A stretch of 64,000 bases of DNA from Fuerstiella sp. Its GTDB lineage: Bacteria > Planctomycetota > Planctomycetia > Planctomycetales > Planctomycetaceae. Made by a program: the position numbers and the translations under genes. Each line of letters starts with the position of its first letter. The first letter of the stretch is position 1. The notes beneath the pieces are model-generated. The model had not been told where the DNA came from, ran no database searches, and worked only from the letters and a program-made list of their open reading frames with translations. The DNA lies in contig JAKVAZ010000008.1 of NCBI GenBank assembly GCA_022447225.1, positions 260,643 through 324,642 on the forward strand, in the 5' to 3' direction. Of this stretch, positions 1-64,000 are shown piece by piece.

Positions 1-156
1 ATTTCCCATCGGTAAACCCGCACCTCCTCGAGTGACTCTCCCGGGAAAATTTCCCATCGGTAAACCCGCACCTCCTCGAGTGACTCTCCCGGGAAAATTT
101 CCCATCGGTAAACCCGCACCTCCTCGAGTGACTCTCCCGGGAAAATTTCCCATCGA
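1..156 (+). repeat. 48-bp in-frame tandem repeat
   Basis: Units begin at 1, 49, 97 and 145. The first three are identical over 48 bases; the fourth diverges after about 11 bases. The period equals 16 codons, so copy-number change keeps the reading frame. More copies may lie upstream of the window. Confidence 0.95.
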
Positions 157-808
157 ATCGGGAAAACCAAATCGAGGACTGGAACAACTCAAAGATGTTC
201 TCAGAGACCGAGTAGGTCCCAAACCGGATCTGACAAAGCAGGTAAACTGGAAGGAACTTCGTGGCAACCTGTCACGGATACGTAACCGCAGTTCATATCA
301 CACAAAACTTGGCCTGACGAATCGTTATCGACAGGCTCGCAATGCAGCGTTGATGCATTTGCCGCTAGGGGTACACGGCCAATGGTGGCTGGACTTTGTC
401 GTCGGATACTGCTGGGACATTCACCACTGTCACTGGTGGGACTATTGTGTAACCCCAGGCTACTGGTCCTGCTGGACGCCTTGCCATTTTCGCGTGATCC
501 ATTGTCCGCCCAGGGCGGGAGTGGTTGCCACAAGCTGGTATTTTGGTATCGACTGCATTCTGATTCCCGATCTGTCTGCATACGGGATTCAGGAAATCGA
601 CGCCGGTTCCCCCGCAGAGGCCGTTGGGTTAGAAGTGGGTGACATGATCGTTGGAATCAACGGCAGTCCGATCAGCAGCGAGTTCGATCTTTCCGAAGCA
701 ATCGCGGTTTCGGGTGGACATTTGCAGCTGGACGTGATTCGAGAGGGAGCTGACACCTCTATCGAAATTCATGTGAATCTGGCGCGCCTTTTGGTCCAGT
801 CCTATTGA
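2..808 (+). CDS. PDZ-domain protein with 16-residue N-terminal repeats and a Trp/Cys/His-rich core (5' partial)
   Basis: The frame is open from base 2, so the gene starts upstream of the window; the GTG at 32 lies inside a repeat and is probably not the start. The N-terminal part is a 16-residue repeat (unit VTLPGKFPIGKPAPPR) encoded by exact 48-bp DNA repeats. Next comes a basic linker. A core at about 355-560 is very rich in aromatic residues, His and Cys (for example WWLDFVVGYCWD, HHCHWWDYC and WSCW). A C-terminal PDZ domain follows, with a typical GDMIVGINGSPI core near 640-670. PDZ domains bind peptide C-termini. The dense Cys/His suggests metal or disulfide chemistry, but this is inference. 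It ends 38 bases before a strong terminator. I do not know the full-length protein or its localisation. Confidence 0.8.
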   Translation, partial: FPIGKPAPPRVTLPGKFPIGKPAPPRVTLPGKFPIGKPAPPRVTLPGKFPIESGKPNRGLEQLKDVLRDRVGPKPDLTKQVNWKELRGNLSRIRNRSSYHTKLGLTNRYRQARNAALMHLPLGVHGQWWLDFVVGYCWDIHHCHWWDYCVTPGYWSCWTPCHFRVIHCPPRAGVVATSWYFGIDCILIPDLSAYGIQEIDAGSPAEAVGLEVGDMIVGINGSPISSEFDLSEAIAVSGGHLQLDVIREGADTSIEIHVNLARLLVQSY

Positions 809-846
809 GCGTTCCGGTGAAACTGTCCGGAACATCGACCGTTTCC

Positions 847-880
847 CAGCTGCTGCGAGTAACTCGCAGCAGCTGTTTTT
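847..880 (+). terminator. Rho-independent terminator after the PDZ gene
   Basis: A 14-base arm starting CAGCTGCTGCGAGT is followed, one base later, by its perfect reverse complement, then by TTTTT. In practice this is a roughly 12-bp stem with a small loop. It lies 38 bases after the stop codon of the PDZ gene. Confidence 0.9.
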
Positions 881-1600
881 GTCTATCTGGTGAACTTGTC
901 GTCTTTTTGTCCACATCACACACGAATGTTTCAATCGACTGCTGTCTGAACATCCTCGCTTATCTGGAAGTGAACTGGGTTACCCCGAATGAGTGAAAGC
1001 CGGCAGAACAGAACTTCAAACCGCGAACGGAGCACCCCGAGAAGTTACTCCCCCCCTGGATTTGTACTACTCTCGCCGCACGCCCCACACTGGTTGGCTT
1101 AGAGGATGCTGATCAGTGGAAGAAGGTCATCAAAGTGGTTCTGCTCCTCTGAAAATTCATCTGTGGCGGCGCCTCATATTGGCGAACCTGTACCTGCGGA
1201 ATCGCCATAGAAACAGAATCTGAGTGGCGAACGAGAACAGACTGCCAATTCGACACCTGGCCCGACTGCGCATGCCGAACCCCACTGAAAATTAAGACAC
1301 AACACGTTTTAAATAAAGGACTTACAACATCCTTTTCATGCCCGGCACGCTGTTTGCTGTTTGCACGCGAGAAGAGCCCATCACTGCCATCTCGAGTCAG
1401 AGTGTGTCCGAGAGTCCGGTAGGGAGAAGTTCCTGTCGAGCCGTCGATGTCCGATTTTTCATGGCTCAGCGGGAAATTCGTGATCGCAAATCGATCCGTA
1501 ACCGGAAAGCGTCATTGCAGAGAAGCGGGTTCGCTGACAGCAGTTTTACAGTTCGGTGACCGAAGCCAGATATTGGCGGATGACTCGTTGAGGAGTAACT
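881..1600. other. 720-bp gap upstream of groEL1; no gene supported
   Basis: A 73-codon plus-strand ORF at 1338-1559 has no ribosome site and no recognisable features, so I do not call it. No CIRCE inverted repeat (TTAGCACTC-N9-GAGTGCTAA) is visible in front of groEL1, so HrcA control is not supported. An AT-rich stretch near 1296-1330 could hold the promoter, but no convincing -35/-10 pair was found. Confidence 0.5.
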
Positions 1601-3331
1601 GTGGCTAAAATTTTAACATTCGACGAAGACGCCAGCAGAGGACTGTTGTCCGGCGTTGCAAAACTATCACAGGCAGTCAGCAGTACATTAGGGCCTCGCG
1701 GCCGGAACGCAGTGCTCGACAAAGGCTGGGGAGCACCAAAAGTCACAAAAGACGGTGTAACGGTAGCTGAGGACATCGAACTGGAAGACCCGTTTGAAAA
1801 TGTCGGAGTGCAGCTGGTTAAGGAAGCAGCATCAAAAACAAACGATGTTGCTGGCGATGGCACGACGACTGCAACAATTCTGGCCCATGCCATTTACAAG
1901 GCAGGACTGAAGTACATTGCAGCCGGAACCGATGCGATGGCCCTGAGCCGCGGTGCACAAAAAGCCGTGGATGCGGTCGTTGAGGAACTGGGTCGCATGT
2001 CAAAAAACGTGAAGGCGAATGACAAAGATCAAATCGCCCGCGTAGCGTCGATTGCCGGCAATAATGATCCGGAAATCGGTGAAATCCTGGCCGACGCGTT
2101 GCTCAAAGTGGGCAAAGACGGCGTGATCACGGTCGACGAAGGTCGCAATGTCAACACAGAAGTGGACCTGGTCGAAGGGATGCAGTTCGACCGTGGATAT
2201 CTTTCACCGCACTTTGTGACGGACCAGGACGCTCAGGAAGTCGTCTTGGAGAACTGCCGTATTCTGATTCATGAGGAAAAAATTTCCAATGCCCGTCAGC
2301 TGGTGCCGGTACTGGAAGCCGTGTCGAAAGACGGTGCTCCTCTGCTGATCATCGCCGAAGATATCGAAGGCGAAGCACTGGCAACTTTGGTTGTTAATAA
2401 GATGCGCGGCATTCTCAACGTGGCTGCTGTGAAAGCCCCGGGATACGGTGACCGTCGTAAGGCCCAGCTGGAAGACATTGCCGTCCTGACCGGCGGAAAA
2501 GCGTTCTTCAAAGATCTGGGAATCAAACTGGAGAATATCGAACTTGCGGATCTGGGACGGGCAAAGCAGATTCGTATCGATGCCGACAAGACAGTCATTG
2601 TCGAAGGCGGTGGCAAAAAAGGCGGGATCAGCGGACGAGCCGAACAGATTCGTCGCGAAATCGAAGTCACTGACAGTGAGTACGATCGCGAAAAGCTTCA
2701 GGAACGTCTGGCGAAACTGGCCGGTGGTGTGGCTCAGATCAAAGTTGGTGCGGCAACCGAAACCGAAATGAAGGAACGTAAGGATCTCACGGACGATGCG
2801 TTGTCGGCCACGCGAGCCGCTATTGAAGAAGGTATTGTGCCGGGTGGCGGGGTTGCACTTCTGCGTTCGGCAAAGGCCTTGGATGACCTGAAACTTAAGG
2901 GCGATGCGGCATTGGGTGTTGACCTTGTCCGCGACGTACTTGAAATGCCATTGCGAATGATCGCAGAAAACGCAGGCCTCCAGGGATCCGTGGTCGCTAA
3001 CCGTGTTCGCAAAGAAAGAAAAGCGTCTGCGGGTTACGATGCATTGCATGATCGTTACGGTGACATGTTCGGTTTTGGCGTTGTTGATCCAACCAAAGTG
3101 GTTCGGTCGTCACTGCAGAATGCATTTAGTGTGGCGTCGTTACTGCTGACCACGGACTGTATCGTTGTTGACGAACCGGTCGAAGAGACCGACGATCACC
3201 ACCACGATGACCATCACCATGACATGGGAGGTGGCATGGGTGGTATGGGAGGCGGAATGCCGGGTATGGGAGGCGGAATGCCGGGTATGGGAGGCATGCC
3301 GGGCATGGGAGGCATGCCGGGTATGATGTAA
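1601..3331 (+). CDS. groL: Chaperonin GroEL1 with His/Asp-rich insert and GGM-type tail
   Basis: ATP-dependent 60-kDa chaperonin subunit that folds proteins inside a double-ring cage capped by GroES in the cytoplasm. It has 576 residues, longer than the usual ~545. The ATP-binding GDGTTTAT motif is at about residues 85-92 (catalytic-type Asp86) and the [11 protein letters not shown] segment is near 408. The last ~46 residues carry two HHH clusters separated by DD, followed by a Gly/Met tail (GGGM, PGM repeats). GGM tails are typical of housekeeping GroEL; the His/Asp insert is an addition that could bind metal (inference). The start is GTG, preceded by GAGGAG about seven bases upstream. It is followed by groES and a second groEL, the reverse of the common groES-groEL order. 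Confidence 0.97.
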
Positions 3332-3454
3332 CCTGCAGCGGCCCTCGGTATCTTCGATACTGAAACATCAGTACCGGTCACTTTGATTACAACTGAGTTC
3401 GAATTCTCACCAGGCCACAATCAATCATTTAATGGAATCGCTACGGAGTCAATC

Positions 3455-3742
3455 ATGAAAATCAATCCACTTGACGATCGCGTTGTTGTGCGTACCAACG
3501 AAGCTGAAGAAACGACTGCCGGCGGAATCGTGCTGCCGGATGCCGCCAAGGAAAAACCTCAGCGAGGCACGATTGTGGCGGTTGGCCCCGGTCGTCTGCT
3601 GGACAGTGGCGAACGTGCATCTCTGAGCATCAATGTCGGAGACGAGATCCTGTTTGGAAAGTACGGCGGAACGGATATCGAAATCGATGGGCAAGAAGTC
3701 AAGATCCTTCGCGAGAGTGATATCCTCGCAAAGGTGTTGTAA
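3455..3742 (+). CDS. groS: Co-chaperonin GroES
   Basis: Ten-kDa lid of the GroEL cage; heptamer, cytoplasmic. The 95 residues match the family's usual length. It opens with MKINPLDDRVVV, has the mobile-loop region EAEETTAGGIVLPDAAKEKPQ and ends ILRESDILAKVL, all standard GroES features. The frame is open from 3383, but the family N-terminus and a GGAG-like site just upstream favour the ATG at 3455. It sits 123 bases after groEL1 and 128 bases before groEL2, so one GroES gene apparently serves both chaperonins. Confidence 0.97.
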   Translation: MKINPLDDRVVVRTNEAEETTAGGIVLPDAAKEKPQRGTIVAVGPGRLLDSGERASLSINVGDEILFGKYGGTDIEIDGQEVKILRESDILAKVL

Positions 3743-3870
3743 AAGTTTCCGGCGGTTCTGATTCACTGGCTGTCACATGATTCGGGCAGCATTTTTTAGA
3801 ATTCCTACTACCTCACAGCAACAAACACCGGCAGGAACAATCACGCTGGTGTGCTGCAGGAGCATTCACC

Positions 3871-5487
3871 GTGGCAAAGCAAATATTGTTTGACGATCAG
3901 GCACGTCTCAAACTGAAGCAAGGTGTCGATACTCTGGGTCAGGCCGTCGCAGTGACAATGGGGCCGACAGGTCGCAATGTCATCATCGACAAGAGCTTTG
4001 GCAATCCTGTTGTGACTAAGGATGGTGTCACAGTCAGCAAAGAGGTGGAACTTGACGATCCGTTTGAGCATATGGGTGCCAAGCTGGTTAATGAGGTAGC
4101 CAGCAAAACCAGTGATCTGGCGGGCGATGGCACGACCACGGCGACTGTGCTGGCACGTTCGATCTACCAGGAAGGCCTGCGCAGCATCTCGATGGGCGCC
4201 AACCCTACAGTCGTTCGACGTGGTATCGAAAAAGCTGTGGCCGCAGCTTTAAAGGCCGTTGAAAAACTGGCTCGCCCGGTTGAATCCAAGGAACAGGTTG
4301 CTCAGGTTGGTGCCATCTCCGCAAATAACGACCGTAAAATCGGAGATCTGATCGCTGACGCAATGGAACGCGTTGGTCGTGACGGTGTGATTACTGTTGA
4401 AGAGGGAAAAGCCAACGAAACGACCCTGGAATTCTCTGAAGGTATGGAGTTTGACAAGGGCTATATTTCTCCTTACTTCGTGACCGAAGCGGAAGGAATG
4501 AAGGCGGTTTTGGAAGACTGCCTGATTCTGCTGTTCGAAAAGAAAATCTCCAACCTGCGAGATCTGGTACCACTACTCGAAAAAGCAGCACAATCCGGTA
4601 AGCCACTGCTGGTTGTAGCAGAAGACGTCGACAGCGAAGCTCTGACCGGTCTGGTTGTGAATAAGCTGCGGGGAGTCCTGAAGATTTGTGCTGTGAAGGC
4701 GCCAGGTTTTGGTGATCGCCGCCGAGCAATGCTTGGTGACATGGCTGTTTTGACGGGCGGTACACTGATCTCGGAAGACCTTGGCATCAAGCTCGATACG
4801 GTTGAACTGAGCCAGTTGGGTTCTGCCCGGCGCGTCGAAGTCGGCAAAGACAGTTGCATTATTATCGAAGGTGGCGGAAGCAGTGATGAAATCGCTGCCC
4901 GAGTCAAACAAATTCGAGACCACATCGAGAAGACTGACAGCGATTACGACCGGGAAAAATTTCAGGAACGACTGGCGAAACTTACCGGCGGCGTAGCTGT
5001 GATTTCCGTAGGGGCTTCGACTGAAGCAGAAATGAAGCAGACCAAGGCTCGGATGGAAGATGCTTTGCATGCGACGCGTGCAGCAGTCGAAGAAGGTATC
5101 CTTCCCGGTGGTGGCGTTGCGTTGCTGCGTGCTGTGAAAGAAGTCAATAAAGTTGAAGCTGAAGGTGATGAAGCCATTGGAGTACGCATACTCGCGAAAG
5201 CGATTATGTCACCCTTGGAACAGATTGCTGACAATTGTGGCGAAGATGGTGCAGTGATCGTCGATGAAGTCAATCAGCTGAAGGGACCAAACGGCTACGA
5301 CGCGTCTCAGGGTGAGTTTGTGGATATGCTGGCGTCCGGAATTCTGGATCCGGCCAAAGTGGTCCGCAGTGCGCTTTCCCACGCCGCATCAATTGCTGGA
5401 TTAATGCTGACCACGCAGGTTTTGGTTACCAAAACTGATGATGCGGACGGCAAAAAACAGCCAACCGTGGAAGGTGCCGTTCGATAA
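3871..5487 (+). CDS. groL: Chaperonin GroEL2, no GGM tail
   Basis: Second 60-kDa chaperonin, 538 residues. It has the same nucleotide-binding motif (GDGTTTAT, Asp86) and an [12 protein letters not shown] segment, so it should be an active ATPase. Unlike GroEL1 it ends in a charged, non-repetitive tail ([16 protein letters not shown]). Tail loss is common in specialised paralogues, so a narrower client range is possible (inference). The start is GTG with AGGAG ten bases upstream (CAGGAGCATTCACC). A strong terminator follows at 5591-5620. Confidence 0.96.
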
Positions 5488-5590
5488 CGAACAGCTTCGT
5501 GGTGCAGGGAATCCGTCTGAAATTTCATACTCACCGGCGACTCGTCTGCAGGAACAATGTCATCCGCAAGGACGAATTTTGAAACGACCA

Positions 5591-5620
5591 CGGGACACCA
5601 GATTTTGGTGTCCCGTTTTT
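5591..5620 (+). terminator. Rho-independent terminator closing the groEL-groES-groEL block
   Basis: CGGGACACCA, a 5-base loop, TGGTGTCCCG, then TTTTT: a perfect 10-bp stem. It separates the chaperonin block from dnaJ, which therefore probably has its own promoter in the 48 bases that follow or depends on read-through. Confidence 0.92.
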
Positions 5621-5668
5621 CTTGCCTGTGACTTTTGGTGCCGCCGCTGTTGGCCGGGAATTTGAAAA

Positions 5669-6808
5669 ATGCCGACACAACGCGACTACTATGAAGTACT
5701 GGGAGTCGCACGCAGCGCGACGGCAAGCGAAATCAAAAAAGCCTATCGAACCATTGCTCTGAAGAATCATCCGGACCGCAATCCAGGTGACGAAACAGCC
5801 ATTGAACGCTTCAAGGAAGCCTCTGAAGCCTTCGACGTTCTGGGCGATGAAGATAAAAGGTCACGCTATGACCAGTTTGGTCACGCCGGTGTTTCCGGAT
5901 CCCGTGGAGGAGGTACCGGTTTCCAGGATGTCGGTGATATTTTCAGTGCATTCGGAGACATCTTTGAGAATTTTGGATTTGGTGGCAGTGGAGGAGGACG
6001 TACACGGGGAGGACGTCGCGGATCTTCGTTACAGGCAACGGCTCAAATCGATTTGACCGAAGCTGCGGCCGGCTGTACTCGTGAGCTTCATATTTCCCGG
6101 CATGAACCGTGCGATACGTGTAATGGGTCCGGTGCACGGCCAGGCAGCCAGCCTGTCACCTGCTCCACCTGCGGTGGCCACGGACAGGTGATTCAGGCTC
6201 AGGGACTGTTCCGTGTGCAGACCACCTGTCCCGCCTGTCGAGGTGAAGGAAAAACAGTCTCCAGCCCGTGCGTTGACTGCAGCGGCAACGGTCGCACCAT
6301 GAAGGAAGTCGTGCGAGAAGTCAAAATCCCTGCGGGGATTGACAACGGAATGCAGCTCTGCCTGCGAAGCGAAGGTGAAGCCGGTGCCAAAGGTGGTGCT
6401 CGAGGTGATCTGTATGTTGACGTGGAAGTTCGTCCACATCCGTTGTTCGAACGAGACGGAATGGATTTAAAATGTCGGGTTCCGGTAACGTATTCCCAGG
6501 CCGTTCTGGGAACAGAGCTGGAAATTCCGACGCTCACCGGACGAAAGGATTTTACTCTGCCTGCAGGAACACAACCTGGCAGCGTGACCCGTCTGCGGGG
6601 AAAAGGGATGCCGGATCCGCGGAATGGACATCAGGTTGGCGACCTGCTGGTTGAAATTCAGGTGGAAGTACCGCGAAAGACCGGTGGAAGACAGGAGGAA
6701 CTGCTCAGAGAACTGGCCGAACTTGAGGCGGTGGACGTGATGCCGGAGCAAAAATCATTTTTCGGTCAGTTGAAGGAATTTTTCGGTGGCGGTGAAGAGG
6801 AACAATGA
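5669..6808 (+). CDS. dnaJ: Chaperone protein DnaJ
   Basis: Hsp40 co-chaperone that delivers substrates to DnaK and stimulates its ATPase. It has 379 residues with the complete class I layout: J domain at residues ~5-72 with the HPD motif at 34-36, a Gly/Phe-rich linker, a zinc-binding cysteine-rich domain with four CxxCxGxG-type repeats (CDTCNGSG, CSTCGGHG, CPACRGEG, CVDCSGNG), then the substrate-binding C-terminal domains. The stop codon overlaps the start of grpE in ATGA, which implies translational coupling. No dnaK is present in the window. Confidence 0.97.
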   Translation: MPTQRDYYEVLGVARSATASEIKKAYRTIALKNHPDRNPGDETAIERFKEASEAFDVLGDEDKRSRYDQFGHAGVSGSRGGGTGFQDVGDIFSAFGDIFENFGFGGSGGGRTRGGRRGSSLQATAQIDLTEAAAGCTRELHISRHEPCDTCNGSGARPGSQPVTCSTCGGHGQVIQAQGLFRVQTTCPACRGEGKTVSSPCVDCSGNGRTMKEVVREVKIPAGIDNGMQLCLRSEGEAGAKGGARGDLYVDVEVRPHPLFERDGMDLKCRVPVTYSQAVLGTELEIPTLTGRKDFTLPAGTQPGSVTRLRGKGMPDPRNGHQVGDLLVEIQVEVPRKTGGRQEELLRELAELEAVDVMPEQKSFFGQLKEFFGGGEEEQ

Positions 6809-7395
6809 CAGAAGAAACCAAAAATGAGCCGGAATTGCCGGAAGACGATGTCCCTGCAGCTGAGGCATCGGAAACGAGTGAACCTGCTGCTGAACCGGTG
6901 AATCCGGATGACCTGCGGTTACAGATCGAGAAACTTCAGGATCAGCTGCTCAGAGGACAGGCGGAACTGGAAAATTTTCGACGAAGGTCTCATCGCGAAG
7001 CAGATGAAGCCCGCAAATACCAGTCCCTGCCGATGGTACGTGACCTGCTGCCGGCACTGGACAATCTGGAACGGGCCATCCATGCGGCGGAGCAGACCGG
7101 TGATGTTGGAACTCTGCTGGAAGGGATCCGCATGGTGTCTCAACAGCTGTTCGACACACTGAAGGGACATGCAATTCAGCCAATCACTGCCGAAGGCGAG
7201 CAGTTCGATCCAAATCTCCATGCAGCGTTGAGCCAGGTACCAACTGACGAGCATCCGCCAATGACCGTGATTCAGGTGGTTGAATCCGGGTATCTCATGC
7301 ATGATCGCATCGTACGACCCGCAAAAGTCATTGTCAGCTGCGCCCTTCCTGAAACGGAGTCAGACGCAACTCCCGCAGCAGATGCAGAAGAATAA
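6805..7395 (+). CDS. grpE: Nucleotide exchange factor GrpE
   Basis: GrpE releases ADP from DnaK. The protein has 196 residues: an acidic N-terminus, a long coiled coil with QDQLLRGQAELENFRRRSHRE, and the C-terminal beta domain (GEQFDPNLHAALSQVPTDEHPP and GYLMHDRIVRPAKVIVS). It starts inside the last codons of dnaJ (4-base ATGA overlap). An acidic C-terminal tail follows the family core. Confidence 0.96.
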   Translation: MTEETKNEPELPEDDVPAAEASETSEPAAEPVNPDDLRLQIEKLQDQLLRGQAELENFRRRSHREADEARKYQSLPMVRDLLPALDNLERAIHAAEQTGDVGTLLEGIRMVSQQLFDTLKGHAIQPITAEGEQFDPNLHAALSQVPTDEHPPMTVIQVVESGYLMHDRIVRPAKVIVSCALPETESDATPAADAEE

Positions 7396-7407
7396 TAGGA
7401 GACAGAC

Positions 7408-7713
7408 ATGCCCACTTATGAATATCGCTGTAAATCGTGTGCGCACGAATGGGAAGAATTCCAGTCGATCAAAGCAAAACCGTTACGCAAGTGTCCGGAG
7501 TGTGGAAAGCTTAAGGCTGAACGAATCATCAGTGCCGGCGGTGGAATCATTTTCAAAGGTTCGGGATTCTATCAGACAGATTACCGCAGTGACTCATGGA
7601 AGAAGGGCGAAAAAGCGGACAAAAAGTCACAGGACTCGTCATCATCAGGTGACAGTAAATCGTCCGGCGACTCGAAATCGTCTGGTACAAAAACAGACAG
7701 TTCTTCCGATTAA
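7408..7713 (+). CDS. FmdB-type zinc-ribbon protein with Ser/Lys-rich tail
   Basis: Small 101-residue protein whose first 40 residues match the FmdB/CxxC_CxxC_SSSS regulatory family: MPTYEYRCKSC, then KCPECGK, giving a four-cysteine zinc ribbon, followed by the usual ISAGGGIIFKGSGFY segment. The last ~45 residues are low-complexity Ser/Lys/Asp (repeated SSGDSK). It lies 12 bases after grpE, preceded by AGGAGA, so it is probably the last gene of the dnaJ-grpE operon. The function of the family is poorly defined. Confidence 0.9.
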   Translation: MPTYEYRCKSCAHEWEEFQSIKAKPLRKCPECGKLKAERIISAGGGIIFKGSGFYQTDYRSDSWKKGEKADKKSQDSSSSGDSKSSGDSKSSGTKTDSSSD

Positions 7714-7947
7714 TTGATATCGACTGCCTCCGTTTTCGTGTCCTCTCGGAGGAAAGAACACGCTGCGGGCCTCCCTGTTGTTTACGTTTCCTGAAACCTC
7801 GTGCCTGTTCTCATCAGGCCATCGGAGATAGAGTGTTCTGACTGCAGGGAATCATTCGTCTTCGTGTGTTTTCTGCAACTGTCGACTGAAGTTCTCAGCA
7901 CACTCCCTGTCTCCCGCCAGAGACGAACCTGATCGAGCAGACTGATC

Positions 7948-8973
7948 ATGCATCCGACGTTACAACCGGCCGTTAAACAGCTGATTGACAAACAGGACTT
8001 GTCGGCAAATGAGATGAGGGACTGTGTCGGAGCGATCATGGATGGTGAGTGCGACGCAATTGATGTGTCATCGCTGCTCACAGCAATTTCCTGTAAAGGC
8101 CCTTCAGCGATTGAAATCGTAGGAGCGGCACAGGCCATGAGGGACCGGGCTTCCCGAATCGCGACGCAACGAAAACCTCTTCTGGATACGTGTGGCACCG
8201 GTGGCGATCAGCTGCACACATTCAATATTAGTACGGCCACGGCCATCGTGGCTGCCGCCTGTGACATTTCCGTTGCCAAGCATGGAAACCGCAGCGTCTC
8301 CAGCAGCAGTGGATCAGCCGACGTATTGGAAGCCCTGGACGTAAACATCCAGCTGACGCCGGAACAGGCTGCCAAATGTCTGGATGAGGTGGGTATTGCG
8401 TTTTGTTTTGCACCGTTGGTTCACGGAGCGATGAAACACGCGGCTCCGATTCGCAAAGCACTCGGTTTCCCTACCATTTTCAACCTGCTGGGTCCGCTCA
8501 CCAATCCTGCCGGCGCAGAGTATCAACTGCTGGGTGCCAGTCGCATCGAACGAGCAAAACTACTCTCCGGCGCACTTAGCGAACTGGGGACACGCCGGGC
8601 ACTGGTCGTCTGTGGCAATGATGAACTGGATGAAGTATGTCTGTGGGGACCGACAACCGTCTTTGAGGTCCATGCCGGACAGGTGAAACACAGTCAATGG
8701 ACACCGGATGATTTTGGATTATCCACATGTGATGTCCGTTCACTGCGCGTGGATTCTGCTCAGGAAAGTGCAGAATTCGTTCGACTGGCGTTGGCCGGAC
8801 AGGATTCTCCGGCAACCCGAATCGTAACGGCCAATGCTGCGGCCGCACTTTTGGCAGCAGAACGTTTTCAGGATCTCCGGCAGGCTGTGGGACACGTACA
8901 GGCTGTGCTGAACAGCGGTGCGGCAACTGAAAAACTTTCTGAACTTGCCGAATGGACTCGGATGCACCGGTAG
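7948..8973 (+). CDS. trpD: Anthranilate phosphoribosyltransferase
   Basis: Tryptophan pathway enzyme that joins anthranilate and PRPP to give phosphoribosylanthranilate. It has 341 residues, the family's usual size. The PRPP-binding CGTGGD is at about 82-87, KHGNR at 111-115 and [12 protein letters not shown] after it; the family normally has a Cys before GSADVLE, replaced here by Ser. The [11 protein letters not shown] motif is near 174. No other trp gene adjoins it, so it is a stand-alone trpD. GlgX-like or thymidine phosphorylase-like members of the superfamily are less likely given these motifs. Confidence 0.95.
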
Positions 8974-9023
8974 CAGTTACGGGGAAACGGTCCAGCTGGC
9001 TCAACAGTTGTGCACGCACGCCC

Positions 9024-11153
9024 TTATGAAAGCAGCGGCGCAAACCGACTTTCGAAGACAGTTCCAAATTTTCCCGAGAGGATGATTGTTCCGGAAGCTG
9101 TATGATCTGTCCATTGACCGCCGCTGATGATGCAGTCGTCGATGACTATCCCGCTCATGCGCTCCGTTTTGAAATCATCGTTCGCTTTCCACAACACTTC
9201 CGATTCCGGTGCACTGGTAAGCAGCAGGACTCGACGTCTGCCGTCTCGCGTCAATACGGCCAACCACAGCTCGGTCATTTCGACTCCGTTACACAACGAT
9301 GAGGGTTCAAGCTCGATGTCATGGTAGATTCCGGAAACCTGTTCCTCAGATTCCATCAGCCGCAGCAGCTGACGTGCCGGAACCGGCACCTTGCGAGACA
9401 TGGATACGTCGGGCAGTGTCCGTTTTCCCAGTTGCTGCATCCAGGCATTTGCGATCTGTTGCCGGGTTTCCTCAGCCCCCTGTCGAAAATATCGACCTGT
9501 TTCCATCAGTAATGATTCGACTGCGGCGTCCGGGAGTGGAACTCGAACACAGCAATCGATCAAATCATCCAAAAACTCGGATGTCATCGGATCACTCGGA
9601 TCGAGTTCGGGCGGTTCAAACACAGAGACATCGTCAGTCCTCAGTTCGCTGCACAGTGACGATGCCTCATCGGGGCTCAAACGACTGTAGAGTCGGCTGG
9701 ACTGAATCGTGTCCAGCGTCTTCTGCTGTTCCAGTCCTCCGATATCTGTCAGGAACATATAAACAGCTCGTAACACGGCTCGCAGGCTGACCGACGGGTC
9801 GGGCGTGAACGTGACTGACGCCGGACTCAGTCTTATATCAAGGTGGTCCTCAACACTCGTCCGCCATCGTTCAACGTCTGCATCGCAGGCTCCGTGAATG
9901 TGTTTCTGAAAAAACTGTTCCAGTCGACCGGCAATATTTTCCCGCTCGTCACGCGTCAGAACCGTCGGGTCGGTCACCCGCAGGCCGGACGCTTTGTGTT
10001 CGGCGAGGCAGCGGTAAAGGTATATGCGATCGTACTCACTGCGCAGCGGCAGTGATGTAATCTCCCGCAGACCTGCCTGCAGGCTGTCACGTGACGGCGG
10101 AAACCGGTGGTGCAGTTCTGTGAGTTCAGCTCCATAGGCCCAGGCAGGGTCACGCTGACGAAGACCCGGACCGTACACAGCAGCCACTTCATTTCCAATC
10201 AGCCGCACGGCATCGCTGAAGAAGGCAACAGCGCGCTGATCGACGTAGTTTTCGATCAATTTCTTTGAACCACGACGTCCGAGTTCGGATGCCACCCACC
10301 ACGCTCCCAATGTCAAAGGACTGGCTCCTGCAGCAATTCGGCCGGCATAAATTCCTCGACCAAGCCGCGTCATCCATGGAGACACGGTTTGCCAGGCTCC
10401 CCAGGCCGTCACGGCTTTGCGGACATAGTTGTAGAGCTCAGAAATCGTATAGTGCTGCACGTCCAATGGAAGCTGTTCCACAAGGACCAGTGCCTGAAGA
10501 CACGTGCGACTGGCAGCACGTGCCAGCTGATCGAAACTGGTTTCCATGACCGGGTGAGCGCTGTCCGGTGAGTAAACACGGGCAACCCGCTGAATGATGT
10601 CAAAGACTTCCTCCCGGATCATGGACAAATTCAACTGATCCTCTGAGCGATACCCGTCGGCGCGAATCTTTTCGTAAATCCGAGCTGCCTCCGTTTCCAG
10701 AATACGATTGACTTCGCGGTCTTTTTCAGACAACTCCGGATCTAAGACGTCATTCGAAGTTTCAGGAGAATCGTTAGCCGGATACTCAAGAAATTCCCGG
10801 TATCGCAGCAGACGATCGTTCAACTGCTGCCGCTGCAGGTCCAGTTGCCGCCCCTGGTCTTCCAGTGACTGACACGCCTGTTCACGCCAGGCTTCAAACG
10901 TTGCCCGATCATCATTGTGCGAAGGTGAAACGACCGCTGCCACATTCCCGCCCGGATCCTTTCCTGTCTCGTCCGGAACGATTCTGATCGGATCGCGTCC
11001 GCCCACAACAAGACTCACCAGTGGAATCATCGAACCCACTGTGATAATTATCTGGCTGAACCCGGAAGCGGTGGACATCAATGTGGCGAGGATCACCGTC
11101 ACAGTGGCAATGAAACTCAATCCGAAAGCGATCAGGCGTTGTCGGGATTCCAT
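9024..11153 (-). CDS. Orphan 709-residue membrane-anchored protein, function unknown
   Basis: I do not recognise the family. Two hydrophobic segments at residues ~7-30 and ~34-52 should anchor the N-terminus in the membrane. A glutamine/leucine-rich coiled coil follows near 90-115 (SLEDQGRQLDLQRQQLNDRLL). The rest appears mainly helical, with an amphipathic Gly/Trp-rich patch (GRGIYAGRIAAGASPLTLGAWW) around residue 265, and ends in a beta-rich region. No catalytic motif was seen. The start is ATG at 11153 without a clear ribosome site. It is the only gene in its transcription unit: trpD ends convergently 50 bases away and the next minus gene ends 483 bases upstream. Confidence 0.75.
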   Translation of the reverse strand: MESRQRLIAFGLSFIATVTVILATLMSTASGFSQIIITVGSMIPLVSLVVGGRDPIRIVPDETGKDPGGNVAAVVSPSHNDDRATFEAWREQACQSLEDQGRQLDLQRQQLNDRLLRYREFLEYPANDSPETSNDVLDPELSEKDREVNRILETEAARIYEKIRADGYRSEDQLNLSMIREEVFDIIQRVARVYSPDSAHPVMETSFDQLARAASRTCLQALVLVEQLPLDVQHYTISELYNYVRKAVTAWGAWQTVSPWMTRLGRGIYAGRIAAGASPLTLGAWWVASELGRRGSKKLIENYVDQRAVAFFSDAVRLIGNEVAAVYGPGLRQRDPAWAYGAELTELHHRFPPSRDSLQAGLREITSLPLRSEYDRIYLYRCLAEHKASGLRVTDPTVLTRDERENIAGRLEQFFQKHIHGACDADVERWRTSVEDHLDIRLSPASVTFTPDPSVSLRAVLRAVYMFLTDIGGLEQQKTLDTIQSSRLYSRLSPDEASSLCSELRTDDVSVFEPPELDPSDPMTSEFLDDLIDCCVRVPLPDAAVESLLMETGRYFRQGAEETRQQIANAWMQQLGKRTLPDVSMSRKVPVPARQLLRLMESEEQVSGIYHDIELEPSSLCNGVEMTELWLAVLTRDGRRRVLLLTSAPESEVLWKANDDFKTERMSGIVIDDCIISGGQWTDHTASGTIILSGKFGTVFESRFAPLLS

Positions 11154-11635
11154 GGATGATAACTACCGTTTTTCGGCAGCATCTCGCGAACGATGTTGCC
11201 GAACAGGAGGAGTGGCTGCGGACGGGGCGGAAGATTGTGAACACAAGCAGTCACCGGATCAAAGCCCGTCAGCTGACAAACGGTCGTCAGGATCTCTTTG
11301 GAACCCTGCGGCCATTCATAAGCATAGCCGGCTGAGGCTGCAGTTGCGCCACCACGCGCCCCTCACGGAGACCGGCCTGGCAAACCGGCCACAATAAGCG
11401 CACGACGGTATTCACTGCTCAGTCATAACAGCGGTTCATCGATCCTCCCGGGGTGGTTCGGATCGTCTGTTTAAGCCGCAGAAACCTGATCAGATTCAGA
11501 ACAGTTCCTAACCGGGCCGCAGAAAGTTATTACCGAGAGGCATCACCGACGCCATTCCGGCAGGAATAACTAAATCCGTCGTCCATTGCGAATACGACAC
11601 CACGTCTCGTAACGACTATGCCCGCTGCGGTGTAT
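11154..11635. other. 482-bp gap, no gene seen
   Basis: Lies between two minus-strand genes. Short ORFs here overlap in several frames and lack ribosome sites. Any promoter for the 709-residue protein gene should be inside it, but I see no clear consensus. Confidence 0.4.
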
Positions 11636-12853
11636 TTAAGGTGGCGAATTTTCGCTGTCTGGTTGTTTTTGTTCAGTCAGTGAAAAATGCACACCGGGAA
11701 TCAGCCGGGCGGCGTTCCGGTAATACACATTCTTCAGAACTTCGTCAGGCAGACCGATTCCATAAATGTTCCACATGCCCTGCGGAGGAAACGGATTGTC
11801 TTCGTAGGGAAAATATTCATCCCATGTTTCGAGGAATCTCCAGTGCGGGATCAGTTCTGATATCGGCGGCACTCCGTCTGTGCCGAACAGAATTCGGTCC
11901 GCGTATTCCAGAAAGAAGCGACGCGCGGTGTAGGGCTGGCGACCAAGTTCGGCAACACGTGCAGCGATCTCAACATTCATATTCGGATAACGATCGAGAT
12001 AGCGGCCCAGCTTCTGAAGGTCCTCGGGTATGTCCGCCATATGGGCACAGATGAACGTCGTTCCTGGATGTCGGGCGATCACTCGATTGCGAGCATCGAT
12101 CAGTTCCTGATGACTCGGAAAGTCGTTCCCGTGAAAACTCCACTCCAGGTGTCGATGCAGTTCCTCCCAACGTTCGTTCTTTTCCGAAATCGGTCGAAAA
12201 AACGCCACAGGGTCAGCGCAATGCCATAACACAGGTATCTTTAACTCACCCGCCCGCTGCCACACCGGATCGAACCGCCGATCATCCGGGCGGTACAAAC
12301 GACCGCTCGGATCGCGGAGGGAAAGACCAAGATCCTTGAGCAGCTTCAAACCCGATGCTCCCTGTCGCACAGCCTCAGTCAGACGATCCGCCATCCGGCT
12401 GCCATAGGCAGGCTCGTGTACCTGCCACGTTTCCGGGTTTTGGGCCTCGCCATCACCAATGTAGTCCATACGTACGAACACAATGAACCGACCGGGATGT
12501 CGGGACGTGAGATTCTGATGATGTTCGGAAAATGCAGCACCGGCCCGTCCGTCGAGGCTGACACTTACAGCAATATTGGACTGATCCATCACACGGACCA
12601 TCTCATCAATTTGCGTTTCAGACAGTCGACCGGGGTGTGAATGCACATTAACGCAGGGAAACCTGGCCCGTTTCTGCAGGTGCCGGAATGTTCTAAGTTC
12701 CGACACGGGCCGGAATTCATCCAGATAGATGCGTCGCGGCACCGGTGGATTCTCAGGATCACTGCCACAGGTTGCACGAACAGAAACACCAATTGCCAAA
12801 GCGAACAATATCAATCGAGTCACGGGATAATCGGGAAAACAATGATTGGCCAT
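11636..12853 (-). CDS. Secreted amidohydrolase-family (TIM-barrel) protein
   Basis: 405 residues. The N-terminus has a signal-peptide-like hydrophobic stretch (LILFALAIGVSVRATCG). The body matches the amidohydrolase-2 type: an early NVHSHPG motif (metal-ligand position), LWHCADP in the middle, FICAHMAD, and a late LFGTDGVPP whose Asp is the usual catalytic or metal residue. Members hydrolyse or decarboxylate small carboxylic acids and amides; the substrate here is unknown. It is the third gene of a likely minus-strand operon after a sodium symporter and a 58-residue membrane protein, which suggests a role in processing the imported solute (inference). Confidence 0.82.
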   Translation of the reverse strand: MANHCFPDYPVTRLILFALAIGVSVRATCGSDPENPPVPRRIYLDEFRPVSELRTFRHLQKRARFPCVNVHSHPGRLSETQIDEMVRVMDQSNIAVSVSLDGRAGAAFSEHHQNLTSRHPGRFIVFVRMDYIGDGEAQNPETWQVHEPAYGSRMADRLTEAVRQGASGLKLLKDLGLSLRDPSGRLYRPDDRRFDPVWQRAGELKIPVLWHCADPVAFFRPISEKNERWEELHRHLEWSFHGNDFPSHQELIDARNRVIARHPGTTFICAHMADIPEDLQKLGRYLDRYPNMNVEIAARVAELGRQPYTARRFFLEYADRILFGTDGVPPISELIPHWRFLETWDEYFPYEDNPFPPQGMWNIYGIGLPDEVLKNVYYRNAARLIPGVHFSLTEQKQPDSENSPP

Positions 12854-12910
12854 GTGTACCTGTCTCTTGGTTCGTTACCGATAAACTGCCAGTCCTTCCG
12901 CCGGTACTGA

Positions 12911-13087
12911 TCACTCCGGCTTCGTGACATCGCAGTCACCGGAATCAGCGTTTCCACTGGTTTCCTCCAGGTACGACAGCAGTCTGCGGATATCGTGAGC
13001 TCCGTTGATGACGATCAATACAGACATGACTGCGAATGCCAGCAGCAGCCCGACAAAAACGATCTGCCAGATCAGGGGCCAGTTCAT
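12911..13087 (-). CDS. 58-residue single-pass membrane protein next to the symporter
   Basis: Reads MNWPLIWQIVFVGLLLAFAV at the start, with a hydrophobic stretch from about residue 4 to 28, then a short cytoplasmic tail with HDIRRLLSYLEE and an acidic end. The ATG is at 13087 and the TGA at 12911-12913. It fits exactly between the symporter stop (50 bases upstream) and the amidohydrolase start (57 bases downstream) on the same strand, which is the main argument that it is real. The size and position are consistent with a small accessory subunit of the sodium:solute symporter, but that role is inferred. The ribosome site is weak. Confidence 0.65.
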   Translation of the reverse strand: MNWPLIWQIVFVGLLLAFAVMSVLIVINGAHDIRRLLSYLEETSGNADSGDCDVTKPE

Positions 13088-13137
13088 AACAACACTTTCT
13101 ATGACAGAGACCTGTCCATCGAATCAAAAGAATCTCA

Positions 13138-14745
13138 TTAATCAGCAGCATCGAACGTCGGGCGGGCAGAAACAGTATTGGCCTGTTCGGGCCGAATCAA
13201 AGAACCAACAACTGTCAGGACAATCGCAGTCGCAACAGTCATCAAACCAATTTGAGGACTGGTCAGGCGTTCAACCCATTCACCCGATTCCAGCTGATAT
13301 TTCAGTCCGACAGTAATTTGGACCGGTTCCAGGGCAAAAAGCATAAGCAAACCGGACAGGAGCCCCAGCAACGCTCCAAAACTGCTGGCTCCCTTCCAGT
13401 AGATACCCATCATCAAAACCACGAAAGCCCCGGTGAAGTAAATCCCGCCCGTGACCGCCATGTAGTCCCAAATATGCTCCCCGCCGGTATAGAACATTCC
13501 CCAGTACAACACGTATCCGCCCATCAGAACAATCAGGATTCGAGTCAGCCGGACACGAGATTCCGTAGTGAACGGACCTCGTTTCAGAGGAGCAACGATG
13601 TCCTGAGTAATCACCGAACTCCATGTCAGAAAATACGAATCATGAGTCGACATAAACGCCGCAATCATTCCGGCTGTCACAATTCCAATGACAACCGTCG
13701 GCAACAGTCGCCCCAGGAACACGGGCATCGCGTACAGATTCTCCAACTCGGGTTTGTCACCGGATTGCGCCAAAAACAGATCTTTCAGGTCAGCGCCCGC
13801 GGGAGAAGCGGTGATAAACACGAGGGCACAGATGCCCCAAAAGTATGGAATGATAAAACGCGCGGCGAACGACAATGATGACCAGCAATACTGGCGACGA
13901 ACGGCACGTTCACTCTCCATCGCCAGAGCCCGGGCAACAGCCGTGGGCCAGACAGCACTCCCAACAAAACCGGTTGTCACAACCATCCAGAAAATATAGG
14001 ACCAGCCGAAACCGGAGCCCTCCAGCGTAGGATCGAAACCGGCAGCACCAAGCTGTTCTTTAACCCCTGTGAAAATTTCGGACCAGCCCAGTGTCCGGAT
14101 GGCCAGTACTGTTGTGAACAACAAACCTATCGACAGGACGACGAACTGAACGTAGTCAGTCAGAATCACTGAAATCATCCCGCCGAGCGTCGTGTAAATC
14201 AGAACCAGTCCCAGTAATGCAATCATCACCCAGCTGAGGGCAGCTCCCTCACTGGCCATTCCGGTCACACCAACGATAAACATGGATCCGGTTTTCAAAA
14301 ACAATCCCATATTCAGGACGCCGGCCAGTACGAGGATCACACCACCGATGATCCGAATTTTTCTGTTGAACCTTTTCTCATAGAATTCCGGAATTGTCAG
14401 CACTTCCATACGACGGAGCGGGCCTACGATAAATCCGGTCAGCCCCACAAACAGAGTCCCGACTCCGGCGATGACACCAACATGAAATGCGGCAAACCCG
14501 CCTGTAAAACCTTTTTGTGCTGAATACATCACCGTAACAAGGCCGAGTTCGGTTCCCGTCATCGTCGCCACGCCAAGCCATGTGCCGACTCTGCGTCCTG
14601 CACCGATATAGTTCTCCATCGAACCTGCATATCGTTTTACCATCAGACCAATGCCCAGAGACACCAGCAGATAGATAACAACGATGACAGTGTCGATCGT
14701 TCCGAAGTTAGTCCGTGCCAGAGCCTGGCTTGCTTCCTCAGTCAT
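13138..14745 (-). CDS. Sodium:solute symporter (SSS family)
   Basis: Inner-membrane transporter that couples Na+ entry to uptake of an organic solute. It has 535 residues with about 13 hydrophobic segments. The N-terminus has the family signature (YLLVSLGIGLMVKRYAGSMENYIGAGRRVGTW, with TGTELGLVTVMYSAQKGFTGG next). The middle carries VTAGMIAAFMSTHDSYFLTWSSVITQD, matching the conserved SSS segment where Ser/Thr residues contribute to sodium binding. The substrate cannot be read from sequence. It is followed on the same strand by a 58-residue membrane protein and an amidohydrolase. The start is ATG at 14745 with a weak AAGAAG upstream. Confidence 0.92.
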   Translation of the reverse strand: MTEEASQALARTNFGTIDTVIVVIYLLVSLGIGLMVKRYAGSMENYIGAGRRVGTWLGVATMTGTELGLVTVMYSAQKGFTGGFAAFHVGVIAGVGTLFVGLTGFIVGPLRRMEVLTIPEFYEKRFNRKIRIIGGVILVLAGVLNMGLFLKTGSMFIVGVTGMASEGAALSWVMIALLGLVLIYTTLGGMISVILTDYVQFVVLSIGLLFTTVLAIRTLGWSEIFTGVKEQLGAAGFDPTLEGSGFGWSYIFWMVVTTGFVGSAVWPTAVARALAMESERAVRRQYCWSSLSFAARFIIPYFWGICALVFITASPAGADLKDLFLAQSGDKPELENLYAMPVFLGRLLPTVVIGIVTAGMIAAFMSTHDSYFLTWSSVITQDIVAPLKRGPFTTESRVRLTRILIVLMGGYVLYWGMFYTGGEHIWDYMAVTGGIYFTGAFVVLMMGIYWKGASSFGALLGLLSGLLMLFALEPVQITVGLKYQLESGEWVERLTSPQIGLMTVATAIVLTVVGSLIRPEQANTVSARPTFDAAD

Positions 14746-14780
14746 GGAATACGCTTCTTTCGTCGATCCCGGTTCACTGT

Positions 14781-14818
14781 TTCAACGACACGGTGCGATT
14801 TCAACGACACGGTGCGAT
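14781..14818. repeat. 19-bp perfect tandem duplication
   Basis: TTCAACGACACGGTGCGAT occurs twice head-to-tail at 14781-14799 and 14800-14818, just upstream of the symporter start. It is most likely a recent slippage product; an operator role is possible but unsupported. Confidence 0.9.
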
Positions 14819-15205
14819 ACTTCGTGATTGACGCACAACTGGCGGCAACATGCCGGTCGCATCGTGCAGACAACATTCTTTGAGTCACATGTCCGGTTTG
14901 CCCGGCCAGGGTTATCCGTTACCCCGTTATCACCAGTGAACTTATCCGACTGTCCACAGGTAACCGTGCGGCTTGCAGAGTTCACGGCGGAATCCCGCAT
15001 CCGAGTGGGTGGTGGGTTGTGATTTGCAATCATCGTGCTCACAGTTTCCGGTTCAGCTAGAAATTCAGTGCAAAACACGGCGACGTCGGTTGATTGCCAC
15101 GCGCGGAAAATTTTCTTATCAGGCTGACAGCTTCGATGCAAACATTCAAAATATGGACAGGTTGACTCCGTGTGACACAGACTCCGGCAACCTGAGAAGA
15201 CGATT
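14819..15205. other. 387-bp divergent intergenic region
   Basis: Separates the symporter operon (minus) from the polyamine operon (plus), so promoters for both should lie here. A minus ORF at 14782-15315 runs through it and into the dehydrogenase gene, but has no recognisable features. I see no RNA gene. Confidence 0.4.
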
Positions 15206-16414
15206 ATGGGCAAACGGGTGTTAATCATTGGCGCGGGGGGCGTCGGACAGGTGGTTGTCAGTAAGTGCAGCCAGGCAACTGATGTTTTTTCGGAAATTTG
15301 CCTCGCCAGTCGCACAAAATCGAAGTGCGATGAAATTGCAGAAAAACTTCACCGCCCGATCCGCACCGAACAGATCGATGCCGACAATATTGCTGAAACG
15401 GTTGAGTTGATGCAACGGGTCCATCCCGACGTACTGATTAATGTCGCGCTGCCGTATCAGGATCTGAACCTGATGGAAGCGTGCCTGGCCGCCGGAGTGG
15501 ATTACCTGGATACGGCCTGTTACGAACCACGCGATGAAGCAAGATTCAGCTACGAATATCAGTGGCCGTACCACGAGCAATTTGAGAACAAAGGTTTGAT
15601 GGCTCTGCTGGGAAGCGGCTTTGATCCTGGTGTGACCAACGTCTACTGCGCCTACGCCCGAAAACACCTGTTCGATGAGATTCACCACATCGACATCATC
15701 GATGCCAATGCCGGAGAGCACGGCCTGCCGTTCGCAACCAATTTTAACCCGGAAATCAATATTCGTGAAATTTCAGCTACTGGCCGCTACTGGGAACAGG
15801 AATGGAAGGAGACCGATCCACTGGCCGTGCATCAGTCTTTTGAGTTTCCGGATCCGGCGATTGGTACGAAAGAAATCTATCTGCTGTACCACGAAGAAAT
15901 GGAGTCTCTCGTCCGGCACATGCAGGGGCTGAAACGTATCCGCTTCTGGATGACGTTTTCCGACTCGTATCTCACGCACCTGCAGGTACTGGAAAACGTC
16001 GGTATGACGGGAATCGAACCGGTTGATTTTCAGGGAGAAAAAATCGTCCCTCTTGAATTCCTCAGGACGCTGCTGCCGGATCCGGCCGGTCTGGGACCTC
16101 GCACAAAGGGCAAAACGTGTATTGGCTGCGTGTTTGACGGAACCAAAAACGGAAAACAGAAACAGATCTATCTCTACAACGTCTGCGATCACCAACAGTG
16201 TTACGGCGAAGTGGGCTCGCAGGCAATTTCGTTCACGACGGGAGTCCCGGCCATGATTGGCGCGAAACTGATGGTAACAGACGTGTGGAAACAACCGGGA
16301 GTCTGGAACATGGAACAATTGAATCCTGACCCGTTCATGGAGGATCTCAATCAGTACGGACTGCCCTGGCAGGTAATCGAAGGTAAACCATTCTTCGATC
16401 AGTTACCTCGTTAG
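15206..16414 (+). CDS. Carboxynorspermidine/carboxyspermidine dehydrogenase (saccharopine dehydrogenase-like)
   Basis: Condenses aspartate semialdehyde with a diamine and reduces the product with NADPH to carboxy(nor)spermidine. It has 402 residues. An N-terminal Rossmann fold begins KRVLIIGAGGVGQVVV, then LASRTKSKCDEIAEKL. The segment YLDTACYEPRDEARFSYEYQWPYHEQF, followed by GLMALLGSGFDPGVTNVYCAY, is typical of this branch rather than lysine-pathway saccharopine dehydrogenases. The partner decarboxylase follows 118 bases downstream, which settles the pathway: alternative spermidine/norspermidine synthesis independent of S-adenosylmethionine decarboxylase. The start is ATG with AGAAG upstream. 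Confidence 0.92.
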   Translation: MGKRVLIIGAGGVGQVVVSKCSQATDVFSEICLASRTKSKCDEIAEKLHRPIRTEQIDADNIAETVELMQRVHPDVLINVALPYQDLNLMEACLAAGVDYLDTACYEPRDEARFSYEYQWPYHEQFENKGLMALLGSGFDPGVTNVYCAYARKHLFDEIHHIDIIDANAGEHGLPFATNFNPEINIREISATGRYWEQEWKETDPLAVHQSFEFPDPAIGTKEIYLLYHEEMESLVRHMQGLKRIRFWMTFSDSYLTHLQVLENVGMTGIEPVDFQGEKIVPLEFLRTLLPDPAGLGPRTKGKTCIGCVFDGTKNGKQKQIYLYNVCDHQQCYGEVGSQAISFTTGVPAMIGAKLMVTDVWKQPGVWNMEQLNPDPFMEDLNQYGLPWQVIEGKPFFDQLPR

Positions 16415-16532
16415 TACTGCGTCACAGTAAACATATTCCTGTTGAATCAGATTTGTGCACCGACCGGGCGAAAAGGGCCCGCAACACGACGGTTCACATG
16501 GTCACAGAAACAGCCCCGTTAGACTGGTGGAC

Positions 16533-17696
16533 ATGGACGAAACTGCATTGATTGACCTTTGCCGGCGGGATGAACTGCCGACACCAGCCTATCTGATTCA
16601 TCTGGGGTTGCTGGAAAACAATCTCAGAATTCTGGACTCAGTCCGGCAGAGCTGCGGGGCGAGAATTATTCTGGCTTTGAAGGGCTTCGCCATGTTTTCC
16701 GTGTTTCCGCAACTTCGCCGATTCCTGCAGGGCACAGCGGCAAGTTCGGTACACGAAGCCCGGCTTGGTCTGCAAGAATTCGGCGGTGAGCTTCACTGCT
16801 ACAGTGTCGCCTACACCGAACAGGAGATCTCCTGGCTTTCCAAAGTCGCGACACACATCACCGTCAACAGCCTCAGTCAGTGGGACCGCTTTCGGTCGGT
16901 AGCAACCGGGCCGGCAAACCAGGCTTCATACGGATTGCGAATTAACCCGGAATATTCTGAGGTGACAACGGAACTCTATGACGCGTGCCGACCAGGAACA
17001 CGTTTGGGGATCACCGCCGAAAAACTGCAGAACGCCAATCTGGAAGGAATCGAGGGGCTGCACTTTCACACTTTGTGCGAACAGGATTCAGGAACACTCG
17101 CCCGAACACTGGAAAAAGTAGAACAGAATTTTGGAAACGCGCTGCGGCACATCAGGTGGCTGAACATGGGTGGCGGCCACCACATTTCCCGAGACGACTA
17201 CGACATCAACCTGCTGTGCGATTGTGTATCGCGAATGCGTGAAACCTATGACGTGCGTGTGTATCTGGAACCAGGTGAAGCGGTCGTGTTAAACACCGGT
17301 TTTTTGATCGCAACAGTTCTGGATCGCTTTCGCAGCAGCGACACAGAGGTCGCTATACTGGATACGTCAGCAACAGCCCATATGCCTGATGTCCTGGAAA
17401 TGCCCTACAGACCAACAGTTCTTGGGGCGGGGTCCCCGGGCGAACGACAGCATACGATTCAGCTGGGTGGATTGACCTGTCTGGCAGGCGATGTCATCGG
17501 TGAGTACTCCTTCGACGAAAATTTGAAACCCGGTGACCGACTGGTATTCACCGACATGGCCCATTACACAATGGTTAAGAACACCACGTTCAACGGAGTG
17601 CCGCTGCCAGTGATTGCGTACTACGATCCGCATACAGACAGGATCAACGTCACACGCAAATTCACATACGAAGACTACCGGAACCGTTTATCCTGA
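16533..17696 (+). CDS. nspC: Carboxynorspermidine/carboxyspermidine decarboxylase
   Basis: PLP-dependent decarboxylase of the alanine-racemase-like fold; removes CO2 from carboxy(nor)spermidine to release spermidine or norspermidine. The PLP lysine is in ILALKGFAMF and the phosphate-binding region follows in LNMGGGHH. EPGEAV and the late FTDMAHYTMVKNTTFNG, which supplies active-site residues from the partner subunit, match the family. The frame is open from a GTG at 16455, but that extension is rich in polar residues and lacks a ribosome site, so I prefer the ATG at 16533 (387 residues). Confidence 0.93.
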   Translation: MDETALIDLCRRDELPTPAYLIHLGLLENNLRILDSVRQSCGARIILALKGFAMFSVFPQLRRFLQGTAASSVHEARLGLQEFGGELHCYSVAYTEQEISWLSKVATHITVNSLSQWDRFRSVATGPANQASYGLRINPEYSEVTTELYDACRPGTRLGITAEKLQNANLEGIEGLHFHTLCEQDSGTLARTLEKVEQNFGNALRHIRWLNMGGGHHISRDDYDINLLCDCVSRMRETYDVRVYLEPGEAVVLNTGFLIATVLDRFRSSDTEVAILDTSATAHMPDVLEMPYRPTVLGAGSPGERQHTIQLGGLTCLAGDVIGEYSFDENLKPGDRLVFTDMAHYTMVKNTTFNGVPLPVIAYYDPHTDRINVTRKFTYEDYRNRLS

Positions 17697-17882
17697 ATCT
17701 GCCCCGTAATCGTCGGCGTTTTGCAGTCCGAATTTTGTCAGACGATCGATTCTACAGCGGTCAGTAAAATCCCGGCGTTCACGGTTTCGGCAACAGCAAG
17801 AAGCGACAATCCGTCGGATCTTCCCTGGGTAGTTCAGCGCCCGCGATGCGGTGTCCGTTCGCCAGCCGCCATGTTTCAAGCA

Positions 17883-18380
17883 TCAATGCTGACGGTTAAT
17901 TGACTCAAGGATTCGCTGCAAAATTCGCAGTGAGGTTTCCGCGAACCCAACAAAGGCGATCAGAAACATTCCGAAGCAGGCCAGTCCCAGACCGGAAACC
18001 ACGTTAAGAATCAATACCGAGTGCCGTGAGCCTCCCAGTCCATATACCAGAACCATTCCCAGTGGCACGGCAAATACCAGCAGCATGCCGAGTCCTCCGG
18101 CAATACCAAGAACGGACGGCAGCACTAACGGCCCGGTAACGTGTTTCTCAGCCGGAGGGATTTCGATGTCCGGCAATTTGGACTCACTGCCATCTTCCGG
18201 CATCACAAAAAACTCGGACGAGTCCCAGCGCTGGGTCTTGGGACTACCGATGGTTTCGATTTGGGAACCTTCCGGAATCTGCTCCGATTCAAATGCAAGT
18301 TTCAGAGCATCAAACGTCTGTGGCTTCGATTTTCGCCCATCCGGCAAAACGACACAGTATCGAACGGTCTGGTCAACCAC
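17883..18380 (-). CDS. Hypothetical two-helix membrane protein
   Basis: 165 residues if the GTG at 18380, preceded by AAAGGGG, is the start; the frame continues upstream to 18506 but that part looks non-coding. The N-terminal ~60 residues (TVRYCVVLPDGRKSKPQTFDALKLA and QIPEGSQIETIGSPKTQRW) read like a small sensor or GYF_2-type domain, a weak resemblance only. Two hydrophobic helices follow at roughly 85-112 and 118-145, then a short amphipathic tail. No function can be assigned. It lies just downstream of the selenocysteine tRNA on the same strand. Confidence 0.6.
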   Translation of the reverse strand: MVDQTVRYCVVLPDGRKSKPQTFDALKLAFESEQIPEGSQIETIGSPKTQRWDSSEFFVMPEDGSESKLPDIEIPPAEKHVTGPLVLPSVLGIAGGLGMLLVFAVPLGMVLVYGLGGSRHSVLILNVVSGLGLACFGMFLIAFVGFAETSLRILQRILESINRQH

Positions 18381-18650
18381 GATAACCCCTTTCGTCCGGA
18401 ACAGGAAAGCACAGCACACCCTATGACGGATCACGTCAGTTGGCAATCCCGGAACTGATTCAGCAGCGTATGGAACGATCCACGTTCGAACGGACAGCGG
18501 GAACATGAAGCCATTTGCTGCGGGCTGCTCAGGCAGACGCGGCTGAACGGATGGGACGACTGTTCACTGACACTAACACTGAGGTGGTTGATGTCACAAC
18601 GGAATCTGGCGGCGAATGGAAAACAGCTGACGTGACGTAAAGTCAAAGAG

Positions 18651-18743
18651 CGGAAGCGGATGGGAATCGAACCCACCAGACCAGGCAAGCTGATCTCACC
18701 GGTTTTGAAGACCGGGACGGACACCAGTACCGCAAACGCTTCC
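18651..18743 (-). tRNA. selC: tRNA-Sec (anticodon TCA)
   Basis: On the minus strand the gene starts GGAAGCG and ends CGCTTCC plus discriminator G. The anticodon stem-loop is CCGGT-CTTCAAA-ACCGG, with TCA at 18706-18708 (complement), so it reads UGA. A long variable arm (AGATCAG-CTTGC-CTGGTCT, 7 bp with one G-T pair) and a T loop TTCGATT follow. The acceptor plus T stem total 13 bp, read here as 7+6 because the eighth acceptor pair would be T-C; bacterial tRNA-Sec is usually drawn as 8+5. The terminal CCA is not encoded. The long arm, UCA anticodon and 13-bp helix distinguish it from a UGA suppressor or tRNA-Ser. No selA, selB or selD is in the window. Confidence 0.93.
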
Positions 18744-19287
18744 GAGTGACCACATCATCAGACAATGAAATTAACTCATCAACACATCAACATTTACTGC
18801 GCAGCAGACTCTTTTTGCCTCCAATGGAGGTGTCCTGACAGGTTGAACCCGGTGGACACGGTATTGCGACTCGATTCAGAAGCAGAAACACAGCTCCAAG
18901 CTTACCGATGACTGAGCACCTGTCCAGCATGCACTCAACAAAAGCGCAGGGGAACGAACACAGATCGATAGTCGTTACACACAACTGCCGCCGCAGCGGT
19001 TACCGCTGTTCCAAGGCCTGTGGTCAACAAATGGACAGCATGATGCTTCATCGTTAGTCTGCTTAAACCAGTCAGACTCGGCGAAAAAAACGTCCACACA
19101 TCGAAGGTTGTGTGGTGTATGACCAGAGAACCTGGGTGCGGACAATCGACGTTGCTGCTGTTATCTCAAGCACTCCTCGAGCGTTTTCTGCGCGGACATT
19201 TTCAGCCGATGCAAGCGTGCCCGTAAGGAAACGGGCTGGCCGGAATGGTTGTATTTTTCGCTGTCCTGTTTTTTTGCTGAGCACAAA
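18744..19287. other. 544-bp gap upstream of tRNA-Sec and the MetE-like gene
   Basis: No convincing gene. A cysteine-containing minus ORF at 18787-18984 has no ribosome site and no family resemblance. Promoters for the tRNA (minus) and for the MetE-like gene (plus) are expected here. Confidence 0.4.
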
Positions 19288-20355
19288 ATGATGGCAGACA
19301 CACTTTTTCCGACAACCGTTATCGGCAGCCTGCCTCGACCTGAGTGGATACGGGAAATCATCCTGGACCGCAAAGACGAAACAATCTCCGAAGACGAAAC
19401 GAACCGACTGCTGGACCCGGCCGTGGAATCCGTGATGCGACTGCAGGAACGTTCGGGTCTGGATGAAATCACGGACGGTGAATGGCGTCGGGAAAGTTAT
19501 GTCAAAGTTTTTGCGCAACGTGTCAGGGGCTTCAAACCGGACTTAATCGACATCCGGCAGATGTTGTATCCCGCGGTGGTCGAACCCATCGAATACTACC
19601 GCCCTCTCGTCCTGGAAGAGGCTGCGTTTGCCCGTACGAAAACTGAATGCCGTCTGAAAGTAACATTGCCCGCCCCGTATATCATTGGCAGACGGATGTG
19701 GCATGCGGACCATTCAAAACAGGCATATCCCGTGCCGGAACGGCTGATGGAAGATTGCGTTCCCATACTCCGACGCGAAATTGAAAACCTCATCCAAAAC
19801 GGAATCAATACCATACAACTCGACGAACCGTGGCTCAGTACCCTTGTGGACCCCAGGTTTCGTGAACGTGAGGGTCTGACAGATGTTCAATACGAGATGG
19901 ATCTGTGCGTCGATCTGATCAATCAGGTGCTGGATGGCTTCACGTCCATCAACACAGGTATGCACCTGTGCCATGCACACTTCAATTACACACACGGCAC
20001 TGAAGGTCCCTATGATCTCATCATGCCTGCTCTGGCAAAAATACGGGTTGGCACCATCTCAATGGAGTACGCCACTCCCGTTGCGGGAGGAATGGAATCC
20101 CTGGCACAATTCCCCGACGGACCGCGACTGGGTTTGGGCTGTATCGATCACTGCGACCGGAAGATCGAAACACCGGACGTGGTTATGGAACGTGTCGAAG
20201 AAGCAATGCAATACGTAGACAAGGAACGCATCACCCTGCACCCCGACTGCGGGTTCTCGCCTTCCGTGCAGAATCCAATGGACCTGGACCAGGCCTATTT
20301 GAAACTGAAATCAATGTGTCAGGCCGCACACACCCTGAGAAAAAAACATGGCTGA
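19288..20355 (+). CDS. MetE C-terminal-like methyltransferase (cobalamin-independent methionine synthase family)
   Basis: 355 residues; covers only the C-terminal catalytic barrel of MetE, as in short archaeal and bacterial forms. It begins with TVIGSLPRPEWIREI, typical of the family. TDGEWRRESYVKVFA follows, then QLDEPWLS in the middle. Zinc ligands are expected in HLCHAHF and in HPDCGFSP near the end. It likely transfers a methyl group to a thiol such as homocysteine using zinc; the methyl donor is uncertain because the N-terminal folate-binding half is absent. The ATG at 19288 is chosen over an upstream TTG at 19249 because it starts directly before the conserved N-terminus. Confidence 0.87.
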   Translation: MMADTLFPTTVIGSLPRPEWIREIILDRKDETISEDETNRLLDPAVESVMRLQERSGLDEITDGEWRRESYVKVFAQRVRGFKPDLIDIRQMLYPAVVEPIEYYRPLVLEEAAFARTKTECRLKVTLPAPYIIGRRMWHADHSKQAYPVPERLMEDCVPILRREIENLIQNGINTIQLDEPWLSTLVDPRFREREGLTDVQYEMDLCVDLINQVLDGFTSINTGMHLCHAHFNYTHGTEGPYDLIMPALAKIRVGTISMEYATPVAGGMESLAQFPDGPRLGLGCIDHCDRKIETPDVVMERVEEAMQYVDKERITLHPDCGFSPSVQNPMDLDQAYLKLKSMCQAAHTLRKKHG

Positions 20356-20491
20356 TAACCCGGAAAACGGCTGAACAAACAACGGTCGATGACATGAATC
20401 ACGCCCTAACCGGCCGGAATCACACTGGCCTGAAGGTCCGGGAACACTGAACGACAACGACTTCAGATGACCATAGTTTTTACATAACAGA

Positions 20492-20528
20492 CGGCTGCTG
20501 AAAGGTTTTGGACATGACTCAGCAGCCG
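20492..20528. repeat. 10-bp inverted repeat after the MetE-like gene
   Basis: CGGCTGCTGA at 20492-20501 and its exact complement TCAGCAGCCG at 20519-20528, separated by 17 bases. There is no T tract, so it is not a classical terminator. Confidence 0.6.
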
Positions 20529-20625
20529 ATGTGCCGCAAGATGCGAAGCCCGCAACGGTATCTAAAACTTGTGAAGTACAAAGGACTGACAAACGCCGCA
20601 CGACGACCCGGTCAATGAACCGTCT

Positions 20626-21057
20626 ATGAAATTCATTCTGCTCATCCATGTGTTCGCCACCCTGTTTATGACGGGACTGATCTGGTTCGTACAGATCGTG
20701 CATTACCCCTTGTTTGCCAATATTCGATCTGACGAATTCAAGACGTACGAAAAGCGGCACCAGTATTTAACGACATGGGTTGTCGGCCCGGCAATGCTGG
20801 TCGAACTGGCAACGGCATTGCTGTTGCTCAAGTATCTGCCGGTAGAATGCGGGACTCTGGCATGGATCGGCGCCGCACTCGTGGCTGTCCTTTGGCTTTC
20901 GACAGCAACTTTATCTGTGCCGGCACACAACGCACTGACGGTGGAATATTCAACAGTGACGCATAACAAACTTGTTGCCACCAACTGGATTCGCACGATG
21001 ACATGGACGGTGCGAGCAATTCTGGTGCTGATCATTACCTATCGAACGATGAACTGA
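20626..21057 (+). CDS. Four-helix integral membrane protein, conserved hypothetical
   Basis: 143 residues with four predicted membrane helices (about 5-27, 53-72, 78-97, 121-139). The N-terminal motif TGLIWFVQIVHYPLFA and the mid-protein histidines (KRHQ, PAHNAL, THNKLVATNWIRT) are of a type I associate with a widespread small membrane family of unknown function. The paired His residues near membrane boundaries could bind metal or haem (inference). The start is ATG without a strong ribosome site. It stands alone between the MetE-like gene and the fasciclin gene. Confidence 0.72.
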   Translation: MKFILLIHVFATLFMTGLIWFVQIVHYPLFANIRSDEFKTYEKRHQYLTTWVVGPAMLVELATALLLLKYLPVECGTLAWIGAALVAVLWLSTATLSVPAHNALTVEYSTVTHNKLVATNWIRTMTWTVRAILVLIITYRTMN

Positions 21058-21292
21058 ACAGCGTTGTGCCACCAGGAATCATTTCACCAGTTCCGTTGCC
21101 CTGCTTCGTCATAGTCATACACAGCAACATGATAACATCCGGTACTGCCACCCAAGTCGCAAGCACGACGACCAGCCGAAAAGTCAGTCAACTCCTGACG
21201 TTTCCGATCAGGACTTGACTGACACCAACGTAAACATGGGCGACCGAAAACTTTCGGTGGCCCACACCGAGTCGCTCATCGCCGGGTAACAG

Positions 21293-22255
21293 CTAGGGGA
21301 GCATGACTCTATCGATGACATGAATTGCCCCATTGCTGGTCTCAATGTCTGTCGCCACCACGTTGGCCCTGTCGATCATAACACCCGCATCACTCACAGT
21401 GACACGCGCGGACTTGCCGTTCACCGTCTTTGCACAGCAGATTTGCACGAGGTCACTGGCCAGCACTTTTCCAGGTACGACGTGGTATGTCAAAATCGCA
21501 GCCAGCTGGTCCTTATTTTCCGGCTTGAGAAGGCTCGAAATGGTTCCGTCAGGAAGTTTCGCGAAAGCGTCGTCGGTTGGTGCGAATACCGTGAACGGTC
21601 CTTCGCCCTTCAGCGTATCGACCAGGCCTGCGGCTTTCACAGCGGCAACAAGCGTGTTGAACCCCCCGGCCTCAACAGCGGTATCGACGGTGTCTTTATC
21701 GGCTGGCAGAATCACACGATCGATCACATGAATCACCCCGTTGCCGGTTTCAATGTCGGCCTTCACTACATTCGCACCGTCGACACTCACCCTGTGATCT
21801 TTCACTGTAATATCAACCTGCTGACCCTGCACAGTCTTTACGCCGGTCAGCTTCACGATATCGGCGGCCTTCACGCTTCCTGACACCACGTGGTACGTCA
21901 GAATATCCTGGAGTTTGGCCTTGTTCTCAGACTTCAGCAGACTTGCGAGCGTTCCTTTGGGAAGTCTGGCGAAGGCTTCATCGGTTGGAGCGAATACCGT
22001 GAACGGGCCGGGGCCTTTCAGGGTTTCCACCATCCCGGCGGCTTTTACAGCGGCAACCAGTGTCTTGAATGAGCCCGCTTCAACGGCGGTATCAACAATA
22101 TCCGGCCTGGCTGCTGCGTGCGCCGCCCGAATGTACGTACCTGGGCACGGTTGGCGGATCTTTCTCGATAGAATCACGGTTCCTTTGCATCTGTCTCCGG
22201 CGACTGCAGTGGAAGCAAACATTGCCACAACGATGAGTGTGATTAGTTTGTTCAT
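21293..22255 (-). CDS. Secreted protein with two fasciclin (FAS1) domains
   Basis: 320 residues: a signal peptide ([14 protein letters not shown]), a short basic linker with two cysteines, then two tandem FAS1 domains at roughly 54-185 and 188-320. Both carry the FAS1 signatures [17 protein letters not shown] / [17 protein letters not shown] and end with HVIDRVILP / [12 protein letters not shown]1 domains mediate adhesion between cells or to matrix polymers; export to the envelope or outside is expected. The two domains are similar enough to indicate internal duplication. The start is ATG at 22255 with GGAG 8-11 bases upstream. Confidence 0.95.
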
Positions 22256-22765
22256 GGTTCTGACTCCGGTCCGTTAAACAAAAAGGTTGAGTTAGCTGTT
22301 TATCAACGCATGGGTTGAGTATTGGCTGTTTATAGAAAGCCACTTTCAGTCGGCCACAACGAATGAAAAACTTTTTCTGCAACCTGTTTCGATCGACGTT
22401 TGGGTGTCCTGAACAAAATCGAACTTCTTCAATCATCCCTCAGTACGAGTCAATCACAGTGGGGCTGACGACTCGCCGATCTCATTGAGTGTCAGCAGAA
22501 CCAAATTGAAAGATCAGCTTCACAATATGCTGTAGGATCTGCCACCGCGGAAATAACGGCGAATACACAACACCGGAACTGGGGAAGCCGATGACACGCC
22601 CAAGAGGGCGTCCGGACACGGGTGGCCCGTTTTCATCCGGACTAAATTTCATCTCAATTTTGATTCTACGCAGTGATCGTCTGGTCAAAACGATCGTTGA
22701 GTCTAGGAACTGAACAGTGAAGATGTGGTTCTGTAATCTTCAACTCAAATCGGGAGATCACAATC
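22256..22765. other. 510-bp gap, no gene seen
   Basis: Upstream of both the fasciclin gene (minus) and the broken gene at 22766 (plus). A 68-codon minus ORF at 22482-22688 has no support. GGGAG at 22752-22756 is the ribosome site of the following broken gene. Confidence 0.4.
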
Positions 22766-22962
22766 ATGGAATCTCGTGATACAAAGACGTGACACGAACC
22801 GGCCATCCGTTTGTACGATCAGTTGACGGACCAAGGTGCTGAGATTGCGTACAACTTCGACGTCACCATTTCCGGAACACCGACTCGGGTACAAGACATG
22901 CTCACTGGAAGGTAAACGGGGGCATACGCGTGACTGCCTGTAAGGGAGCCTCTTCGTCATGA
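22766..22962 (+). pseudogene. Broken small gene: TGA at codon 9 and a later frameshift
   Basis: A GGGAG site nine bases upstream leads into MESRDTKT, then TGA at 22790-22792, then an open stretch (HEPAIRLYDQLTDQGAEIAY...) to a TAA at 22913. The frame used from about 22897 (HAHWKVNGGIRVTA) looks like the natural continuation, so a frameshift lies near 22880-22896. That frame ends at TGA 22960-22962, overlapping the ATG of the next ORF in ATGA. From memory, related planctomycete small proteins start the same way with an ordinary residue at codon 9; this could not be checked. I cannot assign a function. Confidence 0.6.
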
Positions 22963-23138
22963 CAGGTCGACTGCTATCCCTCACTGCAGACCTTACGATT
23001 GACGTTGGTAACCGACATGTTCACGTTCGTGGCGATGAAACAGCATTGTTGTCGAAGTACCGTCTATTGCGATTGCCTTCGCAAGGATACTTGATCCGGG
23101 AAAACCCAGTTCGATTCCATTCAACATATCGGTGTTAA
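22959..23138 (+). CDS. 59-codon ORF, probably the truncated head of a second small gene
   Basis: Starts MTGRLLSLTADLTIDVGNRH in an ATGA overlap with the preceding broken gene, as expected for former operon partners. It ends at a TAA (23136-23138) that is directly followed, in the same frame, by the DUF2867 fragment. I think a deletion fused the front of this gene to the rear of the next one, so the 59-residue product is probably not functional. The product has no recognised domain. Confidence 0.4.
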   Translation: MTGRLLSLTADLTIDVGNRHVHVRGDETALLSKYRLLRLPSQGYLIRENPVRFHSTYRC

Positions 23139-23567
23139 ACGGGCTGGTACTGCGGTAACTTGCTACGACAGTTTGGCGGATTGATGGACATTCCGGCCGG
23201 CAGACCGGGACGGCAACCCGGACGTTACCATCCGGTGGACCTGAACGTCAGCGACACTCCGGATCGCTGGAACGTGGAAATCATCGATGCCCCACGAACA
23301 CTGCGTTTACCGGCCGAGATGAAACTTCCTGGTCGGGCAGGGCTGCAGTTTGTCGTCACTCCCAGAGAAAGCAGCAGCGAAATTAATCAAACGGCTATGT
23401 TCGACCCAGTTGGTTTATTTAGGATTTGCTACTGGTATTCGATCTGTCCTCTGCACCAGTTCATCTTCTCTGGCATGCTGGCAACATCACAGAACCTGCC
23501 GCAAAGATCAGTCAGCATCCCGGTGTCGACAAATTTCAGAAGAAACCCTCTGCGGAACACTAAATGA
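23139..23567 (+). pseudogene. C-terminal fragment of a DUF2867 protein
   Basis: Residues TGWYCGNLLRQFGGLMD, a middle RWNVEIIDAPRTLRL, then AEMKLPGRAGLQF, and INQTAMFDPVGLFRICYWYSI, LHQFIFSGM match the C-terminal half of DUF2867, which normally follows an NAD(P)-binding Rossmann domain in ~480-residue proteins. The Rossmann half and the front of DUF2867 are missing: a stop codon lies immediately upstream in frame. A TTG at 23160 could in principle start a 135-residue product, but no ribosome site is present. It is most likely a deletion remnant. Confidence 0.75.
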
Positions 23568-23648
23568 GCGTTTGAGACACGAGGCGTCTCGCGGTTATCT
23601 CAGGACTCCGTTGCCTGCGCATTAATCCGTTAAGGAAACCCGGTTCCC

Positions 23649-24449
23649 ATGAACTCCTGCCATTCATTGAACGAAAGAATCTCGCGACTGCGGCAGTGTT
23701 TGCTGCAGCATCCCGCTTATTCGCTGTTGACGTGTGAGAAAACATTGATCACCTTCATGGAGTTCCATGTCTTCGCCGTTTGGGACTTCATGAGTTTACT
23801 CAAGTCACTCCAGCGTGAATTAACATGTGTGTCCGTCCCGTGGACTCCACCAAAGAATCGCTCGGCCGCCAAACTAATTAACGAAATCGTCCTGGCCGAA
23901 GAATCGGACATGAGTGCCGAGGGAAACCCTGCCAGTCACTTCGAACTGTATCTGTCGGCGATGAGAGCGGCCAATGCCGACACCACCCGAATCGACACGC
24001 TCATCGGCACGATTCAGGGCGGTGGATTTTGGCGCGATGCTCTGTCCGTACCACCAACTCCGCCGAGCATTCGCAACTTCGTCGACTCAACCTTTGACAT
24101 CATCGACAGCGGTGACCTGTGTGCAATCGCTGCGGCTTTCACATTCGGACGCGAGCAATTGCTGCCCGACGTGTTTGAGCAAATTGTTTCGCGGCTCAAT
24201 TGCGAAAACGAAGGTCGATTTTCTTCCTTCGAGTACTACCTGCAGCGGCATATTCAGCTTGACGGCAATGAACATAGCCATATGGCAGAACAACTGATGG
24301 TCGAACTCTGCGGTGACGACAAACGGAATTGGAAATCTGCCGAAGACGCGGCGGAAAAGTCACTTAAGGCACGACTGCAACTGTGGAACGCAATTTCGGA
24401 ACGCATTCAAGCTGATTCTTCGGAACGTCAGCTCACAGGACGATCGTAA
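23649..24449 (+). CDS. DUF3050 family protein (haem-oxygenase-like fold)
   Basis: 266 residues, near the family's usual length, and apparently intact. It starts with LNERISRLRQCLLQHPAYSLL, then FMEFHVFAVWDFMSLLKSLQR, HFELYLSAMRAA and, late, FSSFEYYLQRHIQLDGNEHSHMAEQLM. The conserved histidines in EFHVFAVWD and RHIQLDGNEHSHMA are the expected metal-site residues of haem-oxygenase-like diiron or haem proteins. The reaction is unknown. AAGGAAA lies 13-19 bases before the ATG. The gene is intact among broken neighbours, so it may still be under selection. Confidence 0.85.
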   Translation: MNSCHSLNERISRLRQCLLQHPAYSLLTCEKTLITFMEFHVFAVWDFMSLLKSLQRELTCVSVPWTPPKNRSAAKLINEIVLAEESDMSAEGNPASHFELYLSAMRAANADTTRIDTLIGTIQGGGFWRDALSVPPTPPSIRNFVDSTFDIIDSGDLCAIAAAFTFGREQLLPDVFEQIVSRLNCENEGRFSSFEYYLQRHIQLDGNEHSHMAEQLMVELCGDDKRNWKSAEDAAEKSLKARLQLWNAISERIQADSSERQLTGRS

Positions 24450-24557
24450 CAGGGTCATGGCCCCTGACCCAACGCGAACTGATACCCGGAAACGTTTCGT
24501 TGTCACTTTGAAAAGACGTTGCGCAGAATCTGAACATCATTTCCGAGGAAAATTTTC

Positions 24558-24953
24558 ATGACTGACTTATTCGATATTGAGATGTTCTATGACGGCGATT
24601 GCCCCCTGTGCATGCGTGAGACTCGACTCCTTGGGCGTCTGGATCAACAGAACAGAATTCGTTTCACAAACATTGCCGCACCGGATTTTGTCGCAGCCGA
24701 CTACGGCAAGTCGCACGATGAATTTATGGCCGAAATGCACGGACGCCTGATTGACGGCACCTGGGTATCAGGGGGCGAAGTCTTTCGGAGACTGTATTCT
24801 GCCGTTGGCCTGCGTCCGATTGTCTGGCTGACTCGGCTGCCGATCATCAGCCACCTGTTCGATCTGAGCTATGCGGTCTTCGCACGACATCGTCTGAGGC
24901 TGACAGGCCGTTGCAGGGACCAGTGCGAAGTTGTCCCACACTCAGCAAAGTAA
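24558..24953 (+). CDS. DUF393 / DCC-family thiol-disulfide oxidoreductase-like protein
   Basis: 131 residues. The N-terminal [16 protein letters not shown] carries the DxxCxxC motif that defines the DCC family and resembles a thioredoxin-type redox centre. [29 protein letters not shown] and the C-terminal [22 protein letters not shown] also fit. It is probably a cytoplasmic redox protein. GAGGAA precedes the ATG at a good distance. It follows the DUF3050 gene by 108 bases; the two families commonly occur together with TspO-like genes. Confidence 0.9.
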
Positions 24954-25011
24954 GGGACTGTAAAACAGACCACCTTTGCTCCGTCACCCTTTTTGAACAG
25001 GGAAACAATTA

Positions 25012-25362
25012 GTGTCACCTGTTAATAATCAGATTATCGAAGAACTCAAATTCGCATACTGGATGGAAATTGAGACTGTAACCAACGACGTCGCTAACTC
25101 GATCTATCTCAACAGTGTCCAGGCGGAAGACATCAAAAAAACCCTGGAGGCCGACGTACAGGAAGAGTAAACGCACGCACAAACACTGGCTCGTCGCATC
25201 AAAACAATCGGCGGAAACATGCCCGGAAGGGCCAACTTCAAATCGACTCAGACTACACTTCAGCCGAACACCGACATCTCGGTCGTCGTTTTGCCTTATT
25301 CACAAGTTGATCGACACCTAAAACGGTGCGATTTCTCAGTGCAGCAGCTGATCAAGTTGTGA
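25012..25362 (+). pseudogene. Ferritin-like protein gene interrupted by TAA
   Basis: A GTG at 25012, preceded by AGGGAAA, opens a frame reading IIEELKFAYWMEIETVTNDVAN, then LEADVQEE and TAA at 25168-25170. The same frame continues THAQTLARRIKTIGGNMPGR, which is the expected continuation of a ferritin-like/bacterioferritin-type helix (normally EELxHAxxLAxRI), so TAA probably replaced a Leu codon such as TTA. Downstream of about 25270 the similarity fades and the C-terminal helices are absent. The frame finally stops at 25360-25362. Confidence 0.75.
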
Positions 25363-25487
25363 GATAAAGAGGGTTACATAACTCAGGACGTCTGCATTCA
25401 GTATTGTGCTGACTAAGAAGTGCACCGTCATAATTTCACGAGCTGTCTGACTGAGTAGCGGAGCCCGGCTTAACGTTCCGTTCAATC

Positions 25488-26003
25488 ATGGTGATCACTA
25501 TGACCAAAACCCGGACGGAAAACGCTACTGTCGGCTGCGGTGTGACTGCACGCTATCCATCACTCATCGTCTTCCTGATACTCTGCTTCAGTGCTGCCAC
25601 CTTCGGTCGGTTATTTCCGCCGGATTCATGGTACGCATCGTTGAATCGCCCGGACTACGCTCCGCCGAACTGGGTGTTTGGTCCGGTCTGGACAGTGCTG
25701 TACCTGATGATCGCAGTCGCCGGTTGGCTGGTGTGGAAATCCAGCGTGTCGACCGGCAAACGTCTGACACTGACGATGTTTGGTATTCAGTTGCTTTTAA
25801 ACGCCGTGTGGTCAGTAATTTTCTTCGGCTGGCACCAGCCCGGCTGGGCACTCTTGGAGATAGGCGTGCTGTGGCTGACGATTGCAACCACGATACTGTC
25901 CTTTAAACGACATTCGTCCCCGGCAGCAGTGTTGCTGTTCCCGTATTTAGCGTGGGTGAGTTTTGCCGCAATTTTGAATTATGGATTTTGGTCCCTGAAT
26001 TAG
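25488..26003 (+). CDS. tspO: TspO/MBR family protein
   Basis: Five-helix membrane protein of the tryptophan-rich sensory protein / peripheral benzodiazepine receptor family, which binds porphyrins and modulates responses to light and oxygen. Of its 171 residues, the first ~20 are polar. The core shows PPDSWYASLNRPDYAPPNWVFGPVWTVLYLMIAVAGW, FGIQLLLNAVWSVIFFGWHQPGWAL and FPYLAWVSFAAILNYGFWSLN, all canonical TspO blocks. The start could be ATG 25488 or ATG 25500. It is intact, lying between the broken ferritin-like gene and an SDR remnant. Confidence 0.95.
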   Translation: MVITMTKTRTENATVGCGVTARYPSLIVFLILCFSAATFGRLFPPDSWYASLNRPDYAPPNWVFGPVWTVLYLMIAVAGWLVWKSSVSTGKRLTLTMFGIQLLLNAVWSVIFFGWHQPGWALLEIGVLWLTIATTILSFKRHSSPAAVLLFPYLAWVSFAAILNYGFWSLN

Positions 26004-26050
26004 CTACCCGACCCGGCCAAAGATAACCAAAGCTGTGGGAAACCGAACAA

Positions 26051-26218
26051 GCCCCGGCACTGTCGTCTCAAAGGCACGCTTTGGGACGTCTGGTTAAACC
26101 GAATGATATCGCCGGCGTTATCGCTTTTGTGCTTGGTTCTGCCAACAACTGAATTACGGGACAAACTATCGGCGTCGATGGCGAGCTCGGCGCGGTCCTG
26201 ACTCGCGCGAGACTGTGA
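26051..26218 (+). pseudogene. C-terminal fragment of a short-chain dehydrogenase (SDR)
   Basis: In one frame: ALSSQRHALGRLVKPNDIAG, then VIAFVLGSANN, TGA at 26150-26152, ITGQTIGVDGELGAV and a final TGA at 26216-26218. This is the standard SDR tail (GR...PxDIAGxxxFLxS...xxITGQTIxVDGG), where Trp is frequent just before ITGQ, so TGG-to-TGA is the simplest explanation. The catalytic YxxxK and Rossmann parts are missing. Confidence 0.8.
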
Positions 26219-26473
26219 ATTCGTGATTCCACATTCAGTCAATTTTCACAAACGACTGTCAATCCGCGACTAAGGCTACTACGTCAACTCCTGACTGCCG
26301 GCGCAGCGATCTTTCAAGCCACTGCAACTATTGACACACCTGATCAAGGAGTCTGACAGGACAACCGTGGTCACTGTTACAGGTCCGTTTCCTGAGTTCA
26401 GAGGCAATTCATGTAACTGGGGACACCTCGGACGACAACCTGTTCCGGTGAGTGTCCTCGAAGCACTGACCGG

Positions 26474-27916
26474 TTAACTCAGAACATCCGACACAACTTC
26501 GCCGTGGACATCTGTCAGCCGATAATCGCGCCCCTGAAAACGGAAGGTAAGTCGTTTATGATCGTAACCCAGTGTATGCAGGATCGTGGCATTAAGATCG
26601 TGAATGTGTACCGGATCGCGGACGATGTTGTATCCGTAGTCGTCAGTCTCGCCGTGCACCATACCAGGCCTGATGCCTCCCCCGGCCAGCCAGATCGAAA
26701 AACAACGGCCGTGATGGTCGCGACCGTAATCGACCTTGAGCCCGCCCTGTCCGTAAACTGAACGACCGAATTCTCCTGCCCAAACAACAAGTGTGTCTTC
26801 AAGCATTCCACGCTGTTTCAGATCCGTGATGAGCGCCGCCTGAGGCTGATCAATATCCTGGGCCTGTTTTGGAATGTTGGTCGGGATACCTCCATGCTGA
26901 TCCCATCCGCGGTGATAGAGCTGTACACAGCGAACTCCACGTTCCAGCATTCGCCGGGCCATCAAACAGTTGGCAGCAAATGTTCCCGGCTTCTGCGCAT
27001 CGTCGCCGTAACGTTTGAATGTTTCAGCCGACTCTGTGGACAGGTTTGTCAGGTCCGGAACTGACGCCTGCATGCGAAACGCCATTTCGTACTGTGCCAT
27101 CCGCGTGACAATTTCGGGATCTCCCGACTGATTGAGCTGCTGTTCGTTGAGTTTCCCCAGACCATCGAGCATCGTTCGGCGGAGGTCCCGATCGATCCCG
27201 GGGGGATCGGAAAGATACAGGACCGCATCCCCACGACTTCGCAGCTTGATTCCCTGATGACTGGACGGCAGAAATCCACTGCCCCACAATCGTTCCAGCA
27301 GTCCTTGATTAGCGTCCCTGCCCGAACCGTGTGAAATCATCACGGCAAAAGCCGGCAAGTCTTCCGCATCGCTCCCCAGCCCGTAGCTCAGCCAGGCACC
27401 TAACGAGGGTCGACCCGGCTGCTGCGAACCCGTTTGTATAAATGTGATAGCCGGATCGTGATTGATCGCCTCGGTGTGAACCGAACGAATCAGGCAGATT
27501 TCGTCCATAACTTTCGCGGTATGCGGCAGGAGTTCACTAATCCACGTTCCTGCCTGTCCGGCTCTCCGAAAGTTAAATTTTGGAGCGATTACCGGGAAGC
27601 TTTTCTGACCCGACGTCATCCCTGTCAATCGCTGTCCCTGGCGGATAGTGTCGGGAAGCTCACTGCCGTGTCGTCTTCCAAGGCCAGGCTTATAATCGAA
27701 CAATTCCAGATGAGACGGACCGCCCGACTGGAACAGATAAACAATGCGACGGGCACGAGGAGCAAAATGCGTCAACTGATCAACCGCAGCGTTCTGAGCA
27801 ACGCCGTCACGTGCCATCAATCCTGCCAGAGCCGCCACACCAATTGCAGACGAGGAACGCTGCAGCAATCCCCGACGATTGAGCAAGTGCCGGTATTCGA
27901 TCCAGGGATTTTTCAT
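26474..27916 (-). CDS. DUF1501 family protein with twin-arginine signal
   Basis: 480 residues. The start is moved to the ATG at 27916, which has AAGGA seven bases upstream. N-terminus [21 protein letters not shown] is a Tat-type signal, so periplasmic export is expected. The body has the DUF1501 hallmarks: [59 protein letters not shown] and [17 protein letters not shown]. The fold is alkaline-phosphatase/sulfatase-like. It lies 78 bases after the PSD1-type gene on the same strand; this pair is a planctomycete hallmark, with its substrate unknown (proposed complex-carbohydrate use). Confidence 0.93.
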
Positions 27917-27994
27917 TGATGTTCCTTCAACATACTGGACTGATCCTGGCAGGTCCGTGGACACGGGCACACTTCGATTCAGAAGTCAACGATT

Positions 27995-30559
27995 TCATGT
28001 TTTTGAGATCGTCTCATCCAGATTCAGTATCAGACTGGTGACGATGGTCCATGCAGCCAATTCTCCGGGACCAATCCTGTCCGTATGCGGCGAGTGTCCG
28101 ATTGTCAGCAATTTTTCCGCCGCGGCTGGATCGTTGCTGAATCGTTGCCTCGCCTTCCGCAGGACAGACTTCAGGATGACAATTTCATTCGACTGCGGTA
28201 ATCGGCACAGTGCGATCTCAAACGCTGATTGAAAATGTTCTTCATCGGAGCCGGTCTTTAACAGTACGCGTTCAGCAAAAATCCGGGCGGCTTCGACATA
28301 AGTCGGATCGTTGAGCAGTACCAACGCCTGCAAGGGTGTATTCGTTCGCGCTCGACGGATGACACACGTTTCGCGATCAGGTGCGTCAAAAGCCGACATG
28401 GCTGGTGGCGGACAGGTGCGCTTCCAGAAGGTGTACATGCTGCGACGATACAAACCGTCTCCCGTGTCGGGTGCGTACTTCTCACGGCGTTCGACCGACA
28501 CATCTTCCCACAGGCCGGCAGGTTGGTAGGGCTTGACACTGGGGCCGCCGATACGTTCAACCAGCAGTCCGCTGATCGCCAGGGCGTTGTCACGGACTGT
28601 TTCAGCGGCAAGCCGGTATCGAGGTCCGCGAGCCAGCAGACGATTTCCGGGATCACGTTCGAGCTTTTCAGGGGTAACATCCGATGTCTGACGGTAGGTG
28701 GCGGACAGGACCATCAGTTTCAGCATCTCACGTGTGTTCCAGTTTCGCCGAATCAACTCCGTGGCCAGCCAGTCGAGCAGTTCCGGATGACTGGGAGGTG
28801 TCCCCTGGACACCAAAGTCTTCCAGGGTCTCGACGAGTCCGGTGCCGAACAGAAGTTTCCACCAGCGATTCACCGCGACACGCGCCGTCAGCGGATGTTG
28901 CGGATCAGTAAACCAACGGGCCATTTCAAGACGGTTCGCTGCCGCGTGAGACGGACCGGACAGAATTTCGGGAACACCGGCCTGCACTTCTTCGCCAGGC
29001 TGATCGTATTCCCCCCGCCTGAGTACGTGCGTACGCCGTCGCGGAGACATCTCGCCCATCACCATCGTCACGGGTATTGAGTCATCCAGTTTTTTCAGAA
29101 GTTCCAGGATCCTGGTCCGTTCCGTCTGCCACTCTTTGGAGATCGCGTCGATGTGATTCAGATACCACATCTGAAGACGTTGATTCTGATCATCCGACCG
29201 GCTGGTGCGGGCTGTTAACAAAATCTCACTGATTTCTTCGGACGAGTCATCGGCCGCGTCCACTGCGGATGCATCACCTGCATCGGCCGAAATGACTTTG
29301 ATTTGCCCGGGAGTCAGTGACGCCTCCCACTCCTCCAGTGCATTATCGATCTGAGCTGACCTGTTTTTTAGGAGTACGGAAAGTTCATCCCGACGAGACT
29401 CCAGTCGGTCCTGTTGTGCCTGCTGAGCGAGCGAAGGAAGTTTCAGTAATGGTTCGGCCATTTTTCCCTTACTGTAGCCGACCACTTTGTCCGGGATGTT
29501 GTTGAAGAAGGCCGCGAACTGATAATACTCCCGTTGTGACAACGGATCGTACTTGTGGTCATGGCAGCGAGCACACTGCAGGGAGAGCCCCATGAAGACC
29601 GTTGATGTAGTGTGCACCCGGTCAGCAACATATTCAACGCGATATTCTTCTTCGATGATTCCTCCTTCTGTCGTGAGGACATGATTACGATTGAATCCCG
29701 TGGCCACTTTCTGACTGATCGTTGCGTCCGGAAGCAGATCGCCGGCCAGCTGTTCGGTCAGAAAACGGTCATAGGACAGATTGCGGGCGAACGCGCTGAT
29801 GACCCAGTCTCGCCATGGCCACAGCGTACGCAACTCGTCGTTATTATATCCATTGGTGTCTGCGTATCGTGCCGCATCGAGCCAGTGCATCGCCAGACGT
29901 TCAGCATGACGCGGAGATTCCAGCAAACGATCAACGACATCTTCATAGGCGTCCGGTGACGTATTCGACAGAAACGCCTGACGATCTGCGGGAGTTGGCG
30001 GCAATCCGGTCAAATCAAGTGTCACCCGGCGCAGCCAGGTTTCACGGCCGGCCTCGACCGCAGGTGCAAGCCCGCCGGCTTCCAGCTGTCGCAATACAAA
30101 TGCATCAATCTCATTTCGTACCCAGTCCGTCTGACTGATACGTGGTCCTGGTAGACGCCGCGGTGCGACAAATGCCCAGTGAACCGCGTACGGTGCTCCC
30201 TCTGCAATCCAGTGTTTCAGAATTTCCCGCTGAGTGCCGGACAAACGCTTCTGAAAAGATGCCGGTGGCATCTGCTGATCGTCATGTGCTTCGATTCGCA
30301 CAACCAGTTCGCTCAATTTCACATTGCCTGGCACGATTGGACGCACACCATTTTCTGTTTTGGCAAGTGCCCCTTCACGCAGATCCAGTCGCAGTCCGGC
30401 TTGCCTGGCATCCTGATCCGGACCATGACAGTTCCAGCAGTAATTCGACAGGATCGGACGCACATCGCGATTAAAATCAATCTTCGCGGGTACTGAAGCC
30501 ACTGCAAAGACGGAGGCATGGCAGACGGCCAACAACGTAAGGAACAGATACTGCAACAT
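27995..30559 (-). CDS. Cytochrome c-domain PSD1/DUF1549/DUF1553 protein
   Basis: 854 residues: signal peptide (LFLTLLAVCHASVFAVASVPA), then a planctomycete-type cytochrome c domain with the haem-binding CWNCH at 41-45, DUF1549 (from about 145, VRNEIDAFVLRQLEAGG...AMHWLDAARYADTNGYNND) and DUF1553 near the C-terminus (PQHPLTARVAVNRWWKLLFGTGLVETLEDFGVQG...RRSMYTFWKRTCPPPAM). A second CxxCH (CARCH) lies mid-protein in LSLQCARCHDHKYDP. Periplasmic or envelope location and electron transfer to an unknown substrate are likely. It is first gene of a two-gene unit with DUF1501. Confidence 0.95.
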   Translation of the reverse strand: MLQYLFLTLLAVCHASVFAVASVPAKIDFNRDVRPILSNYCWNCHGPDQDARQAGLRLDLREGALAKTENGVRPIVPGNVKLSELVVRIEAHDDQQMPPASFQKRLSGTQREILKHWIAEGAPYAVHWAFVAPRRLPGPRISQTDWVRNEIDAFVLRQLEAGGLAPAVEAGRETWLRRVTLDLTGLPPTPADRQAFLSNTSPDAYEDVVDRLLESPRHAERLAMHWLDAARYADTNGYNNDELRTLWPWRDWVISAFARNLSYDRFLTEQLAGDLLPDATISQKVATGFNRNHVLTTEGGIIEEEYRVEYVADRVHTTSTVFMGLSLQCARCHDHKYDPLSQREYYQFAAFFNNIPDKVVGYSKGKMAEPLLKLPSLAQQAQQDRLESRRDELSVLLKNRSAQIDNALEEWEASLTPGQIKVISADAGDASAVDAADDSSEEISEILLTARTSRSDDQNQRLQMWYLNHIDAISKEWQTERTRILELLKKLDDSIPVTMVMGEMSPRRRTHVLRRGEYDQPGEEVQAGVPEILSGPSHAAANRLEMARWFTDPQHPLTARVAVNRWWKLLFGTGLVETLEDFGVQGTPPSHPELLDWLATELIRRNWNTREMLKLMVLSATYRQTSDVTPEKLERDPGNRLLARGPRYRLAAETVRDNALAISGLLVERIGGPSVKPYQPAGLWEDVSVERREKYAPDTGDGLYRRSMYTFWKRTCPPPAMSAFDAPDRETCVIRRARTNTPLQALVLLNDPTYVEAARIFAERVLLKTGSDEEHFQSAFEIALCRLPQSNEIVILKSVLRKARQRFSNDPAAAEKLLTIGHSPHTDRIGPGELAAWTIVTSLILNLDETISKT

Positions 30560-31155
30560 AAGACATGATTCCTGTGATCAGCCGTTTGCTGTGGTCGGCA
30601 GCAGCACATGTACCAGAAGGCACGACCAGTACACCGACTCCCGTTATCAAGTCAAAGCTCCCGCATACTGATGCCGGACTGTCGAGACAAGTTCCTGCCC
30701 GCCCGTTCGAATAATCCGGGAGCCGGAATCCTGATCGTAGCGAGGAATTCCGTACCAACGGAAGGAGGCAGACGATTTTTTGAACACAAAGCAACTGTTG
30801 GCCGGTCTCTGCATCTGTCGGCTTCGCAGAAACTACGAACACAGAAGGAACATAAACAGATCACAAATCACGGCAGCAGAACCGGACCTTCTGTGGATGG
30901 TGACAAATCAGCAGCAAAGCTTGTTTTTTTGAGAGTCGAGTTAGATCCACTGGTCCGCAGTAACGGAATCGCCGAAATCCGACAGGAAGGACCAGGTGCA
31001 GGTGGTTCTGCACACAAACGTTCATTAACCCTGTTATCGCTAAAACCAGCACGACTCTGAAGTCCCGCTGTCGGATTGATTCAGGTTGTTTTACGTGGCA
31101 TAATGGATCCTCAGAAGTGGTTCCGTGATATCACATCGAGTTCGGAAAAAAAACC
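30560..31155. other. 596-bp divergent intergenic region
   Basis: Lies between the minus-strand PSD1 unit and the plus-strand DUF1501-TolB unit. A 150-codon plus ORF at 30608-31060 has no family signature or ribosome site, and other ORFs overlap it on the opposite strand; none is called. Promoters for both units should lie here. Confidence 0.4.
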
Positions 31156-32592
31156 GTGATCAATCTTGGAAGCTTCCGTGCCGGATCGTGTCAGGGAATC
31201 AGTCGCCGTCCGTTCCTGAAAATCGGCACCTCACTCCCGATTGCATACGGACTTTCAAACGCTGAACAGCTGGCCAGTGCAGCAGAATCAGCCAAAGCCA
31301 AATCCGTATTACTGATCTGGCTGTGGGGAGCTCCCAGCCATCTGGACCTGTGCGATCCCAAGCCGAATGCACCGGTTGAGTATCGAGGCCCGTTTGCCAC
31401 GATTCAAACACGCATACCAGGCGTCCACTTTACGGAACTTCTGCCAAGACTGGCTGAACGCAGCGACCGATTTTCGCTCGTTCGATCGAATATCAATTTC
31501 AATGGAGACCATTTCGGCGGCGGCCGACTTTCACTTTCCGGTGCAACGGAAGACGGCCTGAAAGAGGTCCCTCCAAATTTTGGTTCCATTCTTGCCCGGC
31601 ACCGAAAGTCTGCCGGACTGCCTGGATTTGTCTCGCTTGCTCGTGGTTTACTGGGCAGTACAGACGGCTCACTGCTTGAGGGTTACGGAGGCGGCCCCTG
31701 GGGAATTGGCTACGACCCGTTCATGGTCAGTTGTTCAGCAACCGGAAAGGTGGCGATTCCTCAGCTGAATCTGCTGGAGGGTCTGACACCCACGCGTCTG
31801 TCGGAACGACGAACGCTCCTTCGGGAACTTGACCACGTCAAACGATTCGTTGACTCAGGCACAACTGACGGTAGTGGCCTGCGGCAGAAAGATGTCGCGC
31901 AGGACCGACTTCGCGATCTCGATCGTCTGCGGCAGATTCACCTTTCATCAACCGCCGACGTGGAAAAATGGGACATCTCCTCTCGACGGGCTTACGAACT
32001 TCTGACATCGGGGGCCGCGTCAAATGCCTTCGACCTTTCACGTGAATCAGCGGCAGTTCGCGCCGATTACGGACAAACCGAATTCGGTCAAAGTTGTCTG
32101 CTCGGTCGGCGTCTTGTGGAAGCCGGCATTCCTTATGTCCAGGTCAACTGGAGTCAGACACTGGAAGTTCACTATCCGAACAGCGACAACGGCTGGGATA
32201 CCCATGCCGATAATTTTGAACTGTTGTCAGACTGGCACGGTCCGCTGCTGGATCGTGTCCTGCCAACTCTGCTGGATGATCTGGAACAACGTGGTCTGCT
32301 GGAAACCACGCTTGTTGTCTGTCTGGGTGAGTTTGGCCGAACGCCTCGGATCAACAATATTGGATCTCGAGACCACTGGCCGCAATGTTATTTTTCCATC
32401 TGGGCAGGAGCCGGAATCAAACCAGGACGGGTCATCGGTGAAAGTGATGCACTGGGTCAGTTTCCCTTAACAGATCCCGTTCCACCGGCCATGGTGGGTA
32501 CGACGATCCTTGATCTTGCCGGTGTGAGTACGGAAGCACGAGCGGAATTAAAAGTTCTGGAAGGGGGACGCCTGATCGATGGACTCCTGTGA
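31156..32592 (+). CDS. DUF1501 family protein, second copy
   Basis: 478 residues from a GTG. The N-terminus contains SRRPFLKIGTSLPIAYGLS, a twin-arginine-like signal. DUF1501 blocks are LLIWLWGAPSHLDLCDPKPN, VRSNINFNGDHFGGGRLS, VQVNWSQ...GWDTHADNF, VVCLGEFGRTPRINN and GRDHWPQ (present as SRDHWPQCYFSIWAG). It is not paired with a PSD1 gene. Instead its last codons overlap a TolB-like gene by 14 bases, so translation of the two is probably coupled. Confidence 0.92.
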   Translation: MINLGSFRAGSCQGISRRPFLKIGTSLPIAYGLSNAEQLASAAESAKAKSVLLIWLWGAPSHLDLCDPKPNAPVEYRGPFATIQTRIPGVHFTELLPRLAERSDRFSLVRSNINFNGDHFGGGRLSLSGATEDGLKEVPPNFGSILARHRKSAGLPGFVSLARGLLGSTDGSLLEGYGGGPWGIGYDPFMVSCSATGKVAIPQLNLLEGLTPTRLSERRTLLRELDHVKRFVDSGTTDGSGLRQKDVAQDRLRDLDRLRQIHLSSTADVEKWDISSRRAYELLTSGAASNAFDLSRESAAVRADYGQTEFGQSCLLGRRLVEAGIPYVQVNWSQTLEVHYPNSDNGWDTHADNFELLSDWHGPLLDRVLPTLLDDLEQRGLLETTLVVCLGEFGRTPRINNIGSRDHWPQCYFSIWAGAGIKPGRVIGESDALGQFPLTDPVPPAMVGTTILDLAGVSTEARAELKVLEGGRLIDGLL

Positions 32593-33391
32593 GCGACTGA
32601 CAAATGATGGGACGATGAAACTTGCTCCGGCCTTTGTTGCGGACGGTAGTGCGATCGTCTTTTCCGGACACGATGTCCCCCGTCAGGTATCGCTCATGCA
32701 ATTGAAGCTTTCCGACGGCTCGCAGAAACGACTGTTTCCATCCATCAACGCGCACCAGCTGGATGCAGCGTTTTCCAACGACGGACGATTTCAGTGCTTT
32801 GCGATGTCGACGGGCAGTCCTCAGACCGTCCTGGTGATCAAAGATACACGTGAACAGCAGGAATTTCAGTTTCGGCCGATTGGTGCTCGAAGTACGGCAC
32901 GCAGTCCGAAGTTCACCCCGAATCAGGAACGGATTATCTTTACGCTGTCGTCAGATGGTGGCCGGCAGATTGCGTCTGTGAACAATCAGGGGCAGGACCT
33001 TAAAAAACTGACGCAGTCAAACAGTATCAATCGCGAGCCTTCGATATCGCCGGACGGGCGGAACATCGCTTTCAGTTCAAGTCGAAAGGGAAGCTTCGAT
33101 ATCTACGTAATGAATACCGACGGTGGTGATGTCCACCGATTGACGGATGGCCGCTTCCGTGACCTGAGACCTGCCTGGTCACCTGACGGAAAACGCATTG
33201 CGTTTACGAGTGCCCGGGACGGCAACCTGGAAATCTACATCATGCAGGCCGACGGCTCGAATCAGGTACGAGTCACGAACCATCCTGAACGCGATGACTA
33301 CCCCACATGGCACCCTGACGGCCGGAGACTGCTCAGCGTCTCAGAACGCAACGGCCAGTTCGATCTCTTTCTGAGAGACGTTTCTGTCTGA
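32579..33391 (+). CDS. TolB-like PD40 beta-propeller protein
   Basis: 270 residues made of repeated PD40/WD40-like blades: REPSISPDGRNIAFSSSRKG, RPAWSPDGKRIAFTSARDG, YPTWHPDGRRLLSVSERNG, with weaker copies earlier (APAFVADGSAIVFSG, SPKFTPNQERIIFTLSS). It has no signal peptide, unlike periplasmic TolB, so it may be cytoplasmic or be exported with its DUF1501 partner (inference). The ATG at 32579 lies inside the end of the DUF1501 gene. Blade number appears to be about six. Confidence 0.85.
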   Translation: MDSCERLTNDGTMKLAPAFVADGSAIVFSGHDVPRQVSLMQLKLSDGSQKRLFPSINAHQLDAAFSNDGRFQCFAMSTGSPQTVLVIKDTREQQEFQFRPIGARSTARSPKFTPNQERIIFTLSSDGGRQIASVNNQGQDLKKLTQSNSINREPSISPDGRNIAFSSSRKGSFDIYVMNTDGGDVHRLTDGRFRDLRPAWSPDGKRIAFTSARDGNLEIYIMQADGSNQVRVTNHPERDDYPTWHPDGRRLLSVSERNGQFDLFLRDVSV

Positions 33392-33556
33392 CGCTCAGCC
33401 ACAACTGTCTGCAGATGTTCAAGCTGACGGCCGCCGACGAGTCGCTGAATGACAGACAAGTCCACTCACACCAAGGTCCACAAAAACACGCACGCCGGCA
33501 CTCCTAATCCTGGAAGTTCGGACCGGCACCACAGCCCCCAACACCATCGAACCAGG

Positions 33557-33784
33557 TCATTCATCGGACGAGGCATTACTCTTAGCAACTTTGACCATCT
33601 CACGGGTGATCGCAAAAATCAATATCGTGGTTCCGAAGAGAGTCGCGACCGTCCCCCACACTTCGGGCATTGACGCGATGCCCCAGGGATCGCCCCAAAT
33701 CCACAACAACACCATCAGGGTCGACACCAGAACCATGACGATACTGGCAACCGCACTGAGCTTATACGCATTCTGAGCATTCAA
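33557..33784 (-). CDS. Small two-helix membrane protein
   Basis: 75 residues; hydrophobic helices at about 9-29 and 42-60 separated by GDPWGIASMPEVWG, with a basic then acidic tail. The start is TTG at 33784, preceded by a good AGGGGTGA ribosome site, which is why I accept the gene despite its size. No family recognised; a small inner-membrane accessory protein is plausible. Confidence 0.6.
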   Translation of the reverse strand: MNAQNAYKLSAVASIVMVLVSTLMVLLWIWGDPWGIASMPEVWGTVATLFGTTILIFAITREMVKVAKSNASSDE

Positions 33785-34113
33785 TAGGTCACCCCTGAAA
33801 AAAAGTTAGGTGTGATCCGGCACGAAATCTAGTTTCAGTTTAAACGTTTCCATGTCGTTCCGCAAAATAACTGCGGCGACTTCATGCAATCACTCGATTC
33901 AGTTGCCCGGCGATACACTTGAATCTTTATCGACGGAATGCGAAAAATCGGACCGACTGTTTGAGCGACTGTCGTGACCTGACCAAAATCCGGGGCTTTG
34001 CCGGCCTCGGTACAATACCTCGCGACGTGCTTCCACCCGGTGTGACCCGGAAGGAGAGGATTCCCAGGATGACTCAGATAAGACGCAGGACACGTCCTCT
34101 ACAGGAGTAGCTG
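33785..34113. other. 329-bp divergent intergenic region
   Basis: Separates the small membrane protein gene (minus) from the enolase-superfamily gene (plus). No RNA gene or clear hairpin terminator is seen. AGGAG near 34104-34108 is the ribosome site of the downstream gene. Confidence 0.4.
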
Positions 34114-35280
34114 ATGAAAATCACCGATGTGAATGCTTATGTCGTCGTGCCTCACTACGGGTCGCTGACTAACGACACCAGTGACTGGCAGTGGACATTC
34201 GTGACTATCGATACCGATGAAGGAATACAGGGGTGGGGTGAGGCATCCAGCGTTCCGCGAAATGCATCTCTGCTCACCGGAGCCGGCATTCGTGCGGTGC
34301 GCGAGGCCCTGGTAGGAGAAAACCCCGCTGACATTGAGCGACTTTGGCACAAACTCTATCGACGCTACACCTACATGGGATCACGCGGATTCCCAAGCAC
34401 AATCGTCAGCGGCATCGACATTGCACTCTGGGATCTGAAAGGTAAGGCACTCAACACACCGATCTATGATCTTCTTGGTGGCACGTTCCGTGACAGCGTT
34501 CGTGTGTATGCCAACGCCTGGTTTGGTGGATGCACGTCTGCCGAGCAGTTTGGGGCCGCGGCCAAAGCCACAGTCGATGCAGGTCATGACGCTCTCAAGC
34601 TGGATCCGTTTCTGGAAATGAGTCCGTTCCATACGGCCTATGTGGATGGGCAAATTTCGCCCGCCGGTGAGGAACAGGGATGTGAGATTGTCGCGGCAAT
34701 CCGCAGTGCCGTTGGCGCTCAGGTTGAAATTTTGATCGATGCGCACGGTCACTTTAATGTTCCCACCGCCGTGCGACTTGCCAACCGTCTGCACGATGAG
34801 TCACAGATCGGCTGGTTTGAAGAACCGGTCCCTCCGGAAAGTTATGGAGCGCTTCACCAGGTGCGTGAACAGGTCACAGCTCCCATCTGCGTCGGCGAGC
34901 GTCTGTTTACCCGCTTTGATTTTGTACCGGTCTTTGAGCAGCGTCTGGCTGATTTCATTATGCCGGACGTCGTCTGGACGGGTGGAATTTCGGAGTTGAA
35001 AAAAATTGCCGGCATGGCTGAAGCCCACTACATTCCGATCAGTCCACATAATGCCCAGGGACCCGGTCAAATTCTGGCCGGAGCTCATGTGTCGATGACC
35101 GTACCCAACTTCTACCGGCTGGAGCACGCCGTCAGCTGCAAGAAGTCTTACGACAGTTTTCTGCAGAATCCGCTGCAATGGGACGGGAATGTCATTCAAC
35201 TGTCGGATCGTCCGGGATTGGGAGTGGACCTGGACATGTCGCAGGTCCGCGCAAAACTTCACCCGGACTGGACCGACTGA
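34114..35280 (+). CDS. Enolase-superfamily sugar-acid dehydratase (galactonate dehydratase-like)
   Basis: 388 residues of the mandelate racemase / muconate lactonizing group. The capping domain is at residues 1-120. The barrel has DAHGHFN (first metal Asp, and the His typical of the galactonate/mannonate dehydratase branch), WFEEPVPPE (second ligand) and CVGERLFTRFDF (third, Glu). ISPHNAQGPG supplies the late catalytic His. These enzymes abstract the proton alpha to a carboxylate of an aldonic acid and eliminate water. The exact substrate cannot be read. The start is ATG at 34114 with AGGAG five to nine bases upstream. It has no sugar-acid partner gene beside it. Confidence 0.9.
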   Translation: MKITDVNAYVVVPHYGSLTNDTSDWQWTFVTIDTDEGIQGWGEASSVPRNASLLTGAGIRAVREALVGENPADIERLWHKLYRRYTYMGSRGFPSTIVSGIDIALWDLKGKALNTPIYDLLGGTFRDSVRVYANAWFGGCTSAEQFGAAAKATVDAGHDALKLDPFLEMSPFHTAYVDGQISPAGEEQGCEIVAAIRSAVGAQVEILIDAHGHFNVPTAVRLANRLHDESQIGWFEEPVPPESYGALHQVREQVTAPICVGERLFTRFDFVPVFEQRLADFIMPDVVWTGGISELKKIAGMAEAHYIPISPHNAQGPGQILAGAHVSMTVPNFYRLEHAVSCKKSYDSFLQNPLQWDGNVIQLSDRPGLGVDLDMSQVRAKLHPDWTD

Positions 35281-35422
35281 ACTGCTTCGCTGGTCGCCTG
35301 ACGGCAGCCGGTCATTTCGGTGTGCACAGACTGACATGACAGGAATTGTCAGAGGCAGCACGCAGATCAGACTCATCATTTCGCACGCAGATGAAGCTCA
35401 TTCTCCGGTAGACCGGTAAAGG

Positions 35423-35456
35423 GGGCGAGCCACCGTGCGGGAATGGTGACTCGCCC
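35423..35456. terminator. GC-rich hairpin between convergent genes
   Basis: GGGCGAG-C-CACC pairs with GGTG-A-CTCGCCC around a ~10-base loop (one mismatch). There is no T tract on either strand. It lies between the ends of the enolase-superfamily gene and the HExxH protein gene, so a bidirectional termination or transcript-end role is likely but not proven. Confidence 0.5.
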
Positions 35457-35562
35457 TGGTGGAAACGCCGACAGATCCACGGAAGACAGCATCGACTTAG
35501 GAGGAGGAAGTCAAGCTGACAGGAACGCGGGTCAATAATGACTCGTGTCCTCCGCGCCGGAA

Positions 35563-36825
35563 TCAGAACAATTCCATCTGCCCCGGGAATCCGGCCCATT
35601 GCGGGATGGAACCAGTTTCCTCGCTGCGTTTCCGGAAGAGCATTGCGCCAATATAATTATGCCGTTTCACGGACTGGTCATGATGATGTGTCGGCTGAAA
35701 CCGGGTTCCTTCAGTGAACGGAATAGAACTAGCGTTTTTCGCCGCCAAATCTTCGTCAGTGGCTGTGTGTTCTAATCCGTTCGACACCGTACTGTGTCGT
35801 TTGATGGATGATGAATGATGTTGCGGAGCCTGCACCTGGTAGCGACGATCCCGTTTGAACGCGGCCAGTTCGCGGGAAACATCCTGATCTGCCCTCCGCA
35901 CGGGATTTTCGCCTGGCCGTGGTGACGGACGACGGTCCGAACGATCAGCCTTACGACTGCCGTCCCGCAGATTCTGCCGACCAACAGCCCCTGACGGCCT
36001 GCGATCCCGATCACTGTATGGCTTTGCTGTATCACGGGATTCAGTAACCCCCATGGTGATTGCTTCCTCCGGCGAAGTTCCATACCGCGGCATACCAGCC
36101 ACAACCCAGCTGCGCCAGTCTTTCTCCAGGGCGTCTACCCCTCTGTGGTTGTAGTGTTTACGAATAGCGGCTTCCCAGCGTCCGCCACGTGCATCGTGCA
36201 GAAATTTCAGATACGTCTCCTGACCTTCCTGCTGCATAAGAAAATCTACCAAGCCGAATCCCTCCGCATACAGAATGAGCATGGGACGATGACCCGCCGG
36301 ATAGCGCTTCATACTCAACAATCTTCGCAGCGGAATAAATTCTCGACGACTTCTCACTACGTTTTGCAGCAGGTCCAGCTGCAACTGCTGCTCCGAACGA
36401 TGTTCGAACAGCGTGGAAGCGCCTTCGTCTGCCCACCGCGGCAGCGGACGACGAAAATAACTGGCAAAAACCGTGTGATTCACTTCGTGCGGAAGGACAG
36501 AATCCAGAATACGTTCCGGACTGCCCTGAACCATCATTTTCCAGTTGATGACCGCCGTACCCACAAACTGAAACGTGGTCTGACCCGCGGCGCCCAGGAC
36601 CCCTGAACGGACATTGATCGTACAGGGGTGTGACCAGTTCTTCAGAGTCCTGCCGGTCCAGAAAACAGCCAGACGTCGACGATACTCTTCGGCGGCCTCT
36701 GCGACCGATCTGGCTTCTTTAACGCTGGTTGCCGTCGCAATGAAGTTGCGGGTGCGATAACTGGCACCGGTACTAATGAACAGAGTGATCAGGATCAGTG
36801 TCACTCGGTATATCAGAGCATCCAT
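35563..36825 (-). CDS. Secreted HExxH metallopeptidase-like protein with a disordered tail
   Basis: 420 residues. An N-terminal hydrophobic stretch (VTLILITLFISTGASY) is a signal peptide or anchor. The zinc-binding HEVNH is at 113-117, and RWADEGAST 17-20 residues later supplies the third ligand (Glu134), a gluzincin arrangement of the DUF1570/peptidase MA type. Residues ~270-420 are rich in Arg, Ser and Asp and look disordered. The Asn in HEVNH is unusual but not at a ligand position. It probably acts in the periplasm or outside. The ATG at 36825 has no clear ribosome site. Confidence 0.82.
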   Translation of the reverse strand: MDALIYRVTLILITLFISTGASYRTRNFIATATSVKEARSVAEAAEEYRRRLAVFWTGRTLKNWSHPCTINVRSGVLGAAGQTTFQFVGTAVINWKMMVQGSPERILDSVLPHEVNHTVFASYFRRPLPRWADEGASTLFEHRSEQQLQLDLLQNVVRSRREFIPLRRLLSMKRYPAGHRPMLILYAEGFGLVDFLMQQEGQETYLKFLHDARGGRWEAAIRKHYNHRGVDALEKDWRSWVVAGMPRYGTSPEEAITMGVTESRDTAKPYSDRDRRPSGAVGRQNLRDGSRKADRSDRRPSPRPGENPVRRADQDVSRELAAFKRDRRYQVQAPQHHSSSIKRHSTVSNGLEHTATDEDLAAKNASSIPFTEGTRFQPTHHHDQSVKRHNYIGAMLFRKRSEETGSIPQWAGFPGQMELF

Positions 36826-37185
36826 GCTCAGCCCGTCAGTTTATCTCAGTTCGAAATCACAGCTGTGGATCCTTCCACTGCCGGCGAGACAGCTACCGGC
36901 AGCAAATGCCGATCCAAACACCGTTTTCCAGTGGAATTATCCGGATCACTGAGCGCAAACCACAATTATGTAATGGTTTACGTCACCTTTTGCTCCTGGG
37001 GACGCACATCGGGTGATCAGGTTTCCGATTGCAATTCCTACAAATTCCATTCGTGATTGTTGTTTCTGCACGACTGCAGAAACTGCATGTGACCGCGCAA
37101 TCACAGCGACTGCTTCAATGGTTCGGTTCAGGCAGAATCAAACATGCTTTACAGAATCCCGGGCGTCTTCGGCGCAGGTCAGACG
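36826..37185. other. 360-bp divergent region with a perfect 9-bp hairpin at 37062-37083
   Basis: Contains GTTTCTGCA-CGAC-TGCAGAAAC (37062-37083), a perfect short palindrome with a 4-base loop, between divergent genes. It could be an operator or a transcript leader hairpin; nothing else is recognised. Confidence 0.5.
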
Positions 37186-37647
37186 ATGAACATCCTGCTA
37201 ACTGTCTCAACCTCACAATTCTATTGCACAGCCGTCACCATGATTGTCATTTTACTGCTGGTGATCCTTTTCACCTGCTGGATCCTTTGGGGGCTGTTTG
37301 TCGGTGAATCGAACGACATCCGCTGGATTCGCCATTCGTGCGGCGCCGTCTTTGTACTGATGGTTGCTGTTCTGTCTCTGGGGGCAGGTTTTCTGGCTGC
37401 CCGAACAGTGGAACGTTCAACCGCCAGACGGGATACATTCACAGCACTGCAATTGATTGCTGATCGCATTGAATCCGGAGATTCTCAGTTAGTCGTCCGG
37501 AAGATTCGGGCACTCGATCATCAGGGTGACCCGGACGCAGACGCTTATGATCTGCTCAGTGAACTTCCTGAATTTGTGGCTGAACTCCGACCGAAATCAA
37601 AGTCTGCCGCAATTGCAACTGAGGGCTCTGAATCGTTGCGCCGGTGA
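37186..37647 (+). CDS. Hypothetical membrane protein with two N-terminal helices
   Basis: 153 residues from the ATG at 37186 (an upstream in-frame ATG at 37144 lacks a ribosome site). Hydrophobic helices lie at about 17-37 and 54-75, then a soluble C-terminal part with DTFTALQLIADRIESGDSQLVVRKIRALD, which looks helical, and an acidic end. No family recognised. The C-terminal cytoplasmic or periplasmic helix bundle could mediate protein contacts (inference). Confidence 0.6.
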   Translation: MNILLTVSTSQFYCTAVTMIVILLLVILFTCWILWGLFVGESNDIRWIRHSCGAVFVLMVAVLSLGAGFLAARTVERSTARRDTFTALQLIADRIESGDSQLVVRKIRALDHQGDPDADAYDLLSELPEFVAELRPKSKSAAIATEGSESLRR

Positions 37648-38154
37648 CCGCGACAGACGTCCCTGTACGGCAGACAGTCAAAGACAGCCTGACTGTGCGG
37701 CCCTGACGAACAACCAACGAAATTTCGAAATCGTCCACTGACTTTGGTGGTCCCCCTGCCACTTGATGTTCTATGAATCCGGCAGTCAGATAATCACTGT
37801 CATTGAACCAGCAGGAACCGGTACCGAGGAAGCAAGAGCTGTGGTAAAATTCATCTCGCACATAAAACCAGTGAGCTACCCGCAGTCCCGATACAGGGAT
37901 GCTCGGAGGAACACCAGACTATGTAAAAACGCCCGGGCCAGGTCGCTCTCACAGGAAAACTGCCACGTGACGCGAAAACAACAATTTACAAATCCAGATG
38001 AAGCGTTTCCTGCTGGCAGCATCCGGAACACTTTATTTCGCAGTCCTGTTGCTATTTGGCTATCCTGCGGACCCAATCACCTCAGTCGATCTGCACTCAT
38101 CACACCAGGATGATAAACTCGAACTTAGATTGTCGCCTAATCGGAAAAGCATAA
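37648..38154. other. 507-bp gap upstream of the FKBP lipoprotein gene
   Basis: ORFs exist on both strands (minus 37556-37861, plus 37763-38113, plus 37998-38231), but they overlap real genes or each other and lack ribosome sites. I see no supported gene. Confidence 0.4.
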
Positions 38155-38628
38155 ATGAAAAACCACCGTATTCAAAAACTGGCTACTGTCCTGTCTCTGG
38201 GGTTCCTGATCTCTGTTGCCGGATGCGGTAACCCGGAAACCAGTGATTCGCCTCCGTCACCTGGCCCGAGTACCGATGCGTCTCCGTCGTCCAGCCAGGT
38301 CACCACCGACAGCGGGCTCATCTACGAGATTGTGACCCAGGGAGATGGGCCCAAGCCGGGATTGTATGACACGGTTACCGTTCACTACCGCGGCACACTC
38401 ACAGACGGCACCGAGTTTGACAGTTCCTACTCCACCGGACGGCCGGCAACATTTCCGGTAAACGGAGTCATCAAAGGCTGGAACGAAGCCCTGCGGATGA
38501 TGCCAACCGGCTCGAAATGGAATCTCATCATTCCGCCAGAACTGGCCTATGGTGAGCAGGGTGCCGGAAGCAAAATCGGACCAAATGCAACGCTGAACTT
38601 CGAGGTCGAGCTGCTTAAGATTAACTGA
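38155..38628 (+). CDS. FKBP-type peptidyl-prolyl isomerase lipoprotein
   Basis: 157 residues. A lipoprotein signal with lipobox SVAGC (lipidated Cys24) is followed by a Ser/Pro-rich linker. The FKBP domain from about residue 55 has [63 protein letters not shown] and [10 protein letters not shown]. It catalyses cis-trans isomerisation of prolyl bonds in envelope proteins. Anchoring in the inner or outer membrane is expected. Confidence 0.93.
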
Positions 38629-39270
38629 TCCTGGCCGACAGCCACTGCAACGATGACAGCATCGACGACCCGGAATCCACCTGGTGGCAGCAGCCGATAT
38701 CCTGTGGTTTTTTCCGATACGTTCAACTCGGGATTTTGCGTACTGCACCTCCCGTGATTCTTTCCCGACCGAACTGCAAGAATTGGAGACTCCGTCTGAC
38801 TCACGGTTGCCGACGGAAAGGCTGCAGACATCACCTGGCCCTGTGTCGTTTCACCTGAATCAGCGCATTTCATATCTGCATAAACTCTGCAGTGTCAGCT
38901 TTATTAATCATGGTCGGTCAATCAACGTCCTTTGTGTCAGGGTCAGGGTCAGGGTCAGGGTCAGGGTCAGGGTCAGGAGATCCTGCACGAACGTCAGTGC
39001 ACCGGAACCCATTTTCCTGAGATCACGAATCATTCGGGCTAAAAACTATTTGATCATCAAATCTATGGGTGAGCGGGTATCACAGCACACCATGCGGGTC
39101 AGTATTTATGCTCGACAGACAGACCTGCAGACGCGATCATCAGTGTTCATTCTGTGAATTCAATCTGTGAATCAGAATTGATTCCGGAGCTGCAGGAAAG
39201 ATTGCTCGTCGAGCTGTTTCCCCCATAACCGTCATGGGGAATTTGGTGTGTCGTTGTTTTTCAGCCCGCA
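38629..39270. other. 642-bp gap with a hexanucleotide repeat
   Basis: No gene is supported. A 157-codon ORF at 38684-39157 is driven by the hexanucleotide repeat (a Val-Arg run), so it is artefactual. The repeat is listed separately. Confidence 0.5.
38936..38977. repeat. (GTCAGG)7 simple-sequence repeat
   Basis: Seven perfect head-to-tail copies of GTCAGG, unusual in an otherwise non-repetitive window. It lies about 300 bases upstream of the SthA-like gene, outside any coding region. Confidence 0.93.
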
Positions 39271-40692
39271 ATGTTTCCTCCCGGGGAGTTGAGATTGAGC
39301 CGATATTCATTCGATGTTGTGGTAATCGGAACCGGTCCGGGCGGCGAGGGTGCCGCAATGCAGGCCACAAAGCTGGGCCGCCGTGTTGCTGTTGTCGAGC
39401 GACTCGACTGCATTGGCGGAAACTGCACTCATCGAGCCACAATTCCAAGCAAGGCGCTGCGATTCGCTGTTCAGCAATTAACGACGATGCATCAGACGCC
39501 GCAGGTGGATACGGAAGTGCAGTCAGAGGCTCGTTCCTTTCCCGTTCTGCGCAAGTCGGCAGCCTCTGTCATTGCACAACAGGTTCGGGTACGACAGGGA
39601 TTCTACGATCGTAACGAAGTACCGGTCTTTGGAGGTCACGCCCGGCTGACCGACGAACACACGATTGATGTGGAAGACGATCTGGGTGGTAAACGAACGA
39701 TTCAAGCCGATTCCATCGTCATCGCCACCGGTTCCCGTCCGTGGCGACCGGACAATATCGATTTTACGCATCCGCGTATCCGCGACAGCGACACGATCCT
39801 GCAGATCCCGGAAACACCGCGCAGTCTCAGTATCTACGGAGCAGGTGTCATCGGCTGCGAATATGCTTCAATCTTTCGAAACATCGGTGTGAAGGTCAAT
39901 CTGATCAATACCCGTGACCAGCTGCTTTCGTTTCTGGATGATGAAATCATTGATGCACTCAGTTACCACCTGCGTGAATGCGGGGTCATCATTCGACACG
40001 GAGAAGCGATTGGACGTGTGGAGACGGTTGAAGATGGTGTGATCACTCATCTGATCTCGGGAAAGCAGATTAAGACGGACTATCTGCTGTGGGCAGCCGG
40101 ACGTACGGGTAATACAAATGATCTGGGATTGTTTAACGTCGGTATCACGCCAAACAGTCGCGGTCAGCTGGAAGTGGATGAGCATTTTCACACCGGGACA
40201 GCAAACATTTATGCGGTGGGTGATGTGATCGGTCCCCCCGCTCTGGCCAGTGCTGCCTATGTTCAGGGACGCTATGCCGCTCATCATCTGATCAGCGGAC
40301 AATGCGATCGCGCATTAATTGCAGACATTCCCACAGGTATTTATACCAGTCCGGAAATCAGCTCGCTGGGACGCACGGAACGTGAACTGACCGAAGCGGA
40401 AATTCCGTACGAGGTCGGACATGCAACATTCCGCAGCCTCGCCCGTGCTCAGATCACCGGTCAGACGGTGGGAATGCTCAAGCTGTTGTTCCATCGCGAA
40501 ACGCTGCAGTTGCTGGGTATCCACTGTTTCGGAGCCAACGCATCCGAAATCATCCACATTGGCCAGGCCGTCATGTCTCAGCCTGGAGACAACAACACAC
40601 TTGAGTACTTCGTCAATTCCACCTTTAATTATCCCACAATGGCCGAAGCCTATCGTGTCGCTGCGCTCAACGGACTGAATCGGCTGTTCTGA
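39271..40692 (+). CDS. sthA: Soluble pyridine nucleotide transhydrogenase-like flavoprotein
   Basis: 473 residues of the class I pyridine nucleotide-disulfide oxidoreductase fold: FAD motif [18 protein letters not shown](P) motif [15 protein letters not shown] and the late FAD motif [12 protein letters not shown]. In place of the usual CxxxxC redox pair it has [16 protein letters not shown], the single-Cys pattern of SthA, which moves hydride between NADPH and NAD+. The C-terminal dimerisation domain ends [14 protein letters not shown]. The start is uncertain: ATG 39271 has no ribosome site, whereas TTG 39295 lies six bases after GGGGAG. Confidence 0.9.
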
Positions 40693-41124
40693 TCCCCGGC
40701 TGCCTTTTCCTGTCCGGACGGCTGCCGCGAAGTCTCGGAAAATCTGGCCTGATCTGCCTCTGTTCAGCCACTGCCGGAAAAACGGGCAATCCCGTCAGGG
40801 GAATGGCAATCAACACCGATACCGCAACTTTCTGAATAACCGGGCCTGATCGACAGATGTAACAACGGCAACGAAGAAGCCGGGCTTTCCGGCAGATTTC
40901 ATCGATCCACTCAGATTGAATGCCAGCAGTGTTGAGGATGCCACAGGATCCGTTCTAATGGGCTGACTGAGACACCTTGGAGTCCGTTACGACCATGGAA
41001 CTGTACCGAATCGCCCCTGCATCCGGTGGGAGGTTCACACAACAGGCAACAGTCGTACACGCTGACTCCACACGTGATACAGCATCCTCTGTTTACGCTG
41101 CTGTTTCAATGGAATGGAACGATT
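40693..41124. other. 432-bp gap upstream of pyrG, no gene seen
   Basis: The pyrG frame is open upstream to 41026, but that extension does not resemble the family. No attenuator-like hairpin with a pyrimidine-rich initiation region was recognised. Confidence 0.4.
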
Positions 41125-42750
41125 ATGACTCAGCATATTTTTGTGACCGGTGGCGTTGTCAGTTCACTTGGCAAAGGACTTACCTCTGCCTCCATCGGTA
41201 TGCTGCTGGAACGACGCGGGCTTACAGTCCGTATGCAAAAACTGGATCCGTATATTAACGTCGATCCAGGCACGATGAGTCCCTACCAGCACGGCGAAGT
41301 TTATGTACTGGATGACGGTTCTGAGACAGACCTGGATCTGGGACATTACGAACGTTTTACATCCAGCCCGCTGAATCGTGATTCGAACTATACCACCGGG
41401 CAGATCTATCAGACGGTGATCGAGAAAGAACGTCGAGGAGAATATCTGGGTGGCACCGTTCAGGTTGTTCCACATATCACTGATGAGATCAAACGCTGTA
41501 TCCGTAAACTCGCCTCTCCGGACGTTGATATCGTCATCACCGAACTGGGAGGAACCGTCGGTGATATTGAAGGCCTGCCGTTCCTGGAAGCAATCCGTCA
41601 GATTCCGCTTGATGTGGGGAAGGAAAACTGCCTGTTCATCCACCTGACTCTGGTGCCTTATCTGAAAGCAGCCCGCGAAGCAAAGACCAAACCTACGCAA
41701 CACAGTGTTCAACAGCTTCGTGAAATCGGAATCCAGCCTGATATTCTGATATGTCGTACAGAGCGGGCCATCGGTCGCGAACATACCGACAAGATCGCGC
41801 TATTTTGCAACGTGGAAACACGAGCTGTCATCGAAGAAATCGACAAGGAATATTCGATTTATGAAGTCCCCGTCGGCCTGGTTGAGCATCAGCTGGATGA
41901 ATTAATCGTTGAGAAACTCAACATTACCGCCGGTCCGCTGGAACTGGAAGATTACCACGACCTGGTTCACCGCATTCGGAATCCACGACACGAAGTTAAA
42001 ATCGCAGTCGTTGGTAAGTACATCGATCACCGTGACGCTTACAAATCAATTTACGAATCCCTGGATCATGCCGGGTTTCACCATTCTACTCGCATTATCG
42101 TAAAACGTATCGAATCGGAAGAGCTGGAGCGACAGGGGGCCGACGCTCTTCTTGCCGGTATTGACGGTGTCCTGGTGCCAGGCGGATTTGGGATGCGGGG
42201 CATCGAAGGCAAGATTCAGGCGGTTCAGTACGCCCGCGAAAACAACATCCCGTTTTTCGGGATTTGTCTGGGGATGCAGTGTGCTGTAGTGGAATTTGCA
42301 CGCAATGTCATGCATCTGAACGACGCCAACAGCAGTGAATTTGAACGTGATACTCAACACCCGGTCATCTGTCTGCTGGATGAACAGGAGGGCGTGGTTG
42401 CCAAGGGAGGAACCATGCGGCTTGGTGCACAACCCTGTTTGCTGGCAGAGGGATCACGGTCCGCCGAAGCGTACGGAACCGGCGAAGTGAATGAACGACA
42501 CCGACATCGTTACGAATTTAACAGCGAATATCGTGAAAAATTCATTCACGCCGGAATGACACCGGTCGGAACCAGTCCGGACGGAACATTGGTAGAAGTG
42601 GTGGAAGTACCGGATCATCCGTGGTTCGTTGCAGTACAGTATCATCCGGAATTCCGGTCACAACCCAACAGTCCGCATCCACTGTTTACCGGATTCGTGG
42701 GAGCCGCACTCAACATACGTCAGCACAGTTCCCGTCGTCTGGTCCAATAG
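41125..42750 (+). CDS. pyrG: CTP synthase
   Basis: Aminates UTP to CTP with glutamine and ATP. It has 541 residues, the family's usual size. The synthetase domain starts [27 protein letters not shown] (P-loop), then [25 protein letters not shown] and [12 protein letters not shown]. The glutamine amidotransferase domain from ~295 has PGGFGMRG, the nucleophile Cys in GICLGMQ and the His-Glu pair in YHPEF. The ATG at 41125 is chosen because it begins the conserved N-terminus. Confidence 0.98.
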
Positions 42751-43268
42751 GATCTTTGGACGCGGATTTCTGAACGTGTTCTGATCAACTGTTCCGTCGC
42801 GCGTGCACCGGAAGGCCTGATTCGACGGCGGTGATGATGCGTGAGTCCGACCGGGACACATCAGGCTTGCCGAAAATCTTCGCAAATAGGTTTCCCGAAG
42901 AACCACATTTCGTGCGTCCACAACCCCGCAAAACGATTCACGACGTCTGCTGTCCGACGCCGTGTCTGCTGTTCTGCATCATCAAGCGGTGTCCACAGCC
43001 AGGATGATCCGTAACACCGATTTCGCTTTGTGGTGATCAACCGAATTCCGTCATTCGGACCACCGAACCATTTTGACACAACGCATACTGCATGACTGTT
43101 GTCAACGACGACTCAGACAACCGAACGCGTCCTGCTGCAGGTCCGGGCCCCAACTGCCGGGAGGCAGTTGGGGCCCGCAAATCGAATTCGTACCTGAGCT
43201 GATCCCGGTCAACACAAAGAAAATTGCGTGTGACCCAATAACATGACTCAACTCAGAGACAGGTTCTT
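42751..43268. other. 518-bp convergent gap with a strong hairpin
   Basis: Between pyrG (plus) and a small secreted protein gene (minus). A 72-codon minus ORF at 42861-43079 has no ribosome site and is left out. The hairpin at 43145-43176 is listed separately. Confidence 0.5.
43145..43176. terminator. Perfect 14-bp GC-rich hairpin between convergent genes
   Basis: GGGCCCCAACTGCC, loop GGGA, GGCAGTTGGGGCCC. No T tract on either side. It may end transcription of pyrG and, on the other strand, of the small secreted protein gene, or stabilise transcript ends. Confidence 0.6.
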
Positions 43269-43598
43269 TTAAAGGCGACCCAGGTTCTGTCTCAGAATTC
43301 TCACAGGAGGATACACACTCAACCCATAGTTGACCAATTCTACCGGATAACCCAGCACCTGATTCGGGCGAGGCATTGGAACAGTATTCAACTCATCTGG
43401 ACTTGGCATCGCGCGTGACAAATCGATTAACGGAAACGTCAGGCGGTTCAGTTCCACATTGACAACCTGTCGGGGAATAGACATCACATCTTTTAGCGGA
43501 CCAGCCTGGAACACGTCGTCCAGCAGCCCCGCCTGAAGCGAACATGACTGTGCAGCCACGCACAGCGTCACTGCGGCAGCAATCATAAAACGTTTCAT
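43269..43598 (-). CDS. Small secreted protein, function unknown
   Basis: 109 residues. The ATG at 43598 has GAGGA about nine bases upstream, better than the longer frame. Signal peptide MKRFMIAAAVTLCVAAQSCSLQAG, then a mature domain of ~85 residues (DDVFQAGPLKDVMSIPRQVV, then VELNRLTFPLIDLSRAMPSPD) with regularly spaced Pro/Leu. The sequence around the cleavage site has two cysteines but no clean lipobox. It is not a family I recognise. Export to the periplasm is expected. Confidence 0.7.
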   Translation of the reverse strand: MKRFMIAAAVTLCVAAQSCSLQAGLLDDVFQAGPLKDVMSIPRQVVNVELNRLTFPLIDLSRAMPSPDELNTVPMPRPNQVLGYPVELVNYGLSVYPPVRILRQNLGRL

Positions 43599-44003
43599 AT
43601 TTTTGGAATCCTCAACACTGGAATTGAAAAATCGAATCCACATGATTCGAGTGCGCTTAAAATCATGAACAGTCTGCAATACCTGTTAACAGACCTTTCC
43701 TGGTGCCAAAGACATCACCTGGAAAAAAGGGGCTTTCTGTTCCGTTGACAACAGTTGCAACGATTATGGCGCAGATGAATATGCCGCGATGCTCCTGATC
43801 TGGTCAGAACCTCTTACGAAAAATCTGTGCTCGCCGGAACGACGGAGTCTGCCACAGTCTGGTGTCGCCACTTGTCTGAATCAGCAGACACCTGCGTTTA
43901 ACAAAACGTCCCGGAAGCAACTACCGGCAGACCTGCAGTCACGTCCCCGCTATGGGGTGAGTTGAATGACGAATGGTGTTCGATGTGACAGGATCGAAAA
44001 CCG
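43599..44003. other. 405-bp gap, no gene seen
   Basis: Between two minus-strand genes; upstream half should carry the promoter of the small secreted protein gene. No RNA gene or repeat recognised. Confidence 0.4.
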
Positions 44004-44486
44004 TCAACCGATCGGGGATTCGGTGATTCCCTGAGAAATCGACTTCGCATCAGGACTCGCTAAGCAAGGTCCGTTGCCGCTGTCCAGATACTGCTGAATT
44101 GCGCACCTGATTTCATCGCGTACACGACGAAAAACTTTCATCTTATCTTCGTCGGTACCGCCGGCGTCTGCCGGGTCGTCAAACGGCCAGTGCAGGGTCT
44201 GCGTTGCTCCGTGAAAGACCGGACACAACTCTTTGGCGTTGTCACAAACGGTGATCACCAGATCAAATGACTGGTCCCGGAACGGATCCAGTGATTTGCT
44301 TGTGTTCCCGGAGATGTCGATGTTCAGTTCGGCAATCGCGAGAATGGCCAGACGGTGTACATACCCGGACGGCTTCGAGCCGGCCGACTCGGACTGCCAG
44401 TCATCCTTCCCAAGGTGTTCCCATAGCGCTTCAGCCATCTGAGAGCGGCAGGAATTTCCGGTGCAGAGGATCAGGACACGTTTCAT
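44004..44486 (-). CDS. arsC: Thioredoxin-coupled arsenate reductase
   Basis: Reduces arsenate to arsenite in the cytoplasm; low-molecular-weight tyrosine phosphatase fold. 160 residues. The P-loop CTGNSCRS carries Cys8, Cys13 and Arg14. The second pair lies in VITVCDNAKELCPVF (Cys81, Cys88), and DP(A) follows in HWPFDDPADA. The Cys triad plus the extra Cys matches the thioredoxin-linked type. The gene follows the aquaporin gene by nine bases, so the two are co-transcribed. The C-terminal ~25 residues are longer than usual. Confidence 0.92.
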   Translation of the reverse strand: MKRVLILCTGNSCRSQMAEALWEHLGKDDWQSESAGSKPSGYVHRLAILAIAELNIDISGNTSKSLDPFRDQSFDLVITVCDNAKELCPVFHGATQTLHWPFDDPADAGGTDEDKMKVFRRVRDEIRCAIQQYLDSGNGPCLASPDAKSISQGITESPIG

Positions 44487-44495
44487 GAAACAGTT

Positions 44496-45200
44496 TCAGG
44501 TTGATGAAGTATTTTCACAGACGGTGTCTGTGGCAGACGTATCGCCGTCACAGCAACCGGCAGGCTGCACGCAGCGGCAACCGGGTACGGCCAGCGCCGC
44601 GCCAAACACCGGCGCGGCAATGTAAATCCAGAGATGGTTCAGGTTGCCGCTGACGATTGCCGGAGCAATTGACCGTGCGGGATTCATGGAGGCGCCGCAG
44701 ATCGGTCCAGCAAACATCGCTTCCAGAGCAACCACGCCTCCGATCGCTGCCCCGGCCATGATCCCCTTCTCTTTGGCTCCGGTCGATACGTTCAGGATCA
44801 CGAACATCAGTATGAATGTGAGCACAACTTCAAAGACAAACGTCTGCCACCACGCTCCGGCCGGCAATGTCGCTCCCAGATAGGGATGATCAGGAAACAG
44901 CATTCTCAGCAGGGCACTGGCGGCCACCGCTCCGCTCAGTTGAGCGATCAAATACGGAACAACGTCACGAACGTGAAAACGATTTGTGAGGCAGAAGGCG
45001 ATTGTGACGGCCGGATTGATGTGCGCTCCCGACACGTCGCCGACTGCGTAAATCATGGCCATCACGACCAGTCCGAACGTCAGCGCAATCCCCACATGAG
45101 TGATTGTTTGCTCAGAGACATCGTTGACGATGATTGCACCGGTCCCGGCAAACACCAGACAGAATGTACCAATGGCCTCAGCTGTGTACTTCTTATTCAT
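44496..45200 (-). CDS. MIP-family aquaporin/aquaglyceroporin linked to arsC, with a Cys-rich tail
   Basis: Membrane channel of 234 residues with six helices and both NPA boxes (NPA at 62-64 in GAHINPAV, and at 173-175 in GASMNPARS). Adjacent to arsC, it is likely to release arsenite made by ArsC, as the AqpS channel does in some bacterial ars operons. The C-terminal tail (from Cys208) carries C-x-C, CC and a further Cys within 21 residues, unusual for a plain aquaporin and suggestive of thiol binding of arsenite or metal (inference). No arsR gene is seen within the window upstream. The start is ATG with GGTGAA upstream. Confidence 0.9.
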   Translation of the reverse strand: MNKKYTAEAIGTFCLVFAGTGAIIVNDVSEQTITHVGIALTFGLVVMAMIYAVGDVSGAHINPAVTIAFCLTNRFHVRDVVPYLIAQLSGAVAASALLRMLFPDHPYLGATLPAGAWWQTFVFEVVLTFILMFVILNVSTGAKEKGIMAGAAIGGVVALEAMFAGPICGASMNPARSIAPAIVSGNLNHLWIYIAAPVFGAALAVPGCRCVQPAGCCDGDTSATDTVCENTSST

Positions 45201-45774
45201 GCTTCACCGACCTGCTGCTGCGCGACAAAAATGTCTAAAACTTCGGCGATCCGCTGCCGGAACATTTAAATACGTTCGTGCTGCGTACCGTGGCAGGCAG
45301 CAGATTCGTCGTCTGGCCGGCTGATGTTACCAAAAATAACGGGCCACCTGCACAGACACGACGGTTCTGCACGACCACGTGCCACAAGGTTACACCATAC
45401 ACCGGGGCCTCACTAAGCTCATCACGGAACAACATGGATCCATAGATTCCTCATGTCAGCCCCCAAAACAATGCATACTGCTGAGCAATGGCAATGTGAC
45501 CATGATAGATCCAAAACACGATGTCAACGCAGTCTTTCGGTGCTTTACGTCCGACGTATCGCTGAGCGGTGTGAGAAGTGTCCCGGAGAAAAACGGGAGT
45601 TAGCCAATCTCTATAAAGAAAAGATGGCGCCTAAACATCCCAGGCAGGTGTCACGATGAAAGCAACGAGGACCAGCCAGATTTTCCGGACGTGGGGTGAT
45701 TCAGAAATCACCGAACCACTGCACCTTTGACCAGAGGGAACTGGCAGGTACTTGCCTTGTTCTGCTCATAAAGA
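45201..45774. other. 574-bp gap, no gene seen
   Basis: A 68-codon plus ORF (45453-45659) contains ERCEKCPGEKRELANLYKEKM and is not recognised; others overlap it. Nothing with a ribosome site. No ArsR-type gene is present here. Confidence 0.4.
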
Positions 45775-48624
45775 TTACCTGCGAAGACCAATGGTCACTT
45801 CTTCCAAACTCGGGGTGTTCCCACCATCAGGAGTCGTAAAGACGACGCGATACTGAACCCAGCGATGCCCGTCGGGTGTTTTCAGTTCCACATCTGGTTT
45901 CCGGAAGTAACTGTCCGATCCGGCGGGCCCCTGAAACAGTTCCTGTTCGAGGGCCTGACGGGAGACAGCGGTGCGAGTTTGAAACTTGATGCCCGTTCCG
46001 TGCGGGGTTTGCGCTTTCCAGCTGAGGCGATTAGGGGACTTTCCTTGCGGACAGTAGAGCGGCGCTGAAACATACTGCTCGGCAAGACGACGATCGTAGA
46101 TGTTGCCGATATCTCTGCCGACGCCAAAGTGGGGACCAAAGCTCGGCACCCATTGTCGACGTGCAGCGGTGTATCCTTCCGGGCCGCCCCAGAAGATGTT
46201 TGATCCGACGGTATGGTCCCCCTGGATCACATGGTTGCAGATGAACAGATCCAGCCAACTGTCCTTATTAAAATCGGCAATTGTTAATGCGCTGGATGAT
46301 TCGGCCGGCAGGAGTGTTCGTCTTGCTTCGCTGTATGATTTGTCAGCCCCCCCCCAATAAATCAGCGCTGGAATTCGGCGGGTGAAATACGCATGGTAAT
46401 TCGTGAACACAATATCCAGATGGCCGTCCTTATTCAGATCTGCCACCGATGCTTCTAAGGAATTAAATGTTTCCAGTCGGAGTGACCTCTCCTTTGAATA
46501 ACCGTCAGCCCCCCCCCACAGAATGGAAGCAAATTTGGTCGGCCGCGCTCCGTTATTGATATCCCATCCCCCGCCGAAAATCAGGTCCAGCCAACCGTCG
46601 CTGTTTAAGTCGGCGATCTCGATAGTCGAGGCATTGTGGGCCTTTAAAGTTGTCTCACGATCATTGGTGTACATTCCATCAGGAGCACCCCAGAAAATGT
46701 GTGTGAGGCCTGTCTCCAGTCCCGGAAATATCAGATCGAGAAACCCGTCCCTGTTCAGGTCTGCAATGTTAACACTTTGACTGAAATGCGTCTGTAACCT
46801 GAGCACGGTGGTGTTGCCGGGATTGAAACCGTCCCTGGACCCCCAAACGATCTCGCCGCGCGTCGATTCGATTTCCTGCCCCGCCTCAGAGTACAACGGC
46901 CTGAACCCTTCCGGCATTACGAGATCAAGGTAGCCGTCACGGTTGAGATCAGCGATCCCTACCCCCTGTCCTTCCAATTTGCCGGAGGGCCTGATCCGCT
47001 GAGACTCAAACCCGTCATGCCCCCCGTAATGGATCACTCCCTGATAGCCGCCGATCACGTCGACATATCCGTCCTGGTTTAAATCGGCGATCCCCAGTGC
47101 CGCACAGTCGGGCAGGGTTGTCATCGACGAAGTCGAATAGCGATGACGAACGTTTCCCCAATAGATGAACGAATCGATACCGGCTCGAGAATCAGTCCCG
47201 CTGATATGACTGGCAAGGACAAGATCCTGATGGCCGTCCTGGTCCAGGTCCGCAGCGTTGGCACCGCTGGGTGAAAATCCGATAACTTCGCTGCGGTCAG
47301 CAACTGTGAAGCCCTCCGGACCATTCCAGTAGATGTACGAGTTAACATCGAGCGTTTTCGCGTCGGATGTATTCGAAAAAGCGATGTCGGTCTGGCCATC
47401 ACGATTGAAGTCAGCCAGCACGACGTCGCTCGGTTCCAATGTCGGTAGTTCCGTCCGGTGCATCTCCCGATACCCTTCCTCACTTCCCCAGTAGACCAAC
47501 GAAACCTGCCGGGACGGCGTCCCGGCATCAGCGAACACAAGTTCCGGAAAACCGTCTCCGTTCAGATCACCGGCAGCACAGCGTGTTGCCCGCTGAGTGG
47601 CCAGTGTCAGCCAGGCAGACCGTTCAAATCCTCGAGCGGTGCCTCGAAGCAGTTCAGCTTCGCCGCTTTTGTGAACGACGACCAGATCCGGATGTTTGTC
47701 ACGGTCGAGGTCGGCAAGATACAGCGACCCGGGATCTCTTGACTTCCATGTTTCGCGTCTTTGTCTGGAAAATCCGTCGGCGCTTCCCCAGTAAAGATAA
47801 AGACTCTTCTGCTGCAAATTGTTGTTCGCAAAGATAAGTTCCGGGTAGCCATCGCCGTTGAGATCTCCGGCCACGCAGTCGACTGCGGTGACGGTCGGAA
47901 CCGACGTACGACGTTTCGCGTCAAAACCGGTGGGACCGTTCCAGTACACGTACGATTCGAGATGTCCGTGGGGCTTGACCATAGACAGATGCTCAAAATT
48001 CCCCCGGTTGGCAAAGGCCAGGTCGACAAATCCATCTTGGTTAAAGTCTGTTGCCACAACGCCCCCCGCCAGCAGCGTTGGCAATTCGGTCCGTTTTTTC
48101 GGATCGAACCCCCCCCTTTCATTCCAGTAAATCAGTGCACCGGAATTGATCGTGTAATTGTGCTTAAAATTGCAGAAGATGATCTCTTCATAGCCATCGT
48201 TATTAAGGTCTGCCAGAATCGATCGGCCTCCGCCGTCGCTGGGCAGCCGGGTCGCAGCCTCCTGCCGACTGCGAATTTCATCGAGAAGTTTTAGCCGCGG
48301 CAATTGTTCAGGAATGGGCGGCATCAGGGAGCGGGGACCCTGACTGCTGCCCCAGTAGACCAATACATCAGCACCTTCAACGTGGTTATGATCATTGGAA
48401 ATAAACAAGTCCAGGTAGCCGTCATTGTTCAAGTCAAGACGGTTGATCATCTCGATACGTCCGGCTTTCGCAACGTACAGATTCACGCCGCCATCGCCAG
48501 GTGTGCCGGCCGCAAAATCTTCAAAGCTCGAGTGGACCAACTGCGACTCACCACCCACTAACTGCTGGACGGGGAGGACTGCAATCCATGCGGACACATA
48601 AAGCGCGGGTAGATATTGCATCAT
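45775..48624 (-). CDS. Giant secreted FG-GAP/VCBS repeat protein
   Basis: About 950 residues from the ATG at 48624 (the frame extends to 48699 but the family's signal peptide begins here). Signal peptide YLPALYVSAWIAVLPVQQLVGG. The rest is a long array of FG-GAP/VCBS-type repeats with DxNxDGxxDL motifs (DLNNDGYLDLF, DLNGDGYPELIF, DFNRDGQTDIAF, DLNQDGYVDVIG, DLNRDGYLDLVM...), alternating with YWG(S/G) strands. These motifs bind calcium and form beta-propellers. The C-terminal ~100 residues lack repeats. Likely an exported or surface protein for adhesion or carbohydrate contact. Confidence 0.9.
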   Translation of the reverse strand: MMQYLPALYVSAWIAVLPVQQLVGGESQLVHSSFEDFAAGTPGDGGVNLYVAKAGRIEMINRLDLNNDGYLDLFISNDHNHVEGADVLVYWGSSQGPRSLMPPIPEQLPRLKLLDEIRSRQEAATRLPSDGGGRSILADLNNDGYEEIIFCNFKHNYTINSGALIYWNERGGFDPKKRTELPTLLAGGVVATDFNQDGFVDLAFANRGNFEHLSMVKPHGHLESYVYWNGPTGFDAKRRTSVPTVTAVDCVAGDLNGDGYPELIFANNNLQQKSLYLYWGSADGFSRQRRETWKSRDPGSLYLADLDRDKHPDLVVVHKSGEAELLRGTARGFERSAWLTLATQRATRCAAGDLNGDGFPELVFADAGTPSRQVSLVYWGSEEGYREMHRTELPTLEPSDVVLADFNRDGQTDIAFSNTSDAKTLDVNSYIYWNGPEGFTVADRSEVIGFSPSGANAADLDQDGHQDLVLASHISGTDSRAGIDSFIYWGNVRHRYSTSSMTTLPDCAALGIADLNQDGYVDVIGGYQGVIHYGGHDGFESQRIRPSGKLEGQGVGIADLNRDGYLDLVMPEGFRPLYSEAGQEIESTRGEIVWGSRDGFNPGNTTVLRLQTHFSQSVNIADLNRDGFLDLIFPGLETGLTHIFWGAPDGMYTNDRETTLKAHNASTIEIADLNSDGWLDLIFGGGWDINNGARPTKFASILWGGADGYSKERSLRLETFNSLEASVADLNKDGHLDIVFTNYHAYFTRRIPALIYWGGADKSYSEARRTLLPAESSSALTIADFNKDSWLDLFICNHVIQGDHTVGSNIFWGGPEGYTAARRQWVPSFGPHFGVGRDIGNIYDRRLAEQYVSAPLYCPQGKSPNRLSWKAQTPHGTGIKFQTRTAVSRQALEQELFQGPAGSDSYFRKPDVELKTPDGHRWVQYRVVFTTPDGGNTPSLEEVTIGLRR

Positions 48625-49160
48625 GGATTGTGTCTGTCTCTCTTCGTTGAACTCGTCGCAAAGTCTGCACCCCGTCGCAGAACACACCTCTAACGACACG
48701 ACTCAGTCGGACACTACAGATCTGGCGATGTCCGAATCCATTTACGGACTGTCAGCCGTCCCGGCACTTCCTGTTGTAGTACCACTCCGAAGTCATCGCG
48801 GGATTCAGCAGACCGGTGATAATCCTGCTTAGTATGATAATATCTGCGAAAGATCGCTGCAGCACACAGTCGCACTCTTTCAACAAAGCAGATCATTCTG
48901 TTCGGTATCTATGATCGAAGCAGTCTTTGCCCCCTGGAATCACTGCCATGCCACAGAATTTTGCGACAACAATCGGAGGGGACCGTCATCTGAGTCCTTC
49001 ATGACGGTCAGGAGATCGTGAAAAAAAAAATTTTTCCGTTACCGTCCATCCGGACAGGTATTGGTCAGCAGATAATCGCCAACGTGCGACGATGACGCAG
49101 TTATCTGTTCTTCAAAAACACGACAAGAACTGAGACTCCGTGTACGACGGCTTTGTCATA
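48625..49160. other. 536-bp gap, no gene; inverted repeat at 48981-49009
   Basis: GACCGTCAT at 48981-48989 and its complement ATGACGGTC at 49001-49009 flank an 11-base loop. An A10T5 tract follows at about 49021. On neither strand is there a classical stem plus T tract ending in the right direction for the minus gene at 49161, so this is not called as a terminator. Confidence 0.45.
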
Positions 49161-50120
49161 TCAGACAACGACTGAATCAGGCGTCGCCTGAACCTGTTGT
49201 GCCAGGGCAAAATAGTCCGGCCTGTCCGAAGCACGATCATGCCGAAAACCGCCAAGAATATGACGACAATGGTACAGGTACACACCAGGCATCTGAAAAG
49301 TGTTGCGACGGATAATACCATGTCCATGCAGTAAACCGGCGAACAGCCCCCTGACCAACACACGCAGGCCTAACAATTCTGCAAAGGCGCCAAGTTCCAG
49401 GCCGAACTGACGATACAACCGCAACGACGGATCGCTAATTCTTGGAACATCGTGCATGTTGTACCCGGAAAAAACATGATTGGGGTCATCCTCGCCAGGA
49501 TAGACAAGAACAATACCACATCCAGCCGCCTCAATCTGAGTCCGCTGGGCTGAAATGTCTGCCAATGCTTCGCGACAAAACATGCAGCCCGTATCTCGCA
49601 GAAAAACAACAAGCTGTGGCTGTTGATCTGCCAGATCATCCAGACGTCTGCCATCGTTGGTGCTCAATTCCCGAATAGGATCATCAGCTTCGGGCATGTC
49701 GTATGCCGATGACATCGCCTGGTGGTAGCGCACAGCGCCCCACAAAATCATGGCAAACGGAATCAACCAGACCAGATCATTGGTCACAATTGTCCAGCCG
49801 AGTGACGCCGGCAACGTCCCTCCCGCAACACCGAATGCAAAACCAATCGGCCCGAAGATCTTTCCCAGAAGTCCCACCAGCGTCACTGGCCAGTGTCGGT
49901 AAGGACCACGAGCGGCAATCAAATAGCCTATCCCGTACACACCAACGATCATCCCGATACACTGCCAGAAATGTACGGAGACCGCAGTCGTTTCCACACC
50001 CAGCCAGCCCAGCATTCTATTGGGGATCACGATCGCGATCAGGGCCCACAACAAATTGTAGAGACCAGCCCCGATTAACAGAGGGCTCATCCATGGTCGC
50101 GGCTGGTAAGTCGTATTCAT
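49161..50120 (-). CDS. SelL-related redox membrane protein (Cys form)
   Basis: 319 residues. Four hydrophobic helices fill residues ~12-130. A thioredoxin-like domain follows, with LVVFLRDTGCMFCREALADI: Cys179-x-x-Cys182 sits where SelL selenoproteins carry Sec-x-x-Sec, and the rest (IVLVYPGEDDPNH, RISDPSLRLYRQFGLELGAFAELLG) matches the SelL/AhpC-TSA_2 type. A thiol redox role at the membrane is likely. It lies 21 bases downstream of the sigma-factor gene on the same strand, so the two are probably an operon. ATG at 50120 with GGTGAT upstream. Confidence 0.85.
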   Translation of the reverse strand: MNTTYQPRPWMSPLLIGAGLYNLLWALIAIVIPNRMLGWLGVETTAVSVHFWQCIGMIVGVYGIGYLIAARGPYRHWPVTLVGLLGKIFGPIGFAFGVAGGTLPASLGWTIVTNDLVWLIPFAMILWGAVRYHQAMSSAYDMPEADDPIRELSTNDGRRLDDLADQQPQLVVFLRDTGCMFCREALADISAQRTQIEAAGCGIVLVYPGEDDPNHVFSGYNMHDVPRISDPSLRLYRQFGLELGAFAELLGLRVLVRGLFAGLLHGHGIIRRNTFQMPGVYLYHCRHILGGFRHDRASDRPDYFALAQQVQATPDSVVV

Positions 50121-50141
50121 ATTGTATCACCGTACAGATAA

Positions 50142-51116
50142 CTATTTAGGCCCAAACGTTGCTTCAAACGGTTGGGCCACCCTTCCAAGTTTCTCAATAC
50201 TCTTCTGAAGAATCTGCCGAACTCGTTCCTTGCTGATTCCCAGTTCTTCACCCAGTTCGCGCAACGACTGACCTCTCCCGGACGGGACAAGCCCAAACCG
50301 TCCACGCACAATGGCACACTCTCGCGGATCAAGCAGTTTGTCTAACTGAGTCAGAATACTGTCAGCCGCCGCGGTGATGTCTTCGGGAGTCGGAATGTCG
50401 GTGTCATCTGTCGAAGCATTTGATAACAGCAGCTCCTTTTCAGTCACTTCTCGCCGTTTCTGCCTGTTTCGCCGATTCATCAATCGATAGAGGTGTCGCT
50501 GAACCGCGTGGGTTACATAGGTGCTGAATCTATATCCTCGGGCAAAATCAAACTTGTCGATCGCATTCAGCAGAATCGCATTTCCTTCAGCAACGAACTC
50601 TTCACGTTCATCCTCTGAAGAAGCCTGTTTCCCTGCGATCGATACCACCAGTCGCAGGTTTGCCCGTGCAATTTCCTCCCGTGTCTTTTCGGCATCAGCA
50701 AGCAATCGCGACACTTCTTTTAACTTTTTCGCAGAAGGTCGATTTTTCGCGTGCAGAGTTGTCTGAAGGGCACTGGCGCGAAATCGCAGAAAGTTCAGTT
50801 TCTTGAACAGAAACTGCTCACCTTCAAATGACAATAATCGACTGTTTTCCAGTGCACTCAGAAATGTTTCCGCTGCCTGACCTGGGTCGAGCGGGCCCGG
50901 TCGGCCAGCTTCGGCAGCATACAGGACTCCGTCAATTTCCTGAAAATCACGTTCCGATGCTGACTTAAAGCTGTCATTCGGAATGAACTGAATGTCCGGA
51001 TCAGCCAACTCAACCTCAGCTTTTGAGTGACCACAAACACCCAAAATGGAATCAAAAATAACGGAAAACCTTCGAATCAGTATTTTGGAGTCGGTGGGGG
51101 CCCGATCATGAACCAC
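50142..51116 (-). CDS. Sigma-70 family RNA polymerase sigma factor
   Basis: Up to 324 residues. Region 2 (ARANLRLVVSIAGKQAS, then EEFVAEGNAILLNAIDKFDFARGYRFSTYVTHAVQRHLYRLMNRRNR) binds core polymerase and the -10 element. Region 4 (LDPRECAIVRGRFGL, SLRELGEELGISKERVRQILQKSIEKL) contains the helix-turn-helix for the -35. Region 1.1 and most of region 3 are absent or divergent, so this is a non-housekeeping factor. The start is uncertain (GTG 51116; the first ~35 residues may not be coding). Upstream of a redox membrane protein and divergent from the lipid operon, it is a natural candidate regulator of both (inference). Confidence 0.88.
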   Translation of the reverse strand: MVHDRAPTDSKILIRRFSVIFDSILGVCGHSKAEVELADPDIQFIPNDSFKSASERDFQEIDGVLYAAEAGRPGPLDPGQAAETFLSALENSRLLSFEGEQFLFKKLNFLRFRASALQTTLHAKNRPSAKKLKEVSRLLADAEKTREEIARANLRLVVSIAGKQASSEDEREEFVAEGNAILLNAIDKFDFARGYRFSTYVTHAVQRHLYRLMNRRNRQKRREVTEKELLLSNASTDDTDIPTPEDITAAADSILTQLDKLLDPRECAIVRGRFGLVPSGRGQSLRELGEELGISKERVRQILQKSIEKLGRVAQPFEATFGPK

Positions 51117-51377
51117 TGATCCTTCATCTTACCTGGTGCATTGCCTGCTTAACAATTTTAGACTGATTCAGGTGTATGACCACACAATTTAGATCGATTG
51201 ATACGAGTCGGCCCGGCACAATTCCTGAGGTCGTCTCAAACCTGGAAAAACGGGGATCCTGCGAGCGCAATAGCCAGCTATTTTCGCTGAAATCCAGTGG
51301 CACCCCATTGACCACTGGTCAGGCCGTGGCCGGAGTCTAAAAATCTGGTGGTACATCAACCGTGGCCGGAGAAACGT

Positions 51378-52712
51378 GTGCGTATTGCTGTGATCGGATC
51401 GGGGATCTCCGGCCTTGTGTGCGCTCGCCTGATGATGCGGGACCACCAGGTCTCTGTATTTGAAGCCGATTCCCGAATCGGTGGTCACTCCAATACGGTT
51501 TCGGTGCCAGTAGACGACACGGTTCATCACATCGACACGGGATTCATCGTCTACAACGATAAGACCTATCCTGTTTTCTCAAGCATTCTCGACGACCTGG
51601 GTGTCAGAACGCAGCCCACGTCAATGAGTTTCAGCGTCCGCTGCGACCGAACGGGACTGGAATACAATGGTACGTCGCTAAACGGACTTTTTGCTCAGCG
51701 ACGGAATCTGGTCCGCCCGTCGTTCCTCAAAATGCTGCGGGACATTCACCGCTTTAACCAACAGGGCCCTCGCGACTGCCACACTGTGTCACCCGAACTG
51801 ACCGTGGCCACCTATCTTGCTGAACGAGGTTACTCCAGGCAGTTCGCTGAACAGTACCTGCTGCCAATGGGAGCCGCTATTTGGTCCTGTCCGTGTCGAG
51901 ATTTTGCTCAGTTCCCAATCCGTTTTATCCTCGAATTCTACGTTCATCACGGATTACTCAGCCTGAGAGATCGTCCGGTGTGGCGAATCGTTCAGGGCGG
52001 GTCGCGGGAATATGTGCGACGCCTGTCAGCCCCTTTTGAACACCGAATTCAGCTGAATTGCCCGGTGTCGTCGGTTCATCGCGCCATGGACCATGTGACC
52101 GTCTGTCACCGCAACGGTCAGGAAAAGTTCGACGAAATCGTGTTCGCCTGCCACAGTGACCAGGCTCTTCGCCTGCTGAGCGACGCTGATCAGCTGGAGA
52201 CAGAACTGCTTTCTGCCTTTCCTTACAGTTCCAATACTGCTGTCCTTCACACAGACGAAACAGTCCTTCCAGTCAGAAGACGTGCCTGGGCCAGCTGGAA
52301 TTACCACATTGCCAGACAGGATTCCGTCCGTCCTGCTGTGACGTACAATATGAACATCCTGCAGCACATTCAGTCCCCACATACATTTTGCGTCACACTC
52401 AATGAACAACACCTGATTGACCCCGGAAAGGTTCTGGCAGAGTTCCGCTACTCACATCCACAATTCACCACGCAGCGCACGTCTGTCCAGCAACGTCATC
52501 CCGAAGTGATTCGTCATCGAAGGACATCGTTCTGCGGTGCTTATTGGCGCAACGGATTTCATGAAGACGGAGTGCTCAGCGCCTTGGCGGTTTGCAGACA
52601 ATTCGGAATCTCCGGCTGGACCGCGGATACGGAAGCATCGCCGTCGATTGTCCGACGCCACAACATCTCGCCCGTGGATTCGTCTAACGCCACATCTCCG
52701 GGAGATGCTTAA
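51378..52712 (+). CDS. FAD-dependent NAD(P)/amine-oxidase-like oxidoreductase
   Basis: 444 residues from the GTG at 51378, which has GGAG about nine bases upstream; a longer GTG start at 51348 has no site. The FAD-binding motif [15 protein letters not shown] is followed by [30 protein letters not shown], the latter typical of the oxidoreductases that accompany DUF1365 and cyclopropane synthase genes. [15 protein letters not shown] fits too. In Rhodobacter a related set modifies membrane fatty acids under photo-oxidative stress. The stop shares a base with the next ATG (TAATG), so it is tightly coupled to the DUF1365 gene. Confidence 0.88.
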
Positions 52713-53548
52713 TGCCACTGGCCCCCCGGAAACAATCGTCCAGGAAACTGATAAACCGTCAGCAGAAAACGTCGTCGGACAGCGACTCTGAACAACTGCG
52801 CAGCTGTCTTTACCAGGGAATGATCCAGCACCACCGCCGACGTCCCGTACGGCACCTGTTCAGAAACCGGTTATTTCTGATGTACCTTGACCTGGACGAG
52901 ATTGAACGAGTGTTTCAGATTCCACGGATCTGGTCCACAAAACGCTTCAGTCTGGTCCGGTTTCGACGAGCCGATTATCACGGAGACCCCACACGTCCGT
53001 TGTCAGTATGTGTGCGTGATACCGTGTTCCAACACACGGGACAGCGTGTGAATGGCCCGATACGTCTGCTGACACATGTCCGTTACTTCGGCTTCGTGTT
53101 CAATCCAATTTCAATTTACTACTGTTTTGACGAATCAGATACGCGTGTTGAAGCCGTCATGGCGGAAGTCACTAATACACCCTGGAACGAACGACATTGC
53201 TACGTGATTGCCTGTAAACAACAGGATCACGTCATCCGTTTCAAAAACGACAAACAATTTCATGTCTCGCCGTTCATGGAGATGGAAATGACCTATCACT
53301 GGCGATTGACAGTTCCGGCAGTCCGCACTTCGGTCTGTATCACCAGTCACGATTGCCAGGGTCGTTTATTTGATACCAAACTATTGCTGCAACGTCACCG
53401 GCTGTCCCCCTGGAGTGCGATCCTCATGTTGCTGCGTTTTCCGCTGATGACAGTTCAGGTTGTCCTTGCCATCTACTGGCAGGCACTGCGTTTGTGGCTG
53501 CGGCGTGCACCATTTGTCCCTCATCCCCGTCGACGCAGACCGGCCTGA
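52712..53548 (+). CDS. DUF1365 protein
   Basis: 278 residues. [74 protein letters not shown] and [17 protein letters not shown] are DUF1365 hallmarks. The function of the family is unknown, but its genes nearly always neighbour an FAD oxidoreductase and CFA-type synthases, as here, so a role in modifying phospholipid acyl chains is inferred. A hydrophobic segment near residue 245-262 may attach it to the membrane. Start overlaps the previous stop (TAATG). Confidence 0.92.
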
Positions 53549-53616
53549 CCACAACTTCCTGTGGAAGGGCACCCGTGTTCAAACTGCATGGATTCCACCC
53601 GTTTCAGAACAACGAA

Positions 53617-54921
53617 ATGACTTCCAGTACGAAATCAATCCAAGCTGTATCACAGACGCAGTCTTCCGGTCTAACGACCACTCCGCAGCAGACAGGCGGC
53701 ATCAACACTCTGACCTGGATTCAGCGTGTCTCACGTCGAATCGTACTGTCCTGGCTGGAAAAACTGGAAGATGGCCAGATCCATTATGTCGACGCGGAAC
53801 GACAGATCGCCTGTGGCAGTCCCGGCACAACAGAACTGCAGACGGAGTGGATTGTAAATGACCCTCGCTTCTTCAGTCAGCTGGCCGCCGGAGGCAGTCT
53901 CGGACTGGCCGAATCATACCTGCGGAACTACTGGCAGACTGACGATCTGACTGACCTGCTGCGGATGCTGTATCGCAATCTGGCTCGTGTCCCTGCCGGT
54001 TCCTCCGGACTGGCCGTACTGTCACGGGTCCTGAATCGTGTGGCCTTTCGAATCAACAGCAACACCCGACAGCGCAGTCGACGCCACATTGCAGCTCACT
54101 ACGATCTGTGTAACGAGTTCTTTGAGCTGTTTCTGGACCCGACGATGATGTACTCGTCAGGCTGGTTTGAAACGAGTGATTCATCCCTGCACCAGGCATC
54201 GGTCGCCAAACTGGACCGCATTTGTCGCAAACTGGATCTGAGACCCACCGATGAGGTCCTGGAAATCGGCACCGGCTGGGGTGGATTCGCACTGCACGCT
54301 GTCAGGAACTTCGGTTGCGGACTGACGACGACCACAATCTCCGACGCCCAGTTCAGCAAAGCCCGCAGTCGAATCATCGAAGCGGGAATATCCGATCGCG
54401 TGCAACTGCTGAATAACGACTATCGTGACCTTGACGGGCAGTATGACAAAATCGTTTCCATTGAAATGGTGGAGGCGGTTGGCGAGAAATACCTTGACAC
54501 CTATTTCCAACACTGTGCCCGGTTGCTCAAACCCGGCGGACGTTTCGTGATCCAGGCGATCGTTATGCCCGAAGATCGATATGACAGTTATCGACGATCT
54601 GTCGACTTTATTCAGCAATACATTTTTCCAGGAGGATTTCTGCCATCGGTGTCCGCAATACAGAATTCTGTAGGCCGAACGTCAAATCTGCGGCTTGAGT
54701 CACTGGAAGATCTTTCCGAACACTACGCCAGAACGCTGAAGGAATGGCGACATCAGTTTTTTGATCATATCAGTGATGTACGGAAACTGGGTTTCGACGA
54801 CCGATTCATTCGTATGTGGGAGTATTACTTATGTTATTGCGAAGCTGCTTTTCTTGAACAGGCCGTCAGAGTAGTACAGATCGTATGGGACAAACCTTAT
54901 CATCAGCCGGTCAATCGATGA
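53617..54921 (+). CDS. Cyclopropane-fatty-acyl-phospholipid synthase family methyltransferase 1
   Basis: S-adenosylmethionine-dependent enzyme acting on unsaturated acyl chains in membrane lipids. 434 residues from the ATG at 53617. The frame is open from 53494 but overlaps the DUF1365 gene. The N-terminal segment SQLAAGGSLGLAESYLRNYWQTDDLTDLLRM, the SAM motif VLEIGTGWGGFALHAV, HYDLCNEFFELFLDPTMMYSSGWF and the late YLCYCEAAFL are typical of CFA synthases, with the bicarbonate-binding Cys/Glu/His region recognisable near the C-terminus. The last codons overlap the next gene in ATGA. Confidence 0.93.
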   Translation: MTSSTKSIQAVSQTQSSGLTTTPQQTGGINTLTWIQRVSRRIVLSWLEKLEDGQIHYVDAERQIACGSPGTTELQTEWIVNDPRFFSQLAAGGSLGLAESYLRNYWQTDDLTDLLRMLYRNLARVPAGSSGLAVLSRVLNRVAFRINSNTRQRSRRHIAAHYDLCNEFFELFLDPTMMYSSGWFETSDSSLHQASVAKLDRICRKLDLRPTDEVLEIGTGWGGFALHAVRNFGCGLTTTTISDAQFSKARSRIIEAGISDRVQLLNNDYRDLDGQYDKIVSIEMVEAVGEKYLDTYFQHCARLLKPGGRFVIQAIVMPEDRYDSYRRSVDFIQQYIFPGGFLPSVSAIQNSVGRTSNLRLESLEDLSEHYARTLKEWRHQFFDHISDVRKLGFDDRFIRMWEYYLCYCEAAFLEQAVRVVQIVWDKPYHQPVNR

Positions 54922-55988
54922 CTGCACCAAAAAGTCGTCACCGGGTTCCGGGAATACTGTTGCGGGCAGCGGAACGCGGCTGCCTGCCGGATTCTTTGAT
55001 CCGGCTGGGCATTCGCCGACTGCTAAGAAATCGACTGCGCGATCTGAGAAACCGATCGGACGAATACCGGTTTAGCGAATTCCTCAAGTCTGCTTCCTCA
55101 GAAGACATCGCGGTGGTCCCCGAGAAGGCAAATGACCAGCACTACGAAGTTCCTGCATCATTTTTTCAACAGGTTCTCGGTGCACGGCTGAAATACAGCA
55201 GTTGCTGCTGGCCGGACGGAGTGGACAGCCTCAATGCTGCAGAAGAAGAAGCACTGCAACGCACCTGTAAAAATGCTGATGTGCACGATGGCATGGATGT
55301 TCTCGAACTCGGCTGTGGATGGGGTTCACTGTCACTGTGGATGGCGGAGAGATTTCCAAAGAGCCGCATCACCGCCGTTTCGAATTCACAATCTCAGCGC
55401 GAATATATTCAGCACCAGGCAACGTCACTGGGGTTCAGAAACCTGACGGTGGTGACTGCCGACATGAATGACTTCGAATCAGATCAGCGTTTCGACCGAA
55501 TTGTCTCTGTGGAAATGTTTGAACACATGCGTAACCATCAGAAACTCTTACAACGAATTTATAACTGGTTGCGACCGCAGGGCCGATTGCTCGTTCACAT
55601 CTTCTGTCATCGAAAGACTCCCTATCTTTTCGAAACAGACGGAGAAGATAACTGGATGGGGCGCTATTTCTTCACCGGAGGCATGATGCCCAGTGTGGAT
55701 CTTTTACCCAAATGTGACGGTCCAATGTCACTGATCAATCAATGGAACTGGAATGGAATACACTACGCAAAGACGTGTCGAGCCTGGCTCGAAAACCAGG
55801 ATGCGGCGTCCGACAGCCTGCGGCCCGTGCTAATTGAATGTTACGGTCAGGAGCAGGCAACTCGCTGGCATCACCGCTGGCGTCTGTTCTTCATGGCCTG
55901 CGAAGAATTGTTTAAATTCAATGGCGGAAATGAATGGTTCGTGTCCCACTATCTTTTTGAGCGATGTCCGAACAACTCTTCAGCGTAG
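54918..55988 (+). CDS. CFA-type methyltransferase 2 (divergent paralogue)
   Basis: 356 residues. ATG at 54918 overlaps the stop of the first CFA gene by four bases (ATGA), chosen over an upstream in-frame ATG at 54885. Core motifs: DQHYEVPASFFQQVLGARLKYSSCCWP, SAM site VLELGCGWGSLSLWMAERFP and VSVEMFEHMRNHQKLLQRI. Similar to paralogue 1 only in the catalytic half; the N-terminal acyl-binding part is much shorter. It could methylate a different chain position or act on the product of the first enzyme (inference). The last 25 bases overlap the DUF1295 gene. Confidence 0.9.
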   Translation: MTAPKSRHRVPGILLRAAERGCLPDSLIRLGIRRLLRNRLRDLRNRSDEYRFSEFLKSASSEDIAVVPEKANDQHYEVPASFFQQVLGARLKYSSCCWPDGVDSLNAAEEEALQRTCKNADVHDGMDVLELGCGWGSLSLWMAERFPKSRITAVSNSQSQREYIQHQATSLGFRNLTVVTADMNDFESDQRFDRIVSVEMFEHMRNHQKLLQRIYNWLRPQGRLLVHIFCHRKTPYLFETDGEDNWMGRYFFTGGMMPSVDLLPKCDGPMSLINQWNWNGIHYAKTCRAWLENQDAASDSLRPVLIECYGQEQATRWHHRWRLFFMACEELFKFNGGNEWFVSHYLFERCPNNSSA

Positions 55989-56755
55989 TTGCCAATTCTG
56001 CATGCGTCATTAGTACTTTGATGATCTTGACATGGATCATCAGTCTGTGCCTCAAAGATGTCAGCATCGTGGATCTCATCTGGGGACCAGGCTTCGTACT
56101 CACTGGATGGACCGCTTTTCTGACGACATCCGGGTCCGCAGGCTGGCTTCTGCCGTTGCTAACTTCCGTCTGGGGCCTGAGACTGTCTTGCTATCTGGCA
56201 TGGCGAAATCATGGCCAGCCGGAGGATTACCGTTACCAGGCCATGCGGAAACGCCATGGAAGAACTTTTCCAATGCTCAGTCTGGTGACGATATTCGGAT
56301 TACAGGGTGTTGTGATGTGGATCGTATCGCTGCCTCTGCAGTGGGGTGCGATTACGATCGATTCCGGCTGGCACTGGCTCCGGATCCCCGGGGTGACTCT
56401 GTGGGCAATCGGATTATTTTTCGAAACCGTCGGCGACTGGCAACTGGCTCAATTCAAAGCGAATCCAGACAGTTCAGGAAAGGTGCTCGATACTGGATTG
56501 TGGCGTTTCACACGACATCCCAACTACTTCGGGGATTTCCTCGTTTGGTGGGGGCTGTACTTCGTTGCAGTGTCAGCCAGTGGAGCCTGGTGGACAGTGA
56601 TCGGTCCAGCCGTGATGTCGTTGTTTCTGATGCGAATCTCCGGGGTCACGCTGCTGGAGAAAACACTGAAAAAAACAAAGCCACAATACGCCGATTACAT
56701 TTCCCGAACAAACGCGTTTTTCCCCGGGCGGCCAGAGACCTCACACGAATCCTGA
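55964..56755 (+). CDS. DUF1295 / steroid 5-alpha-reductase-like membrane protein
   Basis: 263 residues with about seven hydrophobic helices. IVDLIWGPGFVLTGWTAF, SVWGLRLSCYLAWRNHGQPEDYRYQ and the C-terminal GLWRFTRHPNYFGDFLVWWGLYFVA are DUF1295 signatures; the HPNYFGD segment binds NADPH in the related steroid reductases. A reduction step on a membrane lipid or isoprenoid is plausible. The gene starts inside the second CFA gene, completing a five-gene run with overlaps or short gaps. SRPBCC gene converges from the other side. Confidence 0.92.
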   Translation: MSEQLFSVVANSACVISTLMILTWIISLCLKDVSIVDLIWGPGFVLTGWTAFLTTSGSAGWLLPLLTSVWGLRLSCYLAWRNHGQPEDYRYQAMRKRHGRTFPMLSLVTIFGLQGVVMWIVSLPLQWGAITIDSGWHWLRIPGVTLWAIGLFFETVGDWQLAQFKANPDSSGKVLDTGLWRFTRHPNYFGDFLVWWGLYFVAVSASGAWWTVIGPAVMSLFLMRISGVTLLEKTLKKTKPQYADYISRTNAFFPGRPETSHES

Positions 56756-56878
56756 CCGGACAGACTGCGGTCAAAACTGCCAGCCGGTCAACAACGTCGT
56801 CTGCATCGGAACCCGTCTCGACCGCCCCGCGTTTCCAGTTCGAATCCAAAAGCCGCCAACATTCAGAGGAATCCACTG

Positions 56879-57391
56879 TCAAACGACAGGGGACCTGGTT
56901 GCTGAAAACTTCTCTGCCAGACACTGTTGTCGATAACGGAATATCTTTTTCAGATCCGGCTCGACCAACAGCCGGTTGACCAGACGACCACCGGGAGCCG
57001 AATACTCTACCATGTCCTTCATCAGAGTCTGGTTACCTGATTCCTCAAATGTATGTGTGTGCCGCCACAATCGATAGGGACCTCGAATTTGAGTGTCAAC
57101 AAATTGAAAGGGCGGGTCCCACTCGGAGATCACCGTCCGCCAGCGAATCGGAATCCAGTGCAGACGCAAACGGTAATCAATGAGAGTACCGTTCTGCATA
57201 TCGATGGGCAGCGGTGTTCGAATCCGGAATTTGAGCCACGGGGGAGTAATCGCTTCCAGATTCCCTGCATCGGCGAAGAAGGCAAATACGGATTCCACCG
57301 AACCACAAAATTGCTGCTCTGCCGTGAGTATCGTTGTGCCGGCATCTGTGGGGTTGATCTGAATCATTGGTCTGATTAGGTTCTCGAACAT
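56879..57391 (-). CDS. SRPBCC-fold ligand-binding protein
   Basis: 170 residues from the ATG at 57391 (a GTG lies one codon upstream). The fold is recognised by LTAEQQFCGSVESVFAFFADAGNLEAITPPWLKFRI, then IDYRLRLHWIPIRWRTVISEWDPPFQFVD, and WRHTHTFEE. This subgroup usually lies beside light-stress and CFA-type clusters in bacteria. It binds a hydrophobic ligand; whether it has enzyme activity is unknown. It is encoded convergently with DUF1295 and divergently from the PQQ-propeller gene. Confidence 0.88.
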   Translation of the reverse strand: MFENLIRPMIQINPTDAGTTILTAEQQFCGSVESVFAFFADAGNLEAITPPWLKFRIRTPLPIDMQNGTLIDYRLRLHWIPIRWRTVISEWDPPFQFVDTQIRGPYRLWRHTHTFEESGNQTLMKDMVEYSAPGGRLVNRLLVEPDLKKIFRYRQQCLAEKFSATRSPVV

Positions 57392-57497
57392 CACATGGTC
57401 CGCAAATCAACTCTGAAACAGCTGGGCATTCTGTCCGCTGCGTCTAAACTAGAGAAGCGTCATTCGGATTCAGTTGAAGATTAACTGGTGATTAGAC

Positions 57498-58739
57498 ATG
57501 CCCCGATATTTGACCATCGGCTTGTTGTTGTTCGCATCCGCTGACACACAATCGGCAGACTGGCCGCAGTGGCGAGGTCCCACCCGTGACTGTCGAATCT
57601 CCACACCGGCAGAGTGGCCGGACTCACTGAGTGCGGAACATCTCACACGGTCGTGGCGAATTTCTCTGGGGCCCGGCTATTCGGGACCCATCGTTTCAGG
57701 ACCTCGTGTTTTCGTAACTGAAACACTTTCAAAAACTGACGAAGTTGTACGAGCACTGGATCGCCGAACCGGCAAACAACTCTGGAAAGCCGAATGGCAG
57801 GGATCTCTGAACGTCCCCTTCTTCGCGAGGGAAAATGGAAGTTGGATTCGTTCAACACCCGCCAGCGACGGTCAAAATCTGTATGTGGCCGGAATTCGCG
57901 ATGTTCTTGTCAGTCTGAACGCTGAAACCGGACACGAAAACTGGCGAGTGGACTTTGTCAAAACATTCAATGCGGCTGTTCCGGGATTCGGAACGGTCTG
58001 TTCGCCTCTGCCGGACGGTGAATTTATCTATCTGCAGGCGGCTGCGTCAGTCCTGAAACTGAATAAATCCGACGGCAAAATCATCTGGCGATCAACACCC
58101 GAATCCGGCGGGTTGCTGGGGTCAGGAATGAGCACCAGTGCTTTTTCTTCTCCTGTGATGGCAACCATTGCAGGCCATCGCCAACTGGTCGTGCAAAGCC
58201 GAAAATCACTCTTTGGGCTGGATCTGAAAACCGGACAGCGGCTGTGGTCCCGCAATGTCAAAGCGTTTCGCGGCATGAACATTCTCACTCCAACAGTAGT
58301 CGGAAACACCGTTTTCACAAGTACCTATGGTGGCGGAACGTTTCTTTATGAAGTGACCAGGTCAGACAGCGGATTTCAGGTCAAAGAAGCCTGGAATACC
58401 AGCAAACAGGGCTACATGTCGTCTCCGGCTGTGATCAACGGACGTGTTTTTCTACACCTGCGGAACCGACGACTGACCTGTATCAACCCTGCGAATGGTG
58501 AAACGAACTGGACCACTCGGCCGTTCGGTAAATACTGGAGCATGGTTTCCAACGGCAAACGTCTGCTGGCACTGGATCAAAACGGGGAACTGCGTCTGAT
58601 CGATGCGAGTCCCGACGAATATCGCGAATTGTCCCGGCGCCGTATCAGCGAATCAGAGACCTGGGGCCACCTGGCAGCTGCGGACCGACAATTATTTGTT
58701 CGTGAGCTGAACGCACTCACCGTATGGAAATGGCAGTAA
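57498..58739 (+). CDS. Exported PQQ-type beta-propeller protein
   Basis: 413 residues with a signal peptide (YLTIGLLLFASADTQSADWPQWRG). Blades of the PQQ/BamB-like type are visible: TRSWRISLGPGYSGPIVSGPRVFVTE, ALDRRTGKQLWKAEWQG, SLNAETGHENWRVDF, LNKSDGKIIWRSTPESGG, GLDLKTGQRLWSRNV and CINPANGETNWTTRPFG. The Trp-bearing repeats bind neither PQQ nor substrate by default in this planctomycete group; the family is generally called outer-membrane assembly factor BamB-like or PQQ-binding-like. Function unknown. It ends close to a region with two sets of short repeats. Confidence 0.9.
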   Translation: MPRYLTIGLLLFASADTQSADWPQWRGPTRDCRISTPAEWPDSLSAEHLTRSWRISLGPGYSGPIVSGPRVFVTETLSKTDEVVRALDRRTGKQLWKAEWQGSLNVPFFARENGSWIRSTPASDGQNLYVAGIRDVLVSLNAETGHENWRVDFVKTFNAAVPGFGTVCSPLPDGEFIYLQAAASVLKLNKSDGKIIWRSTPESGGLLGSGMSTSAFSSPVMATIAGHRQLVVQSRKSLFGLDLKTGQRLWSRNVKAFRGMNILTPTVVGNTVFTSTYGGGTFLYEVTRSDSGFQVKEAWNTSKQGYMSSPAVINGRVFLHLRNRRLTCINPANGETNWTTRPFGKYWSMVSNGKRLLALDQNGELRLIDASPDEYRELSRRRISESETWGHLAAADRQLFVRELNALTVWKWQ

Positions 58740-58875
58740 ACCCCGTCATCCGAAATTTTCGGTCAACAGATCTTTCCACTGACAGCACCGAAACGTTTCA
58801 ATAGTCCGGAACGGTATTCCGGAACCGGTATTCCGGACACATGGGGACGTGTTCCAGATCTCAACACAAATCCAT

Positions 58876-58915
58876 CCCCAAACAGACGGCTCCACCCCCA
58901 AACAGACGGCTCCAC
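58876..58915. repeat. 20-bp perfect tandem duplication
   Basis: CCCCAAACAGACGGCTCCAC occurs twice head-to-tail (58876-58895, 58896-58915). Just upstream, near 58806-58840, a CGGTATTCCGGA element also occurs twice. Both sit in the gap after the PQQ-propeller gene. Confidence 0.9.
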
Positions 58916-58999
58916 AATTTGACGCCATCGTGTACGCCATCATCGAACCGGACTCAAACGAACAGGTATCCGCTGAGCCTTGTCCGGACAGCCACCAAT

Positions 59000-60118
59000 T
59001 TAGACTTCGTTGCCCACCACCTGAATAAGTGCCTTGATATAACCAAAGCCGTAGGCAAACGCCTGGCGTCCTCGCGGGTCGTCCTTATGGTGAGGCATGT
59101 GGTCAGGCATGACCAGATAGGGATAATCAACATCGCGGAGGGCCTGCATGACAGTGAGCATGTTCATATCACCTTCGTCAGGGTACACCTCTGCAAAATT
59201 GTCACGGGTGCCGCGGATATTCCGGAAATGGATGTTAAAAATTTTGTCTCGTTCGCCGAAGTAGCGAATCACATCCACGATTTCACCTGCAGGGTCGAAC
59301 AGCATTTCCGCCGTGCTGCCGATGCACAAATTAAGACCGTGATAAGGATTCTCGGCAATATCCACAAACCGCTTCATCCCGGCGACAGTCCCCAGCACAC
59401 GATCAATACCGCGGTAACCCTGCGGAGGCATGCCGGGATCATGCGGATGCAGAGCCAGTCGAACCTTGTTCTCTGCCGCAACCGGCACGACTCTTTCAAG
59501 AAAATACGTGATCCGCTCCCAGAACAGATCACCGGGTACCTCACCGGCACGTGTGAGTGGTAATTGGGGAGCCTTGTCATACACCCATGTGCTGTACTCT
59601 GAACCGCCCCGACCGGGCGTGGGTTTTGTTCGAGTGACCTTCATGATGCTCAGGTTATATTTGACACAGGGGATCCCGGCCCTGGCAGCGGTGCGAATCA
59701 TGTCACAGAACAGATCAATTTCCTGGTCCCGCTGCGGATCTTTGCCCAGCAGAATATTCGGAAACGGCCCGTAAAGTGTGCCGGAACTGAGAGCCCCGCC
59801 GAGCACTTCCAGTTTGAGTCCCGATGCATCACAGGCATCCTGCATGTAACGAAGTTCGTCCAGGTCCCAGCGACGTTCTTCTGAGATCGTAGGGAAGCCG
59901 CAAATTCCTTCGACGCCGTGCCGGACGCAGAACTGCAGCAGTTCGTCCGACATAATGTTTCCGCTGGGGTCGTGGTGAGACCGCTGACTGCCAAGCCGCA
60001 TACGGACCTTTTTGGGTGCGGAAGCACCGGATCCCTGGTTCCGGGCCTGCACCGGCGTGATGGCTGCTGCTCCCGCAACTCCTGCTCCCAGCGTGTGAAC
60101 GAAAGATCTGCGGTCCAT
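59000..60118 (-). CDS. Tat-exported mannonate dehydratase-like TIM-barrel protein
   Basis: 372 residues from the ATG at 60118, preceded by AGGGGG; the frame runs upstream but that part looks untranslated. N-terminus MDRRSFVHTLGAGVAGAAAI is a twin-arginine signal, so it works outside the cytoplasm, unlike bacterial UxuA. The body resembles mannonate dehydratases: LALHPHDPGMPPQGYRGIDRVLGTVAGMKRFVDIAENPYHGLNLCIGSTAEM, FNIHFRNIRG and YLVMPDHMPHH. Metal-ligand His/Asp/Cys residues are in place for catalysis. The substrate is probably an aldonic or uronic acid. Confidence 0.86.
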   Translation of the reverse strand: MDRRSFVHTLGAGVAGAAAITPVQARNQGSGASAPKKVRMRLGSQRSHHDPSGNIMSDELLQFCVRHGVEGICGFPTISEERRWDLDELRYMQDACDASGLKLEVLGGALSSGTLYGPFPNILLGKDPQRDQEIDLFCDMIRTAARAGIPCVKYNLSIMKVTRTKPTPGRGGSEYSTWVYDKAPQLPLTRAGEVPGDLFWERITYFLERVVPVAAENKVRLALHPHDPGMPPQGYRGIDRVLGTVAGMKRFVDIAENPYHGLNLCIGSTAEMLFDPAGEIVDVIRYFGERDKIFNIHFRNIRGTRDNFAEVYPDEGDMNMLTVMQALRDVDYPYLVMPDHMPHHKDDPRGRQAFAYGFGYIKALIQVVGNEV

Positions 60119-60899
60119 GGGTCGCCCCCTTCTACAAGTGCCAGATGATGTATTGTGTGCCCTGATCTTACCAGATGACCTGTGATCGTGGCAGTTGCAG
60201 TTGATGCAAGTCATTAAATGGTTTGATGTCGGGCAGATGCCGCCGCGGTTGATATCAGACACACCTGGTGACACTCAAATCCTGTTCCCCTTGATCCGGC
60301 GGCCCGTTAACAAGTTTCTCTAACACGGGCTGAGCCCCCCCGTGTCCCCGACCAAATCACAGTCCGTTTTTTTTCGTCGGCTTTTTTCGACCGGTCTGGG
60401 TCTCGCCTCAGCAATGACCTCAGAGGCCACTCACATCACTCATCTGTAATGATCACATGCCATCACAACATCAGCCTGTGTTCCCGACAAACCCGTGACC
60501 AAACTACTGAGTACCTGACGCTGCCAGGCAATCAACAACTCCATCACCGCAGCCGGAAATATTTGCGTACACAGTCCCGACCTCGGCAGTAAACCGGTCA
60601 CAGTAGATTCAAAGGCCGACCGTACTGTGATTGTCGGAGACGACCGAACATTTCGTTGCCGGAAAGAAGGACAGAAATGCAGTCCGGTGGGACGGCAGAC
60701 TGAGCCTCGACGCTAACCGGCCTTTTTTCGATTGGTTACCCCGGATCTTTCAATACTTCAGTCGATGTTACAGAAACAGGTTCGCAACCTGCCCATCCCT
60801 GATGTTTCCCGATAAACTCTTTCGGTTTCCTGTTCTGTGCGTCTTTCCGGACATTCTGAACGAGACCAAATACCTGGCCAATTTGGAAGGAGAATCGAG
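60119..60899. other. 781-bp gap, no gene supported
   Basis: Lies between the mannonate-dehydratase-like gene (minus) and the enolase-superfamily gene (plus), so holds promoters for both. An in-frame extension of the downstream ORF begins at 60837 but has no ribosome site. AAGGAG is present at 60887-60892. Confidence 0.45.
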
Positions 60900-62441
60900 C
60901 TGAACATCAACGTAGATGATGTGCGAGACTTCAATGCGGTGCTCGTCCGCCGGGTTGCCGGGTTCCGCGAAAAACTTTCTGCATGGCTGGCGCCACACCG
61001 ACTCACGGTGGGCGAGATCAAGGTCCACAAGGTACTGATCCCGACGGTGGGGGTCTACACACCGGGCTGGCAGGCTTTGCCGGCCGTGTCATGGGCATTT
61101 GTCGAGATCCGGACAAATGAAGGACCGGTGGGAACCGGAGAATGGTCCATCGATGTGGGTGATGACACACGGTCCTGCCTTGAACGCCTCAAACAAAACC
61201 CTCACAAAAACCTGCTTGATCCGGATCTGGAGGAACCACTGTTCATGGTATGGTGGGACCTGGTCGGCCAGGTATTGAAAAAACCCCTGCATGTCCTGTG
61301 GGCTGAATTGTTTGAACGCGACTGCACAGTGCCGCGCAAAGTGCCCATGGCTGCGTACACCTGGCAACGTTTTCCCGACGCCAGCGGTCACGGAGAAGTC
61401 ACCCTTGACAGCTGGCCTGACCACGCAGCAGCCTGGGCCGACAGGGGGTTCCCGTCGATTAAAGTTTCCATGACCGGATACGATCCCGACAGCTACGTGG
61501 ATCTGATTCATCGCATCCGGGAAAAGGTGGGTCCCGATACGGAGATTCGTATTGATGCCCACGGCACCTGGAATTTTCAGGAAGCGCGCCGCATTCTTCC
61601 GCAGCTTGAGGATTGTAAACCGGAATACATCGAACAACCGGTGAACGCACTGCTGCCCCGGCGTTTCTATCCTCAGGGCGAACAGCCTCCCGCTGTCAGC
61701 GCCACCGGGGGGAGTTATCAGTCGGAATATTATTTCCGCAGGATGACGGAACTGCGTCATAGTCTGCGGACACCACTGTCCTGCCACTGGTGGACGCCAC
61801 CCATCGTACATCCGCCCGGTGCATCGGTTATGTCAAATCAGTGGGAACCTCACTGGTACATGCTGGAACGTTACGAAGCCGCCGACGTTTCGGTGCCGGA
61901 CATCGGTCTGGGACCGTGGGGTCTGTGGCGTCTGGCCGAACTCAGCCGATTCATGGGTATGCACATCACCGTACACAGTAACTTTGAACTCTGCCTGCAA
62001 CTGGCGTTTCGGGCAGCAATGGTGTCGGCAGTGGTCTACGACACCGAAAGTGCGGGACTCTACCTGGGAACGACACCGCGCCGCTGCCATCCAATCGACA
62101 ACGAGACCATTACAATCAGTGATGATGTGATCACCGGTGGACCGTTCGACTGGACCGGTGGACACCTGCAGCTGTCGGACTGTCCCGGACACGGACTGAC
62201 GCTCGATCCCGAACGTCTGAAACGCTATCAGTACAGCGCGGAGGCGGTTTCGGAACACAGAGCCTATTCCGAAAAGATCTACGCAAACTACCTGCTGGAC
62301 CGTCCGCGCCGCTTCAATCAGGCCGGCTGGCCAAAACATGAAAAACCTGAGCGTTTTGGTCGACACGCTTTCCCTTACGAGGTCGGCGGCATCCTGGGTG
62401 TGGACCCGGCGCAGCAGGTGGATACGGAACTCAACAAATGA
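60900..62441 (+). CDS. Large enolase-superfamily sugar-acid dehydratase-like protein
   Basis: About 513 residues. The nearest site AAGGAG (60887-60892) lies seven bases before a CTG at 60900, so a rare CTG start is likely; the ATG at 60837 has no site and GTG 60915 is an alternative. A capping domain precedes the barrel: VAWSFVEIRTNEGPVGTGEW-like (present as VSWAFVEIRTNEGPVGTGEW), then the barrel metal ligand RIDAHGTWN and YIEQPVNAL. HSNFELCLQLA comes late. Longer than the ~400-residue galactonate dehydratases. Probably acts on an aldonic acid. Overlaps the SDR gene in ATGA. Confidence 0.85.
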   Translation: MNINVDDVRDFNAVLVRRVAGFREKLSAWLAPHRLTVGEIKVHKVLIPTVGVYTPGWQALPAVSWAFVEIRTNEGPVGTGEWSIDVGDDTRSCLERLKQNPHKNLLDPDLEEPLFMVWWDLVGQVLKKPLHVLWAELFERDCTVPRKVPMAAYTWQRFPDASGHGEVTLDSWPDHAAAWADRGFPSIKVSMTGYDPDSYVDLIHRIREKVGPDTEIRIDAHGTWNFQEARRILPQLEDCKPEYIEQPVNALLPRRFYPQGEQPPAVSATGGSYQSEYYFRRMTELRHSLRTPLSCHWWTPPIVHPPGASVMSNQWEPHWYMLERYEAADVSVPDIGLGPWGLWRLAELSRFMGMHITVHSNFELCLQLAFRAAMVSAVVYDTESAGLYLGTTPRRCHPIDNETITISDDVITGGPFDWTGGHLQLSDCPGHGLTLDPERLKRYQYSAEAVSEHRAYSEKIYANYLLDRPRRFNQAGWPKHEKPERFGRHAFPYEVGGILGVDPAQQVDTELNK

Positions 62442-63235
62442 ACCAAGAAAACTCGTCGAAGTCCGTTTTGATCACGGGAGGTGCCGGCGACATCGGCCTC
62501 GCCGTTGCCCGTCAAATGGCGGCTCGTGAATTCGACATTGCTGTGCTGGATGTGATTTCCACACAAGTCGCCGAAGAACGGCTTGCTCCGCTGAGAGATC
62601 AGGGAGTGAACGTCCTGTACCTGGAAGCGGATGTGCGGGATCGGCAAATGGTGGAAACGGCCCTGACAACGCTTTGGAATACGTTCGAACGACTGGACGT
62701 GTGCGTGTGCAATGCGGGTGTGGCCAACGATCAGCCGTTCGCGGATGTTTCCGTTGAGGAATGGCAACGACATATCGACATCAATCTGAATGGATATTTT
62801 CACGTCAGTCAGGCCGTCGCTCGTCGGTGGATTGCCGAAAAACATCAGGGGAAATTCATCTTCATGGGTTCCTGGGTTCAGGATGTCCCCTATCAGCTGA
62901 TCACCCCTTATTGCGTCTCCAAGGCGGGCGTCTGGATGTTGGCACGCTGCATCGCGATCGAACTGGCGCCGCACGGGATCACCACCAATGTCGTCGCCCC
63001 CGGGATTCTGGATGCCGGGTTGTCGAAACAGGAGATGGAAGAACACCCCGAATTTCGCGAGAAATTCAGCAGGATCATCCCCCGCGGCCGGATGCAGACC
63101 CCCGACGACGTGGCTAACGTCGTCACGTTTCTGACCTCAGCCCAAGCGGACTACCTGACCGGGTCCTCCATCCTGTGCGACGGTGGTTGCCTGGTGGGGG
63201 CACCTTCCATGAACATGCACGAAGACGAATCATAG
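62438..63235 (+). CDS. Short-chain dehydrogenase/reductase
   Basis: 265 residues, complete SDR: nucleotide motif GGAGDIGLAVARQM, NAG motif CVCNAGVAND, FIFMGSWVQD (Ser region) and catalytic YCVSKAG (Tyr-x-x-x-Lys). The late NVVAPGILDAG and TGSSILCDGGCLVG fit. An NAD(P)-dependent step on a sugar acid or its keto product is likely given its coupling to the enolase-superfamily gene (four-base overlap). Cytoplasmic. Confidence 0.93.
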   Translation: MNQENSSKSVLITGGAGDIGLAVARQMAAREFDIAVLDVISTQVAEERLAPLRDQGVNVLYLEADVRDRQMVETALTTLWNTFERLDVCVCNAGVANDQPFADVSVEEWQRHIDINLNGYFHVSQAVARRWIAEKHQGKFIFMGSWVQDVPYQLITPYCVSKAGVWMLARCIAIELAPHGITTNVVAPGILDAGLSKQEMEEHPEFREKFSRIIPRGRMQTPDDVANVVTFLTSAQADYLTGSSILCDGGCLVGAPSMNMHEDES

Positions 63236-63414
63236 TCGACAGTCGCCCTCAAGTTCAGAACGGCTGCAAAACGGGTGTTTCAGTGCGGGGCCTGAACCGT
63301 CCGCGCCGCAGCCTTACAGGTTTGTCGCGGTTTGAATCCACTTCTGTCACACTGGTCTCACATTCGCCGGGTCTGCCCGGCGTTGCCCGCTGCCCGTGCT
63401 CTGCGAGGTTCAAC

Positions 63415-64000
63415 ATGAAAGTGATCGCTGTCCTGACATCTGCTGTCGTTTGCGTTTTTGGAGTGTCTGCGTCGTCGGCAACCGCAGATGTAACGATCTC
63501 TGTAAATCACGGTCCGGTGAACGGAGTCCTGCTGGAAACAGGGGGGCACCGACTGGCCGTGTATGGCTGGACGCTCGGGGCTGCGTCCGGCATCGATCAC
63601 CTGCTGCTGGCACACGGGCGCCGGGATGTTGTCTGGAAAGCCATGCCACTGATCAAATCGGGCGCGAAGGTGATTGCCCCCAACCGCGAACGCTTCGGAC
63701 TGGAAAAACCGGAAGATTTCTGGAATGAATTCACAACAGGTCGATTTCACGATTACGGTCAGCAGTCCACCAAAATTCTTCCGGCCAGGATTCCTGTTGA
63801 TCGATGGGTGAATGACGGTGACACCATCGAATGGCAGGGCCTCGCTTTTCGTGCGATCGAAACGCCTGGGTACACTCGGGGATCCGTTTCCTGGCTGACA
63901 GAAGTCGACGACACAAAGATCGCATTTACGGGCGATCTGATTTATGGAGACGGGCAGATCCTGGATCTGTATAGTTTTCAGGATGCGATCCCGGATGCTC
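63415..64000 (+). CDS. Exported metallo-beta-lactamase-fold-like protein (3' partial)
   Basis: The gene runs off the window. MKVIAVLTSAVVCVFGVSASSATA is a signal peptide; GAGG precedes the ATG. The visible ~195 residues include HLLLAHGRRDVVWKAM, a late AFRAIETPGYTRGSVSWL and FTGDLIYGDGQ, where GxxxGSxxW and TGD resemble metallo-beta-lactamase-fold motifs. The classical HxHxDH is not seen in this form, so zinc binding and hydrolase activity are uncertain. The substrate is unknown. It lies 179 bases after the SDR gene. Confidence 0.65.
   Translation, partial: MKVIAVLTSAVVCVFGVSASSATADVTISVNHGPVNGVLLETGGHRLAVYGWTLGAASGIDHLLLAHGRRDVVWKAMPLIKSGAKVIAPNRERFGLEKPEDFWNEFTTGRFHDYGQQSTKILPARIPVDRWVNDGDTIEWQGLAFRAIETPGYTRGSVSWLTEVDDTKIAFTGDLIYGDGQILDLYSFQDAIPDA

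Follow-up and report, generated by a model that had tools for sequence, protein, structure and literature searches.

A planctomycete selenocysteine tRNA gene with a predicted 7+6 acceptor/T-stem helix, and the selenocysteine-decoding genes of its genome

Organisms that use selenocysteine (Sec) are a minority among bacteria overall. The textbook bacterial tRNA-Sec has an acceptor stem of eight pairs and a T stem of five, and it is in this 8+5 form that reviews and detection tools draw it, as far as the accessible sections of PMC5330540 and PMC7609411 go. The deviation reported in the accessible part of the Secmarker paper is a 12-bp (7+5) tRNA-Sec in some bacteria (PMC5330540), and a 6-bp D stem with a 4-nt loop is given as the basis of SelA recognition in the corresponding part of PMC7609411. 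In planctomycetes the Sec trait has already been published for P1, P2, G. obscuriglobus and I. pallida; the available text describes an fmdB selenoprotein of the UGA form in P2, which has both Sec and Cys forms, and is silent on tRNA-Sec folds (PMC4807772, in part). Deiodinase-like bacterial selenoproteins have been reported from the Sargasso Sea (PMC1088965, in part). Our searches of open-access papers, in which the term '7/6' is unsearchable, brought up no account of a 7+6 tRNA-Sec; subscription papers were mostly outside the scope of the search and a description may exist in print.

The window analysed here is a stretch of 64,000 nucleotides (C8:260643-324642) from a genome of 5.43 Mb in 33 contigs (completeness 97.03). 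Its protein domains included PSCyt1 (Planctomycete cytochrome C), PSCyt2, PSD1 and DUF1501, which backed the original prediction of a planctomycete-like chromosome. ARAGORN found a single tRNA in the window, a tRNA-SeC with anticodon TCA at 18650-18743 on the minus strand. The Sec covariance model of Rfam (RF01852) matched 18652-18743 of the same strand over model positions 1-91 of 91 and scored 70.8 bits (gathering score 47; E 1.7e-12). A genome-wide search with this model revealed 12 matches, of which the gene in the window was the only one above the gathering score; the remaining 11 scored 31.1-44.8 bits and are presumably other tRNAs. The minimum free energy (MFE) fold had an energy of -39.6 kcal/mol and an anticodon stem of 5 bp. 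The features of the gene, together with the Sec machinery genes discussed below, are collected in Table 1. ARAGORN, Rfam and the MFE fold bore out what had first been read from the letters: the coordinates, the anticodon loop, the variable arm, the helix of 13 bp and the mismatch of U8 with C66. On this evidence the element is almost certainly a real gene and the single tRNA-Sec of this planctomycete.

Table 1. Features of the tRNA-Sec gene (window coordinates) and location of the Sec machinery genes (contig C1)
Feature	Position	Strand	Basis
tRNA-Sec (selC) gene, positions 1-92 + G73	18651..18743	-	ARAGORN, Rfam, parse, fold
UCA anticodon within 7-nt CUUCAAA loop	18706..18708	-	ARAGORN, Rfam, fold
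Acceptor stem, 7 bp, 5' strand (3' strand 18652-18658)	18737..18743	-	parse, fold
Base 8 (U), unpaired in MFE fold; opposite C66 in textbook 8+5 drawing	18736	-	parse, fold
T arm, 6-bp stem (18672-18677 with 18659-18664)	18659..18677	-	parse, fold
Outermost T-stem pair, base 48 (G) with base 66 (C)	18677 with 18659	-	parse, fold
Long variable arm, 7 bp, 5-nt loop	18678..18696	-	MFE fold
D arm, 6 pairs, one bulged nucleotide, 4-nt loop UGGU	18717..18733	-	Rfam, MFE fold
Discriminator G73	18651	-	
SelB	C1:356682-358535		347.8 bits, NCBIfam cut-off 242.25
SelA	C1:358597-359937		508.3 bits, NCBIfam cut-off 267.9
SelD domain	C1:361202-361996		232.8 bits, cut-off 125 (TIGR00476)

In its UCA anticodon, long variable arm, 13-bp helix and G73 the gene resembled the bacterial selC of RF01852, and its D arm had the six pairs and 4-nt loop associated with SelA recognition. 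It differed from bacterial selC in dividing the helix as 7+6 and not 8+5, and in that CCA was not encoded, the tail reading GCTC. Compared with the 7+5 tRNA-Sec described in the accessible text of PMC5330540, a 7-bp acceptor stem is common to both, and the six-pair T stem found here brings the total to 13 bp.

The setting of the gene was compared by blastn (E 1e-8) in 29 loci (L023-L051). The flanks matched those of one close relative (L050) and the other loci matched at the tRNA itself and nowhere else, which points to no linked partner. A search of 18500-19260 for a sigma-70-like promoter was negative, a result of little weight because shuffled sequences yield only 0.4 matches on average. 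Within the window, 27 candidates spanning a TGA were inspected by eye for selenoproteins, and none had a convincing redox context; the pair at 44004-45200 appeared as two adjacent ORFs in the same frame.

A search for SelA, SelB and SelD revealed all three to be encoded in the genome and to score above the NCBIfam cut-offs. They formed one cluster (L022:4671-10300) in which selB, selA and selD were adjacent with no intervening gene. SelD was the C-terminal half of a 752-aa fusion (L022:8042-10300, plus strand, contig C1) whose N-terminal half was a pyridine-nucleotide oxidoreductase domain matching TIGR03169. The whole fusion also matched TIGR04369, 'oxidoreductase/SelD-related fusion protein' (fusion_not_SelD), at 432.4 bits, which is below its cut-off of 700. 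The tRNA had been described as unlinked from its machinery, and within the limits of a 33-contig assembly this held, with the sel cluster on contig C1 and the tRNA on contig C8. Judged by sequence, the Sec-decoding trait is complete and ordinary in kind. As in the planctomycetes of PMC4807772, the full set of Sec-insertion genes was present; in the part of that paper available, the operon legend adds a gene with a transglutaminase core, unlike the adjacent selB, selA and selD found here.

The genome was screened for in-frame UGA codons in three protein families, PF00384, PF00578 and PF02627, the last of which had no match in the genome. An in-frame TGA was found in one of the four PF00384 (molybdopterin family) matches, a FwdB/FmdB, and in three of the 19 PF00578 (AhpC/TSA family) matches, each time within a redox motif that we take to hold the catalytic residue in proteins of this family. 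The FwdB/FmdB gene (L085:1009-2346, minus strand, contig C21) encodes 445 aa and scored 498.2 bits with TIGR03129 (cut-off 327.8). Its UGA is codon 116, in the context TSL-U-HGPT, and the aligned position in two solved chains is a Cys (8rja) and an X residue (9sfi, deposited as 'Molybdopterin oxidoreductase'). The others were a BCP-like peroxiredoxin of 177 aa (PKAFTGG-U-TKEC), a thioredoxin-fold protein (YG-U-VNC) and a deiodinase-like protein of 457 aa with the UGA in CLT-U-PPF (L303:695-2065, minus strand; G000:C10:238000-241500). The last matched Pfam T4_deiodinase (PF00837) at residues 37-169 with 29.3 bits (cut-off 27), slightly less than its AhpC-TSA score of 31.4 bits, and its top solved chain was a type III iodothyronine deiodinase (E 5.7e-5). 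It resembles the Sargasso Sea proteins described in the accessible part of PMC1088965 in being a bacterial member of the iodothyronine deiodinase family PF00837 with a predicted Sec, a likeness at the level of the family. By eye its N-terminus was signal-peptide-like, and a long region lay outside the family match. With these four predicted genes, each carrying its UGA in a redox or metal-binding motif, the expectation that UGA is read as Sec at some sites gained candidates, and the genome likely encodes at least four selenoproteins, a number that is a lower bound because just three families were screened.

The UGA of FwdB was kept in all 29 close-clade FwdB loci read. Codons +7 to +10 past the UGA, which make up the 5' side and loop of a predicted hairpin, read GCC GCC CAG TTG with one GCT. 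Their mean normalised synonymous entropy was 0.027, below that of every other window among 57 four-codon windows; across the 214 usable codons the mean was 0.706. All 28 loci compared for the hairpin (L260 left out) shared the loop AGUU, and the only departures from its seven pairs were a single G/A at the first and a single G/G at the fourth. This low synonymous variation, together with the kept UGA, is evidence for a putative bacterial SECIS element in FwdB. When stability was compared with that of 150 control TGAs from the window, the FwdB hairpin (-14.9) ranked in about the top 5%, as did that of the thioredoxin-fold gene (-15.8; 3 of 150 controls equally stable). The hairpin of the deiodinase-like gene (-10.8) fell between the top 10% and 25%, and that of the BCP-like gene (-7.2) was unremarkable, 61 of the 150 controls being equally stable.

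Among the matches listed, at least 30 of the 170 genomes of the order had one TGA in the close FwdB clade (at least 70% identity). A tRNA-Sec was present in 26 of these 30 genomes versus 33 of the 140 others, again among the FwdB matches listed; the Fisher value of this association, 1.2e-10, is uncorrected for relatedness and overstates the evidence because related sequences are not independent. In four UGA-FwdB genomes (G019, G057, G113 and G130) relaxing the filters still gave no tRNA-Sec above the gathering score, perhaps through assembly gaps or loss of the tRNA. Conversely, 33 genomes had a tRNA-Sec yet no close-clade UGA-FwdB among the matches listed. More distant FwdB paralogues among these matches contained one TGA, its position unplaced, in G051, G053, G087 and G160, and TAG or TAA in G060, G142 and G143; since TAG and TAA occur there too, some of the in-frame stops in distant paralogues are noise. 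At E 1e-30 the UGA form was the sole FwdB match in this genome, as also in both other genomes of the genus, unlike P2 with its Sec and Cys forms (PMC4807772, in part). Since the sole match carries the UGA, the formylmethanofuran dehydrogenase of this organism, and with it that step of C1 metabolism, may depend on selenium.

The junction between acceptor and T stems was analysed with a parser written for this work. Base 8 is the eighth from the 5' end, base 48 lies just before the 5-bp T stem and base 66 is the eighth from the 3' end of the stem; these labels are specific to this analysis. In the window's gene U8 was opposite C66, which can pair with G48 preceding the T stem, and neither the sequence nor the MFE fold gave an eighth acceptor pair with a 5-bp T stem. 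A tRNA-Sec was found in 59 of the 170 genomes of the order. The 59 copies examined from relatives in the order included one, L081, that could not be parsed, its match running to a contig end; all 58 others (54 distinct sequences) had the 7+6 pattern, with C66 and G48 in every case and either U8 (49) or A8 (9). The MFE fold and these relatives thus agree with the original reading of the split as 7+6 rather than 8+5, and we consider it probable that the window's tRNA-Sec holds its 13-bp helix in this way, C66 pairing with G48 and base 8 being free.

Outside the order the pattern was mixed. From the same class 62 copies were picked from the best-scoring matches listed, all of which were parsed. 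Family f101 (n=19) had 16 genes of the 8+5 form, two 7+6 and one compatible with either; f5 (n=12) had ten 8+5 and two 7+6; f2 (n=11) had four 8+5 and seven 7+6, one of them (L309) by a G-U wobble; all four genes of f3 were compatible with either form; and the other families (n=16) had 15 8+5 and one 7+6. A sample of 49 copies from other classes of the phylum (L086-L114, L343-L362), likewise picked from the best-scoring matches listed and all parsed, had 31 with neither pair, ten with either, seven 8+5 and one 7+6. In 29 of these 49, G8 was opposite G66, so that neither junction pair was possible.

A broad cross-bacterial sample was drawn as 117 loci among the matches listed in public genomes, and is biased, the pattern having required CTTCAAA and GGTTCGANTCC. 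Of these, 104 were parsed; some of the 13 unparsed loci are perhaps chance matches to the pattern. The parsed genes comprised 32 with neither pair, 24 8+5, 20 7+6, 19 with either and nine with a 12-bp helix. By record title 14 of the 20 7+6 genes were actinobacterial, for example from Mycobacterium, Streptomyces and Corynebacterium. Others were from planctomycetes (two), Methylobacterium/Sabulicella (two; genera that we take to be alphaproteobacterial) and Terriglobia (one, L235, by a G-U wobble). With 20 of 104 parsed genes of this form, 7+6 is not unique to planctomycetes. Nor is it an actinobacterial rule, as at least seven actinobacterial loci differed (L160, L161, L166, L176, L197, L200 and L224). 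The enterobacterium Atlantibacter (L194) had the textbook form with C8-G66.

When the parsed genes with a 13-bp helix were considered together, C66 occurred with G48 in 101 of 101, of which 59 were the window's gene and its order. A66 occurred with G48 in 39 genes, with A48 in 22 and with T48 in one. In f101 the 16 8+5 genes had A48 and A66 and the two 7+6 genes G48 and C66; the difference on both sides supports a sixth T pair. Outside f101 G48 was nearly constant, so the variation lay mostly at bases 66 and 8. We infer from this that the choice of partner lies with base 66 and that the conserved quantity is the 13-bp length. The 7+6 form was fixed in the copies of the order seen and recurred in Actinomycetota and elsewhere, and SelA and SelB would presumably tolerate a moved junction. 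On balance we lean, by a modest degree, towards bacterial tRNA-Sec being a switchable family in which A66-U8 or G66-C8 gives 8+5 and C66-G48 gives 7+6, always with 13 bp, and in which SelA and SelB would have to read the total helix length rather than the position of the junction. The genes with neither pair tolerate a mismatch at this layer, which weakens the claim that the pair is essential.

The split could also be one of drawing convention, the 8/66 layer acting as an eighth acceptor layer with a non-canonical pair and base 48 unpaired, so that the molecule is effectively 8+5. Because many bacteria have neither junction pair (32 of 104 in the broad sample and 31 of 49 in other planctomycete classes, 29 of these with G8/G66), the helix evidently tolerates a mismatch there. 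The sixth T pair of the order is moreover an invariant G-C in all 54 distinct sequences and so offers no covariation, and in 11 of the 101 C66 genes base 8 is G and C66 could pair either way. Set against this are the constant company of G48 and C66, though a single order supplies 59 of those 101 genes and G48 is frequent in any case, the joint difference of bases 48 and 66 in f101, and the pairing of 48 with 66 in the MFE fold. We regard an effective 8+5 form as unlikely and favour a genuine sixth T pair.

Doubts of a different kind concern the tRNA and the UGA codons themselves. The gene might be a relic or a spurious match, the Sec model having scored a class II (Ser-like) tRNA or an opal suppressor with no link to Sec use. 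Weak RF01852 matches did occur in the same genome (31.1-44.8 bits) and, reaching 46.7 bits, in four genomes where nothing passed the threshold, no sel gene was among the ORFs listed around the tRNA, and its flanks were shared with one of 29 compared loci. The score of 70.8 bits is nevertheless well separated from the 44.8 of the next match, the 13-bp helix, six-pair D stem with 4-nt loop and G73 are those of a tRNA-Sec, and the gene is present in 59 of the order's 170 genomes. The encoded SelA, SelB and SelD and the four UGA genes argue strongly against a relic, which we consider extremely improbable. Sequencing errors or pseudogenes in place of Sec codons are scarcely more credible: the assembly is a draft and some distant FwdB paralogues elsewhere contain TAG or TAA, but the UGA was present in 29 of 29 close FwdB loci of different genomes, followed by a hairpin with the lowest synonymous variation, and in each of the four proteins the UGA falls inside a motif for redox chemistry or metal binding.

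Taking the tRNA as a working tRNA-Sec with a 7+6 helix, homology to the known bacterial route suggests that SerRS would charge it with serine, that SelA would turn the serine into Sec with selenophosphate from SelD, and that SelB would bring the Sec-tRNA to UGA codons that have a hairpin (bSECIS) downstream. The predicted targets are FwdB/FmdB, the BCP-like peroxiredoxin, the thioredoxin-fold protein (UVNC) and the deiodinase-like protein (CLTUPPF). In the real molecule C66 would pair with G48 and leave base 8 unpaired, completing the 13-bp helix as 7+6 in a form that SelA and SelB would presumably accept; charging, Sec insertion, this pair and its acceptance are all inferred by us from the genes and folds described above. 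In a natural 7+6 helix the total of 13 bp is uncoupled from the place of the junction. A few base swaps could therefore be used to test how tRNA-Sec is distinguished from tRNA-Ser by SelA, SelB and SerRS, and this variant of the tRNA fold merits a proper survey.

Across the phylum, 250 of the 392 genomes sampled had an Rfam match to tRNA-Sec, and CCA was unencoded in the tRNA-Sec of many relatives as well. One genome, G164, contained two identical copies (L060 and L061), both no more than 50 bases from a contig end, which are possibly one gene duplicated by the assembly.
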